DNA of 64,000 nucleotides from Bacillus sp. FJAT-22090 (GTDB lineage Bacteria; Bacillota; Bacilli; Bacillales_A; Planococcaceae), in assembly GCF_001278755.1 (NCBI RefSeq), contig NZ_CP012601.1, forward strand, positions 4,030,154-4,094,153, read 5' to 3'. Shown here one piece after another: positions 1 to 64,000 of this stretch. The notes under the pieces are model-generated. The model was given only the letters and a program-made list of their open reading frames with translations. It did not search any database and was not told the DNA's origin. Positions within the stretch are counted from its first letter, which is position 1. Every line of letters starts with the position of its first letter. The position numbers and the translations under genes are program-made.

Positions 1-101
1 CGAACAATAAACTAGACAAAGATGTTTTTAGACGTAATTTAGGAAGCTTAACAGAAGTTTATGAAATAATACTTTCCCGCCTAGGAGGATTATCAAAATG
101 A
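1..101 (+). CDS. purC: SAICAR synthetase, C-terminal end (partial)
   Basis: Reading from base 3, an open frame runs into the window edge and ends with TGA at 99-101. The last residues read [17 protein letters not shown], the usual end of Bacillus-type PurC (phosphoribosylaminoimidazole-succinocarboxamide synthase). The stop overlaps the purS ATG (ATGA), as expected for translational coupling inside the pur operon. Only 32 codons are visible, so the identification rests on this tail and on its place directly before purS. Confidence 0.8.
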   Translation, partial: NNKLDKDVFRRNLGSLTEVYEIILSRLGGLSK

Positions 102-352
102 AAAAAGTTAAAGTGTATGTAACATTACGTGAAAGTGTTTTAGATCCACAAGGTTCTGCTGTAATGGGTGCTCTTCATTCTATGGATTACAATGAAGTGA
201 AAGATGTACGCATTGGGAAGTATTTGGAGCTTCAAATCGAAGAGAGTGATCGTGATTTAGATGCTATCGTTAGAGAAATGTGTGAAAAACTTCTTACAAA
301 TACAGTAATCGAAGACTATCGTTACGATGTTGAGGAGGCTGTAAGCAAATGA
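98..352 (+). CDS. purS: Phosphoribosylformylglycinamidine synthase subunit PurS
   Basis: 84 residues, the normal length of PurS, the small subunit that bridges PurL and PurQ in the Gram-positive three-part FGAR amidotransferase. The start follows AGGAGGAT with good spacing and overlaps the purC stop. The protein opens [19 protein letters not shown], a typical PurS N-terminus. Its stop overlaps the purQ start by four bases, so purS and purQ are translationally coupled. It acts in the cytoplasm in step four of de novo IMP synthesis. Confidence 0.97.
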
Positions 353-1035
353 AGTTCGCAGTAATCGTTTTTCCAGGATCGAACTGTGATTTAGATATGT
401 ATCACGCGATTAAAGACGAACTTGGGGAAGAAGTAGAATACGTTTGGCATGATGAGAAAGATTTAAGCGGATTCGACGGTATTTTATTACCTGGAGGCTT
501 TTCGTACGGTGACTACTTACGTTGTGGTGCCATTTCTCGCTTTTCTAATGTAATGTCAGAAGTTGTGAAAGCAGCGGAAGCTGGTAAGCCTGTTCTAGGT
601 ATCTGTAACGGATTCCAAGTATTAACGGAAGCTGGTCTTCTGCCAGGAGCACTACTTCGTAATAAAAATCTTAAATTCATGTGTCGTACAGTAGATTTAA
701 AAGTGATAAATAATGAAACACAATTTACTTCTGCATATAAAAAAGACGAAATAATTCAAATTCCAATCGCACACGGTGAAGGAAACTATTATTGTGACGA
801 AGATACGCTTGCTACATTAAAAGAAAACAATCAAATCGTTTTCACATATGCTTCTGAAAACCCAAATGGTAGTTTGGAAGATATCGCAGGTATTGTGAAT
901 GAAAGAGGAAATGTCCTTGGAATGATGCCTCATCCAGAACGTGCTGCAAATGATATTATGGGCGGTTCAGACGGTCTAGCTTTATTCAAATCAATTGTGA
1001 AACAGTGGAGGGAAACTCATGTCAGTCATGCTTGA
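349..1035 (+). CDS. purQ: Phosphoribosylformylglycinamidine synthase, glutaminase subunit PurQ
   Basis: 228 residues with a class I glutamine amidotransferase fold. The nucleophile elbow GICNGFQ places the catalytic Cys at about residue 86, and the His/Glu part of the triad sits in the C-terminal MPHPERA motif. It releases ammonia from glutamine and passes it to PurL to convert FGAR to FGAM. The stand-alone subunit is typical of Bacillales; enterobacteria fuse it to PurL. Its end overlaps the start of purL, keeping the subunits coupled. Confidence 0.98.
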
Positions 1036-3250
1036 ACCAAATCCAACGCAAATTAAAGAACAAAAACTATATGCTCAAATGGGGATGTCGGACGAAGAAT
1101 TTGAAATGGTAGAAAAGATTTTAGGACGTCTACCAAACTATACAGAGACTGGTTTATTTTCTGTTATGTGGTCGGAGCATTGCTCGTATAAAAATTCTAA
1201 ACCAGTATTACGTAAGTTTCCTACGAAAGGTCCTCAAGTATTACAAGGACCAGGCGAAGGTGCTGGTATTGTTGATATTGGTGACGGCCAAGCAGTGGTA
1301 TTCAAAATGGAGTCTCATAATCATCCATCTGCAATTGAGCCTTATCAAGGTGCAGCGACTGGTGTTGGTGGGATAATCCGTGATGTATTCTCTATGGGTG
1401 CTCGTCCAATTGCAATGTTAAATTCTCTTCGTTTCGGAGAATTAAAAACTCCACGAGTAAAATATTTGTTTGAAGAAGTTGTAGCTGGTATTGCAGGTTA
1501 CGGTAACTGTATCGGTATTCCAACAGTTGGTGGAGAAATTCAGTTTGATGACTGTTATGAAGGAAATCCTCTTGTTAACGCAATGTGCGTAGGTTTAATA
1601 AACCATGAAGACATTCAAAAAGGTATTGCTGCAGGTGAAGGTAACACAGTAATGTACGCTGGTGCAAAAACTGGTCGTGACGGAATCCATGGTGCGACAT
1701 TCGCATCTGAAGAATTAACAGAAGCTTCAGAAGAAAAGCGTCCAGCTGTCCAAGTTGGAGATCCATTCATGGAGAAGCTTTTGTTAGAAGCTTGTTTAGA
1801 AGTAATTAAATCGGATGCTTTAATCGGTATACAAGATATGGGTGCTGCGGGCTTAACTTCATCCTCTGCAGAAATGGCTTCAAAAGCTGGTTTTGGTGTA
1901 GAGATGAACTTAGACTTCGTACCACAACGTGAAACTGGGATGACTGCTTATGAAATGATGCTTTCAGAATCTCAAGAACGTATGTTAATAGTTGTAAAAA
2001 AAGGTCGCGAAGATGAGATCGTTAAGATTTTCGAAAAATATGATTTAGACTGTGTTGCGGTAGGTAAAGTTACTAACGACAAAATGCTTCGTTTGATTCA
2101 TAACGGAGAAGTAGTAGCTAATGTTCCTGCAGATGCACTTGCAGAAGAAGCACCAGTATATCACAAACCTTCAGCAGTTCCTGCTTATTTTACTGAATTC
2201 CAAGCAATGGCTAATGTTGAACCGGTTGTTTCGGATTATAAAGAAACTTTACTAAACTTACTTCAACAACCTACTATTGCTTCAAAAGAATGGGTTTACG
2301 ATCAATATGATTACCAAGTTCGTACAAGTACAGTAGTTACACCTGGTTCAGATGCAGCAGTTGTTCGTGTCCGTGGTACAAATAAGGGCTTAGCAATGAC
2401 AACAGACTGTAACTCTAGATATATCTATTTAGATCCAGTTGTAGGTGGAAAAATTGCTGTAGCAGAAGCTGCGCGTAATGTTGTATGTTCAGGAGCCAAA
2501 CCACTTGCAATTACAGACTGCTTAAACTTTGGTAATCCAGAAAACCCTGAAATCTTCTGGCAATTAGAAAAATCAGCAGATGGTATTTCAGAGGCTTGTA
2601 TTGCTTTAGATTCACCTGTTATCGGCGGAAATGTTTCCATGTATAACGAGCGTAGTGGAACAGCTGTTTACCCAACGCCAACTATTGGTCTTGTTGGACT
2701 AGTAGAAGACTTAGCACATGTGACAACTCAATCAGTGAAAGCTGCTGGAGATATTGTCTATGTGATTGGGGAGACGAAAACAGAATTTGGTGGATCAGAG
2801 CTTCAAAAATTAGTAGAAAAGCGTATTTTTGGGCAAGCGCCAACAATTGACTTAGAAGTAGAAGCAGCACGTCAAAAGGCACTTCTTTCCGCTATCAAAG
2901 CTGGAATCGTGCAGTCTGCGCATGATATTTCAGAAGGTGGACTTGCGGTAGCTTTAGCAGAAAAAGCATTTGGTGCGAAATCCCTTGGAGTAGAAGTAAC
3001 ACTAACTGGTTCTGCAACGACAGCGTTATTCAGTGAGTCTCAATCACGTTTCTTAGTAACTGTAAAACCTGAAAATGCTGCAAAGTTTGAAGAAATCTTA
3101 CAAGATGCAGTTCAAATTGGTACTGTCACAGATTCTAATAAAATCATCATAACTAACGAAGACGGAACTGAATGGATTAGCGGTTCTGTTGACGAATTCC
3201 GTTCCGCTTGGAAAGGAGCAATACCATGCTTGCTGAACTCAGAGGCTTAA
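1019..3250 (+). CDS. purL: Phosphoribosylformylglycinamidine synthase, synthetase subunit PurL
   Basis: 743 residues, the size of small-type PurL. It is the ATP-dependent FGAM synthetase partner of PurS and PurQ. Recognisable parts include the HSCSYKNS-like [14 protein letters not shown] segment near residue 50 and glycine-rich AIR-synthase-type repeats such as GGEIQF and GGNVSMYNE in the two halves. The start follows GGAGGG at 1006-1011 and overlaps the end of purQ. The reading frame in turn overlaps the beginning of purF, so the whole stretch is compactly coupled. Confidence 0.98.
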
Positions 3251-4647
3251 ATGAAGAATGTGGTGTATTCGGGATTTGGGGACATCCTAACCCAGCTGCC
3301 TTGAGCTATTATGGATTACATGCACTGCAACACAGAGGACAAGAAGGTGCTGGAATTGTTGTCACAGACGGAGAACATTTACGTGCTGTGAAGGGTGAAG
3401 GCTTGGTTAATGATGTATTTAATAATGGAAAATTAGAAAAGCTAGAAGGTCACGCTGCAATTGCGCATGTACGTTATGCAACTGCAGGTGGCTCTGGAAT
3501 CGAAAATGTCCAACCATTACTCTTCAATTCTACGACTGGAAGTCTAGCAATCGCTCATAACGGTAATATTGTGAATGCTACCCGTTTAAAACGAAGCTTA
3601 GAACGTCAAGGTAGTATTTTTCAAACAACATCTGATACAGAAGTACTTGCACACTTATTGAAAAAGAGTAATCTTCCATCGTTTGAAGAAAAAGCTAAGC
3701 AAGCTTTAAGATTACTTGAAGGTGCGTTTGCTTTTATCATTTTAACTGAGGACGGTATGATAGTTGCGCAAGATCCACAAGGAATGCGACCACTTTCTTT
3801 AGGTCAATTGGATGGTGCATGGGTAGTTGCATCTGAAACAAGTGCCTTTGATTTAATTGGAGCAGAATTAGTTCGTTCTATTAATCCAGGTGAGTTATTA
3901 ATTATCAATAATGATGGTTGTCGTTCTGAGCGTTATGTAGAGAAAAAAGATCGAGCAATTTGCACGATGGAATATGTATATTTTTCTCGTCCTGATTCGG
4001 ATATCGATGGGATTAATATTCATATGGCAAGAAAGCGCCTTGGAAAACAACTAGCAAAGGAAATTCAAATTGAAGCGGACGTAGTGACTGGGGTACCAGA
4101 CTCTAGTATTTCTGCAGCAATCGGTTTTTCAGAAGCAACTGGCATACCATACGAACTTGGTCTTATTAAAAACAGATATGTTGGAAGAACTTTTATCCAA
4201 CCTTCACAAGATTTACGGGAACGTGGAGTGAAGATGAAGCTTTCCCCAGTGCGCCAAGTTGTAAAAGGTAAACGTGTAATTATGGTAGACGATTCAATCG
4301 TAAGAGGAACTACATCAAGACGTATTGTAAATATGTTAAAAGATGCAGGTGCACTGGAAGTACATGTAGTTATTAGTTCTCCTCCACTAAAAAATCCATG
4401 TTTTTATGGAATTGATATTAGTACAGATTCGGAGCTTATCGCTTCTAATAATAGCGTTGATGATATATGTAAGTTGATTGGTGCTGATTCTTTAACATTC
4501 TTGTCTGTAGAAGGAATGGTTGAAGCAATAGGTAGACCAGAAGGCGAGAAAAATTGTGGTCACTGTTTAGCTTGTTTTACAGGTGAATACCCAACAGATA
4601 TTTTCGCAGATACGAAACTACCACATGAAAAAGAGCTTGTTCGATAG
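3226..4647 (+). CDS. purF: Amidophosphoribosyltransferase PurF
   Basis: First committed step of purine synthesis: PRPP plus glutamine gives phosphoribosylamine. I chose ATG 3226 over a TTG at 3208 because AAAGGAG at 3212-3218 is spaced correctly and the protein then begins [16 protein letters not shown], matching the 11-residue propeptide of the B. subtilis enzyme that is removed to expose catalytic Cys12. A PRPP-binding loop [14 protein letters not shown] and a C-terminal cysteine cluster (NCGHCLACF, one of the regions supplying 4Fe-4S ligands) are present, so this is the oxygen-sensitive Fe-S type. The start lies inside the end of purL. Confidence 0.98.
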
Positions 4648-4658
4648 GAGGATATGAC

Positions 4659-5714
4659 GTGTCAAAAGCATATGAAAAAGCAGGCGTGAATATTGAAGCT
4701 GGCTATGAAGCAGTTCAACGAATGAAGTCACATGTCGAACGTACAGCAAGAAAAGGAATTATGGGTACTTTCGGTGGTTTCGGCGGAATGTTTGACTTGT
4801 CTTCATTAAATTATAAAGAGCCTGTATTAATTTCAGGTACAGATGGTGTTGGAACGAAGCTGAAGCTTGCATTTATGACGGATTCCCACGATACAATCGG
4901 TGTAGACTGTGTAGCGATGTGTGTGAATGATATTGTAGCGCAAGGTGCAGAGCCGTTATTCTTCCTTGACTACGTTGCAGTTGGCAAAGCTGTACCTGCT
5001 CGTATTGAGCAAATCGTAAAAGGTGTTGCGGATGGCTGTGTTCAGTCAGGAGCAGCATTGATTGGTGGAGAAACAGCGGAAATGCCAGGTTTATACGAAG
5101 AAGATGAGTATGACTTAGCTGGATTTGCTGTTGGTGCCTGTGAAAAATCAAAAATTGTTACCGGTGAGAATATTGCAGAAGGGGACGTTTTAGTAGGTAT
5201 TGCTTCAAGCGGCGTCCATTCTAATGGATATTCCCTAGTTCGTAAAATTGCATTTGAAGAGCAAGGCTTTACTCCAAAAACGATTGTGGAAGGCTATGAA
5301 GAACTTGGCGAAATAGGTAAAGCTCTTCTAACGCCAACTAAAATTTACGCAAAGCCAGTTATGGAAATGCATCAGGAACTTTCTATTCACGGGATGGCAC
5401 ATGTAACGGGGGGTGGCTTTTATGAAAACCTACCTCGTATGATGCCAGATGGAATGGCAGTTGAAATTGATTTGGGTTCATGGGAAGTGCTTCCTGTGTT
5501 TCAATTTTTAAAAGAAAAAGGATCGCTTGTTGATCGCGATTTATATAACGTTTTTAATATGGGAATTGGTTTTGTACTATCCCTTTCAGCTGAGGAAGCG
5601 GATAAGGCAATCGCTATTGCAGAAGCCCATGGAGAAAAGGCATATACAATCGGTCGTGTTGTAAAAGGTGAAGGTGTTATATTCACTGGAGCGCATGACG
5701 GGAGTTTAGTTTAA
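4659..5714 (+). CDS. purM: Phosphoribosylformylglycinamidine cyclo-ligase (AIR synthetase) PurM
   Basis: 351 residues starting at GTG 4659 after TAGGAGGAT. The N-terminus [15 protein letters not shown] and the [13 protein letters not shown] nucleotide-binding loop are characteristic of PurM, which closes the imidazole ring of FGAM to give AIR using ATP. It is homologous to the synthetase core of PurL. The TAA stop shares its final A with the purN ATG, so translation of purN is probably coupled. Confidence 0.98.
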
Positions 5715-6286
5715 TGGTGGAAAAACCGAAGTTTGCAATATTTGCATCTGGGAGTGGAAGTAATTTCCAAGCTATTTACGATGCAGTAAAAGCTGGAAGA
5801 TTAGCTGCTAATGCAGTATTGGTTGTCACAGATAAACCGGGTGCATTTGTAGAAGAACGGGCGAAAAAAGCAGGTGTCGAAACACTTGCTATTAAACAAA
5901 CAAGTTTTTCCTCTAAGGATGCATACGAACAAGAAATTCTAAAGAAGCTTCAGGAACTTGAAGTGGAGTGGATCGTACTTGCTGGCTATATGCGCTTGAT
6001 TGGGAATGTGTTGCTCGAAGCGTACCCTAATCGAATCATTAATATCCATCCTTCGTTACTTCCTGCTTTTCCAGGAAAAGATGCAATCGGTCAAGCAATT
6101 GATCACGGGGTCAAGGTAACAGGTGTAACAGTTCACTATGTGGATGCAGGAATGGATACAGGACCAATATTAGCTCAGCAAGCTGTCGAAGTAGTGGATG
6201 GAGATAGAGAGAAAACAGAAGAACGAATCCATGCTGTGGAGCATGAATTGTATACGAAGACTTTACAAAAACTATGGAGCCGGTGA
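5714..6286 (+). CDS. purN: Phosphoribosylglycinamide formyltransferase PurN
   Basis: 190 residues, the folate-dependent GAR transformylase. The N-terminal nucleotide loop [12 protein letters not shown] and the formyl-THF site [10 protein letters not shown], with downstream [13 protein letters not shown], carry the conserved Asn-His-Asp active-site context. The ATG overlaps the purM stop. The gene ends with a short GC-rich inverted repeat (GAGCCGGTGATTATACCGGC) just before the purH ribosome binding site. That hairpin lacks a T-tract of useful length, so I do not call it a terminator. Confidence 0.97.
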
Positions 6287-6324
6287 TTATACCGGCTTTT
6301 CTAACTACAAGAGGAGGAAGCATT

Positions 6325-7860
6325 GTGGCAAAACGTGCGTTAATTAGTGTTTCAGATAAATCAGGGATTCTCGAATTTGCAAAAGAGTTGGAACAGCTTG
6401 GATATGAAATTTTATCAACTGGTGGAACAAAATCATTTTTAGAACAAAATGGTGTTGCGATTACATCAGTAGACCAAGTAACAAATTTTCCAGAGATTTT
6501 GGATGGTCGAGTAAAAACATTGAATCCTATGATTCACGGTGGATTGTTAGCAAAACATGATGACCCTTCTCATCAGGCACAACTAGAAGAACATAAAATA
6601 ACTCCTATTCAAGTAGTTTGTGTGAACTTATATCCTTTTCGCGAAACAATTTCTAAACCAGATGTAGCATTTGAAGATGCTATTGAAAATATTGATATTG
6701 GTGGCCCATCGATGCTACGTTCTGCTGCCAAAAACCATCAATACGTAACAGTAGTTACAGATACATCTGACTATGAGGAAGTATTAGGTCAATTAAAAGA
6801 AACTGGAGAAACTACTTTAGAAACACGTCGCCGATTAGCTGCAAAAGTTTTCCGCCATACAGCAGCATACGACGCTTTAATTGCTAGTTATATGACGGAT
6901 TTAACTGGCGAAGAATTTCCTGAATTACTAACATTAACATATGAACGTAAGCAGGCTTTACGCTACGGTGAAAATCCTCATCAAAAAGCAGCATTTTATA
7001 AACGTCCACTTGGATCTGATTTCTCTATTGCCTCTGCAACTCAATTACATGGGAAAGAGTTATCCTACAACAATATTCAAGATGCAAACGCTGCTATTCA
7101 AATCGTAAAAGAATTCGAAATTCCAGCTGCAGTTGCAGTAAAACATATGAATCCTTGTGGTGTTGGAACTGGTAATACGATATCAGAAGCTTTTAATAAA
7201 GCATACGAAGCAGATTCAACTTCTATTTTCGGTGGAATTGTTGCATTAAACCGTGAAGTAGATGCAGCAACTGCAAAGGTTTTGGCAGGAATTTTCTTGG
7301 AAATCATTATTGCTCCTTCATTTTCAGAAGAAGCTATCGCTATGTTAACTGCAAAGAAAAACATTCGCCTGTTAACTATTTCTTATGAGCAAACAAAAAA
7401 AGATGCATGGAATACCGTATCTGTGGAAGGTGGATTATTAGTTCAATCTCCTGATACATTTGGATTAAAAGACGCGGATGTGAAAGTTGTTACAGACCGC
7501 GAACCAACACCAGAAGAATGGAAAGCATTAGAACTTGGATGGAGCGTAGTGAAACACGTTAAGTCTAATGCAATTGTTGTTTCTACTGAAGATATGACAA
7601 TCGGAGTCGGTGCAGGTCAGATGAATCGTGTGGGTTCAGCAAAGATTGCGCTGGAGCAAGCAGGTGAACGAGCAAAAGGAGCAGGACTTGCATCAGATGC
7701 ATTCTTCCCGATGAACGATACAGTAGAAGTAGCTGCAAAGGCTGGTATTACTGCGATTATTCAAACAGGTGGTTCTGTTAAAGACCAAGATTCAATTGAT
7801 AAAGCAAATGAATACGGAATCGCAATGGTATTCACTGGCGTTCGTCATTTTAAACATTAA
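6325..7860 (+). CDS. purH: Bifunctional AICAR transformylase / IMP cyclohydrolase PurH
   Basis: 511 residues from GTG 6325, which follows GAGGAGG at 6311-6317. The frame is open upstream but that extension overlaps purN and has no ribosome binding site. The N-terminal IMP cyclohydrolase (MGS-like) domain opens [18 protein letters not shown]. The C-terminal transformylase domain carries the KHMNPCG motif. It catalyses the last two steps to IMP. The length matches the B. subtilis enzyme. Confidence 0.98.
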
Positions 7861-7876
7861 GGGAGGCACTTCTCAT

Positions 7877-9136
7877 ATGAATATACTCGTAATTGGTAGT
7901 GGTGGCCGTGAGCATGCTATTGCAAAGCAGTTCAATGATTCCCCTTCTGTAAACAAAGTTTTTGTGGCTCCAGGTAACGCTGGTATGTTAGAAGACGCAA
8001 CAATTGTACCAATTGATGTTATGGCTTTTGATGAGCTTACAACTTTCGCAAAAGAAAATAAAATCGATTTAACATTTGTTGGACCAGAGCAACCACTTGC
8101 GGGTGGGATCGTGGACTTTTTTCAAGCAGAGGGCTTACGTATTTTTGGACCAACAAAGGCTGCTGCACAACTAGAAGGCAGTAAAGCATTTGCAAAAGAG
8201 ATTATGCAAAAATATGATATCCCAACAGCCGAGTACGAAACCTTTACAGAAGTAGATAAAGCGAAAGCGTATATTGAAAAGCTAGGAGCTCCTATCGTCG
8301 TAAAAGCAGACGGACTTGCTGCAGGTAAAGGGGTAGTAGTTGCCATGACGGTGGAAGAAGCAAACAATGCGGTGGAAGATATGATTGGCAATCAATTATT
8401 TGGAGAATCGTCTTCTCGCGTTGTAATTGAAGAATTCTTGGACGGGGAAGAGTTTTCTTTCATGTCATTCGTGCATAACGGTCAAATTTATCCAATGGTA
8501 ATTGCACAAGACCATAAACGAGCTTATGACGGAGATAAGGGTCCAAACACTGGTGGTATGGGCGCATATTCACCTGTTCCACAGATTTCTTCAACAATTG
8601 TCGATGCAGCATACGAAGCAATCGTTGTTCCGACCGTACAGGCAATGACTAAAGAGGGAATATCTTTTACTGGTATTTTATATGCAGGACTTATTTTAAC
8701 GAGCGACGGTCCAAAGGTTATCGAGTTTAATGCACGTTTTGGAGACCCAGAAACACAGGTAGTCCTTCCTCGAATGGTAAGTGACTTTGGTGAATTCATG
8801 ACAGCATTGATGGATGAGAAACCGTATGAACTAAAGTGGTCGAAGGAATCCATGTTGGGCGTAGTCATTGCTTCAGAAGGTTACCCAGGAGACGTGAAAA
8901 AAGGCGCTGAGCTTCCTAATCTTCAATCCCTACAAGAATTAGGGCTACATGTTTTCCATGCAGGTACAAAAGCTAGTGATGATGGATTTATTGCCAATGG
9001 TGGTCGAGTTATTTTAGTTGCTGCAAGTGAAACTACTTTAAAAGAGGCACAAGAAAAAGTATACGAGGGTCTATCTACTTTACAATGGGATGGTCTATTT
9101 TTCAGAAAAGATATAGGTTGGCGAACTTTTCTTTAA
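7877..9136 (+). CDS. purD: Phosphoribosylamine-glycine ligase PurD
   Basis: 419 residues from ATG 7877, which follows GGGAGG. The protein opens MNILVIGSGGREHAIAK, the standard GARS N-terminus. An ATP-grasp domain is visible with KADGLAAGKGVVVA around residue 140. The enzyme joins glycine to phosphoribosylamine. It is the last gene of the pur operon and is followed within eight bases by a strong terminator, so the operon ends here as in B. subtilis. Confidence 0.98.
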   Translation: MNILVIGSGGREHAIAKQFNDSPSVNKVFVAPGNAGMLEDATIVPIDVMAFDELTTFAKENKIDLTFVGPEQPLAGGIVDFFQAEGLRIFGPTKAAAQLEGSKAFAKEIMQKYDIPTAEYETFTEVDKAKAYIEKLGAPIVVKADGLAAGKGVVVAMTVEEANNAVEDMIGNQLFGESSSRVVIEEFLDGEEFSFMSFVHNGQIYPMVIAQDHKRAYDGDKGPNTGGMGAYSPVPQISSTIVDAAYEAIVVPTVQAMTKEGISFTGILYAGLILTSDGPKVIEFNARFGDPETQVVLPRMVSDFGEFMTALMDEKPYELKWSKESMLGVVIASEGYPGDVKKGAELPNLQSLQELGLHVFHAGTKASDDGFIANGGRVILVAASETTLKEAQEKVYEGLSTLQWDGLFFRKDIGWRTFL

Positions 9137-9143
9137 TTTGATG

Positions 9144-9176
9144 GGATAACTCCGTATTTGGAGTTATCCTGTTTTT
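9144..9176 (+). terminator. Terminator of the pur operon
   Basis: Perfect 10-bp stem GGATAACTCC / GGAGTTATCC with a six-base loop, followed by TGTTTTT, eight bases after the purD stop. Confidence 0.92.
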
Positions 9177-9248
9177 ATTTTGGGCTTGTTAAATTTTATT
9201 ATTGATATGGAAGGGGTAACTATTGCTTTGTCCAATAGTTATTTCTAG

Positions 9249-9280
9249 GAATGCGCCTTACAAGCCGCAAGTGCGCTAGT
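9249..9280. repeat. Degenerate module B-like fragment
   Basis: Reads ATGCGCCTTACAAGCCGCAA, close to the left end of the module B element at 9533 (GTGCGCCTTACACGCCGCAG). It lies just before module A, mirroring a B-like fragment before module A at the 53.8 kb locus. Confidence 0.5.
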
Positions 9281-9312
9281 CATAGACTTAATCAGATAAT
9301 CACCAGCTATAT

Positions 9313-9410
9313 GCATTCGCGCTGGCCGCACGTCCGCATGAGCCGCTGTATGCGCAAGCGCATCCATCTGTCTCATACGGCACGTCATGCGGCTGGTAAG
9401 GCGCGAATGC
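9313..9410. repeat. Dispersed palindromic repeat, module A, copy 1
   Basis: A 98-bp GC-rich element bounded by exact inverted ends GCATTCGCGC / GCGCGAATGC. The two arms are imperfect reverse complements along most of their length, so the transcript could fold into one long hairpin with an inner TGCGC/GCGCA stem. A second copy with the same ends and most of the same interior is at 53851-53950. It lies in a gene-free AT-rich gap. The open frame crossing it is only a by-product of the repeat. Confidence 0.85.
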
Positions 9411-9532
9411 CAGTATATTCCCTTGATAAAGATAATGTAGTTTCTATTAAATGTTCGACAATAAATAGTTACGAAATACAGAAATAGCTTTCACTTTTTC
9501 ACAGAAAAGCACTATATCATCGGATGTCTTCA

Positions 9533-9657
9533 GGATGTGCGCCTTACACGCCGCAGGAGAGCGAAGAATGAGACCCCGTAAAGGATGTTGGAGCGACATA
9601 GGAGTGACTCATCCTGCGGAGGCTCATGCGTAGCGTGCGGCAAGCGCACTTCCGTGG
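9533..9657. repeat. Dispersed palindromic repeat, module B, copy 1
   Basis: About 125 bp, GC-rich, starting GGATGTGCGCCTTACACGCC and ending GCGGCAAGCGCACTTCCGTG. The ends are imperfect inverted repeats of each other. A shorter copy with an internal deletion is at 54056-54134. The style (CCGCAGGAG..., GGAGGCTCATGCG) matches a class of intergenic repeats I recall as common in Bacillaceae; that recollection is not checked. Confidence 0.75.
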
Positions 9658-9813
9658 ATCTGAAATCGTTTAATAGATAAATTAACTGTTTTATTAAACT
9701 ACTCTAAGAATAAATATTTTTTCTCAGAATTTACTAAAAATACAATTCGGTACTTTGCTTTACTAAAGTGATGTGCTATATTTATTTTTATGAGCGAAAC
9801 TACAGGAGGGAGA

Positions 9814-11553
9814 ATGGATGCGATGCAATATCCAATTTGGAAAATTGAAGAGATCAGGCATCAGATAGAAGTGGTTAATGGAACAAAGCCACCTGACATT
9901 CTTATAAAAAATGCAACGTATTTACATAGCCACTTAAAAAAATGGGTTACCGGAAACATTTGGATCGTGAAGGATCGAATCGTCTACACTGGTAATGAAA
10001 TGCCACTAGTTACGGAAACCACGGAAGTATATGATGCGAATGGTCAAAAAATTGTACCGGGATATATAGAACCTCACGTACATCCATTTCAACTTTATCA
10101 GCCTCATTCTTTTGCAGATTATGCTGCACAGCTTGGAACAACAACTTTTATTGCGGATAACTTGGTCTTCTTTTTGTCACTTGAAAACAAGAAAGCGTTT
10201 TCAATCATGGATGAGTTAAACAAATTACCTTTTGCATTTTATTGGTGGGCACGATTTGATTCACAAACTGAATTAGAGAGTGAAGAAAAGTTGTTTACTT
10301 CTAAATCAATCGGTGAATGGATTGACCGTCCAGATGTGATTATGGGTGGTGAGTTGACTGGATGGCCTAGACTGCAATCTGGTGATGATCAAATGTTGTA
10401 TTGGATGCAGCAAGCAAAGACAAATGGCATGAAAATTGAAGGGCATTTCCCAGGTGCATCGGAACGTACACTTGCTAGAATGCGATTACTTGGAGCCGAT
10501 GGGGATCATGAGGCTATGACCATAGAAGAAGTAGAGAGACGGATTCTCCACGGGTATGCTGTGACTTTAAGACATTCTTCTATTCGTCCTGACTTACCAA
10601 TTCTTCTTAAAGGAATTTTAGAGAAGGATCTTCAGATTTTTGATCATTTAATGATGACGACTGACGGAGCTACGCCTTCGTTTCATCTAGATGGTGTAAT
10701 GGACAAATGTATTCAAGTAGCTTTAGATGCAGGAGTAAAACCGGTAGATGCTTATTTAATGGCATCATTTAATGTTGCAAAATATTACAATCTATCAAAC
10801 TTACATGGCGTAATTGCTACTGGCAGATTTGCCACATTAAACTTTTTAAAAGATGAAAATAATCCAGTGCCAATCAGTGTTTTATCCAAAGGTGTATGGT
10901 TAAAAAGAGATGGAGAAAAAGTGCATGGATTATCGCCAGTAGACTGGTCTCATATGCCAGATTTGAATTTAAATTTTGAATTGAAAGATGCAGATTTTCA
11001 GTTCTCCATGCCATTTGGAATTGAAATGGTAAACGACGTTATTACAAAACCATATTCTATATCAGTTGATACAACAGACAACGAACTCTCTAGTAAACAT
11101 GATCAGAGTTTTTTAATGTTAATCGACAGGAATGGTAAATGGAAAGTTACGACACTAATCAAAGGATTTGCAACATCATTAAAAGGATTTGCATCCTCTT
11201 ATTCAAATACCGGGGATATAATATTAATTGGTAAAAATAAAAAAAGTATGCTAAAGGCCTTTCAAGAAATGAAGAAAATGAACGGTGGTATTGTTCTTGT
11301 AGAAGACGATCAAGTTATTTGTTCTCTTAAACTTCCAATTGGAGGAGTGTTGTCTGACAAACCAATGGAAGAATTGATAGAAGAAGAGATTCTTTTAAAG
11401 AAAGAGTTGGCAGCAAGAGGCTTTAAGCATGGTGATGCCATTTATACATTGCTATTTTTGCAATCCACACATTTGCCTTATGTTCGAATTACACAACGAG
11501 GAATTTTCGATGTAATGAAAAAACAAGTACTATTTCCAGCTGTTATGAGGTAG
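9814..11553 (+). CDS. yerA: Adenine deaminase-like amidohydrolase (YerA family)
   Basis: About 579 residues, similar in length and opening to B. subtilis YerA, a putative adenine deaminase. It has the amidohydrolase metal motif PGYIEPHVHPF near residue 88, a GHFPGAS segment and MTTDGATPS, followed by the adenine deaminase-type C-terminal domain. AGGAGGG at 9804-9810 favours ATG 9814 or ATG 9823; spacing is imperfect for both, and ATG 9790 has no ribosome binding site. In B. subtilis the gene also follows purD. Adenine deamination would feed purine salvage, but biochemical proof for YerA is lacking as far as I know. Confidence 0.85.
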   Translation: MDAMQYPIWKIEEIRHQIEVVNGTKPPDILIKNATYLHSHLKKWVTGNIWIVKDRIVYTGNEMPLVTETTEVYDANGQKIVPGYIEPHVHPFQLYQPHSFADYAAQLGTTTFIADNLVFFLSLENKKAFSIMDELNKLPFAFYWWARFDSQTELESEEKLFTSKSIGEWIDRPDVIMGGELTGWPRLQSGDDQMLYWMQQAKTNGMKIEGHFPGASERTLARMRLLGADGDHEAMTIEEVERRILHGYAVTLRHSSIRPDLPILLKGILEKDLQIFDHLMMTTDGATPSFHLDGVMDKCIQVALDAGVKPVDAYLMASFNVAKYYNLSNLHGVIATGRFATLNFLKDENNPVPISVLSKGVWLKRDGEKVHGLSPVDWSHMPDLNLNFELKDADFQFSMPFGIEMVNDVITKPYSISVDTTDNELSSKHDQSFLMLIDRNGKWKVTTLIKGFATSLKGFASSYSNTGDIILIGKNKKSMLKAFQEMKKMNGGIVLVEDDQVICSLKLPIGGVLSDKPMEELIEEEILLKKELAARGFKHGDAIYTLLFLQSTHLPYVRITQRGIFDVMKKQVLFPAVMR

Positions 11554-11563
11554 GGGGATTACT

Positions 11564-12619
11564 GTGTTCAAAAAAAGGGGATTTATATTTGCAATAAGTA
11601 TTCTTTTATTAGTTGCTTGTTCAGATAAAGAAGAGATGACAGAAGATATAAAAGAACTAGTGGAAGAACCAGTTGCAGCAGAAGAGGAAGTAGAAGACAA
11701 AGAGAAAGAACTTCCTTATATTGCTCCTTTTACTGGAGTCGGATCCGAAGTGGAATTAAAACAAAGAGCAGTACTTGTAACTATGAATAATCATCCTCTT
11801 GCACGTCCTCAATCAGGTATTGCTCAAGCAGACATTGTTTATGAAATGCTTGCTGAAGGGAATGTCACGAGATTTCTTGCACTTTATCAAAGTGAGATAC
11901 CTGACATGATTGGTCCTGTAAGAAGTGCACGAGATTATTTTGTAACGATTGCTCAAGGGCTGGATGCCTTTTACATAGCCCACGGATATAGTCCGGACGC
12001 TCAACAAATGTTAAATGCACGAGTCGTTGATAATATTAATGGAATGCAATATGATGGTATACTGTTTAAAAGGTCGAAGGAGCGTAAAGCGCCACACAAC
12101 TCCTATATAACAAAAGACAACATAGTAGCGGGTGCAGATAAAATAGGTGCGTCTATGGAGCTTCACAAAATTCCTAAACTATCTTTCTATGATTCAGAGG
12201 AAGGCGCAAAGCTTGGTAATCCAGTATCTAGTATAAGTATTCGTTACGGTAATGGAGCAAGCTTTGAAAATCAATATACGTATTTACAAGAAGAAGGTAT
12301 TTATGAAAGAACATCAGCAGGAGATTTGACAACAGATAAAGAAACAAAAGAACCTGTGAAAATATCGAATGTAATATTCATGGAAATCCCACATAAAACG
12401 ATTGATAATGCTGGAAGACAAGCTTTGGCTTTAAATGATGGAGGAAGAGCTTATCTTTTCCAAGCAGGAATAATGAAAGAAATTGAATGGGAAAATGTTG
12501 ATGGAATTTTAGTTCCAATGGAAAATGGGGTTCCTGCAAAACTTGTAAAAGGAATGTCATGGATAAGTTTTGTTCCAACAAATCCCGGATTAGAAAATAT
12601 GGTGAATTTTTTACCCTAA
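11564..12619 (+). CDS. yerB: DUF3048 lipoprotein (YerB family)
   Basis: 351 residues from GTG 11564, ten bases after yerA. The N-terminus has a hydrophobic stretch ending in lipobox LLVAC (Cys about residue 19), then an acidic Glu-rich linker to about residue 45, then the two-part DUF3048 domain. It is expected to be anchored on the outer face of the membrane. Function is unknown. Position after yerA and before yerC is the same as in B. subtilis. Confidence 0.9.
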   Translation: MFKKRGFIFAISILLLVACSDKEEMTEDIKELVEEPVAAEEEVEDKEKELPYIAPFTGVGSEVELKQRAVLVTMNNHPLARPQSGIAQADIVYEMLAEGNVTRFLALYQSEIPDMIGPVRSARDYFVTIAQGLDAFYIAHGYSPDAQQMLNARVVDNINGMQYDGILFKRSKERKAPHNSYITKDNIVAGADKIGASMELHKIPKLSFYDSEEGAKLGNPVSSISIRYGNGASFENQYTYLQEEGIYERTSAGDLTTDKETKEPVKISNVIFMEIPHKTIDNAGRQALALNDGGRAYLFQAGIMKEIEWENVDGILVPMENGVPAKLVKGMSWISFVPTNPGLENMVNFLP

Positions 12620-12650
12620 GAGTAGACTGAAGTGAAGGGAATGAAAGTAT

Positions 12651-12983
12651 ATGCAGATTGATAAAATAAAAGGACATCAAACAGACCAGTTATTTAAAGC
12701 GGTTTTAGAGTTAAAAGATATGGAAGAATGCTATCGATTTTTTGATGATCTATGTACAATAAGTGAAATCCAATCTTTGGCACAACGATTTGAAGTTGCC
12801 CATTTATTGAGATTGAAAAAAACATACGAAACAATTAAAAAAGAAACAGGTGCAAGTACCGCAACTATTTCACGTGTGAGACGTTGCTTTGATTATGGAA
12901 ACGAAGCATATGATGAAATGCTTGGACGTTTGTATCCAGATGAGCAGCCCTTTCAAAATCCAAGAGACAAAGTAGACAATTGA
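12651..12983 (+). CDS. yerC: TrpR-like repressor family protein YerC
   Basis: 110 residues of the YerC/YecD family related to the tryptophan repressor. A helix-turn-helix is visible around residues 55-80 (IKKETGASTATISRVRRC). The protein is probably cytoplasmic and DNA-binding. Its ligand and targets are not known to me. A perfect-stem terminator follows 30 bases after the stop, so yerA-yerB-yerC form one unit. Confidence 0.92.
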   Translation: MQIDKIKGHQTDQLFKAVLELKDMEECYRFFDDLCTISEIQSLAQRFEVAHLLRLKKTYETIKKETGASTATISRVRRCFDYGNEAYDEMLGRLYPDEQPFQNPRDKVDN

Positions 12984-13012
12984 TACCTATTTTCTAGAAA
13001 GTCTGATATTTA

Positions 13013-13041
13013 CTGAACAGAAGCCTCTGTTCAGTTTTTTT
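13013..13041 (+). terminator. Terminator after yerC
   Basis: Stem CTGAACAG / CTGTTCAG with a six-base loop and a run of seven T. Confidence 0.9.
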
Positions 13042-13083
13042 GTTATAATGATTTGAGAAAGAGTGGATTTTACTATTCAGTAT

Positions 13084-13192
13084 TGTCTAGCTTCAGACAC
13101 CAGCTACTCGAGGTCAAATGCAGTTTCCTTCGGTTTTTGTGGAACTGCCTACTCAGTAACCGACATTGCGTAGCTAAACGGCGTCTGACGCA
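13084..13192. repeat. Branched palindromic intergenic repeat
   Basis: About 110 bp between yerC and pcrB. Outer ends AGCTTCAGACACC and GGCGTCTGACGCA pair imperfectly, AGCTAC pairs with GTAGCT, and an inner hairpin joins GCAGTTTCC to GGAACTGC. This resembles a dispersed repeat I recall from many Bacillaceae intergenic regions (GTCTAGCTNCAG...CTCGAGGTC). No second copy is in this window. Confidence 0.6.
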
Positions 13193-13221
13193 TTTCATAT
13201 AAATTTTATGTAGGTGACGAA

Positions 13222-13902
13222 ATGGATTATAAAGAGTGGCGACATATATTTAAATTGGATCCGGCAAAAGAAATTGGTGCGGATGCGTTAGAAAAGATCT
13301 GTGAATCTGGAACCGATGCGATTATGATTGGTGGCTCGGATGGAGTAACACTAGATAACGTTATAGATTTATTGATGCGTATTCGGCGCTATGCGGTACC
13401 TGTAGCGCTAGAAGTATCAACAATCGAGTCGATAATTCCTGGTTTTGACTATTATTTTATTCCAAGTATTTTAAATAGCACAGATACAAAATGGGTAAAA
13501 GATTTACATCATGCTGCCACAAAGGAATTTGGAGAAGTGATGAATTGGGAAGAAATTATTCCAGAGGGTTATTGTATTCTAAATCCTGACTGTAAAGCAG
13601 CTAAGCTGACGCATGCTGAGCATCCTTCTACTGATGATGATGTTATAGCATACGCCCAAATGGTAGAGCATCTTTTTAAATTCCCTATTTTTTATATGGA
13701 ATATAGCGGGATGTATGGGGACGTGGAAATTGTTAAGAAGGTTAAATCTCGTCTTGATCATACAAAGCTTTTTTATGGTGGAGGAATCCAAAACGAACAG
13801 CAAGCACGTGAAATGGCTGCGCATGCAGATGCAATCATTGTAGGAAATCATGTTTATGAAAACTTAACAGAAGCTTTGAGAACTGTAAAAGCTATTAAGT
13901 GA
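13222..13902 (+). CDS. pcrB: Heptaprenylglyceryl phosphate synthase PcrB
   Basis: 226 residues. This TIM-barrel prenyltransferase family joins glycerol-1-phosphate to heptaprenyl diphosphate in Bacillales, related to archaeal GGGP synthase. GGSDGVT near residue 38 and YGGGIQN near residue 187 fit the phosphate-binding loops. The ATG follows GTAGGTGA. Its position directly before pcrA is conserved in Bacillus. In this genome pcrA has its own promoter in the 68-bp gap. Confidence 0.95.
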   Translation: MDYKEWRHIFKLDPAKEIGADALEKICESGTDAIMIGGSDGVTLDNVIDLLMRIRRYAVPVALEVSTIESIIPGFDYYFIPSILNSTDTKWVKDLHHAATKEFGEVMNWEEIIPEGYCILNPDCKAAKLTHAEHPSTDDDVIAYAQMVEHLFKFPIFYMEYSGMYGDVEIVKKVKSRLDHTKLFYGGGIQNEQQAREMAAHADAIIVGNHVYENLTEALRTVKAIK

Positions 13903-13905
13903 TAT

Positions 13906-13951
13906 TTGAGTAATTTCTTATTCAACGGTATAATAATAAGAACAAACGTTC
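13906..13951 (+). promoter_or_regulatory. Sigma-A promoter of pcrA with LexA-like box
   Basis: TTGAGT at 13906-13911, 17-bp spacer, TATAAT at 13929-13934. The palindrome GAACAAACGTTC at 13940-13951 sits at the expected start point. It agrees with the Bacillus LexA consensus CGAACRNRYGTTYC except for the two outer bases. Repression by LexA during normal growth is inferred. Confidence 0.7.
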
Positions 13952-13970
13952 TTTTAAGGAAGTGTGTATT

Positions 13971-18228
<4,258 letters not shown>

Positions 18229-18240
18229 AGGAGTTTGAAC

Positions 18241-19377
18241 ATGGCAAAAAAATTAATAGGAATATCCAGTCTAATTTTATTGCTTATAGTTTCTGGGTGT
18301 ACTCCTTCGTTGGATGAAGAAACGGAAGTAATTCAGGACACAGAGAAAGAAACGACAAAAACAGTTATTATTCCAAGTTTACAATTAGATGAAACTTACT
18401 ACCGAACTTTGATGCCTTATGAGGAAAGTGCGAGTAGAGGGCTAGTCGTGTCAAATCTTGCGACTAAATACGATATGAAAGAAGTAGAAAATGGGCTTCT
18501 TCGAATTTCTCAAAATGAGTTTTCTCCGGATACGTATTTATTTCAGGAAGGCCAATACTTAGACACAAAGACGTTAGAAAATTGGTTAGCTAGAACTAAT
18601 CAAGCAGAAGGCGGATTAAATCCAAGTAGTGAAGGTTTGACTGGTGAAGAGAAAGCAAAAAAAGCTCCTGTTTATATTACGCATATTGTCGAACAAAACT
18701 ATTTAAAAAAAGAAGATAATACGGTAAAACTTGCAGGCGTATCAGTCGGACTAGCTTTAAATTCTATATACTATTATCAAAAAGAGGACTATGGAGCATG
18801 GTTTGAGGAGCCTTTATCTCAGGCACTTATTGAAGAAAACGGAAAACGAATTGCAGAAGAAGTCGTTTCCCGTATGCGAAAAGATGAAGCTCTAGCAAAT
18901 ATTCCAATTGTTGTTGGTTTATTCAAACAAAGTAGTAAGAATGCTGTTGTTCCAGGAACATACTTCACCTATAGCGTAGCTCCTGGTGGAAAAAACGTTT
19001 CCGATTGGCAGCAAGTCAATGAGGAGTATATTTTATTTCCTTCAGCAGATTCAAAAGAAAAATATCGTGATTTAGATACGATTTTCAGAAACTTTAAACA
19101 AGATGTGGAGTTGTATTTCCCCAACTACACAAGCATTATTGGGACTGGATATTTTAAAGACAATCAGCTGCAGAAATTAACGATTAACATTCCTATTCAG
19201 TTTTATGGCACTGCCGAAGTAATTGGTTTTACACAGCATCTTGCAGGATTGGTGAAAACTCACTTTAATACTTCGATGAATGTAGAAGTTCAAGTCAATT
19301 CCTTAGACAGAACAGAAGCGTTATTGATTAAGAAACCGGGCGAGGAAGATCCGTTTGTGCATATATATACACAATAA
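18241..19377 (+). CDS. camS: CamS family sex-pheromone-type lipoprotein (YerH)
   Basis: 378 residues from ATG 18241, seven bases after AAAGGAG. Lipobox LIVSGC places the lipidated Cys near residue 20. The mature part matches the CamS family named for staphylococcal precursors of cAM373-type pheromone peptides; Bacillus YerH is the orthologue. Its role in Bacillus is unknown. As in B. subtilis it is the last gene of the pcrA-ligA unit. A weak CACTCT/AGAGTG hairpin follows, without a T-tract. Confidence 0.92.
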   Translation: MAKKLIGISSLILLLIVSGCTPSLDEETEVIQDTEKETTKTVIIPSLQLDETYYRTLMPYEESASRGLVVSNLATKYDMKEVENGLLRISQNEFSPDTYLFQEGQYLDTKTLENWLARTNQAEGGLNPSSEGLTGEEKAKKAPVYITHIVEQNYLKKEDNTVKLAGVSVGLALNSIYYYQKEDYGAWFEEPLSQALIEENGKRIAEEVVSRMRKDEALANIPIVVGLFKQSSKNAVVPGTYFTYSVAPGGKNVSDWQQVNEEYILFPSADSKEKYRDLDTIFRNFKQDVELYFPNYTSIIGTGYFKDNQLQKLTINIPIQFYGTAEVIGFTQHLAGLVKTHFNTSMNVEVQVNSLDRTEALLIKKPGEEDPFVHIYTQ

Positions 19378-19453
19378 AAAGTAGCACTCTGTTCAACTAG
19401 AGTGAAAAATGATATGATATTGCTTATGGTTATTGAATTCGGAGGTGTAAATA

Positions 19454-19744
19454 ATGGCGAATATTTCAAAGGAAGAAGTAAAGCATGTAGCACATTTGGC
19501 ACGACTTGCAATAACGGAAGAAGAAGCAGAAAAATTTGCTCTTCAACTTGGTGCAATTACGGATTTTGCTGAACAATTAAAAGAGTTGGATACAACGAAT
19601 GTAAAACCAACTTCTCATGTTTTACCCCTAGTTAATGTTATGCGTGAAGACAAAGCTAATAAGGGATTAGACAGAGAAACGATGATGTTAAACGTAAAAG
19701 AACAAGAAGCAGGTCAAGTAAAAGTACCATCCATAATGGATTAA
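19454..19744 (+). CDS. gatC: Asp/Glu-tRNA amidotransferase subunit C
   Basis: 96 residues, normal for GatC. It stabilises GatA and bridges it to GatB in the transamidosome that converts mischarged Glu-tRNA(Gln) to Gln-tRNA(Gln). It begins [20 protein letters not shown], a typical GatC N-terminus, after CGGAGGTG. First gene of gatCAB, 21 bp from gatA. Confidence 0.97.
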
Positions 19745-19765
19745 GAAGTGTGAGGAGGGAAACTA

Positions 19766-21229
19766 ATGACGTTATTTGAACGTTCATCGAAAGAACTACA
19801 AGCTCTATTACATAACAAAGAAATCACGATCAATGATCTAACTAAAGAAGCTTATGAAAGAGTTGCAAAGTTAGATGGAAGTGTAGAAGCTTTCCTAGCA
19901 TTAGATGAAGAAAAAGCATTAGCAAAAGCTACAGAATTAGACCAAATTCCTTTCGAAGAACGTGGACCATTATTTGGTTTACCTATCGGAGTAAAAGACA
20001 ACATCGTAACGGAAGGATTAGAAACAACTTGCGCAAGTAAAATCCTACAAGGATTTAATCCTATTTACGATGCAACTGTTGTGAAAAAGCTACGAGCAGC
20101 AGGAATGGTTACAATCGGAAAGTTAAATATGGATGAATTTGCAATGGGTTCTTCAAATGAAAACTCTGCATATAAAACAACGAAAAACCCATGGGCATTA
20201 GACCGAGTTCCTGGTGGTTCTTCAGGTGCATCTGCAGCAGCAGTCGCAGCAGGAGAAGTTCCTTTCTCATTAGGTTCTGACACAGGCGGTTCTATTCGTC
20301 AACCAGCCGCTTATTGTGGTGTTGTCGGGATGAAACCAACTTATGGTCGTGTTTCTCGATTTGGATTAGTTGCATTCGCATCTTCTCTAGACCAAATTGG
20401 ACCAATCACTCGTAATGTGGAAGATAACGCACTTCTTCTAGAGGCGATTTCAGGGATTGATTCTAATGATTCTACTTCTGCGGACGTTGAAGTACCAAAT
20501 TTTGCTGCAGCATTAACAGGCGATATTAAAGGTCTTCGTATTGCTGTTCCGAAAGAATATTTAGGAGAAGGCGTTGGAGAAGCAGCTCGTCAATCCGTTC
20601 TAGAAGCATTGAAAGTACTCGAATCTCTTGGCGCAACTTGGGAAGAGGTATCATTGCCACATTCTAAATACGCTTTAGCAACATACTATATTCTTTCTTC
20701 ATCAGAAGCATCATCTAACCTTTCTCGTTTCGATGGTATTCGTTATGGTTTCCGTGCAGAGAATGTACAAAACTTAATGGAGCTTTACAAAGAAACTAGA
20801 GCTCAAGGATTTGGGGATGAAGTAAAACGTCGTATAATGCTTGGAACTTATTCGTTAAGCGCAGGAACTTACGATGCTTATTACAAAAAAGCGCAACAAG
20901 TTCGTACATTAATCAAAGAAGATTACGATAAAGTATTAGCAGATTATGATGTTATTATCGGACCTACTGCTCCAACAGCCGCTTTTAAAATTGGTGAGAA
21001 GGTTGAAGATCCATTAACGATGTATGCAAATGATATCTTAACTATTCCGATTAACCTTGCAGGTGTACCTGCTATTTCTATTCCATGTGGATTTGAAAAT
21101 GGACTACCACTGGGCTTACAAATTATCGGTAATTACTTTGATGAGTCGACAATTTATCGCGTAGCTCATGCTTACGAGCAAGCGACTGATTTCCATAAAC
21201 AAACTCCTCAAATTTGGGAGGGAAAATAA
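19766..21229 (+). CDS. gatA: Asp/Glu-tRNA amidotransferase subunit A
   Basis: 487-residue amidase-signature enzyme. The Ser-cis-Ser-Lys triad is visible: Lys in GVKDNI, cis-Ser in [14 protein letters not shown], and nucleophile Ser in [12 protein letters not shown]. It hydrolyses glutamine and channels ammonia to GatB. The stop is followed by one base and then the gatB ATG. The ribosome binding site of gatB (GGGAGGG) lies inside the gatA end. Confidence 0.98.
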
Positions 21230-21230
21230 C

Positions 21231-22658
21231 ATGAACTTTGAAACAGTTATTGGATTAGAAGTACACGTAGAGTTGAAAACTAACTCAAAAATCTTCTCAG
21301 CTGCACCTAATCACTTTGGTGCAGAACCAAATACAAATACAACAGTGGTCGATCTTGGGTATCCAGGAGTACTACCAGTATTAAATAAAAACGTAGTCGA
21401 TTATGCAATGCGAGCAGCTCTTGCATTAAACATGGAAATCGAACAAAACACAAAGTTTGACCGTAAAAACTATTTCTATCCAGACAATCCGAAAGCGTAC
21501 CAAATTTCACAATTTGATAAGCCTATTGGTAAAAACGGGTGGGTTGAAATTGAAGTAAACGGAGAGACAAAACGTATTGGAATTACTCGTCTTCATATGG
21601 AAGAAGATGCTGGGAAATTGTCACATGCGGATGGCTACTCTTTAGTTGACTTCAATCGTCAAGGGACTCCTCTTGTAGAAATCGTATCTGAGCCAGACAT
21701 TCGTACACCTGAAGAAGCATATGCTTACTTGGAAAAAGTAAAGTCTATTATCCAATATACAGGTGTATCTGATTGTAAAATGGAAGAAGGATCTTTACGT
21801 TGTGACGCTAACATTTCTATACGTCCATATGGACAAGAGAAATTTGGTACAAAAACAGAGTTGAAAAACTTAAACTCTTTCAACTTCGTACGTAAAGGGC
21901 TAGAGCATGAAGAACTACGTCAAGCACAAGTACTTACTACAGGTGGAGTAATTGAGCAAGAAACTCGTCGTTATGATGAAAAAACGGGTAAAACCATTCT
22001 TATGCGTGTTAAAGAAGGTACTGACGATTATCGTTATTTCCCTGAGCCAGATTTAGTAGACATCGTAATTGATGATGCTTGGTTAGAACGTGTACGTTCA
22101 GAAATACCAGAACTTCCGGACGCTCGTAAAAAACGTTATATCGAAGAACTAGGATTGCCTGCTTACGATGCAATGGTTCTAACATTAACAAAAGAAATGT
22201 CCGACTTCTTTGAAGAAACTATTGCCCTTGGAGCAGACTCAAAGCTTGCTTCCAACTGGTTAATGGGTGAAGTTTCTGCTTACTTAAATGCAGACCAAAA
22301 AGAATTGAAAGATACTAAATTAACTCCAGCAAATCTTGCAGGAATGATTAAGTTAATTTCCGATGGTACCATTTCTTCTAAAATTGCGAAAAAAGTATTT
22401 AAAGAGCTTGCGGATAACGGCGGAGATGCAGAAGAAGTTGTAAAAGCTAAAGGCTTAGTACAAATTTCAGACGAAGGCGCACTTCGTGAAATTGTTATTT
22501 CAACACTTGATGCCAACCCACAATCGATTGAAGACTTTAAAAACGGAAAAGACCGTGCAATCGGCTTCCTAGTTGGACAAATCATGAAAGCAACAAAAGG
22601 ACAAGCAAATCCACCACTTGTAAATAAAATCTTACAAGAAGAAATTGTGAAACGTTAA
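21231..22658 (+). CDS. gatB: Asp/Glu-tRNA amidotransferase subunit B
   Basis: 475 residues from ATG 21231 after GGGAGGG. The open frame extends into gatA but that part lacks family similarity. Opening [15 protein letters not shown] and the [17 protein letters not shown] segment are diagnostic of GatB, the kinase/transamidase that phosphorylates and amidates the tRNA-bound glutamate. The C-terminal YqeY-like tail domain is present. A strong terminator closes the gatCAB operon. Confidence 0.98.
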
Positions 22659-22664
22659 ATGAAT

Positions 22665-22703
22665 GACCGACTCAAAATGAACATTTTGAGTCGGTCTTTT
22701 TTT
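22665..22703 (+). terminator. Terminator of gatCAB
   Basis: Perfect 14-bp stem GACCGACTCAAAAT / ATTTTGAGTCGGTC with a four-base loop and a run of seven T. Confidence 0.95.
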
Positions 22704-22757
22704 GAGGAAAGCCATCTTATAAAAAGAATAGTCCAACAGATAGATAAATGGAGTAGA

Positions 22758-22895
22758 CCATCCGATTATTAAGAGGAACCAACGGATAACAAGGAGAAGC
22801 CATCCGAATAATCGTAGGCCATCCGATTATTAAGGGAACCTGTCCGATTAATAGAGCAAGCCATCCGATTATTGAATAGAACCACCCGATTACCA
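22758..22895. repeat. Phased array of seven CCGATTA-type units, period about 21 bp
   Basis: Degenerate units built on CCATCCGATTATTAAG lie between the gatB terminator and the next promoter. The conserved CCG/CGG core falls at about 22764, 22785, 22806, 22825, 22846, 22867 and 22888, so the spacing is 19-21 bp, mostly exactly 21. The second unit has CGGATAA instead of CCGATTA. The spacing is not strictly a multiple of three and no ribosome binding site is present, so it is not coding. Confidence 0.75.
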
Positions 22896-22911
22896 CAACA
22901 AACCAACTAAT

Positions 22912-22940
22912 TTGAATTAGCCGACTGAACGAAGTATACT
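22912..22940 (+). promoter_or_regulatory. Sigma-A promoter for the thioredoxin-like gene
   Basis: TTGAAT at 22912-22917, 17-bp spacer, TATACT at 22935-22940, directly after the 21-bp array and 24 bp before the start codon. Confidence 0.6.
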
Positions 22941-22963
22941 AAAAATAAAAGGGGGTTTCTCAA

Positions 22964-23527
22964 ATGCCTACAGAACAACAATATTTCGAGGAAGCTAAAC
23001 CACTTACACAATATATGGATGATATGACGACGAAAAAAGAGGAATCATTTAGTATTTATGAAAAATTTGAAGTCCCTGCGGATGATGAATTTATTAGCGT
23101 TTTAAATGAAAAAAATCCACATATACTTGTTATTACAGAAGACTGGTGTGGGGATGCTATGATGAATAATGCGATTTTGCGTAGAATTGCGGAAGCTGCT
23201 GATATTGAGGTACGAGCTGTCTATCGCGATGAAAACCTAGATTTAATTGATCAATATTTAACGAACGGTGGTCGTTCTATTCCCGTTTATTTATTGTTAA
23301 ATAAAGATGGAGAGGTAATATCTAAATGGGGACCTCGTGCTGAAAAAGTTCAGCAATTTGTAACAGAAAACAGAGAAAAGTTCCCACCAAAAGAAGATCC
23401 AACGTTTGAAGAGATTCAAAAAGCTTTCTTTGAGCAAATGACAAAGGAATTTGTGGAGAACAAAGACTTCCATTTAGCTGTTTACGAAGATATTCGTAGC
23501 AACTGGTTACAAGCACTACAAAAATAA
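22964..23527 (+). CDS. Thioredoxin-fold protein with a one-cysteine active site
   Basis: 187 residues of the cytosolic thioredoxin-like family found in Bacillales. The position of the usual WCxxC redox motif reads EDWCGDAMMNN, so only the first Cys is kept. The later GGRSIPVYLLL carries the cis-Pro characteristic of the fold. A classic dithiol reductase is therefore unlikely; a thiol-binding or monothiol role is possible. The ribosome binding site is AAGGGGG. It is a single-gene unit with its own promoter and terminator. Function not known. Confidence 0.8.
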   Translation: MPTEQQYFEEAKPLTQYMDDMTTKKEESFSIYEKFEVPADDEFISVLNEKNPHILVITEDWCGDAMMNNAILRRIAEAADIEVRAVYRDENLDLIDQYLTNGGRSIPVYLLLNKDGEVISKWGPRAEKVQQFVTENREKFPPKEDPTFEEIQKAFFEQMTKEFVENKDFHLAVYEDIRSNWLQALQK

Positions 23528-23546
23528 ACACAATTAAAAGTAGTTG

Positions 23547-23570
23547 GAGTCGGCATTAGTCGGCTCTTTT
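23547..23570 (+). terminator. Terminator after the thioredoxin-like gene
   Basis: Eight-bp stem GAGTCGGC / GTCGGCTC (two G-U pairs) with a four-base loop, then TTTT. Confidence 0.6.
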
Positions 23571-23651
23571 AATGTTAGTTAAAGGGAACCTTTTGTTAAA
23601 AATTATTGTCTATATGACATGAAGAAATTGTAAAGTGGAAAGGAAATCTGT

Positions 23652-24563
23652 ATGAAACGTGCACGAATCATATACAACCCAACTTCTGGTCGTGAGCTCT
23701 TTAAAAAACACTTACCTGAAGTACTGGAAGCTCTAGAAATTGCAGGGTACGAAACGTCTTGTCATGCTACAACAGGTGAAGGAGATGCTATAGAAGCGGC
23801 AAAGAATGCAGTTCAAAGAGATTTTGATATAGTTATTGCTGCCGGTGGAGATGGAACGTTGAATGAGGTAGTTGCCGGAGTGAGTGAATTTGAAAATCGA
23901 CCTAAAATCGGACTAATTCCGATGGGAACAACAAACGATTTTGCGAGGGCAGTACATATTCCACGTGATATCCATAAAGCAGTGGACATTATTGTGAAAG
24001 GCGATACGATTCCAGTTGATGTAGGAATAGTAAATGGTCGCTATTTTATCAATATTGCAGGTGGTGGAAGGATTACAGAGCTTACCTATGAAGTTCCAAG
24101 TAAGCTAAAAACGATGCTAGGCCAGCTTGCATACTATTTAAAAGGGATAGAAATGCTACCTTCCATTAATGCTACAAAAGTAAAGATTGAATATGATGGG
24201 GAAGTTTTTGAAGATGAGGCAATGATGTTCTTGGTTGGCTTAACCAATTCTGTCGGTGGCTTTGAAAAACTCGCACCAAATTCAAGTATAAATGATGGAA
24301 AATTTACTTTGCTAATTTTAAAGAAATGTAATATGGCCGAGTTTATTCGCCTTGCTACTTTAGCAATTCGTGGGGAGCATTTAAATGATCCACTCGTTAT
24401 TTCAGAGAAAGCTACCCATATAACGGTTACATCTGAAGATAAAGTACTTCTTAATTTGGATGGGGAATATGGTGGCACTATTCCAGCGACCTTTAAAAAC
24501 TTATATAGACATGTAGAGGTTTTTGTGCCAATTGATGAAATACGTGAACAAGATAGACCTTAA
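23652..24563 (+). CDS. dagK: Diacylglycerol kinase DagK/DgkB
   Basis: 303-residue soluble lipid kinase. The N-terminal motif IYNPTSGRE and the catalytic glycine loop AAGGDGTLNEVVAG are present. It phosphorylates diacylglycerol released during lipoteichoic acid synthesis back to phosphatidic acid. This is YerQ in B. subtilis, where it also lies downstream of gatCAB. Own terminator follows. Functionally it would serve the LTA-synthase-type enzyme encoded at 34.3 kb. Confidence 0.95.
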   Translation: MKRARIIYNPTSGRELFKKHLPEVLEALEIAGYETSCHATTGEGDAIEAAKNAVQRDFDIVIAAGGDGTLNEVVAGVSEFENRPKIGLIPMGTTNDFARAVHIPRDIHKAVDIIVKGDTIPVDVGIVNGRYFINIAGGGRITELTYEVPSKLKTMLGQLAYYLKGIEMLPSINATKVKIEYDGEVFEDEAMMFLVGLTNSVGGFEKLAPNSSINDGKFTLLILKKCNMAEFIRLATLAIRGEHLNDPLVISEKATHITVTSEDKVLLNLDGEYGGTIPATFKNLYRHVEVFVPIDEIREQDRP

Positions 24564-24568
24564 AAATA

Positions 24569-24603
24569 AACCCAGCACTCTTTTTAGAGTATGCTGGGTT
24601 TTT
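24569..24603 (+). terminator. Terminator after dagK
   Basis: Stem AACCCAGC / GCTGGGTT with inner ACTC/GAGT pairing and a TTTTT tail. Confidence 0.85.
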
Positions 24604-24691
24604 ATTCTATTCACTTTAGTTATATTTCACCGGGAATAGGTTATAAATTAACTATGAGAGGGAATGGTATTGTATCGAAGGAGTGGAAGGC

Positions 24692-24787
24692 ATGTATAAA
24701 AAACAAGAAAAATATTTAATGTGGCTAGCTTTTGTTGTTGCTGGGATTATGATGCTGTCCATTATGGGTAGAATATTTGGAAGTTGA
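24692..24787 (+). CDS. 31-residue membrane microprotein ahead of cydA
   Basis: A complete small gene: AAGGAGTGGAAGGC, then ATG and 31 codons. The product has a charged start (MYKKQEKY) and one hydrophobic helix (about residues 9-27), ending GRIFGS. It ends 13 bp before cydA, whose ribosome binding site overlaps the stop region, so it is probably co-transcribed with the oxidase. I do not recognise the family. A role as an extra small oxidase subunit or assembly peptide is inferred from position and topology only. Confidence 0.6.
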   Translation: MYKKQEKYLMWLAFVVAGIMMLSIMGRIFGS

Positions 24788-24800
24788 GGAGGTTTAATAG

Positions 24801-26147
24801 ATGGGAAATGAAGAAGCAGTATTTTTTAGTCGCGTATTAACCGAATTAACCTTATCTTTTCATATTATTTATGCAACCATCGGTGTAGGTGTACCTTTAA
24901 TGATTATGATTGCCCAGTGGGTGGGTATTAAGAAAAATGATGAACATTACATATTACTGGCAAGACGTTGGGCTAGAGGGTTTGTCATTACTGTTGCAGT
25001 TGGAGTAGTAACTGGAACAGCCATTGGCATGCAGCTTTCTTTACTTTGGCCCAACTTTATGGAGCTTGCAGGTCATATTATTGCACTTCCATTATTTATG
25101 GAGACTTTTGCTTTCTTTTTTGAAGCGATTTTCCTCGGAATTTATTTATACACATGGGACCGATTTGAGAATCAAAAGAAGCATTTATTATTACTAATTC
25201 CTGTTGCAATCGGTGCATCTGCTTCCGCTGTGTTTATTACAATTGTAAATGCATTTATGAATGCACCACAGGGATTTGATGTAGTGGACGGCGAGTTAGT
25301 GAATATTAGCCCACTTTTAGCGATGTTCAACCCTGCGATGCCTACAAAAGTTGCGCATGTGGTCGTAACTGCCTATATGACTGCTGCCTTTGTTTTGGCA
25401 GCAATAGCAGCTTTCCGTTTACTAAAAGGTTCAAATCATATTTATCATAAAAAAGCATTGTATTTAACGATGAAAGTAGGACTTATTTTTGCAATAGCTA
25501 CTGCCATTATCGGTGACTTTTCTGGAAAGTATTTAGCTGAATACCAACCTGAAAAATTAGCAGCGGCTGAATGGCATTTTGAAACAGAAGAAAATGCTCC
25601 TTTAATCTTGTACGGTGTTATGGATGACGGCGAAGTGAAATACGCCATTAAGATCCCTTTTGCTTTAAGTATTCTTGCACATGGCAATCCGACGTCAGAA
25701 GTAATCGGTTTGGACCAATTTCCAGAAGACGAAATACCACCCTTATATATTCATTATTTGTTTGACTTAATGGTGACGATAGGAATGGGAATGGTCGCTC
25801 TATCAGGATTGTATTGGCTAGGAAAGCGTCTAAAATGGACATTCGTCGATTCGAGGTTCTATCGTTGGTTAATTGTTTTAGGAGGGCCGGCATCGATAAT
25901 TGCAATAGAAGCAGGTTGGTGGTTAGCGGAAGTAGGAAGACAACCTTGGATACTAAGAGGAATCATGCGAGTAGAAGATGCAGCTACAACAAGTGCACAT
26001 GTAGATACGATGTTAGTTTTATTTGCGGGATTATACATTGTTCTTGGAATCGGAAGTGTTGTAGTTCTTACTCGCATGTTTAGAAAAAATCCAGTGGAAC
26101 AAGAGCTAGAGGATCGACATGCTGAAAGAGGCGGTGATATTTCATGA
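24801..26147 (+). CDS. cydA: Cytochrome bd-type quinol oxidase subunit I
   Basis: 448 residues, multi-pass membrane protein that carries the haem groups and quinol site. Visible features: the N-terminal His in LTLSFHIIYATIGVG, the KVAHVVVTAYM His region, and GRQPW in the AEVGRQPWILRG segment. The short length indicates a short Q-loop as in Bacillales YthA/CbdA-type oxidases. The ribosome binding site is TGAGGAGG. The stop overlaps cydB by four bases (ATGA). Confidence 0.95.
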   Translation: MGNEEAVFFSRVLTELTLSFHIIYATIGVGVPLMIMIAQWVGIKKNDEHYILLARRWARGFVITVAVGVVTGTAIGMQLSLLWPNFMELAGHIIALPLFMETFAFFFEAIFLGIYLYTWDRFENQKKHLLLLIPVAIGASASAVFITIVNAFMNAPQGFDVVDGELVNISPLLAMFNPAMPTKVAHVVVTAYMTAAFVLAAIAAFRLLKGSNHIYHKKALYLTMKVGLIFAIATAIIGDFSGKYLAEYQPEKLAAAEWHFETEENAPLILYGVMDDGEVKYAIKIPFALSILAHGNPTSEVIGLDQFPEDEIPPLYIHYLFDLMVTIGMGMVALSGLYWLGKRLKWTFVDSRFYRWLIVLGGPASIIAIEAGWWLAEVGRQPWILRGIMRVEDAATTSAHVDTMLVLFAGLYIVLGIGSVVVLTRMFRKNPVEQELEDRHAERGGDIS

Positions 26148-27169
26148 CATTAGAAATCATCGGGATTACGGTATTATGGACGTTTTTATTTGGGTACTTG
26201 ATTGTAGCCTCCATTGACTTTGGCGCTGGATTTTTTAATGCATATAGCTTATTAACGGGAAGACAGCATATTTTAACGAATGTTATTCAGCGTTATTTAT
26301 CACCTGTTTGGGAAGTAACAAATGTGTTTCTCGTATTCTTCTTTGTAGGGATCATTGGATTTTTTCCAAAAACAGCATTTTACTATGGAACGACTTTACT
26401 AGTACCAGCCAGTATTGCGCTCATTTTATTAGCAATTAGGGGATCGTATTATGCTTTTGAGACATATGGCTCTAGAGGACATAAGGGATACTCATTTATG
26501 TACGGGTTGGCAGGATTATTTATTCCGGCAGCGTTGTCCATTGTGCTGACGATATCTGAAGGCGGATTTATCTCGATGGTAAACGATGCTCCAGTGCTAG
26601 ATTATTATGCTTTATTTACGAGTCCGTTAACTTGGTCAATTGTGGTGCTTAGTTTGTCTGCAGTTCTATATATATCAGCTGTTTTCTTAACTTGGTATGC
26701 AAACAAAGCAGGAGATCGGGAAGCAACAAAACTAATGCGTAAATATGCACTAGTTTGGGCATTTCCAACTATTATAACTGCGCTTGGGATTATGGTAGAA
26801 CTACGAACACATAACCCAGAACACTATTCTAATTTGCTTGAAATTTGGTGGGCATTCGGTTTATCATTTCTTTTATTTATAGGAACCGTTTGGTTATTAG
26901 TCAAAAAACAGAATTACGGGATGGCATTTTGGTTATTAGGAGGCCAATTTCTTATTGCCTTCTTTGCATATGGATTTGCACATCGTCCCTATTTGTTATA
27001 TCCATACTTAACGATTTATGATAGTTTTACGAATGAAGCCATGGCAATATCGTTAATTATTGCATTCATATTAGGGCTTGCACTGCTAATTCCATCTCTG
27101 TATTTATTATTACGTCTATTCTTGTTCAATAAAGAGTACGTTCGTGGTAAAAAAGACAATCACGCATAA
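26144..27169 (+). CDS. cydB: Cytochrome bd-type quinol oxidase subunit II
   Basis: 341 residues, a highly hydrophobic subunit II partner of CydA. It opens MTLEIIGITVLWTFLFGYLI and keeps the DFGAGFF segment typical of the family. It is coupled to cydA by an ATGA overlap and followed 12 bp later by a cydS-like gene. The oxidase would use quinol to reduce oxygen at low oxygen tension or under respiratory stress. Confidence 0.95.
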   Translation: MTLEIIGITVLWTFLFGYLIVASIDFGAGFFNAYSLLTGRQHILTNVIQRYLSPVWEVTNVFLVFFFVGIIGFFPKTAFYYGTTLLVPASIALILLAIRGSYYAFETYGSRGHKGYSFMYGLAGLFIPAALSIVLTISEGGFISMVNDAPVLDYYALFTSPLTWSIVVLSLSAVLYISAVFLTWYANKAGDREATKLMRKYALVWAFPTIITALGIMVELRTHNPEHYSNLLEIWWAFGLSFLLFIGTVWLLVKKQNYGMAFWLLGGQFLIAFFAYGFAHRPYLLYPYLTIYDSFTNEAMAISLIIAFILGLALLIPSLYLLLRLFLFNKEYVRGKKDNHA

Positions 27170-27181
27170 GGAGGAGTTCAC

Positions 27182-27289
27182 ATGTCTGACTTTCTTATTT
27201 TTTATGCACCATTTATAGTACTGATTGGAGCAATTGTTGTAGCATTTTGGGCTGCTTCTAAAGATGGAGCAGTCTCTGACGAGAAGTAG
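27182..27289 (+). CDS. cydS: Cytochrome bd oxidase small subunit CydS
   Basis: A 35-codon gene preceded by AAGGAGGAG. The product MSDFLIFYAPFIVLIGAI... is a single transmembrane helix followed by an acidic tail. This is the pattern of CydS, the small third subunit seen in the Geobacillus bd oxidase structure and usually encoded right after cydB. Size and position agree. It is too short for routine gene calling. Confidence 0.85.
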   Translation: MSDFLIFYAPFIVLIGAIVVAFWAASKDGAVSDEK

Positions 27290-27347
27290 AAGAACCCAAA
27301 AGTAGGCGAGTCACTTCCATTTGCTCCAATAATCCATTGATAAAACC

Positions 27348-27375
27348 AAAGAACCCATATTGATGGGTTCTTTTT
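27348..27375 (+). terminator. Terminator of the cyd operon
   Basis: Stem AAAGAACCCAT / ATGGGTTCTTT with a short loop and T-rich 3' side. Confidence 0.85.
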
Positions 27376-27441
27376 CTTGAGAGCAGAAAATTTTCAATAT
27401 GTTAAAATAAGAATAGCAATAAAATGAAGGGCGGAAATAAA

Positions 27442-28146
27442 ATGAAATACGATGTATTACTATTTGACTTGGATGATACGCTATTAGACTTTGGGATGAC
27501 CGAAGAGAATGCATTTAAATTTTTGTTTGAGGAATATGGATTCCCAAATGGGTTAAATGATTATCTTGCAAGTTACAAAGCCATTAGTAAAGTATTATGG
27601 GAAGACTTGGAGCATGGTCGTACGACTCTTGCAGAACTTAAAGTGGAGAGATTTAAACGTTTATTTATAGAGCATACGCTTGATATAGATCCAGCAGATT
27701 TTGGTCAGAAGTATATAGAAAGTTTAGGGAAAGAAATTCACATGATTGACGGAGTCGAGGAAATGTTTGCGAGCTTAACCGACTGTAGATTTGCGTTACT
27801 TACAAATGGTTTTAAAGATGCACAGCATGCAAGGGTTAGTGGTTCATCGCTAAAAGATTTATTTGAAGCCGTTATTACTTCAGAAGAAACGGGTTTTCAA
27901 AAGCCTCAAAAAGAAATTTTTGAATATACGCTAGACAAACTCCAAATTTCTGATCCTTCAAGTGTTTTGATGATTGGGGATTCGCTGACTTCCGATATTC
28001 AAGGTGGGAATAATTTTGGAATTGATACTTGCTGGTTTAATCCAAAGAGAAAGCAGAATGCAACAGACATTAAGCCGACCTTTGAAATCAATTCTTGGTC
28101 AGAGCTCGCATATATAGTAAACAAGCAAGTAATGGAAGTAAAATAA
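27442..28146 (+). CDS. yfnB: HAD-family non-canonical pyrimidine nucleotidase (YjjG/YfnB type)
   Basis: 234 residues from ATG 27442. An in-frame ATG at 27424 is less likely because GGGCGG sits between the two. The HAD nucleophile motif LLFDLDDTLLDFG, the ALLTNGF motif II, a Lys before EIF, and IGDSLTSDIQGG are all present. YjjG-type enzymes dephosphorylate unusual nucleoside monophosphates and help cleanse nucleotide pools. Single-gene unit with terminator. Confidence 0.88.
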   Translation: MKYDVLLFDLDDTLLDFGMTEENAFKFLFEEYGFPNGLNDYLASYKAISKVLWEDLEHGRTTLAELKVERFKRLFIEHTLDIDPADFGQKYIESLGKEIHMIDGVEEMFASLTDCRFALLTNGFKDAQHARVSGSSLKDLFEAVITSEETGFQKPQKEIFEYTLDKLQISDPSSVLMIGDSLTSDIQGGNNFGIDTCWFNPKRKQNATDIKPTFEINSWSELAYIVNKQVMEVK

Positions 28147-28151
28147 TGCAA

Positions 28152-28180
28152 AAGAGCCTCCACATAGAGGTTCTTTTTTT
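28152..28180 (+). terminator. Terminator after the HAD nucleotidase gene
   Basis: Stem AAGAGCCTC / GAGGTTCTT with a six-base loop and a long T run. Confidence 0.88.
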
Positions 28181-28190
28181 ACGGGATAGG

Positions 28191-28292
28191 GCTTAGTTGG
28201 AAAAATAGAGGTTTTAGTTGGAAATTCAAAGCATTTAGTTGGAAAAATTCGTTGATTAGTTGGAAAAACAGGAGCTTTAGTTGGAAAAGTAC
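28191..28292. repeat. Phased array of five TTAGTTGGAAA units, exact 21-bp period
   Basis: The GG of each TAGTTGGAAA core lies at 28199, 28220, 28241, 28262 and 28283, exactly 21 bp apart. The ten or so bases between cores vary. The array fills the space between a terminator and the rlmCD promoter, like the CCGATTA array at 22.8 kb, but with a different core sequence. On the minus strand it could be read as heptads of FQLxxxF, but there is no ribosome binding site. Confidence 0.85.
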
Positions 28293-28320
28293 CTTATGTA
28301 CTGAAAACCATTGTTCCTGA

Positions 28321-28329
28321 TGGTATAAT
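28321..28329 (+). promoter_or_regulatory. Extended -10 promoter of rlmCD
   Basis: TGGTATAAT (extended -10), with CTGAAA 17 bp upstream as a weak -35, directly after the 21-bp array and 32 bp before the GTG start. Confidence 0.55.
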
Positions 28330-28360
28330 AAATCAATCAAAACTAGAACGGAGAAATAAA

Positions 28361-29722
28361 GTGAATACACCAGTAACAAAAAATGATCGTCTCACAGTTC
28401 ATATAGAAGATTTAACACATGATGGAGCAGGAGTTGCTAAAGTTGATGGATATCCACTGTTTATACAAGGTGGCTTACCAAACGAAACGGCAGAAATTCA
28501 TGTGCTAAAAACATTAAAAAACTACGGCTTCGCTAAATTAATCAATGTCGTAGAGACATCTCCTTTTCGAGTAGATGCACCATGTCCAGTATTTGGCGAG
28601 TGTGGTGGCTGTCAATTACAGCATTTATCCTATGAGGGTCAGCTTGCATGGAAAGAAAACATGGTCCGAAATGTCATGAAGCGTATTGGGAAAATAGATG
28701 CTCCTGTTCTTCCGGTAAAAGGTATGGAGAAGCCGTGGGAATATCGCAATAAATCCCAAATACCTTTTGCGTTAGAAGATGGACAAGTACTCTCCGGTTT
28801 TTATCAATCGAAATCTCATCGTATTGCAGATACGAATACTTGTTTAATTCAATCGGATGAAGCAGATCGATTAATGCGTGAGGTAAAAGAGAACGCATTA
28901 CAATTGGATTTAATCCCATATAATGAAGATACGAAGAAAGGTCAGTTACGCCATCTTGTTGTTAGAAAAGGTAGAGCAACAGGGGAAGTAATGGTTGTTT
29001 TAGTTACGAGACATCCAAAACTCTCTAAAAAAAATGCAATCATTGAGTTAATTCGTAAGGTGGAGCCGAATGTTACGTCAATTGTTCATAACGTGAACAA
29101 ACGTAATACAAACGTTATTTTCGGTGATGAAACAATTACTCTGTGGGGTAAACCGGTTATTGAAGATTTAATCGGTAATGTACGTTTTGAAATATCTGCA
29201 CGATCCTTTTATCAGGTAAATCCTGAACAAACCGAAGTTCTTTATAAACAAGCGCTCGACTATGCACAGCTATTGGGTGATGAAACAGTAATTGATGCTT
29301 ATTGTGGAATCGGAACAATCTCTTTATTTCTAGCACAAAAAGCAAAACAAGTTTTAGGGGTAGAAATCGTCCCACAAGCAATTGAAGATGCTAAAAGAAA
29401 TGCTGAGTTGAACGGCTTCACTAACACATATTTCGAGGCAGGGCCTGCAGAAGTAATCATTCCAAAATGGTACAAAGAAGGTAAAACTGCAGACGTATTA
29501 GTAGTCGATCCACCTAGAAAAGGCTGTGACGAAGCACTGCTCAACACGATAATTGAACAGAGACCGAAGAGAGTCGTTTATGTATCTTGTAACCCAGCGA
29601 CGCTTGCCCGTGATCTGCGTATTTTAGAAGATGGTGGCTATAAAACAAAAGAAATTCAGCCAGTAGACATGTTTCCACAGACAACACACTGTGAGGCGGT
29701 TGCTTGGTTGGAGTTGGTTTAA
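28361..29722 (+). CDS. rlmCD: 23S rRNA (uracil-5-)-methyltransferase RlmCD
   Basis: 453 residues from GTG 28361 after ACGGAG. An N-terminal TRAM domain (about residues 5-62) is followed by iron-sulfur cysteines ([15 protein letters not shown]), SAM motif [14 protein letters not shown], and catalytic Cys in [15 protein letters not shown]. The end reads [14 protein letters not shown]. In B. subtilis the orthologue YefA methylates U747 and U1939. Similar tail sequences, without the rest of the gene, recur in nearby intergenic DNA. Confidence 0.95.
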
Positions 29723-29736
29723 TTTAAAATGAATAT

Positions 29737-29790
29737 AAAAAGCAGATGGTTTAGAAGTACGATAATGTATTTCTAAATAATCTGCTTTTA
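29737..29790 (+). terminator. Terminator after rlmCD
   Basis: Long imperfect hairpin: AAAAGCAGAT / ATCTGCTTTT with an inner TTTAGAA / TTCTAAA stem, ending in a short T run. Confidence 0.7.
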
Positions 29791-30043
29791 CATTTTCCAT
29801 ATAAATCAAGCTAATATTGTAGGAGAAAATTTGTTAAAAGTATAAAATGACATTGTGTGAAGATAAATTAATAAAGCTAGGTTATACTTTAAAAATGATT
29901 TAATACCTTTAACTCGAATGTCCACAGATATTCCTAACTCTATTAGGTACTGGTGGACTTAATCTATTAATTATTACACATGGCATAAGTGTTAAAGAAA
30001 TTGAAACACTATGTAACCATAATGAGAGGATTTGAATTTAAAT
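29791..30043. other. AT-rich gap before dus with a possible gene-end remnant
   Basis: After the rlmCD terminator there is no convincing gene. A plus-strand frame just before dus ends at TGA 30033-30035 and includes LLIITHGISVKEIETL, which reads like the His-containing strand of a histidine-phosphatase-type protein, but it has no start and no other motif. The dus ribosome binding site GAGAGGA lies at 30024-30030. Confidence 0.25.
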
Positions 30044-31006
30044 ATGACAGAAAATTTTTGGGAGGATTTACCGAAACCATTTTTTGTACTTGCACCAATG
30101 GAAGATGTGACAGATGTTGTTTTTCGTCACGTAGTAAGTGAAGCCGGTCGACCGGATGTATTTTTCACCGAGTTTACAAACTCGGATAGCTATTGTCATC
30201 CAGAAGGAATGAAAAGTGTGCGTGGCCGTTTGATTTTTACAGAAGATGAACAGCCAATGGTGGCACATATTTGGGGAGATAATCCCGAATATTTCCGTCA
30301 AATGAGTATTGGCATGGCAGAGCTAGGATTTAAAGGCATCGATATTAATATGGGCTGCCCTGTACCGAATGTGGCATCGAGAGGGAAGGGTAGTGGCCTT
30401 ATTCTGCGTCCAGACGTTTCGGCAGAACTTATTCAAGCAGCAAAAGCGGGCGGACTGCCTGTCAGCGTGAAAACACGACTTGGCTATAACGATGTAAATG
30501 AGTGGGAGGAGTGGCTAACGCATATTTTAAAACAGGATATTGCGAACCTTTCTATACATTTACGTACAAGAAAGGAAATGAGCCAAGTAGATGCGCATTG
30601 GGAGCTAATTCCGGAAATCAAAAAATTACGTGACCGTATCGCACCAAATACACTACTAACAATCAATGGAGACATTCCTGACCGTCAAACTGGGCTGCAG
30701 CTTGCTGAACAATATGGTATTGATGGCGTTATGATCGGGCGAGGTATTTTTAAAAATCCTTTTGCTTTTGAAAAAGAGCCAAAAGAGCATAGCAGTAAAG
30801 AGTACCTTGATCTTTTAAGACTGCAACTTGATCTTCAAGATCAATATGCGGAAGCTCTACCACGTTCAATAACAGGGCTTCATCGCTTTTTCAAAATTTA
30901 TGTCAAAGGATTCCGTGGAGCTGGTGAATTGAGAAATCAATTGATGAGCACGAAATCAACAGATGAAGTGCGTGCATTGCTTGATAACTTTGAAAAAGAA
31001 TGTTGA
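30044..31006 (+). CDS. dus: tRNA-dihydrouridine synthase
   Basis: 320 residues from ATG 30044; a TTG at 30032 is too close to the ribosome binding site. FMN-dependent TIM barrel: LAPMEDVTD at the N-terminus, the catalytic Cys in [29 protein letters not shown] (usually H-R-T/K), and GDI...DGVMIGRG for FMN phosphate. It reduces specific uridines in tRNA. No terminator follows; the sequence runs into a scarred 1-kb region. Which Dus subgroup it belongs to is not clear. Confidence 0.92.
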
Positions 31007-31089
31007 TGGGACGGGGACAGTGAAATGATGTAACTCTCAAAAAGTTAGAGAAAAAATGAATCCCATCAATTCATGTGTACTTATTTTAT

Positions 31090-31185
31090 TCAATTTCAAG
31101 TTCCTTTGCTGCCGGCAACCTTTGTTATTGTTTGATTCGTAGCTTTGCGTTCCTACCTTCAAAAAGGTTACGTTTTACTTACTTT
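31090..31185 (-). ncRNA. Riboswitch-like sequence resembling the c-di-GMP-I (GEMM) aptamer
   Basis: Read on the minus strand, a small hairpin ACCTTTTTGAAGGT is followed by AGGAACGCAAAGCTACGAATC and, about 25 bases on, AGGTTGCCGGC. The hairpin followed by GGnACGCAAAGCnnC and a 3' GGTTGCC arm are the hallmarks of GEMM. The 5' CGTAACC can pair with the 3' GGTTGCC. The 3' half fits the consensus less well. No gene follows it on the minus strand; it points into the end of dus. Confidence 0.4.
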
Positions 31186-31246
31186 TGTTTTAGTTTAATC
31201 AAGTCTGTTTTCTGAAAGAAAAAGGTCTTAAAAAATGTACTAAACC

Positions 31247-31277
31247 CACCAGCACCCTTGTGTTGTCACATACACTC
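31247..31277. repeat. Intergenic repeat, copy 1 (31 bp)
   Basis: 28 of 31 bases match 44351-44381. Similarity continues more weakly for about 20 bases. The core is CAGCACCCTTGTGTTG. Confidence 0.7.
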
Positions 31278-31323
31278 AACACATGTGGAGTGCGTTTCAC
31301 AGTTAATTTTCAAAAATGATTAA
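31267..31323 (+). pseudogene. Relic of a RumA/RlmCD-type methyltransferase 3' end
   Basis: In one plus-strand frame the sequence reads HIHSTHVECVSQLIFKND and stops at TAA 31321-31323. THVEC near the C-terminus is the signature of RumA-family methyltransferases. No body of such a gene precedes it. The identification is from a short peptide only. Confidence 0.4.
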
Positions 31324-32063
31324 GGGGGATTTACCCCCTCAACCTTTGCAAAAATCCCCAGTTTTGAGCGTACTGCACAAAAAGGGAAAACGGTAATTAT
31401 TTTACGTTATTCTATTTGAATTTAGCGACATAACACTACATTGATAAGTAATCAGTTTAGTATTTGCTTCCTTTTAGTTCTATAAAACTTCTTCAATTGG
31501 TACCATTCCTAACTGGAAGGGTACTTTTTTTGAAGGATTTTCCGTAATAATATCGAATAATTACCATAAGGTGAGTGATTGTGAAAACAATTACGATTGG
31601 ACAATATTTAACCGAGTTCATAAGCTTCACTCACACTAGTTCACGTTTCTGTGTCAATGCTCCTAAACATCATGGCTCAGTATTTAATGACTTTAAGAAT
31701 AAGAAAATAGAAATTACCAATTATTTCATTCATAGGAGTTATCAAATGAAAATGCATGCTGTGTTTGATCAAACTAATTGTTATCTGTAATTATTAACCC
31801 GCGAGTGGGACCCATTTGCCTTATGAAAACTACAAATCTATTTAGAATTTTCTTGACTCTTGCTACCCCTGAAGTAAACATTAAGTTACAGCATGCAGCT
31901 GCATACCCCAACGATAAAGGGTCTTAATAAGACCAACAACAATATTGGGTCAGTTTGGCTCTTGTACCAGCCTAAGCTGTCCCAATAGACGTCCGCAACC
32001 GCATTTGAAAAGTCTGAAGAATTAAACGTTAGACGCACACAAAGAAGAGGAGTTGAGTAAGTT
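31324..32063. other. Scar region without a convincing gene
   Basis: Holds a 71-codon frame at 31575-31790 that I do not trust as a gene, a MerR-like spaced promoter motif (TTGACT with CCCCTGAAGT, 31854-31876), and a shift toward higher GC from about 31960 up to the foreign pepE gene. The sequence ATTAAACGTTAGACGCAC at 32024-32041 resembles one side of an integron attC site, but the partner side is absent. Confidence 0.3.
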
Positions 32064-32732
32064 ATGAAATTTCTACTTACATCTGCAGGCATCAATAACA
32101 AAAGCATACATGACGCGTTGGTTGACATGCTGGACAAACCGATTGCCGAGTCTAGCGCCTTGTGCATTCCCACCGCGATGTACGGACACCCCTGGGTCGG
32201 CCCCGGCGTCAATGCCTGGCAGTTCATCAGCGGGAATTCCGAGAATCCCATGGTCGACCTGGGCTGGAAGTCCGTCGGCGTGCTGGAGCTCACAGCGCTG
32301 CCAAGCATCGACGAAGACCGCTGGGTGCCGCTGGTTCGGGAGACGGACGTCCTGCTGGTGGCTGGCGGCGACGCCCTCTACCTGTGCCACTGGATGCGGC
32401 AATCCGGGCTGGCAGACCTCTTGCCGTCGCTGCACGCAGTCTATGTGGGAATGAGTGCTGGGAGCATGGTGATGGCACCTAACATCGGGGAATACTTCGT
32501 TGGCTGGACTCCACCCAATGGTGGTGATGAAACGCTGAGTCTGGTCGACTTTGCAATGTTTCCGCACCTGGATCACGAGATGCTGCCGGGAAACACGATG
32601 GCTGCTGCAGAGAGATGGGCCGATGGGATGCAAGGGCCGGCGTATGCAATTGATGATCAAACCGCTATCAAAGTAATCGATGGAGCGGTCGAAGTTGTAT
32701 CCGAAGGGCATTGGAAACTGTTTACGCCATGA
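32064..32732 (+). CDS. pepE: Peptidase S51 family protein (dipeptidase E-like), GC-rich, probably transferred
   Basis: 222 residues. The serine elbow VGMSAGSMVM (Ser near residue 134), the preceding AGGDALYLCHWM strand and a downstream FPHLDHEMLPG His region fit the aspartyl-dipeptidase/cyanophycinase fold of family S51. The gene is far richer in G and C than its neighbours, especially 32120-32500, where four other frames are also open, as is usual for GC-rich DNA. The first 50 bases and last 150 bases are less GC-rich. AGAGGAG precedes the ATG. A transposase fragment lies 13 bp downstream. Acquisition from a high-GC donor is inferred. Confidence 0.8.
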   Translation: MKFLLTSAGINNKSIHDALVDMLDKPIAESSALCIPTAMYGHPWVGPGVNAWQFISGNSENPMVDLGWKSVGVLELTALPSIDEDRWVPLVRETDVLLVAGGDALYLCHWMRQSGLADLLPSLHAVYVGMSAGSMVMAPNIGEYFVGWTPPNGGDETLSLVDFAMFPHLDHEMLPGNTMAAAERWADGMQGPAYAIDDQTAIKVIDGAVEVVSEGHWKLFTP

Positions 32733-32745
32733 CCTTACTATGCTG

Positions 32746-32835
32746 CTAGCTTCTTGGGTACAATCTCGAATGCACCGAGTACTTCAGATCAATGTTGAGG
32801 TATTCATCGGGATTCAGTTCAAGTACCAGTAAATA
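32746..32835 (-). pseudogene. IS630-type transposase, C-terminal fragment
   Basis: The minus strand reads ELNPDEYLNIDLK followed by YSVHSRLYPRS and a stop. ELNPDEYLN with a following DLK is the conserved end of IS630/Tc1-type DDE transposases, containing the final acidic residue of the triad. The rest of the gene is gone; upstream the frame dissolves into host-like AT-rich DNA. It marks an old insertion next to pepE. Confidence 0.65.
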
Positions 32836-32850
32836 TACTTTTTAATTTGA

Positions 32851-32891
32851 TTCTAATTTCGTAAAAACTATTACGAAATTAGAATTTTTTT
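32851..32891. terminator. Perfect-stem terminator between the IS relic and degV
   Basis: Fourteen-bp stem TTCTAATTTCGTAA / TTACGAAATTAGAA with a six-base loop and a T run on the plus strand. It has A-rich DNA on the other side, so it may work both ways. The rest of the gap to degV shows nothing further. Confidence 0.75.
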
Positions 32892-33079
32892 ATTGGTGTG
32901 ATATTTTCCCACCAGAGTTCACGCGTACCCTAAGAAGTGTGTTCTCTTCAGACTAATGTAGCATTGTATGAAATTGAAGTCTTTCAAAGTTTAAAAATTT
33001 CCGAAAATTTAAAGAATGATTTTCCCTTTTAGTGTATAGTTAGAGTAAACCATAGTGTGTTAACTGGAGGGTCGTACAA

Positions 33080-33931
33080 TTGAGTAGGATTATTTTATCG
33101 ACAGAGAGTGGAGCGGATTTACCAAAAGATTTAGCTGACAAACATACTGTTCAGGTGGTGCCGATGCATGTCATCATGGATGGACATGACTATTTAGATG
33201 GTGATCTATCCGTAAAAGAAATTTATGACTTTCATAATCGCACAAAAAAGATACCATCTACAACGGCCACTAATGTTCATGAATATCAAGAATTTTTTAC
33301 GAGAATTAGAGAAAATTTTCCTGATAGCATCATTATTCACATTGGTTATACATCAAAAGCATCTTCTTCCTTTCAAAATGCGTTAATTGCGGCAGAAGAT
33401 TTTAAAGATCTTTTCTTAATTGATGCTTTGAATGTTACTGGTGGATTAACTGCAATTGTGATGGATGCTGTTACTATGCTAGAGAAAGAACCTGCAATTG
33501 AACCTTTACAATTCATAGAAAAAATAAAATCAAAGGTTCCTAAATCAAGACTGGCCTTCGTACCCGGCAGCTTAGAATTTTTAAGAGCTGGTGGACGCGT
33601 TAGTAATATTGCTTACCTCGGCGGGGCATTGTTAAAAATAAAACCTTGTATTGAATTAATAGAAGGGAATCTTGTTTCAATTAGAAAATACCGTGGGGAA
33701 ATGAGTGGAGTTGCCGAAAAACTCATGCGAGATTATTTAAATCAATATAATATTGATAGAGAACGACTTTATTTTATATACTCAATCGGACTCAGTGAAA
33801 GTATCAAGCAGCGGATGAATGAAATCGCAAATCAATCAGGTTTTGAAAATGTAATATGGATTCAAGCAGGCGCTATGATTTCTACTCACTCTGGACCTGG
33901 GGGTTTCGGCATTGCAGGTCTTGAACATTAG
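33080..33931 (+). CDS. DegV family fatty-acid-binding protein
   Basis: 283 residues from TTG 33080, eight bases after TGGAGGG. DegV/FakB proteins bind a fatty acid and present it to the FakA kinase. Opening ILSTESGADLPKDLA, IPSTTATNVHEY, and GYTSKASSSFQNAL match the family's lipid-binding segments. A second DegV gene or fakA is not in this window. Own terminator-like hairpin follows. Confidence 0.92.
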   Translation: MSRIILSTESGADLPKDLADKHTVQVVPMHVIMDGHDYLDGDLSVKEIYDFHNRTKKIPSTTATNVHEYQEFFTRIRENFPDSIIIHIGYTSKASSSFQNALIAAEDFKDLFLIDALNVTGGLTAIVMDAVTMLEKEPAIEPLQFIEKIKSKVPKSRLAFVPGSLEFLRAGGRVSNIAYLGGALLKIKPCIELIEGNLVSIRKYRGEMSGVAEKLMRDYLNQYNIDRERLYFIYSIGLSESIKQRMNEIANQSGFENVIWIQAGAMISTHSGPGGFGIAGLEH

Positions 33932-33998
33932 AAACAGTCCTGAAAAAAACATCCTTTACATTTAAAATTACTTATAATTAGCGGTTATAGTTTTAATC

Positions 33999-34032
33999 AA
34001 AAGCGGATTCCTATATTGGAATCCGCTTTTGA
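33999..34032 (+). terminator. Terminator after degV
   Basis: Thirteen-bp stem AAAAGCGGATTCC / GGAATCCGCTTTT with a six-base loop. The T-tract is part of the stem. Confidence 0.75.
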
Positions 34033-34212
34033 TTTGATAATTTAATAAATACTTACAGATTTTTAAGAGTCGTTATTTTTGCCTTCTTATATGAGAAATG
34101 AAAGAGAATCCTCTATTATGGTAAATAATGAACATTGAACATGATTGACACTTTACGGCAGAATATCCATTCAATAAGTATAAATAAAGGTACAATATAG
34201 AGAAATAAATAC

Positions 34213-34241
34213 TTGACAGAATTCCGAACTCGTTGTAGGAT
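34213..34241 (+). promoter_or_regulatory. Sigma-A promoter for the LTA-synthase-type gene
   Basis: TTGACA at 34213-34218, 17-bp spacer, TAGGAT at 34236-34241, about 95 bp before the start codon. The remainder of the 33932-34336 gap is plain AT-rich sequence. Confidence 0.55.
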
Positions 34242-34336
34242 GTACTAGCTCTATAAAAATTATAGTAAAATTATATTTTACCAAATTAATCTTTTAATGT
34301 AAAACTTAATTATTAAACTAATAGGAGGGTGAATAA

Positions 34337-36307
34337 ATGGAAAATTTAAATAATAATAAAGCTGTCTTTTTAAACAAGTTTTTTGGTTTTTATTTATTTG
34401 CCGTTTTCATGCTATGGATTAAAACATATATCATACAAGTAACACAGTTTAATTTAGGGGTAGAAGGAATCCTTCAACAATTCCTTTTAATTTTGAATCC
34501 ATTGGGTTCAGCTATGTTATTTCTTGGATTTTCATTCATTTTCAAAGGACGGGGGAAATATGCATTACTTGTTGTAATTTATTCTCTTATGTCCATTCTT
34601 TTATATGCAAATGCAGTTTATTATAGATTTTTTAGTGACTTTATTACATTACCAACGATTACTCAAACGCAAAACTTTGGAGACTTAGGCGGCAGTGTTA
34701 TTTCTTTATTAAAACCATACGATATATTGTTCTTTATTGATGTATTTTTGTTGATTTATCTATGGTTATCTAAAAAAATACAAAAAGATAATAGTAGAAT
34801 TAGATACAAAAAAGCAATTGCAGTGATAGCTTTTGCAATAGGAATATCTGCTTTAAATTTAGGACTAGCTAACTTTGATCGTCCACAGTTATTAACTCGT
34901 GGTTTTGATAGAAGCTATATTGTTAAGTATTTAGGAATGTATAACTATACTATTTATGACGCTACTGAAACTATAAAGGCGTCTTCACAAAGGGTTTTAG
35001 CTGATAACGATGATATGACAGAAGTTATTAACTATACAAAATCAAACTATGCGGAACCTAACCAAGAATATTTTGGCGCAGCAAAAGAGATGAACGTCAT
35101 CTATATCCATTTGGAGTCATTCCAAAACTTTTTGATTGACTATAAATTAAACGGTGAAGAAGTAACACCATTCTTAAATTCATTAACTAAAGATCCGAAT
35201 ACACTATACTTTGATAACTTCTTCCATCAAACAGCTCAAGGTAAAACTTCGGATGCTGAATTTATGCTTGAAAACTCTTTATTTGGTTTACCGCAAGGAT
35301 CTGCATTTATTACAAAAGGTCAGAATACGTATCAAGCAGCTCCTGCAATATTAAAAGAGGATGGCTATACATCTGCTGTATTCCATGGTAATAGCGGCAG
35401 TTTCTGGAATCGTAATGAAATTTATAAATCATTTGGCTATGACCATTTCTTTGATGCCAATTATTATGACACTAGTTCTGAAGAAGATATGGCTGAATAT
35501 GGTTTATTGGATAAGCCATTCTTTGAACAATCATTAGATCTAATAAAAACTTTACCTCAACCTTTCTATTCGAAATTTATTACGGTTGGGAACCATTATC
35601 CATATAAAATGAATCAAGACTTAACAACAATTGGTAAAGCTGATACTGGTGATGCAAGTGTAGATGATTATTTCCAAACTGCTCGTTATGCGGATGAAGC
35701 GATCGAACAGTTCATTGGTGAATTACAAAAGTCAGGCTTATATGATAACAGTATGCTTGTTTTTTATGGTGACCATTACGGTATTTCAGAAAATCATAAT
35801 AAAGCCATGGAACAAATCATCGGAAAAGAAGTTACACCTTATGAAACTGCTAATTTACAACGTGTACCATTAATTATTCACGTTCCAGGAATGCAAGGTG
35901 AAGGTGGAGTCAATCATACTTACGGAGGGCAAATTGACCTTCTTCCGACCTTATTACACTTACTTGGAATTGAATCACAAAATTATGTTCAATTTGGTTC
36001 CGACTTATTATCAAAAGAACATAATGAGGTAGTAACGTTTAGAAATGATGATTATGTCAGTCCTACTATCTATTCAATTGATGGGAAATTCTATGATGCT
36101 AAAACTGGTTTACCACTAGATGATAATCAATTAGAAAAAGCGAATGAGTATAAAAAAGTAGTAGATTATAAATTACAATTATCTGATAAAGTTGTGAATG
36201 GTGACTTATTGAGATTCTATACACCGGAAGGTTTTACTAAAGTTGATCCTTCTCAGTACAATTATAATAAGGATATAAAAGAGGAAACTGATAACGAAGA
36301 AAAATAG
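34337..36307 (+). CDS. LTA synthase family sulfatase-fold membrane enzyme
   Basis: 656 residues from ATG 34337 after AGGAGGG. The N-terminal third holds about five membrane helices; the rest is the extracellular alkaline-phosphatase-like domain. Catalytic Thr lies in TAQGKTSDAEFMLENS. HGNSGSFWNRN, VGNHYPYKM and YGDHYGISE supply metal and substrate residues. It would polymerise glycerol-phosphate from phosphatidylglycerol on the outer membrane face, releasing diacylglycerol that DagK recycles. Whether it is the main LtaS or a YfnI/YqgS/YvgJ-type paralogue cannot be told here. Confidence 0.92.
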   Translation: MENLNNNKAVFLNKFFGFYLFAVFMLWIKTYIIQVTQFNLGVEGILQQFLLILNPLGSAMLFLGFSFIFKGRGKYALLVVIYSLMSILLYANAVYYRFFSDFITLPTITQTQNFGDLGGSVISLLKPYDILFFIDVFLLIYLWLSKKIQKDNSRIRYKKAIAVIAFAIGISALNLGLANFDRPQLLTRGFDRSYIVKYLGMYNYTIYDATETIKASSQRVLADNDDMTEVINYTKSNYAEPNQEYFGAAKEMNVIYIHLESFQNFLIDYKLNGEEVTPFLNSLTKDPNTLYFDNFFHQTAQGKTSDAEFMLENSLFGLPQGSAFITKGQNTYQAAPAILKEDGYTSAVFHGNSGSFWNRNEIYKSFGYDHFFDANYYDTSSEEDMAEYGLLDKPFFEQSLDLIKTLPQPFYSKFITVGNHYPYKMNQDLTTIGKADTGDASVDDYFQTARYADEAIEQFIGELQKSGLYDNSMLVFYGDHYGISENHNKAMEQIIGKEVTPYETANLQRVPLIIHVPGMQGEGGVNHTYGGQIDLLPTLLHLLGIESQNYVQFGSDLLSKEHNEVVTFRNDDYVSPTIYSIDGKFYDAKTGLPLDDNQLEKANEYKKVVDYKLQLSDKVVNGDLLRFYTPEGFTKVDPSQYNYNKDIKEETDNEEK

Positions 36308-36316
36308 ATTCATTTC

Positions 36317-36370
36317 AATAATAGGGGTAAGATATCACAAGAATGCTTTTTTGATATCTTACTCCTTATT
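36317..36370 (+). terminator. Terminator after the LTA-synthase-type gene
   Basis: Long stem AATAGGGGTAAGATATCA / TGATATCTTACTCCTTATT around a T-rich loop. Confidence 0.7.
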
Positions 36371-36392
36371 GATTTGTTTCTTTTTTTTTTAC

Positions 36393-36443
36393 CACATACA
36401 CTCTGCACATTGTGAAGCGGTTGCTTGGTTTAAGTTAATATAG
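36393..36443 (+). pseudogene. Relic of an RlmCD-like 3' end followed by its terminator
   Basis: One frame reads HIHSAHCEAVAWFKLI and stops at TAG 36441-36443. The intact rlmCD gene at 28361 ends [13 protein letters not shown], so nine central residues (HCEAVAW and flanks) agree. No coding body precedes it; a T-run of about ten bases lies upstream. A good terminator starts nine bases later. This is best read as the surviving tail of a lost paralogue. Confidence 0.6.
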
Positions 36444-36451
36444 TAATAAAT

Positions 36452-36489
36452 AAAGAACGAATTCTCGACGGAGGAATTCGTTCTTTTTT
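36452..36489 (+). terminator. Terminator behind the RlmCD-like relic
   Basis: Stem AAAGAACGAATTC / GAATTCGTTCTTT with an eight-to-nine-base loop and T run. The only plus-strand gene it could belong to is the relic just upstream. From here to 36710 I see nothing else. Confidence 0.8.
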
Positions 36490-36710
36490 GCTTGTTAAGG
36501 AGAGTGTGATCGTATCTTATTTTAAAAGAGGGTAACTAACCATATATTAGATGCCTCTTTATGTAGAGTATTATGCTTCAAGCAACGGATTAACAAGGTA
36601 TAGTGTATTTACCTTCGTGAGTACAAGTAATTTTATCAACTAATGAATAAAGACTTTGTTGGCCTATTGAGTCGGTCCTATTAAGAAAAAAATCTCTTAC
36701 AGTTGTTTCA

Positions 36711-37763
36711 TTAAAAAGCTCTTTCCATAAACCAAACGAGTCCAAAGGCTAAGATTGCTACTGAAGCTCCAGGAATCACCCATTTAGCTGGTTTAACAGT
36801 TATTTTCTTTAACCACAGAAGGATAGGGAATACGATAGCTACAATAATCAGTTGTCCAATTTCAATCCCGATATTGAAAGATAATAGAGACGTGGCAAGG
36901 TGACTTCCATCTAATTGCATTTCTGAAAGAATTCCCGCAAAACCAAATCCGTGGATGAGACCAAAGGCAAAGGCAAGCCATGGTTGATGCTTTGAGTCAG
37001 GGTTAAAAATATTAATAAGTGCTACGTAAATAATACTCAACGCAATTGTAGCTTCTACAAATCTACCTGGTAACTGTACGATATCTAATGTTGCAAGAAT
37101 TAGAGTTATACTATGGGCAATCGTAAACGCAGTTACTAAAGTGAATGTATTTTTGATGGTCTTTGCTCCAAATAATAAGCTAATAACAAACAGAATATGA
37201 TCGTAGCCTGTAAAGATATGCTCTAAGCCAAGTAAAAGAAACTGTGTTGCAGTTTGAACAAAACTCACTTCACCGATTTCAAGCTCTCTTGACTCGAAAG
37301 TAAGAACTCCTTCTTGTTGTTTACCATCTAATTTAACCGTTGCATAATTGGCATGACTTGGATCTGAATCATCTAGAAACATATTATAATCTAAGACTAG
37401 CTTTTCAGGGTTGTCTTCTAATTGGTATTTTAGGTTCATGACAGCAAACTGTTTGTCATTAATTGTTTCAACATCAGATGCTTCAAGCGTTCCTTTTACT
37501 TTTACACTATCCGCATAAAGTTCAATACGAGAATTGACATAGTCCTGAACTATTTTCGTGTCAAATTGCTTCTGTGCCATTTCTTGATTCATGGCATGAC
37601 CAAGTTCTGTGAGGTCAACCTTCAGTTCATAATTGATATGATTATCATTAACCTCAATAAGAGAGTAACCTTCACTATTATTGGTATGAGCATAGGCAGA
37701 AGGGGATTGAAGGGTAGTGGTAATTGAAAGTATTAATATAATAATTAAATATATCTTACTCAT
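36711..37763 (-). CDS. HupE/UreJ family membrane protein
   Basis: 350 residues. A signal peptide (cleavage near SAYA-HTN, residue 25) is followed by an extracytoplasmic domain of about 150 residues and then six or so helices. Family motifs HIFTGYDHILFVISLLFG, AHSITLILA and GLIHGFGFAG, rich in His and Asp, are seen. HupE/UreJ relatives are linked to nickel transport, but these long secreted-domain versions are uncharacterised. The gene lies 97 bp after the PHP phosphoesterase gene on the same strand, with a hairpin between them. Confidence 0.85.
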   Translation of the reverse strand: MSKIYLIIILILSITTTLQSPSAYAHTNNSEGYSLIEVNDNHINYELKVDLTELGHAMNQEMAQKQFDTKIVQDYVNSRIELYADSVKVKGTLEASDVETINDKQFAVMNLKYQLEDNPEKLVLDYNMFLDDSDPSHANYATVKLDGKQQEGVLTFESRELEIGEVSFVQTATQFLLLGLEHIFTGYDHILFVISLLFGAKTIKNTFTLVTAFTIAHSITLILATLDIVQLPGRFVEATIALSIIYVALINIFNPDSKHQPWLAFAFGLIHGFGFAGILSEMQLDGSHLATSLLSFNIGIEIGQLIIVAIVFPILLWLKKITVKPAKWVIPGASVAILAFGLVWFMERAF

Positions 37764-37810
37764 AAAATCTACTCCATTTTCAATTGATTCTTTTTAGCAT
37801 TTAATAATGA

Positions 37811-37846
37811 GAAAAGACAAGGAGGGCTGTGTCTCCTCGTCTTTTA
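37811..37846 (-). terminator. Hairpin between the PHP gene and the HupE gene
   Basis: Stem AAAAGAC-AAGGAG / CTCCT-CGTCTTTT in the leftward transcript, ending in TTTTC. It may attenuate rather than fully stop transcription into the HupE gene. Confidence 0.65.
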
Positions 37847-37859
37847 CTAGTTTCCTAGA

Positions 37860-39395
37860 TTATTTAGCAGTTTTGATAAATACAGGATTTGAGTAGAACC
37901 AAAGATCTGTCCATGGATCTTCACCGCGAGGGTCTGTTTCGGGTTCTAGTTGATCCGTGTTCGTACCACGTAAACGAATATAGCTGTCTTTATCAACATT
38001 TTCTAAAGTATAAGAGATTTCAATGTATTCTCCATTTTTTGTCCAATCTTCTTCTGTGAAGCGTTTAACAACTTTCGTAGTTGGGTTTGTCGCAGTTGAA
38101 CGATCTTCTACTTTACCAGTAACTTCACCCATAATTAAGTCAACACGTTTTACTTCTGGTGTATCTCCATTAGCATTTGCGGCATTTGGATCTTTGATGC
38201 GAATTGTTACCGTTACATCTTTAGATTTTCCTGGAATTGTAAGAGTTTCTCCTAAAGTCGCTGAACTTCCTTTAGATTGAGCAAAGATAGGAGATTTTCC
38301 ACCTGCTTGCACTTTCACATCAAGTTCAGAAATTAGGTCACCTGTTGTTACATATACATTCCCACCACGAAGGCTTTCCATAATATCGTCGTAGTCTTTA
38401 TCTGCTTTTACATAAGTTTTTGAATATTCACCAGGCCAGAAGTCACTACCACCATCACGCCAGTTAACATGTGAATCTGAAGTAGCTGTAATCCACCAGT
38501 GTCTTCCTTCACCAAGCATAGAATCCCATAATCCGCCGACTTTAGCAGCCATTTGATCATAACCGCCCATTGTTGGGTAGTTACCATATGAACCACGAGC
38601 ACCATCATCAAGTTCACCATCTGGAGTTAATGCGGCCGCTTGATGGCCAGGAGCACCTTCCATCCCAATGGAGATATTAGGAGCTATATCGTTCCAATTA
38701 CGGAATTCCTCTGGTGTATCTTGCCCCCATTCGCCATCACCTTTTGCTGAACGTGATGGATGGTGAGCGATATGAATTGGCTGCTCGTCCTCATCCAACT
38801 CAGTTAACATATAGTTTAAAGCTTCAATCATTGTAGATTCAGTATCTCTGCTACCATCGTTTGGGTATGGTTCGCGTTTATTAAATTGACTTTCGATATC
38901 ATAAAGAATTTGTGATTCGTTATCTACTTTGGGAATCATCAATGTACTATGGTCTGCAGCAGGTGTATCAAACTCCATTCCATAGAATTGAATTAGTTCT
39001 GGATATGCTTCACGTGATTTTAATAGTTCAGGATAAGCTTGCTCTAAATTTACCTTTGAATGGTTAGGACCACCATGATCCGTTGTCATAACCCATTCGA
39101 GTCCGTATTCTGTTGCTTTTTCTGCATTTTTCACAATTGGGTAAATAGCATCTCCACCTTGAATAGGTGTAGGAGGATTTGTAGAGTTGTCCCAACCAAC
39201 ACTCCATTCGCTATGGACGTGATGATCACCAGCAAGCCAAGTACCGTTACTTTGTTTTACTTCTTCTTGTGTTAATTGGTTTGCAGCTACTGTTTGGCTA
39301 TTTCCATTAGTAGTAAAAGCTTGAGTTGCAAAAGCTGTAGTTGCAAGAACGGTTGTTGCGATTAAAGGAATTGCCTTTTTTGCTCTTTTTTTCAT
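37860..39395 (-). CDS. Secreted PHP-domain phosphoesterase (CehA/McbA family)
   Basis: 511 residues with a clear Sec signal peptide (KKRAKKAIPLIATTVLATTAFATQAF). The metal-binding PHP motifs are GDHHVHSEWS near residue 57, MTTDHGGPNH, the HHPSRSAKGD segment and SDSHVNW. CehA/McbA enzymes hydrolyse aryl esters and phosphate esters; the exact substrate is unknown. A PhoP-type box and a -10 lie upstream, so it is probably made under phosphate limitation to release phosphate outside the cell. It is divergent from pstS. Confidence 0.88.
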   Translation of the reverse strand: MKKRAKKAIPLIATTVLATTAFATQAFTTNGNSQTVAANQLTQEEVKQSNGTWLAGDHHVHSEWSVGWDNSTNPPTPIQGGDAIYPIVKNAEKATEYGLEWVMTTDHGGPNHSKVNLEQAYPELLKSREAYPELIQFYGMEFDTPAADHSTLMIPKVDNESQILYDIESQFNKREPYPNDGSRDTESTMIEALNYMLTELDEDEQPIHIAHHPSRSAKGDGEWGQDTPEEFRNWNDIAPNISIGMEGAPGHQAAALTPDGELDDGARGSYGNYPTMGGYDQMAAKVGGLWDSMLGEGRHWWITATSDSHVNWRDGGSDFWPGEYSKTYVKADKDYDDIMESLRGGNVYVTTGDLISELDVKVQAGGKSPIFAQSKGSSATLGETLTIPGKSKDVTVTIRIKDPNAANANGDTPEVKRVDLIMGEVTGKVEDRSTATNPTTKVVKRFTEEDWTKNGEYIEISYTLENVDKDSYIRLRGTNTDQLEPETDPRGEDPWTDLWFYSNPVFIKTAK

Positions 39396-39434
39396 TTGAA
39401 AGTTCCTCCTAAAATTATTTGTCCAACGGTTTGT

Positions 39435-39488
39435 ATTATAGGAAGTAAATATATATACGAGGTTAATAGAAGGTAAATATAGTGTAAA
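39435..39488 (-). promoter_or_regulatory. PhoP box and -10 for the PHP phosphoesterase gene
   Basis: On the minus strand TTTACA, TTTACC and TTAACC lie at 39488, 39477 and 39466 (5' ends), exactly 11 bp apart, as in Bacillus PhoP boxes. TATAAT (39440-39435) follows 20 bp after the last repeat. Confidence 0.7.
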
Positions 39489-39949
39489 TATTGTGATTTT
39501 TATTAAAAATGATAAAATTCTACTATTTAGTTATAGGGCATAAGGAATAATGTTTATTTTGTATATGAAGATAAAGTATTGCTAATTATAATACAGAAAA
39601 TGGAATTACAAACGGAGACATAAATTATTGGAGTAAAGTATATGGTTTTTCTGCAATAAGAGAAACAAAGGAAAAGATTTGTCCAATAAGTCCCTAAAAT
39701 AAAGCAGGTGGAAAAAAACGACTTATACTCTCCATTTGCTTTTGTGTTTTCATCTAATAATGTTGATATTGATTGGGGGAAAAGGAGGCGACTCCTGTGG
39801 GAAAGCGAGAATTTAATCGATTTTATTTATTAATAAAAAACTGAAATAAATAAGAAGTATTATTATTTCAATTTAAACTCATCATAAGTTATCTCCTTAT
39901 TTAAAATATTTAGCAAAAATTAACACAAAGCATATTGTTATTAATAAAA
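39489..39949. other. Gap between divergent phosphate genes with repeat remnants
   Basis: No gene. Around 39640-39700 a frame reads INYWSKVYGFSAIRETKEK, vaguely like the end of a VOC protein but without support. At 39779-39812 AAGGAGGCGACTCCTGTGGGAA resembles a fragment of common Bacillaceae intergenic palindromes and recalls part of module B at 9.6 kb. Confidence 0.35.
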
Positions 39950-40008
39950 TTTACAATACCTTTACAAATATCGTGTCGAAAATTTACACTATGCAATTAT
40001 TCTAGAAT
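39950..40008 (+). promoter_or_regulatory. PhoP box and -10 for the pst operon
   Basis: TTTACA at 39950, 39961 and 39983, with a degenerate CGTGTC at 39972, gives four positions in strict 11-bp phase. TAGAAT at 40003-40008 is the likely -10. This is the layout of the Pho-regulated pst promoter of Bacillus. Confidence 0.78.
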
Positions 40009-40059
40009 AGACAAAATGCGTCATGGAAAAATTACTAACATATTTCTTGGAGGTAAGAA

Positions 40060-40902
40060 ATGATCAGTTTGAAAAAAGTAAAAATGGGATTATTAATGCT
40101 GTCTATTCTTGCTGTACTATCTGCATGTACAAGCAATAACGATAATGATACACAGGTGTCAGATGGTAGTGGTGCTACAGTATCTATTTCAGGATCTACA
40201 TCTGTAGGGCCGCTTGCTGAAAAATTAGCAGCAAAATATACAGAGGAAGATAATACGAATATTGAAATAAATCAAATTGGTTCTTCTGCGGGAATTACCA
40301 ACGCAATCAGTGGAGTGTCGGAGATAGGGATGTCTTCACGGGATTTAAAAGAAGAGGAAAAAGCGAATGGTTTGAATGAAGTAGTTATTGCTTATGATGG
40401 AATTGTAGTAGTGACTCATCCAAGTAATAAAGTAAAAGACCTTACGATGGAGCAAATAAAGCAGATTTTTACTGGAGAAGTGACGAACTGGAAGGAACTA
40501 GGTGGAAATGACATGGAGATCGTAGTTGTTTCTCGTGAGGATGGATCAGGTTCTCGTGATGCGTTCCAAGAAATAGTTGACTACAGCTCTGGTGAATTAG
40601 TCAGAAGCGCAATTATCGCAAGTGGTAATGGAAATATTAAAACAACTGTTGCGAACAATAAACATGCTGTTGGTTTTATCTCATTTGAATACATCGATGA
40701 ATCGATTTCAACAATCAATGTTAGTGGTGTTGAAGCGAATGCAGAAAATGTTCTACAAGGTAAATACAGTTTGTCTAGACCGTTCTTGTTTGTATATAAA
40801 GAAGGGCAATTAACAGATGCTGGACAACGATTTATAGACTTTATTTTAAGTGAAGATGGACAAATCATTGCAGCTGAAGCAGGAGCAATCCCTGTAAAAT
40901 AA
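40060..40902 (+). CDS. pstS: Phosphate ABC transporter substrate-binding lipoprotein PstS
   Basis: 280 residues from ATG 40060 after TGGAGG. The lipobox LSAC sets the lipid anchor near residue 23. SISGSTSVGPLAEKLA near residue 47, EIGMSSRDLK and SREDGSGSRDAF are phosphate-binding segments of the PstS family. It captures phosphate outside the membrane and delivers it to PstC-PstA. First gene of pstSCAB-phoU under a PhoP box. Confidence 0.97.
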   Translation: MISLKKVKMGLLMLSILAVLSACTSNNDNDTQVSDGSGATVSISGSTSVGPLAEKLAAKYTEEDNTNIEINQIGSSAGITNAISGVSEIGMSSRDLKEEEKANGLNEVVIAYDGIVVVTHPSNKVKDLTMEQIKQIFTGEVTNWKELGGNDMEIVVVSREDGSGSRDAFQEIVDYSSGELVRSAIIASGNGNIKTTVANNKHAVGFISFEYIDESISTINVSGVEANAENVLQGKYSLSRPFLFVYKEGQLTDAGQRFIDFILSEDGQIIAAEAGAIPVK

Positions 40903-40962
40903 ATAACTTTTTAATAGGAAGAAAATAACATAATTTTTAACGGAATCTTGGAGGAGTAAAGA

Positions 40963-41877
40963 GTGCCTATCCCAACAACTAACAAGCAGGCCGTAGAAAT
41001 CGGTAAAGCAAATAAAAGGAAGTATATGTTAGAAAAAGTGTCCTCAAGAATTTTCTTGATTTGTGCACTTCTTTCAGTTTTAACATTATTGTTAATCATT
41101 GGATTTGTATTTTATAAAGGAGCTCATCCCTTTGTAGCAGAGGGCTATAGCTTTATAGACTTTATTTTGGGTAGTGATTGGGTACCGAGTGAAGATAAAT
41201 TTGGTATTTTCCCAATGATTGTTGCATCCATTTTTGCAACAATTGGAGCATTAATTATTGGGGTCCCTATTGGTTTATTTACAGCTATTTTCTTAGCCGA
41301 AATTGCCTCTAAAAGGGTAGCAAAAATTATTTCACCAGCAATTCAGTTGCTAGCAGGTATCCCATCTGTATTATATGGTGTATTTGGACTAGCAATCATT
41401 GTTCCGTTTTTACAAAACAGTTTGGGTTTAGTAAAAGGACAAAGCTTATTTGCTGTTATTCTTGTGCTAGCAATCATGATGTTACCAACAATAGTGACGG
41501 TAGCAGAGACAGCGATTCGTGCAGTACCACAAACATATCGTGAAGGATCATACGCCTTAGGAGTATCACAAATTGGGACTATTTTTAAAGTCATTGTACC
41601 AGCAGCTAAATCAGGTATTATGACGGCAATCGTATTAGGTTTAGGTCGAGCAATTGGAGAGACGATGGCAGTTATCTTAGTAGCTGGTAATAGTTTAATC
41701 GTTCCAACTAGTTTAACAGATAGTGTTCGTCCACTAACGACAAATATTGCATTAGAAATGGGTTATGCATTCGGTACACATCAAGAAATGTTATTTGCAA
41801 CCGGAATTGTTTTATTCTCATTTATATTAATTTTGAATTTTGTATTAGCAAAAATAAGTGCGAAGGGAGGTAACTAA
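40963..41877 (+). CDS. pstC: Phosphate ABC transporter permease PstC
   Basis: 304 residues from GTG 40963 after TTGGAGGAG. Six-helix ABC permease with the EAA-type loop YREGSYALGVSQIGTIFKV. It begins with a soluble N-terminal segment of about 25 residues. PstA follows one base after the stop. Confidence 0.96.
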   Translation: MPIPTTNKQAVEIGKANKRKYMLEKVSSRIFLICALLSVLTLLLIIGFVFYKGAHPFVAEGYSFIDFILGSDWVPSEDKFGIFPMIVASIFATIGALIIGVPIGLFTAIFLAEIASKRVAKIISPAIQLLAGIPSVLYGVFGLAIIVPFLQNSLGLVKGQSLFAVILVLAIMMLPTIVTVAETAIRAVPQTYREGSYALGVSQIGTIFKVIVPAAKSGIMTAIVLGLGRAIGETMAVILVAGNSLIVPTSLTDSVRPLTTNIALEMGYAFGTHQEMLFATGIVLFSFILILNFVLAKISAKGGN

Positions 41878-41878
41878 G

Positions 41879-42706
41879 ATGAGACAATTTAAAGATAACT
41901 TGTTACGTGGACTTTTATGGTTATCAGCTTTCTTATCAGTTGCCGTCCTCGTAATGATTGTTGGGTTTATCTTTTATAAAGGTATTAATTTGATTAGCTT
42001 CGACTTCATCTTTGGTGATTATTCTCCAACTGGAGGTGGTGGTATTTGGCCAATGATCGTAACAACGATATACACAGTTCTTATTTCATTAGTCATTGCA
42101 ACACCTATCGGAATATTAGCAGCTGTTTATTTACAAGAATATGCTAAACAAGGGCGTTTAGTAAGACTAATACGCTTTGCAACAGAAAGCTTAACAGGGA
42201 TTCCCTCCATTATCTATGGTTTGTTTGGAGCGGTATTCTTTGTAACTACGTTAAAGTTAGGTATGTCGATTCTAGCTGCTTCATTAACCTTGACGATTAT
42301 CGTGTTACCTGTAATCATTCGAACAACTGAAGAAGCATTAAAAACAGTGCCGCGTTCATATCGTGAAGGTTCACTAGCACTTGGAACGACAAAATTACAA
42401 ACATTATATAAGGTCATATTACCAAGTTCAATGCCGGGAATTTTGTCTGGTATCATCCTTTCTGTAGGAAGAATTGTTGGAGAATCAGCTGCAATATTCT
42501 TAACTGCTGGGACAGTAGCAGCTATGCCAGAGAGCATTCTATCATCAGCTAGAACTTTAACTGTTCATTCTTATTTAGTAACACAAGAGTCTGGAGACAT
42601 TGAACTTGCTGCTGCAGTTGGTATTGTATTAATAGTAATTATTTTAGCAATCAATCTTATAGCAACATTTATCTCGAAGAAATTTAACAAAGCAACAAAT
42701 AAATAA
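41879..42706 (+). CDS. pstA: Phosphate ABC transporter permease PstA
   Basis: 275 residues from ATG 41879 after GGGAGGT. The open frame extends upstream into pstC without a start signal. The EAA-type loop YREGSLALGTTKLQTLYKVI and the IPSIIYGLFG segment match PstA. It forms the membrane channel with PstC. The 81-bp gap to pstB has no terminator. Confidence 0.96.
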   Translation: MRQFKDNLLRGLLWLSAFLSVAVLVMIVGFIFYKGINLISFDFIFGDYSPTGGGGIWPMIVTTIYTVLISLVIATPIGILAAVYLQEYAKQGRLVRLIRFATESLTGIPSIIYGLFGAVFFVTTLKLGMSILAASLTLTIIVLPVIIRTTEEALKTVPRSYREGSLALGTTKLQTLYKVILPSSMPGILSGIILSVGRIVGESAAIFLTAGTVAAMPESILSSARTLTVHSYLVTQESGDIELAAAVGIVLIVIILAINLIATFISKKFNKATNK

Positions 42707-42787
42707 GAAGTATGTTAATGAGGTCATCAGAAATAGAACATGGTGAGCTAACGACCAAAAAAACAAGTAGGGAAGGTATTTTCGCAA

Positions 42788-43558
42788 ATGGAGCAACGTA
42801 AAGAAGGTACATCTAAAATTAATGTAAGGGATTTAAATTTATTCTATGGTGAGAAACAAGCGCTATTTGGAGTCGATCTTGCTATTCATGAAAAAGAGGT
42901 TACTGCTTTAATCGGACCCTCAGGTTGTGGTAAATCAACCTTTTTACGAACATTAAATCGTATGAATGATTTAATTGATGGCGTGAAAATTACAGGAGAT
43001 ATTGTCATTAATCATGAAAACGTTTATAAAACAAATGATGTAATCAAATTACGAACAAAAGTAGGAATGGTATTTCAAAAACCAAATTTATTCCCAATGA
43101 GCATTTATGACAATGTTGCCTATGGACCAAGAATGCAAGGTATTAAAAGTAAAAAAGAATTAAATAATATTGTAGAAGAGAGTTTGCGAAGTGCAGCCAT
43201 TTGGGACGAGGTAAAAGACCGTCTAAAAACATCAGCACTTGGTTTGTCAGGTGGTCAGCAACAACGCGTATGTATTGCTCGTGCTATTGCGATGAAACCA
43301 GACATTATTTTAATGGACGAGCCTACTTCAGCATTAGATCCGATTTCTACGTTAAAAATAGAAGAACTAATCACAAATATGAAAAAAGACTATACGATTG
43401 TCATTGTTACACATAACATGCAACAAGCTGCACGAATCTCTGATAAAACGGCGTTTTTCTTAAATGGAGAAGTAGTTGAATACGATGATACAGATAAAAT
43501 TTTCTCTACACCACAGGATCAAAGAACAGAAGATTATGTAACAGGTCGATTTGGATAA
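42788..43558 (+). CDS. pstB: Phosphate ABC transporter ATP-binding protein PstB
   Basis: 256 residues. Walker [10 protein letters not shown], the Q-loop [18 protein letters not shown] signature LSGGQQQR, Walker [14 protein letters not shown] and the H-loop VTHNMQQA are all present. It powers phosphate import through PstCA. The ribosome binding site GGGAAGG is rather far (about 11 bp) from the ATG. Confidence 0.98.
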
Positions 43559-43572
43559 TAGGGGGTAAACAA

Positions 43573-44232
43573 ATGAGTATTCGTGTGAACTTTGAGAATA
43601 ATTTAGGGGAATTAAAAAGAAAAATCACCGAAATGGGTGAACTATCAATTATTGCTCTTGAAAGATCTTTAAAGGCCTTGAAAACACAAGATGTCGAGAT
43701 AGCTATAAAAGTTATTGAAGGAGATACAGCTATTGATAGTCTTGAGCTGGAAATTAATCAGTTCGCAATCTGGCTAATGGCAAAAGAAGCACCGGTTTCA
43801 AGAGATTTACGCGAGATCATTGGTGTACTTAAAATTTCCTCTGAAATTGAGCGAATCGCGGATTTTGCAGTAAATATCGCAAAAGCAACTATCAAGATTC
43901 GAAATACAAAATCTTTAATGGAGATTACTCATCTAGAAAAGATGAAAGAAGTATCGATTGAAATGCTCCGAAAAGCACTACAATCTTTTTTAGAGGAAAA
44001 TATCCTGCTAGCCAAAGAAGTTGGCGACTTAGATGATATAGTGGATGAATATAATGGTGAAACATATAAAAACCTTACTACTTATTTAAGTGAGCATCCA
44101 GAAGAAACAAATCAGGTTGTTCAATTATTATTTGTAAATCGTTTTCTAGAGAGAACAGCAGATCATATAACAAATATCGCTGAAAGTACAGCATATTTGA
44201 TTAAAGGTCAAATGTATGATTTTAATTCATAA
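43573..44232 (+). CDS. phoU: Phosphate signalling protein PhoU
   Basis: 219 residues, two PhoU three-helix repeats, each with the E/D-rich metal-binding pattern (for example EIERIADFAVNIAKA and LERTADHITNIAES). It connects Pst transport status to the PhoR sensor in many bacteria. B. subtilis itself lacks a phoU in its pst operon, so this arrangement is closer to other Bacillales. The operon ends with a strong terminator. Confidence 0.96.
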   Translation: MSIRVNFENNLGELKRKITEMGELSIIALERSLKALKTQDVEIAIKVIEGDTAIDSLELEINQFAIWLMAKEAPVSRDLREIIGVLKISSEIERIADFAVNIAKATIKIRNTKSLMEITHLEKMKEVSIEMLRKALQSFLEENILLAKEVGDLDDIVDEYNGETYKNLTTYLSEHPEETNQVVQLLFVNRFLERTADHITNIAESTAYLIKGQMYDFNS

Positions 44233-44266
44233 AACTAAACTAAATTTGTGAACACATCGAGATAAA

Positions 44267-44312
44267 AAACGGAGGAGAAAAATGAATAATTTTTCTCCTC
44301 CGTTTATTTTTA
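44267..44312 (+). terminator. Terminator of pstSCAB-phoU
   Basis: Stem AAACGGAGGAGAAAAAT / ATTTTTCTCCTCCGTTT with a short loop and T-rich tail. Confidence 0.92.
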
Positions 44313-44350
44313 TTTTAAGAAGTGAATAATGAAATATTATATTAATAACT

Positions 44351-44381
44351 CATCAGCACCCTTGTGTTGCCACACACACTC
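44351..44381. repeat. Intergenic repeat, copy 2 (31 bp)
   Basis: 28 of 31 bases match 31247-31277. Beyond the repeat the sequence can be read HTPHVDWSED, similar in pattern to the THVEC tail at copy 1 but more degraded. Confidence 0.65.
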
Positions 44382-44489
44382 CTCATGTTGATTGGAGCGA
44401 GGATTGTTGTAGCAGGATAATTTTAATACTTATAGAATATTAAAGAGGATGTAATTAGGATATTAAAATAAAAAAAATTGGAGGTAATC

Positions 44490-44885
44490 ATGGGAAGATT
44501 AATACATTTTGAAATCCATGTAGATGACATGGAACGTGCAAAGAATTTTTATGGACAGGTTTTTGGATGGTCATTTGAGGATTATAGTAGTTATGCGGGA
44601 ATGCCTTATTTTGGAGCTTTGACTGGGGATGAAAATGAACTTGGAATAAATGGAGCTTTGATGCAACGACAAAGTGCACCTCCTGAAGCAAATCAAGCCT
44701 TAAATGGGTTTGCTTGTACAATGGGAGTGGAAGATTACGAAGCAACGGAATCTAAAATTCTTGATAATGGAGGCAAGATTGCATTGCCTAAATATGCATT
44801 ACAAGGAATGGCGTGGCAAGGATACTATCATGATCCTGAAGGAAATATTTTCGGAATTCATCAACCAGATAAGAACGCAAAATAA
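44490..44885 (+). CDS. VOC (glyoxalase/bleomycin-resistance) family protein
   Basis: 131 residues from ATG 44490 after GGAGGTAATC. It opens MGRLIHFEIHVDDMERAKNFY, the typical first VOC strand with metal-ligand His, and ends YYHDPEGNIFGIHQ with the second-module metal residues (His, Glu). The closest described set is the small Bacillales VOC enzymes of unknown substrate. Single gene. Confidence 0.88.
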   Translation: MGRLIHFEIHVDDMERAKNFYGQVFGWSFEDYSSYAGMPYFGALTGDENELGINGALMQRQSAPPEANQALNGFACTMGVEDYEATESKILDNGGKIALPKYALQGMAWQGYYHDPEGNIFGIHQPDKNAK

Positions 44886-45169
44886 AATTTTTCACTGCAA
44901 AATAGTTGGCGAGAATTAAATAACAAAAAATAAATACATTAAATTAATAACCACTTTTGAATACTCTTTAGTTAAATTTATTTTCTATGAAAAGCAAACT
45001 GCTACTAAGTTTGAGAAAAAGAGGATAGGAAAGACTTACTTATAACAAGATGTAACAGTAGAAAAAGGGTTTGAGAATAGTTGAAGAAATCTCAAAATTT
45101 ACTGTTGGTTGTGATTAATGGCTAGTAAATGGTAAGGTAGCATTGGTAACATTTTTAGGAGGTTTATAA
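44886..45169. other. Gap before the DUF1456 gene
   Basis: AT-rich, no gene or strong hairpin seen. The next gene has a good TTAGGAGG ribosome binding site. Confidence 0.4.
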
Positions 45170-45676
45170 ATGGATAATAACGATATATTAATTAGACTTA
45201 GATATGCTCTAGATATTAAAAATAAAGATATGATAGAGATATTTAAACTTGGTGGTATGGAATTTACAAAAGAGGAAGTAATAAAGATACTAACCAAATC
45301 AAAAGATGAATTCGATAATCTTGATGATGCAGAGGAAACTGAATATCAAATAAAATGTAATAATAAGATGTTAGCGTCATTTTTGAACGGGTTTATTACG
45401 TTTAAAAGAGGTAAACAGGATTCAAAACCAGACCAGCCTAATAGCCCTGAACCGCCTGAAAAGAGTGCTAACAATATGCTTCTGAAGAAGTTGAAAGTAG
45501 CACTTCAATTAACAGCAGAAGATATGCTAGATATACTTGATGATGGTGGTATCGCTGTGTCAAAGGGAGAATTAGGCGCTATTTTACGAAAAGAAGGACA
45601 CCGAAATTATAAGGTATGTGGTGATAATTTTGCGCGTAAATTCCTAAAAGGTTTGGCTGTTAGATATAGAACATGA
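45170..45676 (+). CDS. DUF1456 protein (YehS family)
   Basis: 168 residues, two copies of the DUF1456 module. Repeat 1 is about residues 2-70 (NDILIRLRYALDIKNKDMIEIF) and repeat 2 about residues 100-165 (NNMLLKKLKVALQLTAEDMLDIL), joined by a Pro/Ser-rich linker. The repeats align with each other, including GGMEFTKEEV and GGIAVSKGEL. Function unknown. The convergent neighbour is separated by a bidirectional-looking hairpin. Confidence 0.9.
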   Translation: MDNNDILIRLRYALDIKNKDMIEIFKLGGMEFTKEEVIKILTKSKDEFDNLDDAEETEYQIKCNNKMLASFLNGFITFKRGKQDSKPDQPNSPEPPEKSANNMLLKKLKVALQLTAEDMLDILDDGGIAVSKGELGAILRKEGHRNYKVCGDNFARKFLKGLAVRYRT

Positions 45677-45714
45677 AATTCTAAGCAGTATTCAATAAAA
45701 TATCTAGAAAAGAT

Positions 45715-45754
45715 AAACCCCAATTGTGAGATTTGACATCTAATAATTGGGGTT
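45715..45754. terminator. Terminator between convergent DUF1456 and DUF3889 genes
   Basis: Stem AAACCCCAATT / AATTGGGGTTT around an 18-base loop. Confidence 0.7.
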
Positions 45755-45783
45755 TAGTTATATTTAAATGTAAGAAATGCTGT

Positions 45784-46113
45784 CTAGTTACTTGTTTCGG
45801 TTAACTTAATATCAATTATCTGTTCTGTTTCATTATCAAAGGAAATATCAACAAATACACCAAATTCTTTGTTGTTTTCTCTTAACCATAGTTTGAACTT
45901 TTCAGTGGAGGAATCTGTACCTGTTTCCTTTCCAATATGAAGATAATCGATAATACTTGCTTGAGGATATTTTTTCTTCGTCTCTTGTATAGCAATTTGT
46001 CCCCATTTAGCATAGGGTGGGGAAACCTCATGTTCTTCATTGTTCACATGAAAAGCCGTAAAATTACCGAAAATTAAGCTTAGAACTAATTGAATCGCTA
46101 AAACTGTCTTCAT
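45784..46113 (-). CDS. Secreted DUF3889 protein
   Basis: 109 residues with a signal peptide (MKTVLAIQLVLSLIFGNFTAF). The conserved part YAKWGQIAIQETKKKYPQASI and the ending DISFDNETEQIIDIKLTET match DUF3889, known from Bacillus YqzG-like small exported proteins. Function unknown. It is a lone gene with a GAGAGGT ribosome binding site on the minus strand. Confidence 0.8.
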   Translation of the reverse strand: MKTVLAIQLVLSLIFGNFTAFHVNNEEHEVSPPYAKWGQIAIQETKKKYPQASIIDYLHIGKETGTDSSTEKFKLWLRENNKEFGVFVDISFDNETEQIIDIKLTETSN

Positions 46114-46267
46114 GGTTTATGAAACCTCTCTTTTAACTTTTATTATTTCCTTGTTTATTTAAGTTATTCGGATAACCAGTTACACAAATTACTCTACGGA
46201 AGAATAAAAACTAGTCCTAATAATAATTTAGGCTTTTAAAAACCATACTATGTTTGAGGTGAAAGCA

Positions 46268-47446
46268 ATGTATAAATTACTGACTCATAACGATTTAGAT
46301 GGGGTTGGATGTGGGATTTTAGCAAAGCTAGCTTTTGGTAAACAAGTGAAGGTGCGATATAATTCTGTAGCATCTTTAAATAGAGAGATTGAATTCTTTC
46401 TTGAACATGATTCTTCAGATACGTTTTTATTTATTACGGATTTGTCTCCGAATAAAGAAAATGAACAAAGGCTCGATAATTTTTATCATTCAAAAGGAAA
46501 AATCCAACTACTTGATCATCATAAAACGGCTTTACATTTAAATGATTATGAGTGGGGCTATGTCCTAGTTGAAGATAATCAAGGCAAATTAACGTCTGCT
46601 ACTTCATTGTTTTATAAATATCTAGTCAAACATAGACTGCTGGAGCCAAAGGATTCAATTGCGGAATTTGTTGAGTTGGTTAGGCAATACGATACATGGG
46701 AGTGGGAGAAAAATGAGAATCATCAAGCTCATTCCTTAAATTCGCTCTTCTTTTTAGTATCAATTGATGATTTTGAAGAAAAAATGATTGATCGACTACA
46801 GACAAGTGAACATTTTGTATTTGATGAATTAGAAAAGACATTGTTGAACATGGAAGAAGATAAAATAGAAAGATATATTCGCCGTAAAAAAAGAGAGATT
46901 GTACAGTCAACAGTAGGGGCATATATTACTGGAATCGTTTATGCAGAATCATACCATTCGGAACTAGGGAACGAACTTGGTAAAGAATATCCTCATCTAG
47001 ATTATATTGCAATTATAATTATGGGAGGGAAAAGAATTTCATTGCGCACCATTCATGATCATATTGATGTTTCTGAAATTGCAGGATATTTTGGTGGTGG
47101 TGGACATCAGAAAGCGTCAGGTTGTACTTTAACAGAGGAAGCGTACAATCAATTTGTGGTCGAAACATTTCACTTGGAACCAATACAGGAAGATGCCAAA
47201 AGAAATCGATATAATTTAAAACAATCTTCATTCGGTTCGTTATACAAAAATAGAAATGATGATGTTTTTCTTATTTACCAAGAGGATGAACAAAACTGGA
47301 TGATTGAAAGAAATAAAAGGAAAATGGAACATACCTTTACAAGTTTTGATGAATGCGAACGATTTTTAAAAAGAAACTTTGAAGCATGGCTGGTGAGGGA
47401 TGATTTGTTTGTGGAATATTTAATGCATGAGGTTCAAAAGAGATAG
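46268..47446 (+). CDS. nrnB: DHH-family oligoribonuclease NrnB
   Basis: 392 residues from ATG 46268 after GAGGTGAA; an upstream in-frame ATG at 46250 lacks a ribosome binding site. The DHH phosphoesterase motifs are HNDLDGVGCG near residue 5, LLDHHKTA near residue 80, and the DHHA1 motif FGGGGHQKASG near residue 275. The length matches B. subtilis NrnB (YngD), which degrades short RNA oligomers. Single-gene unit with terminator. Confidence 0.88.
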   Translation: MYKLLTHNDLDGVGCGILAKLAFGKQVKVRYNSVASLNREIEFFLEHDSSDTFLFITDLSPNKENEQRLDNFYHSKGKIQLLDHHKTALHLNDYEWGYVLVEDNQGKLTSATSLFYKYLVKHRLLEPKDSIAEFVELVRQYDTWEWEKNENHQAHSLNSLFFLVSIDDFEEKMIDRLQTSEHFVFDELEKTLLNMEEDKIERYIRRKKREIVQSTVGAYITGIVYAESYHSELGNELGKEYPHLDYIAIIIMGGKRISLRTIHDHIDVSEIAGYFGGGGHQKASGCTLTEEAYNQFVVETFHLEPIQEDAKRNRYNLKQSSFGSLYKNRNDDVFLIYQEDEQNWMIERNKRKMEHTFTSFDECERFLKRNFEAWLVRDDLFVEYLMHEVQKR

Positions 47447-47473
47447 TCACAATTACAGCTGTTTGTTTTATAT

Positions 47474-47507
47474 AGAACTATGTGAGTAACACACATGGTT
47501 CTTTTTT
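47474..47507 (+). terminator. Terminator after nrnB
   Basis: Stem AGAACTATGTG / CACATGGTTCT with a T run of six. Confidence 0.85.
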
Positions 47508-47595
47508 ATTTTATTTGAAGGCATAATCTGCTAAGTATATTAGTGAGATGATGTAATATGTATGTTATATAACTAGCAGTGGGGAGAGAAGTATA

Positions 47596-48648
47596 ATGGA
47601 AATTGGCGTAACTACGTTTGTAGAAACAACACCGGATGTGGAAACTGGTAAGGTAATTAGTCATGCTGAGCGAATTCGAGAGGTTATAGAAGAAATTGTA
47701 TTAGCAGATCAAGTAGGATTAGATGTATTTGGTGTTGGAGAACATCATCGGAAGGATTATGCATGTTCTGCACCAGCAGTTTTGTTGGCTGCTGCAGCAT
47801 CTCAGACAAAGCAAATTAGGCTGACAAGTGCGGTTACCGTATTATCTTCGGACGATCCTGTTCGAGTATACCAAGAATTTTCTACGCTAGATGCAATTTC
47901 AAATGGTCGTGCAGAGATTATGGCTGGACGAGGTTCTTTTATCGAGTCTTTTCCTCTATTTGGTTATGACTTACAGGATTATGATGAATTATTCGATGAA
48001 AAGTTAGAATTATTATTGAAAATAAGGGAATCAGAAATGGTTACTTGGAGCGGAAAACATCGACCGGATATTCAAAACCGGGGTGTTTACCCACGCCCTG
48101 TTCAACATCCTCTTCCAGTTTGGATAGCTAGCGGAGGAACTCCACAATCTGTTGCTCGTGCGGGTTTTCTTGGGTTGCCACTTGTTTTAGCAATCATCGG
48201 AGGTAGTCCACTTCAGTTTGCACCACTCGTGCAACTTTATAAGAAAGCAGCTACACAGGCAGGGCATGACGTATCGAAGTTGACAGTTGCATCACACTCT
48301 CATGGGTTTGTTGCTGAAAGTACCGAAAGTGCTGTGGACAAATTTTTTCCATCAACTCAACAAGCTATGAACGTCTTAGGAAAAGAACGCGGATGGGGTC
48401 CATATACTCGTGCCACCTTTGACCATGCACGCAGTTTAGAAGGAGCCTTATACGTAGGTGATGTACAAACAGTTGCTGAAAAAATTATTTTTCTTCGTAA
48501 AAACGTAGGCATCACACGCTTTATGCTTCACGTACCAGTCGGTTCGATGCCTCATGATGAAGTGTTAAAAGCAATTGAACTACTAGGAAAAGAAGTTGCA
48601 CCATTGGTTCGTGCAGAAATAGAACGTTGGGAAGCTGAAGGGGAATGA
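47596..48648 (+). CDS. LLM-class flavin-dependent oxidoreductase
   Basis: 350 residues, bacterial-luciferase-like TIM barrel. [10 protein letters not shown] near residue 47, [14 protein letters not shown] and [12 protein letters not shown] are the typical flavin-binding and active-site strands of this family. It is likely a reduced-flavin-dependent monooxygenase or dehydrogenase; the substrate is not predictable. The ribosome binding site is GGGGAGAG. Convergent with the BCCT gene. Confidence 0.88.
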
Positions 48649-48679
48649 CTTCAGTGACTCTTTAAGCTTATAAGAGAAT

Positions 48680-48712
48680 AGGCTTGATTCTGTTGAAGCA
48701 GAACCAAGCCTA
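48680..48712. terminator. Bidirectional hairpin between LLM and BCCT genes
   Basis: Stem TAGGCTTG / CAAGCCTA with inner ATTCTG/CAGAAC pairing. No strong T-tract on either side. Confidence 0.55.
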
Positions 48713-48728
48713 AGTATTCAATATTCTT

Positions 48729-50240
48729 TCACTTTTTTTTCCTTGATTGTACTGCCAATTCACTATCTAGCACTTTAAGTAGGGAGTAACACATGAAGAT
48801 CATAATTATGGCAAATGGAAAGGCAGCTGCAATAGATGCTGTTTGCAATACGGTTAATCCACCGGATAAAAGTAAAACTGCTGCAACAGCAGATTGAATA
48901 ATACCCCATGTCATTTTGATTTTATTGGAGGGATTTAATGTTCCCCCTTCACTCAGCATTCCTAATACAAAAGTAGAGGTATCTGCAACAGTTATATAAT
49001 AAATAGCTACTAGAGCAAATCCCATAAGACTTAATATAGAACTTAGTGGAAGATAATCAAAGAATGAAAAGATAGCTAAAGACACGTTGTCTGCAATATA
49101 TTTAGCCAATTCATGATTTTCTGAGTTGATCACAAGATCAAGCGCGGAGCCTCCGAAGATAGACATCCATAAACAAGTTCCAAGAGTAGGGACGATCAAC
49201 ACACCTACAACAAACTCTTTTATGGTTCTTCCCCTCGATATTCGGGCTATAAACATACCGACAAAAGGTGCCCAAGCAATCCACCATGCCCAATAAAATA
49301 ACGTCCATGATGCAATCCACTCTCCTTCACCAAATGGTGTCATCCTTAAACTCATATGGATAAAATCATTGATATAGAGCCCAGACGTATTAAAAAAGAT
49401 TTTAATAATTGTCAAAGTTGGTCCGACAATTAATATTAGCAACAAAATAGCAAAAGATATGATCATTGCAGCGTTAGATAAATATTGAATTCCCTTTTCC
49501 AAGCCAGTGTTAATTGAAATAATGAAAATAACTGTAGCGACAACAATAACAATCAGTTGAACAACTAACGTATTTGGAACACCGAAAATGGAATGCATCC
49601 CAGCGGTTACTTGTAAGGCTCCAAGACCTAGCGATGTTGCTATTCCAAAGACAGTTGCAAATACAGATAAAATATCTATCGTTTTACCAATAGGTCCATA
49701 AATTTTATCCTTCAGTAACGGATAGAAAACAGAACTTATGGCTGCAGGTAGTTTTTTATTATATTGGCAGAGAGCAAGAGCTAATCCAATAACAGTATAA
49801 ATCGCCCAAGGATGGAGGCCCCAATGAAAAAAGGTATATTGCATGGCAACATTGGCTGCTTCAATGGTATAGCCCTCTCCATACGGGGGTTTCGTATAGT
49901 GAGTAACCGGTTCAGCTACACCCCAATAAACAATCCCAATACCCATTCCTGCCCCAAATAACATTGCTAGCCAGGACGCAGTATTGAAATCAGGCCTGTC
50001 TGTAGTCTTACCTAAACGTATATGACCATACTTAGAAAATAGTAAGTAAAAGGAAAATACTACAAAGAAAAGGGTGGTGCCAATATAGACCCATCCAAGG
50101 TAATCAATAGAAATGTTGAAAATAGTATTGGTGACCTTTGTAAGAAGATCTGTGAAAAAGACCCCCCATGCAATAAAAATAAGGGTTAGTATAAGTGAGA
50201 TGATAAATACACTGTTTTCTTTTAGCTTGTTAACATTCAT
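48729..50240 (-). CDS. BCCT family betaine/carnitine/choline transporter
   Basis: 503 residues with twelve hydrophobic segments. The start is ATG at 50240, right after GGAGGTTTCC; the open frame begins four codons earlier. The family's aromatic ligand-binding helix is seen as FYWAWWIAWAPFVGMFIARISRGRT, along with the GMGIGIVYWGVAEP segment near residue 95. It is a sodium- or proton-coupled importer of trimethylammonium osmolytes such as glycine betaine (OpuD-like). The substrate is inferred from family only. Confidence 0.92.
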   Translation of the reverse strand: MNVNKLKENSVFIISLILTLIFIAWGVFFTDLLTKVTNTIFNISIDYLGWVYIGTTLFFVVFSFYLLFSKYGHIRLGKTTDRPDFNTASWLAMLFGAGMGIGIVYWGVAEPVTHYTKPPYGEGYTIEAANVAMQYTFFHWGLHPWAIYTVIGLALALCQYNKKLPAAISSVFYPLLKDKIYGPIGKTIDILSVFATVFGIATSLGLGALQVTAGMHSIFGVPNTLVVQLIVIVVATVIFIISINTGLEKGIQYLSNAAMIISFAILLLILIVGPTLTIIKIFFNTSGLYINDFIHMSLRMTPFGEGEWIASWTLFYWAWWIAWAPFVGMFIARISRGRTIKEFVVGVLIVPTLGTCLWMSIFGGSALDLVINSENHELAKYIADNVSLAIFSFFDYLPLSSILSLMGFALVAIYYITVADTSTFVLGMLSEGGTLNPSNKIKMTWGIIQSAVAAVLLLSGGLTVLQTASIAAAFPFAIIMIFMCYSLLKVLDSELAVQSRKKK

Positions 50241-50293
50241 GGAAACCTCCAACAGGAAATGTGTTAATAATTGTGAAGACTAATATACAAAAA

Positions 50294-50950
50294 TCATTTA
50301 TCAAGGAGGTTATAGAGAAATTCCCATTTTTCAGTGTTCATCAACTCTTCATGGGGTAACTCTATTTCGCATCCAAGAAATATCGAATTGCCTTTTATGC
50401 CAACAACCATCGCTTCAATTACAGTATCCGAATCGTTTTTTCTATATACATCGCCTATTGTTGGTAACATGTCATTAATAACATTTAATTGTTCATTCAA
50501 GGTACTCTCATCTATATTTTGAATATCTCGATATTCAATTGGATTACTCTGGTCATGACGTCCAGGAACCATTAATAGATACTCATTATGTCTAATCCCG
50601 TTTGACCTATTCGTAATAACGCCTTTGTTTTCAACCGCTGCCACTACTTCGATTTCATTTAATGAATAATGATCGAGGTAATCGGGATTTGGGTTCGTAA
50701 TTAATATGAAATCCCCTTCCTCTGCTTTTCTATCTTTACTGAGGGTATACATATTTTTATTGAAAATAAAGCTATCGAGTTCTTTTGGTTGGTATTTTTC
50801 TACTTCGGCCGCACTACTTAAATGTTGGGACAAATCCCTCAGCCTCATAAGATGAACAGATTGTTTATACATAGGTTTTACCGAATAAACTCTGTGCAAT
50901 TCATTATTGTAATATACAAATTGCCCTTTTCTTACTTGAAACAGTTTCAC
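50294..50950 (-). CDS. Protein of unknown function, 218 residues
   Basis: I do not recognise the family. The sequence is soluble, with no signal peptide or helix. The N-terminus (KLFQVRKGQFVYYNNELHRVYSVKP) looks like an SH3/KOW-type beta-barrel as found at the start of EF-P-like proteins, and a further beta-rich segment (GDFILITNPNPDYL) follows. It sits on the minus strand between the BCCT gene and the divergent isoprenoid-synthase fusion. A minus-strand GGAGGGTGT sits upstream of the ATG. The context gives no firm functional hint. Confidence 0.7.
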   Translation of the reverse strand: MKLFQVRKGQFVYYNNELHRVYSVKPMYKQSVHLMRLRDLSQHLSSAAEVEKYQPKELDSFIFNKNMYTLSKDRKAEEGDFILITNPNPDYLDHYSLNEIEVVAAVENKGVITNRSNGIRHNEYLLMVPGRHDQSNPIEYRDIQNIDESTLNEQLNVINDMLPTIGDVYRKNDSDTVIEAMVVGIKGNSIFLGCEIELPHEELMNTEKWEFLYNLLDK

Positions 50951-51197
50951 AAAAGCACACCCTCCAAATAATTGCGCATATAATCATTTCTAGTTATGGA
51001 AAACCGTATAGTTTTTTAGGATTCTAAAGATCTATTTCTTCGTTTAGTATGTCACCAAATAAATGAAACTAAACAATCTCGCTTAGCTGTCTGGTGAATT
51101 ATAAGAATTTAGGCATTTAAAGAAGAATAGATTTAAATTAGTTAATAAATACAATGTGGAGGCTAGAAGTCGAAAACAAGCTAGAGAAAGTGTCGGG

Positions 51198-51206
51198 TGA
51201 TATAAT
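51198..51206 (+). promoter_or_regulatory. Extended -10 promoter candidate for the isoprenoid-synthase fusion
   Basis: TGATATAAT (TGn plus TATAAT). No matching -35 is seen. The start point would be near 51213, just ahead of the coding region. The 50951-51245 divergent gap is otherwise AT-rich and featureless. Confidence 0.4.
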
Positions 51207-51245
51207 GAAGAAAATACTATATGATGAGATTTTAATAGTTACAAG

Positions 51246-53651
51246 ATGGAAAAAAGAGAACATAAAGTGAAGGTGTGTTATGGAATGATCGAGGAGTTAT
51301 TAATAAATGCTGATGAATGCTATCAGCATGCTGAGCAGAATGCTGCTCTTTATTTTAAATCACTTTATGGGCAAGTAATGGAAAAGGCTTATATACCAAT
51401 CCTAACGGAAGATATACGATTGTGGAAACACAATCATATTCATCATCATTCATTATTCTCCTTTTTATCGCGTGGAAAGGGAAAACCTGATTCTCGCGGA
51501 TATCACCATTATATTCAATGGCTAAATTACACAGGTAAACTTGATAATTACCTCGATAGAAGCATGTCCTATATTTTTATGCGTGATCTGGGGAAAGCAC
51601 TGGATTCACCTGATACTCTAAGCAGAATTGACCGTGTAGTAAATAGTTTAAAAAATCACCTAACAAAAGGAGACAAAGACGAGACATTTAGCATGGCCGG
51701 GTTATACAGAATTGCACAGAAAGAAGGAGTGGAATCGAGTCTAATCTGGGTTATAAACAAGCTGAAGACTGTATCCTCCAAAATTCCGAACGGGATGGAT
51801 GCTGAGCAAGCCCAACGAAAACTAATTAAAATCATTGCCGGAGTAATCATGCAAGAGGTTGAAGAGATGAACGACAAAACATCTCCTGAAGAACGTACTC
51901 GGAGGCTTGATGCAGCTATTAGGCTTGGCTATTCCTATGGTTTAACCTATCCGTTTATTGATGATCTTCTTGATGCAAAAATTTTATCTGAAGAAGAGGA
52001 AAAACAATATTCGGATTTGATTCGTACCACAATTATTACTGGAGTAGTGCCGGAATTGGGAGAGTGGAAGGGGAAGAACGTAGCTCTAATCAAGTATATT
52101 CATGCGGAGCTTCGAGAAGCCTTTACGTATATTAAGAACAAGCAGAGGCAAGAGACAACAATGAATTTTTTCGAGCAATCCTATGTTTTTTTTAATTCCC
52201 AAGAAGTGGACCGTATAAAAGATTTATCGAATGCAAATTACACCAATGAAGAACTTTATATTCCAGTTATATTAAAGTCCTCTTCTTCTCGATTGATTGT
52301 GCGTTCAGTAATCGGTGCTCCTGAGGATAAAGAATTGGACGACCGAACATTCTTTTATGGCATTTATAATCAGCTTGCTGATGATTTTGCAGATATGTTT
52401 GATGACATGAAGGACGGTACGGTAACACCATATACTTATTATATGAAGTATCACGATAAACGTTTGGATCTCATAAACCCATTTGAATTGTACTGGACAG
52501 TTATCTCTAATTTAATTCATAACGTGTATGACTCGGACAGGAAGACATGTGAGGTAATTTTGGATCGAGCTATAAACGGGCTGAAAAGATTTAAAGAGCG
52601 AATGGGTATTAAAAAGTACAATGAAGTTATGGATCTCTTTGCTTCTAGTAATCCTAAATTCAATAGACTGATTCAAGAGATGGTTCGAAAAGCCGATGAT
52701 GTAGATTTCTTTGATAAATTGCTTCGTGACCATATGATTACCATATTGAAAAAGGATCGAGAAGAACAGGAAGAATTTTCAAATATGAGCAAGACTTTAC
52801 GTAATCAGATTAATAGTATCTTAAATCTCCCTACAATCGAGAATAAGAGGTTAATAACAGACCCTATACAAGATGCTGCAAATTACAGCCTAATGGGTGA
52901 AGGAAAACGTTTGAGGCCAATAATTACTTGGTTCATGGGCGTAAAAGCATATGGATTAAATAAAACGGCTATCGAGCCACTTTTGAAATCATTAGAATAT
53001 ATGCATACAGCTTCACTTATTTTTGATGATCTACCTTCACAGGATAATTCATCCACTCGTAGGGGACGTCCAACTCTTCATGAGGTGTACAACATTGCTA
53101 TATCAGAAATAACGGGTCTTTTTTTAACACAAAAGGCAATTGAGGAACAAACCTCTCTGGATCAGTTCGATTCGAAGACTGTACTTAATCTGATTAAATA
53201 TTCAGCACAAACAACTGCAAATATGTGTAGAGGGCAAGCGATGGACTTAGATTCAAAGGGGAAACAACTGACACTAGATCAATTAAATATGATGTGCTTT
53301 TATAAAACTGGCATAGGCTTCGAAGCTTCCCTAATAATGCCAGCAATCCTTGCCCAAGCAAATGATTTAGAAATAGAGGTTTTGAAAAAGTTTGCTCGTC
53401 ACGCTGGCATTGCTTTTCAGATTAAGGATGACTTACTGGATGTTGAAGGTAATTCTGCCATACTCGGAAAGCCTATTGGCAAGGATGAGGAAAACAACAA
53501 CTCCACTTTCGTATCTATATTGGGTCTGGAAGGTGCCAAAAAAGAGATGTGGGAAAATTACTGTATTGCAATGGAAGTATTACAGGAAGTGCCACGCAAT
53601 ACTTCTTTCTTGAAGCATTTTTTAAACTATATAATAAATCGCGATCATTAA
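51246..53651 (+). CDS. Two-module class I isoprenoid synthase fusion (polyprenyl synthetase C-terminal)
   Basis: 801 residues, over twice the usual polyprenyl synthase length. The C-terminal module (about 510-801) has all core prenyl diphosphate synthase motifs: GEGKRLRP (551-558), first Asp-rich motif DDLPSQD (594-600), RRGRPT, GQAMDLD (663-669), the KTG Lys (687), and second Asp-rich motif QIKDDLLD (725-732). The usual GDALL segment is altered. The N-terminal module (1-500) has its own acidic pairs at similar spacing: IDDLLD (238-243) and QLADDFADMFDD (376-387). Two active sites are therefore likely. The start is uncertain: ATG 51246, GTG 51267 or ATG 51285, none with a strong ribosome binding site. 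The product is unknown; prenyl chain synthesis followed by a second reaction is inferred. Confidence 0.85.
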   Translation: MEKREHKVKVCYGMIEELLINADECYQHAEQNAALYFKSLYGQVMEKAYIPILTEDIRLWKHNHIHHHSLFSFLSRGKGKPDSRGYHHYIQWLNYTGKLDNYLDRSMSYIFMRDLGKALDSPDTLSRIDRVVNSLKNHLTKGDKDETFSMAGLYRIAQKEGVESSLIWVINKLKTVSSKIPNGMDAEQAQRKLIKIIAGVIMQEVEEMNDKTSPEERTRRLDAAIRLGYSYGLTYPFIDDLLDAKILSEEEEKQYSDLIRTTIITGVVPELGEWKGKNVALIKYIHAELREAFTYIKNKQRQETTMNFFEQSYVFFNSQEVDRIKDLSNANYTNEELYIPVILKSSSSRLIVRSVIGAPEDKELDDRTFFYGIYNQLADDFADMFDDMKDGTVTPYTYYMKYHDKRLDLINPFELYWTVISNLIHNVYDSDRKTCEVILDRAINGLKRFKERMGIKKYNEVMDLFASSNPKFNRLIQEMVRKADDVDFFDKLLRDHMITILKKDREEQEEFSNMSKTLRNQINSILNLPTIENKRLITDPIQDAANYSLMGEGKRLRPIITWFMGVKAYGLNKTAIEPLLKSLEYMHTASLIFDDLPSQDNSSTRRGRPTLHEVYNIAISEITGLFLTQKAIEEQTSLDQFDSKTVLNLIKYSAQTTANMCRGQAMDLDSKGKQLTLDQLNMMCFYKTGIGFEASLIMPAILAQANDLEIEVLKKFARHAGIAFQIKDDLLDVEGNSAILGKPIGKDEENNNSTFVSILGLEGAKKEMWENYCIAMEVLQEVPRNTSFLKHFLNYIINRDH

Positions 53652-53705
53652 GTGTTGGGTACAATCTTTTAGGCTTTACTACAATTTAATCAATTTTTAT
53701 ATATG

Positions 53706-53740
53706 GATCATGGATATGCAAATATCTATGATCTTTTATT
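53706..53740 (+). terminator. Terminator after the isoprenoid-synthase fusion
   Basis: Twelve-bp stem GATCATGGATAT / ATATCTATGATC, four-base loop, TTTTATTTT tail. Confidence 0.85.
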
Positions 53741-53784
53741 TTGGTATCGTCTTTACTCCTGGTTTAAGCTCTAAATTTTACTGT

Positions 53785-53822
53785 CTCATAAGGCAGGTCG
53801 TGCAGCAAGCGCACATCCGAGT
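53785..53822. repeat. Module B right-end fragment before module A, copy 2 locus
   Basis: The 21-base stretch at 53799-53819 (CGTGCAGCAAGCGCACATCC and one more G) is identical to 54112-54132, the right end of module B at this locus. Confidence 0.75.
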
Positions 53823-53850
53823 CCTAAAAATGAATACTACTTATCTATAT

Positions 53851-53950
53851 GCATTCGCGCATGCCGCACGTCCGCATGAGCCGCTGTAATGCGCTAGACG
53901 CTTACATCTGTCTCATACGGCACGTCATGAGGCTGGGAAGGCGCGAATGC
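53851..53950. repeat. Dispersed palindromic repeat, module A, copy 2
   Basis: 100 bp with the same exact inverted ends GCATTCGCGC / GCGCGAATGC as copy 1 (9313-9410) and long stretches in common, for example CCGCACGTCCGCATGAGCCG and TCTGTCTCATACGGCACGTC. Differences cluster in the loop and a few arm positions. Confidence 0.85.
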
Positions 53951-54055
53951 AGGTGTCAGCCATTACAAATAAAAGGTTTCTTTCTAAAATGTGCTAAATA
54001 GTATTGAAAGTCCAAAATATTGCTATCAAAAATTTTTCATCAAAAGTGGTTAACA

Positions 54056-54134
54056 GGATGCACGCCTCACACGCCGCAGGAGCGATTCATCCGATGGAGG
54101 TTCACGCGAAGCGTGCAGCAAGCGCACATCCGTG
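54056..54134. repeat. Dispersed palindromic repeat, module B, copy 2 (internally deleted)
   Basis: Starts GGATGCACGCCTCACACGCC and ends GCAAGCGCACATCCGTG, matching both ends of copy 1 (9533-9657) but about 45 bp shorter in the middle. The rest of the gap up to 54504 is AT-rich with no gene. Confidence 0.75.
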
Positions 54135-54504
54135 TTTCAATTTTCTATTCTGAAATACATTCAAAATGAAAGATTTCAGTTCGCCCGCCATATTTCCGCT
54201 TTCATTGAAATAGAACTGAATAAAAGGATACATCCATGTATCTAAAAATGAAGTTTGTATTATTTAGTGTTTAAAAATTTACGTGGACTTAACATGACTT
54301 TAATCTTTCTTTTATTTATGTGATATATGCTTAACTTTAGGGAATATTAACAGATAAATTGATTCTTTTTAAACAGGGCATACTATTTGTTTAATCATTT
54401 AAGCAGGAGAATCCGTTATACCAAGCTATATTTCATTATTCTGCATTGTATACCCAACTTGAAGAATGAAGAAAATAAAATGAAGAAATTGTGGAGGTAT
54501 CCGT

Positions 54505-55791
54505 TTGGACTCAACTTTACTAACTTTTATGAATGATTTTAATTCACTTATGTTCCTATTATTTGCATTAATGTATTCCTACCAATTTGTTTATATGTTT
54601 ATCACATTTAAAGCCAAGCAGAAAAAGTACACTGAAATACAGAATGTTCATCACCATAAATTTGCAGTTATTATCCCAGCTCGAAATGAAGAACTCGTTA
54701 TTGGACAACTGATCAAAAGTATAAAAAATCAAAATTATCCCAAAGAAATGATTGATATTTTCGTTGTGGCAGATAACTGTTCCGATAATACTGCTAAGGT
54801 TGCGGAGAAGGCGGGAGCTATAGTTAGAGAGCGTTTCAATAAGATTCAGATTGGCAAGGGATACGCGCTCGACTATATGCTTAGAATCATTGGAAGTGAC
54901 TACTCATCCAATAAGTATGATGGATATTTCGTGTTTGATGCCGACAATCTCTTGGACGAGAATTATATAACGGAGATGAACAAGACATTCAATAAAGGAT
55001 ACAGGGTGATCACTAGTTATAGAAATTCTAAGAACTATGATCAGAATTGGATTTCAGCAGGATATGCACTTTGGTTCCTGCATGAAGCTGAATATCTCAA
55101 CCTTCCAAGAATGGCCCTTAACTCTAGTTGTGCGGTATCTGGAACAGGATTTTTAGTACATGCAGATGTATTCAGAGACAATGGAGGTTGGATACATCAT
55201 CTCCTAACGGAAGACATCGAGTTTTCAGTTTCTCAAATTATTAAAGGTGAAAAGATTGGTTATTGTAGAAACGCTGTGTTTTATGACGAGCAACCAGTCA
55301 CTTTTGCTCAATCCTGGAATCAACGATTACGTTGGGCAAAAGGTTTTTATCAGGTATTTTCTAAATATGGAAAGGACTTAATTGAAAATATATTCCGAGG
55401 TAAGGGTAACAGATTTTCATGCTTTGATATGACGATGATGATCATGCCGGCCATGCTTGTTTCTAGTATCAGCATTATGGTGAATGGTTTACTATACTTG
55501 GGCATCTTTATGGGAATATTTGAGGGGAAAGGGATTATGCAAGGAGCAACTACGGCCATAATAGAATCTTTTGTTTGGTATTATGGAATCCTTTTTGTTC
55601 TGGGCTTAATGACAACATTATCAGAATGGAGAAAAATCCATTGTTCTGCCTGGAAAAAAATCGCTTTTACAATTACTTTTCCAATTTTCATGTTTACCTA
55701 TATACCAATTTCTGTCGTAGCATTGTTTAAGCATGTTGAATGGAAACCAATTGCTCACACAGTTGTGAAATCACTTGATGATGTACGATAA
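54505..55791 (+). CDS. Membrane glycosyltransferase family 2
   Basis: 428 residues from TTG 54505 after GTGGAGGT. One N-terminal helix, a GT-A domain, then three or four C-terminal helices. The motifs VVADNCSDNT, FDADN (nucleotide-sugar and metal), LTEDIEFS and QRLRW mark a processive inverting GT2, as in hyaluronan, chitin or poly-GlcNAc synthases. The product is not predictable. It is a single gene after the repeat block, with a terminator; no partner polysaccharide genes are nearby. Confidence 0.88.
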   Translation: MDSTLLTFMNDFNSLMFLLFALMYSYQFVYMFITFKAKQKKYTEIQNVHHHKFAVIIPARNEELVIGQLIKSIKNQNYPKEMIDIFVVADNCSDNTAKVAEKAGAIVRERFNKIQIGKGYALDYMLRIIGSDYSSNKYDGYFVFDADNLLDENYITEMNKTFNKGYRVITSYRNSKNYDQNWISAGYALWFLHEAEYLNLPRMALNSSCAVSGTGFLVHADVFRDNGGWIHHLLTEDIEFSVSQIIKGEKIGYCRNAVFYDEQPVTFAQSWNQRLRWAKGFYQVFSKYGKDLIENIFRGKGNRFSCFDMTMMIMPAMLVSSISIMVNGLLYLGIFMGIFEGKGIMQGATTAIIESFVWYYGILFVLGLMTTLSEWRKIHCSAWKKIAFTITFPIFMFTYIPISVVALFKHVEWKPIAHTVVKSLDDVR

Positions 55792-55806
55792 GGACAAAAG
55801 AAGAGA

Positions 55807-55853
55807 AGTGACTACCTATAAAAGTCAGTTTCAAAGACTTTTTGGTAGTCACT
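55807..55853. terminator. Bidirectional terminator between GT2 and L,D-transpeptidase genes
   Basis: Stem AGTGACTACC / GGTAGTCACT with a T-rich loop side, and an inner AAAGTC/GACTTT pairing. Confidence 0.75.
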
Positions 55854-55860
55854 CTTGATG

Positions 55861-56370
55861 TTATGGGTGTATAAAAACCGGAGTTCCTATTGGGACTAGG
55901 CGTGCTAATTCCTCCACATCCTTATTGTTCATGCGGATACAACCACGTGATACTGCTTGACCAATGGAACTTGGATTATTAGTTCCATGAATTCCATAGT
56001 GTTCTTTCGATAAACTCATCCACATAGTACCGAATGGTCCTCCTGGATTAGGTGCTTTGTTTATAATGATAAAATTTCCTACTGGAGTAGCAAATAACAT
56101 TCTCCCAACTGCGATAGGATACTGTTTTTGTAAAACACCATCCAATAGTAAACGAAGCCAACGATTGTTAATGGAAACTTCCAATTTATAGGGGAGTGTA
56201 TTGGGGTCTGGAAAACCTGGTATAACAATGGATTGACCAATATATAGTACATTTGGATCTATTGAAGGATTAGCTCTTATGATTGTGGATAACGGTGTAC
56301 GATAGTCTCTAGATATTTGAGTTAGTGTTTCTCCTGGCTTTACTGTATGAATCAGTAAAATCACCTCCAT
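55861..56370 (-). CDS. LysM-L,D-transpeptidase (YkuD type)
   Basis: About 165-169 residues: an N-terminal LysM repeat ([19 protein letters not shown]) and a YkuD catalytic domain with the [10 protein letters not shown] and SRGCIRM motif (His, Ser, Arg, Cys). It closely parallels B. subtilis YkuD in length and order. It makes 3-3 cross-links or modifies peptidoglycan, often in spores. The frame opens at ATG 56370, but GGAGGTGA overlaps codons 2-4, so translation may really start at CTG 56355, giving a YkuD-like [15 protein letters not shown] start. Confidence 0.9.
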
Positions 56371-56505
56371 ATTTTTTAGTTATATTACATAATATGATGA
56401 AATTTAAAAGTGTTGTTTTCATCCTTTCATTTCTCATATATGATATGGCAAATGTAATAAGAAGAGTCAAAATTGCAAATGATTAGAACATGGTTAAATA
56501 GTTAA

Positions 56506-56535
56506 AACACCTACACATCGTGTGGGTGTTTTTTT
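56506..56535 (+). terminator. Orphan terminator between two genes
   Basis: Stem AACACCTACACA / TGTGGGTGTT, three-base loop, seven T. No plus-strand gene lies upstream; the nearest is the minus-strand L,D-transpeptidase. The rest of the 56371-56685 gap is AT-rich. Confidence 0.7.
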
Positions 56536-56685
56536 AGTTTTTGGATGACGTACATACAAAGAAAGTAAAATTTTTTTTACTAGTAAAAATTATCGAATCT
56601 ACTGTTTTTCAATATATACTACTATACTTAAAATAGTGAAACTATTATATTGTATAATTTCGATTTTAAAAGGGAGAGATATACA

Positions 56686-57801
56686 TTGGAAAAGAAAAAT
56701 CTTGAATTGGCAATTCAATTACGACATGAGTTGCATCAGCATCCTGAACTCTCGAATCAAGAGGTCTGGACGAAACAACATTTAATCGATTTCTTGAAAA
56801 CGCATACAAAATTAGAAATAGTCGACAACGCCCAATGGTTCTATGCTATTTATCGTGCCGGTGAAGACAAAAAGAATATAGCTTTCCGTGCTGACTTTGA
56901 TGCACTACCTATGCCTGAAGTAATTGATATTCCACATGCTTCCCAATTTTTTGGAGTTTCTCACAAGTGCGGTCATGACGGTCACTCAGCAAGCCTCGCT
57001 GCATTTGCTCTGGAAATCGACCAAAAGGGTGCAGACAAAAACATCTTTTTCCTTTTCCAACACGCGGAGGAAACAGGAGATGGCGCTATTCAGTGTGCTA
57101 CTTTTATTAAAGAAAATAATATAGATGAAATCTTCGCCTATCATAATATGAGTGGTGTGGCTTACAATTCGGTAAACGTAATTGACGGAACGGCTCAGTG
57201 CGCATCAAAGGGAATGACGATTCACATAGTTGGTTCTCCTGCACATGCAAGTCAACCGGAGGATGGAGTAAATCCTTCCTTTGCCATTGCTAAAATAATT
57301 GATGCAATCCCTGATTTTATCTCCCCAGAGAATAACGAGGGAATCGTACTTTGTACAGTTGTTCAAGTAAATATCGGTGAAAGAGCATTCGGTATGTCTG
57401 CGAGTAAGGGAGAGTTACTTTTAACGATCCGAGCATTATACGAAGAGGAATTAGATAAACTTCAGAAAAATTTAGAAGATCTTGCTATGGATCAAGCAGA
57501 AAAATTCGGTATTCAGGTAAGCTTCTCTTATAATGATGAATTTCCTGAAACTGTAAATGACAAAGGGAGTTCAGATAAAATTCGTAAAGTATGTGAAGAT
57601 AAAGGGTTTCAATTAGTTGAAATGAAAGAAGCATTTCGTGCCTCAGAAGATTTTGGCCATTATTTAAAGTTAACTAAGGGTGCAATATGCTACATCGGAA
57701 ATGGAGAAGACTACCCTCATGTCCATACATCTAAGTACGATTTCCGAGATGACATCATTGAAACAGCAGTAGAGCTTTTCAAAGGTATTACGGAACAATA
57801 G
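56686..57801 (+). CDS. M20-family metallopeptidase/amidohydrolase, copy 1
   Basis: 371 residues from TTG 56686 after GGGAGAG. The open frame starts 12 codons earlier without a ribosome binding site. The M20D-type metal and catalytic motifs are AFRADFDALPM, SHKCGHDGHSASL, FQHAEETGDGA and FAYHN. Such enzymes remove acyl or aminoacyl groups from small amides or peptides. It is followed 160 bp later by a near twin at 57961. The substrate is unknown. Confidence 0.9.
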   Translation: MEKKNLELAIQLRHELHQHPELSNQEVWTKQHLIDFLKTHTKLEIVDNAQWFYAIYRAGEDKKNIAFRADFDALPMPEVIDIPHASQFFGVSHKCGHDGHSASLAAFALEIDQKGADKNIFFLFQHAEETGDGAIQCATFIKENNIDEIFAYHNMSGVAYNSVNVIDGTAQCASKGMTIHIVGSPAHASQPEDGVNPSFAIAKIIDAIPDFISPENNEGIVLCTVVQVNIGERAFGMSASKGELLLTIRALYEEELDKLQKNLEDLAMDQAEKFGIQVSFSYNDEFPETVNDKGSSDKIRKVCEDKGFQLVEMKEAFRASEDFGHYLKLTKGAICYIGNGEDYPHVHTSKYDFRDDIIETAVELFKGITEQ

Positions 57802-57960
57802 TCATATAGCATAAATAATAAAAAAGTTGTCTTATTAGCCAAATGCGCTTTTTAGAAATAAGCATTATTCTGACGATGAGGCCTACTATAAATATAGGAA
57901 TATTTTAACAAGATACACTTACGACTTATCAAAAAAAATGAGTTAAGGGAGAGAAAAGCT

Positions 57961-59076
57961 TTGGAAAAGAAAAATCTAGAATTAGCAATCCAATTACGAC
58001 ACGAGCTACATAAGCATCCTGAACTTTCAAATCATGAGGTTTGGACAAAACAACATTTAATAGATTTTTTAAAAACGCATACACAATTAGAAATAGTAGA
58101 CAAAGAACAGTGGTTCTATGCGGTATATCGCGCAGGGGAAGACAAAAAGAATATTGCATACCGTGCAGATTTTGATGCTCTTCCTATGCCGGAAGTAATT
58201 GACATTCCACATGCTTCTCAGTTTCCAGGCATTTCTCATAAATGCGGGCATGATGGCCACTCTGCTAGTCTTGCCGGATTTGCATTAGAAATTGACCAAA
58301 AGGGTGCAGACAAAAATATTTTCTTCCTTTTCCAACATGCGGAGGAAACCGGGGACGGTGCTGCTCAATGCGCTTCTTTTATCGAGGAACATAATATCGA
58401 AGAAATTTTTGCTTATCATAATATGAGTGGCATGGCTTTTAACTCGGTAAATGTAATTGATGGGACTGCGCACTGTGCTTCCAAAGGGATGACGATCCAT
58501 ATGGAAGGTGCACCAGCACATGCTAGCCAACCGGAGAATGGAGCAAACCCAGCTTTTGCTATTGCTAAAGTTATTGATGCGATTCCTGAGTTCATCTCAC
58601 CAGAGAATAATGAAGGGATTGTACTTTGCACAGTTGTACAAGTGGATATAGGCGAAAGAGCTTTCGGTATGTCTGCTAGTAAGGGTGATTTGCTGTTAAC
58701 TATTCGTGCTCTTCATGAAGAAGAACTAGATAAGCTTCAGAAAAACCTAGAGGATCTTTCTAATGCTCAAGCAGCAGAATACGGCTTGAAAGTTAGTTTT
58801 ACCTTTGCGGATTCTTTCCCTGAAACTGTAAACGACAAAGAAAGCTCTGATAAAATTCGTAAAGTTGCAAAGAATAAGGGTTTTGAGGTAGTGGAAATGA
58901 CAAAAGCATTCCGTGGCTCTGAGGATTACGGCCATTACTTAAAGCTAACAAAAGGTGCTATGTGCTATATAGGGAACGGTGAAGATTATCCACATCTACA
59001 TACGTATGAATATGATTTCCGTGATGATATGATTGAAACGGCTGTAGAGCTTTTCAAAGGACTAGCAGAATTATAA
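57961..59076 (+). CDS. M20-family metallopeptidase/amidohydrolase, copy 2
   Basis: 371 residues from TTG 57961 after GGGAGAG, the same start context as copy 1. All metal-site motifs are preserved (HKCGHDGHSASL, FQHAEETGDGA). Most differences from copy 1 lie in the last third, for example around residues 275-325. It clearly arose by tandem duplication. Both copies are intact, so both may be functional, perhaps with different specificity. Confidence 0.9.
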   Translation: MEKKNLELAIQLRHELHKHPELSNHEVWTKQHLIDFLKTHTQLEIVDKEQWFYAVYRAGEDKKNIAYRADFDALPMPEVIDIPHASQFPGISHKCGHDGHSASLAGFALEIDQKGADKNIFFLFQHAEETGDGAAQCASFIEEHNIEEIFAYHNMSGMAFNSVNVIDGTAHCASKGMTIHMEGAPAHASQPENGANPAFAIAKVIDAIPEFISPENNEGIVLCTVVQVDIGERAFGMSASKGDLLLTIRALHEEELDKLQKNLEDLSNAQAAEYGLKVSFTFADSFPETVNDKESSDKIRKVAKNKGFEVVEMTKAFRGSEDYGHYLKLTKGAMCYIGNGEDYPHLHTYEYDFRDDMIETAVELFKGLAEL

Positions 59077-59090
59077 ACCTTCGTTAAATT

Positions 59091-59120
59091 AAGCATTCAC
59101 ACTATTGTGGATGCTTTTTA
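59091..59120 (+). terminator. Terminator after the second M20 gene
   Basis: Stem AAGCATTCACAC / GTGGATGCTT (one G-U pair), four-base loop, TTTT. Confidence 0.8.
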
Positions 59121-59172
59121 AGTTTAATCTAGCAATGCTATACTAAAATAAATGGTTTTGGAAGGAGAAATT

Positions 59173-59562
59173 ATGGAAGTAAACAAAGTCACTTTTAACT
59201 CAATAGATGAATATATTTCAACCTTTCCTCCTGAAGTTCAAGAAAAACTAATAACAATATGGCAAGTAATAAAAGAGGCTGCTCCTGAAGCGACAGAGAA
59301 AATAAGCTATCAAATGTCTACTTTTGCTTTCCATGGGAACCTAGTCCACTTTGCTGCTTATAAAAACCATATAGGATTTTATCCAGCTCCAAGCGGAATA
59401 GAAGCTTTTAAAGAGGATATTGCACAATATAAAGGGGCGAAAGGATCCGTCCAGTTTCCTTTAGAACAACCATTGCCTTATGAACTAATCAGCAAAATAG
59501 TTAAATTTAGAGTCGCTGAGAATGAAAATAAAGCCAAGAATAAGAAGAAAAAAGAAAAATAA
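59173..59562 (+). CDS. DUF1801 protein (YdhG-like, frataxin-fold)
   Basis: 129 residues from ATG 59173 after GGAAGGAG. The core TFPPEVQEKLITIWQVIKEAAPEATEKISY and the HFAAYKNHIGFYP segment define DUF1801. B. subtilis YdhG/Fra of this family is a frataxin-like iron chaperone. The C-terminus is a run of Lys, Asn and Glu typical of the family's variable tail. It is convergent with the sigma-factor gene across a shared terminator. Confidence 0.85.
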   Translation: MEVNKVTFNSIDEYISTFPPEVQEKLITIWQVIKEAAPEATEKISYQMSTFAFHGNLVHFAAYKNHIGFYPAPSGIEAFKEDIAQYKGAKGSVQFPLEQPLPYELISKIVKFRVAENENKAKNKKKKEK

Positions 59563-59574
59563 TATTTATTTAAA

Positions 59575-59620
59575 ATAAGAGACTGCCCCTTTTCTTAATC
59601 TGTAGGGGACAGTCTTATTT
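59575..59620. terminator. Bidirectional terminator between DUF1801 and the ECF41 sigma gene
   Basis: Stem AATAAGAGACTGCCCCT / AGGGGACAGTCTTATT with flanking A and T tracts on both sides. Confidence 0.88.
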
Positions 59621-59630
59621 TAAATAGCAT

Positions 59631-60494
59631 CTAAAGTTTAGGTAACTTATCAGGATTCATCATAATGTAAACTTCGTTTATTTTTTCATCACTAATATAA
59701 AAACTAATGATACTTTGAAGCGAGCCATTCATGTAATTCACCATTGCTGGCTGACCGTTGACATTTCTGATCTCAAAATAAAAATCCTTAGGAGCTTTTT
59801 TCGCTATACCGTATAACAAGGCTAAAACGTTTGATAGTGATGTTATTGGACGAGTAGCAGCATTAACTTTTCCTCCACCATCAGAATATAGTGTTACATT
59901 CTCGGATACTAATTCTAATAAGACATTTGTATTTTTCATTTCAAAAGCTTGGATAAACCGATTGATAATCGACTTATTGTTTTCATAGTTCAAACTTTCA
60001 CTTTCTATTCGTGCAATTTTTTGCTTAGATCTGCTATAAATTTTCCTACAGTTATCTTCATTTTTTTCAATCATGCTAGCAATCTCCAAGTATGTGAAAT
60101 CAAATACCTCTCTTAATAGAAGTACTGCCCGTTCGTCCGGAGTTAAATGCTCCATCATCCTTAAATAAGCAATGCTTAATCCTTCTGTTTGAAGTGCAAC
60201 ATCAGACGGATCTAAATCATTAGATTTCTCTACCAATAGTGGCTCGGGATTCCAAGGTCCTACGTAATTCTCTCGTTTATAACGTGCTGACTTTAAGTAA
60301 TCAAGACAACGGTTTGTCATCATTTTACAGAGATATGCTTTAATATTATTAATCTGTTGTTCATCCATTTGATATGCTTTTAAAAAAGTTTCTTGCACAA
60401 TATCCTCTGCATCACCTATTGAACCTAGCATGCGATAGCCTATTGAAAATAACAGTGGTCTAAATAGTTGATAATCTTCATTACTAATTTGCAC
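59631..60494 (-). CDS. ECF41-type RNA polymerase sigma factor (SigJ-like)
   Basis: 287 residues. Sigma region 2 is at about 8-75 and region 4 at about 110-160, then a SnoaL-like C-terminal domain. ECF41 hallmarks are present: a NYVGPWNPEPL linker near residue 77, DGGGK (205-209) and NPDKL (280-284). In this class the C-terminal extension, not an anti-sigma factor, controls activity. The gene lies four bases after the oxidoreductase gene on the same strand, so both are expressed from the ECF41-type promoter upstream. Confidence 0.92.
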   Translation of the reverse strand: MQISNEDYQLFRPLLFSIGYRMLGSIGDAEDIVQETFLKAYQMDEQQINNIKAYLCKMMTNRCLDYLKSARYKRENYVGPWNPEPLLVEKSNDLDPSDVALQTEGLSIAYLRMMEHLTPDERAVLLLREVFDFTYLEIASMIEKNEDNCRKIYSRSKQKIARIESESLNYENNKSIINRFIQAFEMKNTNVLLELVSENVTLYSDGGGKVNAATRPITSLSNVLALLYGIAKKAPKDFYFEIRNVNGQPAMVNYMNGSLQSIISFYISDEKINEVYIMMNPDKLPKL

Positions 60495-60498
60495 TTTA

Positions 60499-61782
60499 TC
60501 ACCTCTGCTCGAGTAGTTGTATTAATTCCTTCGCTGCTTGTTTTCCACTGCTTACTGCTCCTTCTGACAAAATGGAATAAGGAGAAACCCAGTCTCCAGC
60601 TAATAATAATCCAGGGATTTCAATATTAGAACAGGCCAATTTTTGCTCATCTCCTAATTGAGGTAGACGCTGGTTAACTGTAATATTAGGCATAAAACGA
60701 CTAGTAATCTCGTATTTTTTCCATTCGGGCTGCATCTTTTCTAAAAATTGTTCCAACTCCTTTTTTATTTCTTTACCATCTATTTGATCATTCGGGTGAT
60801 GGTATTTATAAACATGTAAAACTGTATTTTTTCTATCTTCAGAGAGTCTGGCGTAATTTGAATGAACAGAGTAATACAAAGGGTCAGTTATACCCATTGC
60901 AAACAATTTTTTTGGATTAGGAAGCTTCGTTAATGCAACATCAAGTGTAGCTCCTTTTATAGGTGGCATATGGGTAAGGAAATCACGCTGAACCATACTA
61001 ACTTGTTCACCTAACATTTTGTTAAGCTCTAGAGGACCTGTGGTATTCAGCACATACTTACTGGAAATTTCCTCATCATTAGATAGAACCAATTTAAAAT
61101 GTTCCTCTTCAAGTTTGATAATTTGCTTTACTACAGAGTTTGATTGAACTTGAATACCAGAGATGACCGCTTTATTATGGAGCTGGTCTATTACCATTTG
61201 CCAACCGTAATCCAAATAAAGTACTCCACCCATTCCAATCTTCATATGAGATACAATTATCTTTGCGCTAACCATTTCAGGGGCATGGCAATACGTGGTG
61301 AGTCTGCCGAGTGTATATATTAAAGACTGAACTTTTTTAGATAACGTAACTTGCATGACCCATTGCTGAAATGTTTGCTCTGCTAATCTTTCTGTATCCA
61401 AGCTATTTATATTCTTTAATATAGCTACCCATTCCACTTTTTCTCTCCAGTTCAATAATCGTGTCGTTAAAAGTCCCAAAGGATTAAAAGGAGCAGTGTA
61501 CTCCATATTATTTTCAATTAAAGTACCTCCTAATATAGGTGATTTTCCATTCAGTTTGATACCTAATTCTTCGAGAATAGGAGCCGCTTTTCCTCTTTTA
61601 TATAGGGCATGTGGGCCCAGATTAAAATAATGTTGGTTAACCTTATCTGTCCTAGCCCTTCCGCCGACCTTTTTACCTTTTTCAACGATTAAAATAGACA
61701 TATCTGTTTTAGCTAAATAATTTGCTGCAACATACCCTGCTAATCCACCACCAACAATTACAACGTCCCATTTTTGAACCAT
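60499..61782 (-). CDS. FAD-dependent oxidoreductase (phytoene-desaturase-like), partner of ECF41
   Basis: 427 residues. The N-terminal Rossmann motif VVIVGGGLAGYVAANYLAK is followed by EKGKKVGGRARTD; the C-terminal FAD segment is LLAGDWVSPYSILSEGAVSSG. It resembles NAD(P)/FAD amine-oxidase/desaturase-type flavoproteins. Genes for oxidoreductases, epimerases or carboxymuconolactone decarboxylases are the usual partners and targets of ECF41 sigma factors. First gene of the two-gene unit. The substrate is unknown. Confidence 0.88.
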   Translation of the reverse strand: MVQKWDVVIVGGGLAGYVAANYLAKTDMSILIVEKGKKVGGRARTDKVNQHYFNLGPHALYKRGKAAPILEELGIKLNGKSPILGGTLIENNMEYTAPFNPLGLLTTRLLNWREKVEWVAILKNINSLDTERLAEQTFQQWVMQVTLSKKVQSLIYTLGRLTTYCHAPEMVSAKIIVSHMKIGMGGVLYLDYGWQMVIDQLHNKAVISGIQVQSNSVVKQIIKLEEEHFKLVLSNDEEISSKYVLNTTGPLELNKMLGEQVSMVQRDFLTHMPPIKGATLDVALTKLPNPKKLFAMGITDPLYYSVHSNYARLSEDRKNTVLHVYKYHHPNDQIDGKEIKKELEQFLEKMQPEWKKYEITSRFMPNITVNQRLPQLGDEQKLACSNIEIPGLLLAGDWVSPYSILSEGAVSSGKQAAKELIQLLEQR

Positions 61783-61818
61783 ACGACGATAACCTCCTAT
61801 TATGTTTTCATCAATTAA

Positions 61819-61845
61819 GACGAGAAAGCTAATTAAGTTGTGACA
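61819..61845 (-). promoter_or_regulatory. ECF41-type promoter
   Basis: On the minus strand TGTCACA (61845-61839), 16 bp, then CGTC (61822-61819), the known ECF41 consensus TGTCACA-N16-CGTC, 37 bp ahead of the oxidoreductase start. Confidence 0.85.
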
Positions 61846-61980
61846 TTTAATAAAGAATGTAATTAAACTATTTTTTTATCTTGACTTCAAGATAACTAAT
61901 TAATAAAATTAACTAAACAAAGTAGATAACTATGTTTTATATATTTTATAGACACTTTGACTTGAAAAGGATGATGAAAA

Positions 61981-62985
61981 TTGGAAAAGACAAAGAAAGA
62001 AGAACCAGTAGAGGTTGATAAAACTGGGAAATTTATTCGTCAAAAAAATCAATTTGCAACGCCATTTGGAAATCAATCAGGAGAATTACCTGTAGAAGAA
62101 GGACGTTATCGTCTTTTATGGGCTGCTGTATGTCCATGGGCGCATCGCTCTGTGATCGTACGAAGCGTGCTAGGTTTAGAGGATGTCATCAGTCTGGGTA
62201 CTGCTAGTCCAATGCGTCCGAATATCGGCCGTGTAGACTGGGAATTTTCTTTAGATGAAAATGGTGTAGATCCTGTTTTAGGTATTCAATATATAAGCGA
62301 AATGTATAAAAAAACGGACCCAGAATACACAGGAAGACCAACTGTACCAGTTATCATAGATGTAAAAGAACAAAAAGTAGTGAATAACGATTACTTTAGA
62401 TTAACAAATCATTTAGAAACTGCATGGACACCTTTTCATAAAGAAAATGCGCCTGATCTATATCCACAAAATTTACGCGAGGAAATTGATGCATTAAATG
62501 ATGTCATTTTTCATGATGTTAATAATGGTGTCTATAAATGTGGATTCGCTCGTTCTCAAGAAGCATATGAAGAAGCATATGACGTATTATTTAATCGTTT
62601 AGATGAATTAGAGCAACGTTTATCGACGCAACGCTTCTTGTTTGGGGATTATATTACGGATTCAGACGTTCGACTATATGCAACACTAGCACGGTTTGAC
62701 GTAGCGTATTATTCAGCTTTTAAGGCAAATAGAAATCGTATTGTTGATTTTCTAAATCTATGGGGTTATTTACGAGATTTGTTCCAAACGCCTGGTTTTG
62801 GAGATACAACTAATTTTGAAGCAATTAAAATCCATTACCATTTATCAAACCATATTGCGAGTGATGATCAAAAAAGTCTAAACATATTACCAAAAGGACC
62901 GGATGTTTCAAACTTCAATTCTGCACATAATCGAGAATCTTTAAGTGGAAAAGAAGAAAAATTTCTTGTTCATACAAGTAATTAA
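61981..62985 (+). CDS. Glutathionyl-hydroquinone reductase-like GST family protein
   Basis: 334 residues from TTG 61981 after AAAGGATGATG. The N-terminal thioredoxin-fold half has the CPWAHR catalytic motif of Xi-class GSTs (ECM4/YqjG), and the C-terminal helical half includes FLFGDYITDSDVRLYATLARFDVAYY. These enzymes reduce glutathionyl- or, in bacillithiol users, perhaps bacillithiyl-hydroquinones; the latter is inference. GNAT gene 15 bp downstream, probably the same transcript. Confidence 0.9.
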   Translation: MEKTKKEEPVEVDKTGKFIRQKNQFATPFGNQSGELPVEEGRYRLLWAAVCPWAHRSVIVRSVLGLEDVISLGTASPMRPNIGRVDWEFSLDENGVDPVLGIQYISEMYKKTDPEYTGRPTVPVIIDVKEQKVVNNDYFRLTNHLETAWTPFHKENAPDLYPQNLREEIDALNDVIFHDVNNGVYKCGFARSQEAYEEAYDVLFNRLDELEQRLSTQRFLFGDYITDSDVRLYATLARFDVAYYSAFKANRNRIVDFLNLWGYLRDLFQTPGFGDTTNFEAIKIHYHLSNHIASDDQKSLNILPKGPDVSNFNSAHNRESLSGKEEKFLVHTSN

Positions 62986-63000
62986 GGAGATGGGGAAATA

Positions 63001-63504
63001 GTGATTATACGTAATGCAATAGAGGATGAATTATCTTTTATCCGAGAACAACGATTAGACGCATATACCGAGCATGCTCCTAAAATTCCGGAAGAACATT
63101 GGAAAGTTTTAAAACAATCCATCCTATCAGATGGAGACATTCAGCCCGGCGTAGAACGAATGGTAGCAGAGATTGATGGAGTAATAGTAGGAAGCGTTGC
63201 TTTATTTTCTCCTGAAATAAAAGCTTATGAAGGTTTACTGGAAGACGAACTTGATTATCCAGAACTAAGAATGCTAGCCATCTCACCACAAGCTCGAGGA
63301 AAAGGTGTGGCAACAGCATTGATTAACGAATGTATTCAACGGTCTAAAGCTAAAGGGTTCTCTGCTATGGGACTACATACCGCTGATTTTATGGAGAATG
63401 CTATAAAATTATATGGTCATCTTGGGTTTGAGCGTTTGCCACAATTTGATTTTGAACCAACTAATGATGGAATTGTCGTAAAAGCGTTCCGTATTACTTT
63501 TTAA
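63001..63504 (+). CDS. GNAT-family N-acetyltransferase
   Basis: 167 residues from GTG 63001 after GGAGATGGGG. The acetyl-CoA loop reads LAISPQARGKGVATALINE, and the core GNAT strand order follows (VGSVALF, then ALGLHTADF-type segment, then LYGHLGFERL). The target molecule is not predictable. It forms a pair with the GST gene and is followed by a terminator. Confidence 0.9.
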   Translation: MIIRNAIEDELSFIREQRLDAYTEHAPKIPEEHWKVLKQSILSDGDIQPGVERMVAEIDGVIVGSVALFSPEIKAYEGLLEDELDYPELRMLAISPQARGKGVATALINECIQRSKAKGFSAMGLHTADFMENAIKLYGHLGFERLPQFDFEPTNDGIVVKAFRITF

Positions 63505-63511
63505 TAAATTT

Positions 63512-63545
63512 AGGTGTCGTGGAGAATTCCATGACACCTTTTTAA
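63512..63545 (+). terminator. Terminator after the GNAT gene
   Basis: Twelve-bp stem AGGTGTCGTGGA / TCCATGACACCT, four-base loop, TTTTT. Confidence 0.9.
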
Positions 63546-63780
63546 GTTGATTTGTACTTGAAAAGAAATTTATCTATTATTTAGAAGGAATGTTAGGAAC
63601 ACATGAAGTAATGATAGAAGATATGATTGTGAAATTAGAAAAAATATATCCCTTAAAATAGCTGTTATGAGCAATTGAATAAATCATAGTTCTTATTATT
63701 TCTTATAAAATGGACTCTTTTTTATAAGATAAAAGTCTATACTTGAAGTAATAACACAATAAAAAAGGAGTTGTAGTAAT

Positions 63781-64000
63781 ATGAACATACTTACAAAATT
63801 TAGAATATTAAAACCTGCAAGTGAGGTATTTGAAGCTTTTGTGGATCCTTTGAGAATCGGGAACTTTTGGTGGTCATCGAGCTCAGAAAGATGGGAGCAA
63901 GGAAAGAGGATCACATTAAGATACGATGAATATAACGCAGAAGTAAATATTAAAGTAACCGAAATCGACATCAATAAGAAGATTGTATTCAAATGGGGAG
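63781..64000 (+). CDS. SRPBCC (AHSA1-like) protein, N-terminal part (partial)
   Basis: ATG 63781 follows AAAAAGGAG. 73 codons are seen before the window ends. The product MNILTKFRILKPASEVFEAFVDPLRIG, then FWWSSSSERWEQGK, has the opening strand-helix and W-rich segment of Bet v1-like SRPBCC/AHSA1 domain proteins. The remainder lies outside the window. Function unknown. Confidence 0.7.
   Translation, partial: MNILTKFRILKPASEVFEAFVDPLRIGNFWWSSSSERWEQGKRITLRYDEYNAEVNIKVTEIDINKKIVFKWG

Follow-up and report, generated by a model that had tools for sequence, protein, structure and literature searches.

A bacterial fusion of a trans-polyprenyl diphosphate synthase module with a second, predicted class I isoprenoid synthase module

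Described class I fusions and the layout of the Bacillus gene

Class I terpene synthases are described as carrying two metal-binding motifs, DDXXD/E and (N/H)DXX(S/T)XXXE (PMC8307374), the second also written (N,D)DXX(S,T)XXX(E,D) (PMC9814573), and typically three basic residues besides them (PMC10563020; all citations here refer to the accessible part of each text). In the fungal PT-terpene synthases (PTTS) such as PaFS, TvTS and MpMS, a class I module at the N-terminus and a prenyltransferase (PT) at the C-terminus are encoded by one gene. This family has been called unique to fungi (PMC8307374), and in PaFS and MpMS the PT forms oligomers to which the cyclases are tethered (PMC8190136, PMC9177416). 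In bacteria, the described diterpene cyclase/synthases, in which class II domains are linked with a class I domain, are likewise fusions of two terpene enzymes (PMC11469919); the word prenyltransferase does not occur in the accessible main text of that paper, and in the protein described here it is a PT that is joined instead. Titles and abstract starts of the open-licence papers listed revealed no bacterial PT-terpene synthase fusion, and an earlier description may exist elsewhere; the accessible parts of two Bacillota papers (PMC12654598, PMC13228071) mention no such fusion.

The gene that we analyzed lies in a window of 64,000 nucleotides from Bacillus sp. FJAT-22090, to which all coordinates refer. 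Its open reading frame at 51246-53651 (+) encodes 801 aa, as the sequence-only reading had it, and residues are numbered throughout by this count. The start of the protein is probably further in. A start at residue 14 is found in 214 of the 294 homologue rows (151 by the sources' own starts and 63 by the first M in frame) and GAAGGTG stands 9 nt ahead of codon 14, so the sequence suggests that the natural fusion protein is probably one of 788 aa translated from 51285. Of 19 aligned loci, 16 have GAAGGTG ahead of the start, and the remaining three (the window's own L004, L008 and L013) stop short of the site. A TATAAT-like block is present in part of these 19 loci, and inspection of the same alignment by eye revealed no obvious sporulation-sigma element upstream. 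No RNA family reached its gathering threshold between positions 48000 and 60000 of the window. The features of the gene are as follows.

51269..51275, + strand: Shine-Dalgarno-like GAAGGTG
51285..53651, + strand: probable true coding sequence from ORF codon 14, 788 aa plus stop codon
51285..51710, + strand: N-terminal helical extension (predicted models), residues 14-155, the least conserved part by column identity
51711..52580, + strand: predicted class I alpha module, residues 156-445
51816..51830, + strand: basic cluster R191-K192-L-I-K195 (R191, K192 and K195 in 294 of 294 rows, 273 of 273 distinct), lying 44-48 residues ahead of the first acidic motif
51957..51974, + strand: first acidic motif IDDLLD (DDxxD), residues 238-243 (D239, D240 and D243 in 294 of 294 rows)
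52275..52304, + strand: K344-x4-R349-x3-R353, before the second motif (each in 294 of 294 rows)
52371..52406, + strand: second acidic motif QLADDFADMFDD (DDxxDxxxD), residues 376-387 (Q376, D379, D380, D383 and D387 in 294 of 294 rows)
52581..52745, + strand: connecting helices in the predicted model, residues 446-500, which run on into the C-terminal module's long first helix (489-525)
52758..53648, + strand: trans-polyprenyl diphosphate synthase module, residues 505-801
52902..52919, + strand: GKRLRP, residues 553-558 (K554 and R557 in 294 of 294 rows)
53025..53045, + strand: first Asp-rich motif DDLPSQD, residues 594-600, with Ala589 at -5 (A589 in 285 of 294 rows)
53427..53441, + strand: second Asp-rich motif DDLLD, residues 728-732 (D728 in 290 of 294 rows)
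53705..53734, + strand: terminator-like hairpin with a T-rich tail past the stop codon, a weak call (4 such sites in the window against a shuffle mean of 2.2)

In order of modules and in size (about 700 aa in fungi, PMC8307374, against 788-801 here) the bacterial fusion resembles the fungal PTTS. It differs from them in its host, in an additional helical extension of about 140 residues and in a second motif made of Asp throughout, and its modules are joined by helices (446-525) in the predicted model whereas PaFS has a flexible linker of 70 residues (PMC8190136). Of the two Pfam domains by which fungal PTTS are recognized, the C-terminal PF00348 is present in the bacterial fusion and the N-terminal PF03936, as used in PMC8307374, is absent; for this reason we class the fusion as a variant of its own, whose mode of action would resemble that of a fungal PTTS. 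The proposed parallel with the fungal chimeric synthases is supported in architecture and conservation; sequence membership in the fungal family is not supported, the N-terminal module not being recognizably related to theirs at the level of sequence.

Conservation of the two modules

Conservation was read from an alignment of 294 rows, of which 273 are distinct over residues 156-445 and 280 over residues 156-801, some genes being present twice with different starts. Among the best 80 of the 444 loci from a GTDB scan, 72 entered this set and eight were left out: L116, L139, L142 and L164 because they lack an exact YGLTYPF frame, L137 and L165 because they do not match the PT expression, and L099 and L118 because they have no early M. 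A tblastn comparison of the eight indicates that none has lost any of the Asp examined, seven N-terminal and six C-terminal, and that L139 has one stop within its match. The patterns by which locus rows were picked included YGLTYPF, the DKLLRD stretch or the first PT motif, so the conservation of these letters is partly a product of selection; D239-D243 and D379-D387 are in none of the patterns.

PF00348 exceeds its cut-off of 27 bits only at residues 541-769, where it scores 175.7. Together with this match, both Asp-rich motifs and the IPP-binding basic residues bear out the claim that the C-terminal part holds a complete prenyl diphosphate synthase motif set, and by family and motifs we assign it as a trans-polyprenyl diphosphate synthase; GKRLRP (553-558) is presumably the IPP-binding motif. 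The motif letters checked are kept in 289-294 of the 294 rows, except A589 (285, the others being S in 6 rows, G in 2 and a gap in 1) and K746 (216); at D728 there are three gaps and one odd row. Compared with bacterial FPP/GGPP synthases (IspA, CrtE), the module is fused and has Ala at -5 of the first motif, where nine short-chain synthases from the source and related genomes have Tyr. The Ala589 and Ser590 reported at -5 and -4 were found as described, and the argument drawn from them on chain length holds against these nine Tyr-bearing enzymes; judged by these residues, the product is probably C20 or longer. The source genome, a single contig of 4.21 Mb, has three PF00348 genes including the fusion. 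The others carry the short first motif DDVID, which we take to mark the long-chain type, and DDLPAMD, which we take to mark the short-chain type. PT motifs are incomplete or odd in rows P0006, P0007, P0038, P0199, L138 and L167, and P0006 (590 aa) shows no PT domain. In the single homologues P0038, L138 and P0199 one PT motif letter is changed and the N-terminal motif letters are intact; these changes could be sequencing or gene-model errors.

The two acidic motifs of the N-terminal part are located where the sequence-only reading placed them, and the distances agree as well, D239 and D379 being 140 residues apart and the C-terminal pair D594 and D728 134. Their conservation among homologues, which had been set as a test, was complete: each of the seven Asp (D239, D240, D243, D379, D380, D383 and D387) is invariant in the 294 rows and in the 273 distinct modules, at identities over residues 156-445 that fall as low as 51%. 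K344, R349, R353, R441, Y374, N375 and Q376 are among the further positions that are invariant in the 294 rows. The spacings within DDLLD and DDFADMFDD are those of class I terpene synthases. The first motif reads as the DDxxD/E of fungal PTTS and class I terpene synthases in every row. The second has the spacing of the NSE/DTE triad, (N,D)DXX(S,T)XXX(E,D), with Asp in all rows at each of the three triad places, including the one where S or T is expected. Averaged over columns, identity is 0.826 in residues 156-445, 0.804 in the PT and 0.706 in residues 1-155. Pairwise dN/dS with nine relatives is 0.08-0.13 for residues 156-445 (8 of 9 pairs, dS not being estimable in one), 0.07-0.12 for the PT module (9 of 9) and 0.10-0.26 for residues 14-155 (7 of 9), rough values since dS approaches or exceeds 1 in several pairs. 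Both modules are thus under similar purifying selection.

Fold and possible role of the N-terminal module

Searches with residues 1-500 gave nothing above threshold in Pfam, NCBIfam and a PDB sequence profile. Neither the whole protein nor any of 26 N-terminal halves matched Terpene_synth_C (PF03936), Terpene_syn_C_2, squalene/phytoene synthase (PF00494) or YtpB (PF10776) at E up to 1. Among the class I terpene enzymes of Bacillaceae are the large terpene synthases of the YtpB type (DUF2600), with which the fusion would share the class I terpene type but not the PF10776 match. The only recurrent signal was a weak one to polyprenyl synthetases, seen in 15 of the 26 halves at E up to 1 (best 3.1e-4); in the window protein PF00348 reaches 12.9 bits (E 0.064), under its cut-off of 27. 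In the window protein and L022 the matching stretch covers the first acidic motif; in L048 and L042 it is longer and colinear and extends up to the second one, where L025 and L053 have a short stretch; the remaining five of the ten N-terminal halves viewed in detail have no PF00348 stretch. A comparison of the N- and C-terminal modules with hhalign aligned only residues 223-245 with the second PT motif (E 0.14, probability 0.4%), and alignment of the N-terminal module with itself gave nothing beyond that short stretch, the family being too uniform (Neff 2.1) for profile comparison to be informative.

The Pfam alignment in the window protein and L022 led us to consider residues 239-243 as the second motif of a degenerate first prenyltransferase. 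This idea is disfavoured because no conserved DDxxD-like motif lies about 134 residues upstream, where positions 100 and 104 are variable (D in 267 rows and 228 rows of the 294, respectively) and the single Asp D114 is invariant, and because structural alignments are colinear with BjKS across residues 162..441.

In the predicted model the N-terminal half is helical, and stretches of at least three residues with pLDDT below 50 occur only at 1-13, 67-78, 143-146 and 534-537. With VIA-align, all 50 of the matches listed for the N-terminal model are isoprenoid synthases, terpene synthases ranking above prenyl synthases by less than 2 Z units; matches of the full-length model fall almost solely on the C-terminal module. 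The module shares with the bacterial class I terpene synthase BjKS its predicted fold, DDxxD, second-motif spacing and colinear length, and it differs in that identity is 7-8% in the structural alignments and in carrying its own PT and a basic cluster like an IPP site. Foldseek superposed the model poorly, with rmsd of 14-21, TM scores relative to the model of 0.20-0.30 and E never under 0.001, and its top 50 matches are prenyl synthases only. The class I fold expected for the N-terminal half is therefore supported by the helical model and the VIA-align matches and not by the Foldseek superposition, and on the model we consider such an alpha fold likely.

On balance, and with little more than even confidence, we read the fusion as a bifunctional isoprenoid synthase of two tandem class I alpha modules, in which the C-terminal PT would feed a terpene-forming N-terminal module. 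The C-terminal synthase would elongate DMAPP with IPP, probably to C20 or longer, and the prenyl diphosphate would reach the N-terminal module by proximity, as the fungal analogues suggest. There D239/D240/D243 and D379/D383/D387 would bind a magnesium cluster, which together with basic residues such as K344, R349, R353 and R441 would strip the diphosphate, K344, R349 and R353 being proposed as its contacts. The resulting carbocation would then be cyclised or quenched to give a terpene.

Alternatively, the N-terminal module may be a second prenyl-coupling site, either an elongating PT or one like squalene synthase, that joins the C-terminal product to IPP or another prenyl diphosphate. Several features point this way. 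In the model, the helix just before the DDxxD helix bears the invariant R191-K192-x2-K195 close to its start, a topological place much like that of GKRLRP in the PT (helices 186-207 and 214-243 in the N-terminal module against 556-568 and 574-595 in the C-terminal one). The second motif has Q at -3 and DDxxD as in prenyltransferases, and Q-x2-D-x3-D-x3-D is also the spacing of squalene and phytoene synthases. The weak PF00348 matches, with their longer colinear stretches in L048 and L042, and the Foldseek list argue in the same direction. Against a coupling site stand the lack of a PF00494 match, the lack in the window protein of an RRG-like arginine pair after the first motif, and the VIA-align ranking of terpene over prenyl synthases, small as its margin is. 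Moreover D387 at +8 never changes among the rows, in contrast to the equivalent offset of the PT module, so the second motif looks like a synthase triad rather than a second PT motif. We hold this reading, the main rival, to be unlikely, though of appreciable weight.

Some fungal chimeric enzymes give acyclic products (accessible part of PMC8307374), and the N-terminal module might likewise strip the diphosphate without cyclisation and release an acyclic alcohol or olefin. The same fold and metal motifs would be sufficient for this, and the surroundings of the gene show no conserved tailoring gene. Cyclisation is, however, the most frequent outcome in class I alpha modules, and nothing specific speaks for acyclic release, which we consider improbable. 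That the module is a non-catalytic partner for chain length or oligomerisation, like the small subunits of heteromeric prenyl synthases, is very improbable, since its seven Asp and basic residues are invariant and it is kept about as strictly as the PT, although non-catalytic class I partners are known and the module has no detectable sequence relatives among named enzymes.

Distribution and genomic surroundings

Full-length relatives were found in 18 of 19 genomes of the genus (its own included), one of 42 others of the family and three of 40 others of the class. In wider samples, relatives occur in 43 of 398 genomes of the class and six of 299 of the phylum. All 43 matches of the class sample sit in open frames of 776-841 aa and are therefore fused, and no free-standing N-terminal module is seen there. 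The protein database holds at least 1370 clusters at 90% identity among 7993 candidates scored; among the matches listed, family members are named polyprenyl synthetase, GGPP synthase or alike, and the closest named relatives are from Psychrobacillus. The GTDB scan gave its 444 relatives among 556 stretches, the best 80 coming from Psychrobacillus, Neobacillus, Bacillus, Paenibacillus, Sporosarcina, Clostridium and others. L140, from a record titled Arthrobacter beigongshangensis, is a stretch of 7.5 kb at 39% G+C whose relative is 72% identical over the N-terminal half; it is probably a mislabelled or contaminated Bacillota contig.

Taking the bifunctional PT-terpene synthase reading further, the chances are close to even, if slightly short of it, that Bacillota, largely spore-forming ones, possess a widespread, self-contained family of such enzymes that is independent in origin of the fungal one and would make terpenoids of C20 or longer directly from IPP and DMAPP. 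On this view the synthase module of the family would form a class I lineage of its own, marked by a second motif of Asp throughout and possibly still bearing an IPP-type site. If so, the PT-terpene synthase layout arose more than once, the description of the family as unique to fungi in the accessible text of PMC8307374 notwithstanding, and common soil bacteria would hold an unmined source of terpenoids. Terpene mining with known profiles would miss the family because its N-terminal half passes no Pfam model. The fusion also offers a compact test case of how a prenyltransferase-like module turns into a terpene synthase. Among established families, a PF19086 terpene synthase is found in one of 199 phylum genomes and DUF2600 (PF10776) in one of 61 family genomes, both being absent from the source genome, and SQS_PSY is represented by one gene elsewhere in it.

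We compared 21 neighbourhoods of 18-19.5 kb each, hand-chosen from more loci. Besides the fusion gene, no family occurs in more than six of them, which agrees with the earlier remark that no carrier or modifying genes are adjacent; the absence of conserved partners fits an enzyme that would make its own substrate. Within the genus some neighbours recur (families F3, F4, F8 and F10, for example, in 3-5 loci), which looks like ordinary synteny.

Some further features of the window were observed around the gene. Upstream, 50294-50950 (-) encodes a 218-aa protein with no Pfam match at E up to 0.001. The adjacent genes 56650-57801 and 57961-59076 encode proteins that are highly similar by eye, the first matching M20 peptidase, an apparent tandem duplication. 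The stretch 59631-61782 (-) encodes, in one direction and next to each other, a 287-aa sigma factor of sigma-70 type (ECF-like) and a protein resembling FAD amine oxidases, neither belonging to the families common to at least three of the 21 neighbourhoods. The short dispersed repeat GTGCRGCAAGCGCACATCCG occurs at 53799-53822 and 54112-54135, both in the 850-base gap after the fusion gene, and a variant of it once more in the window at 9634-9654. GTGCAGCAAGCGCACATCCG has 20 sites in the genome at up to two mismatches, against none for the reversed control, and the repeat looks like a REP-type element.
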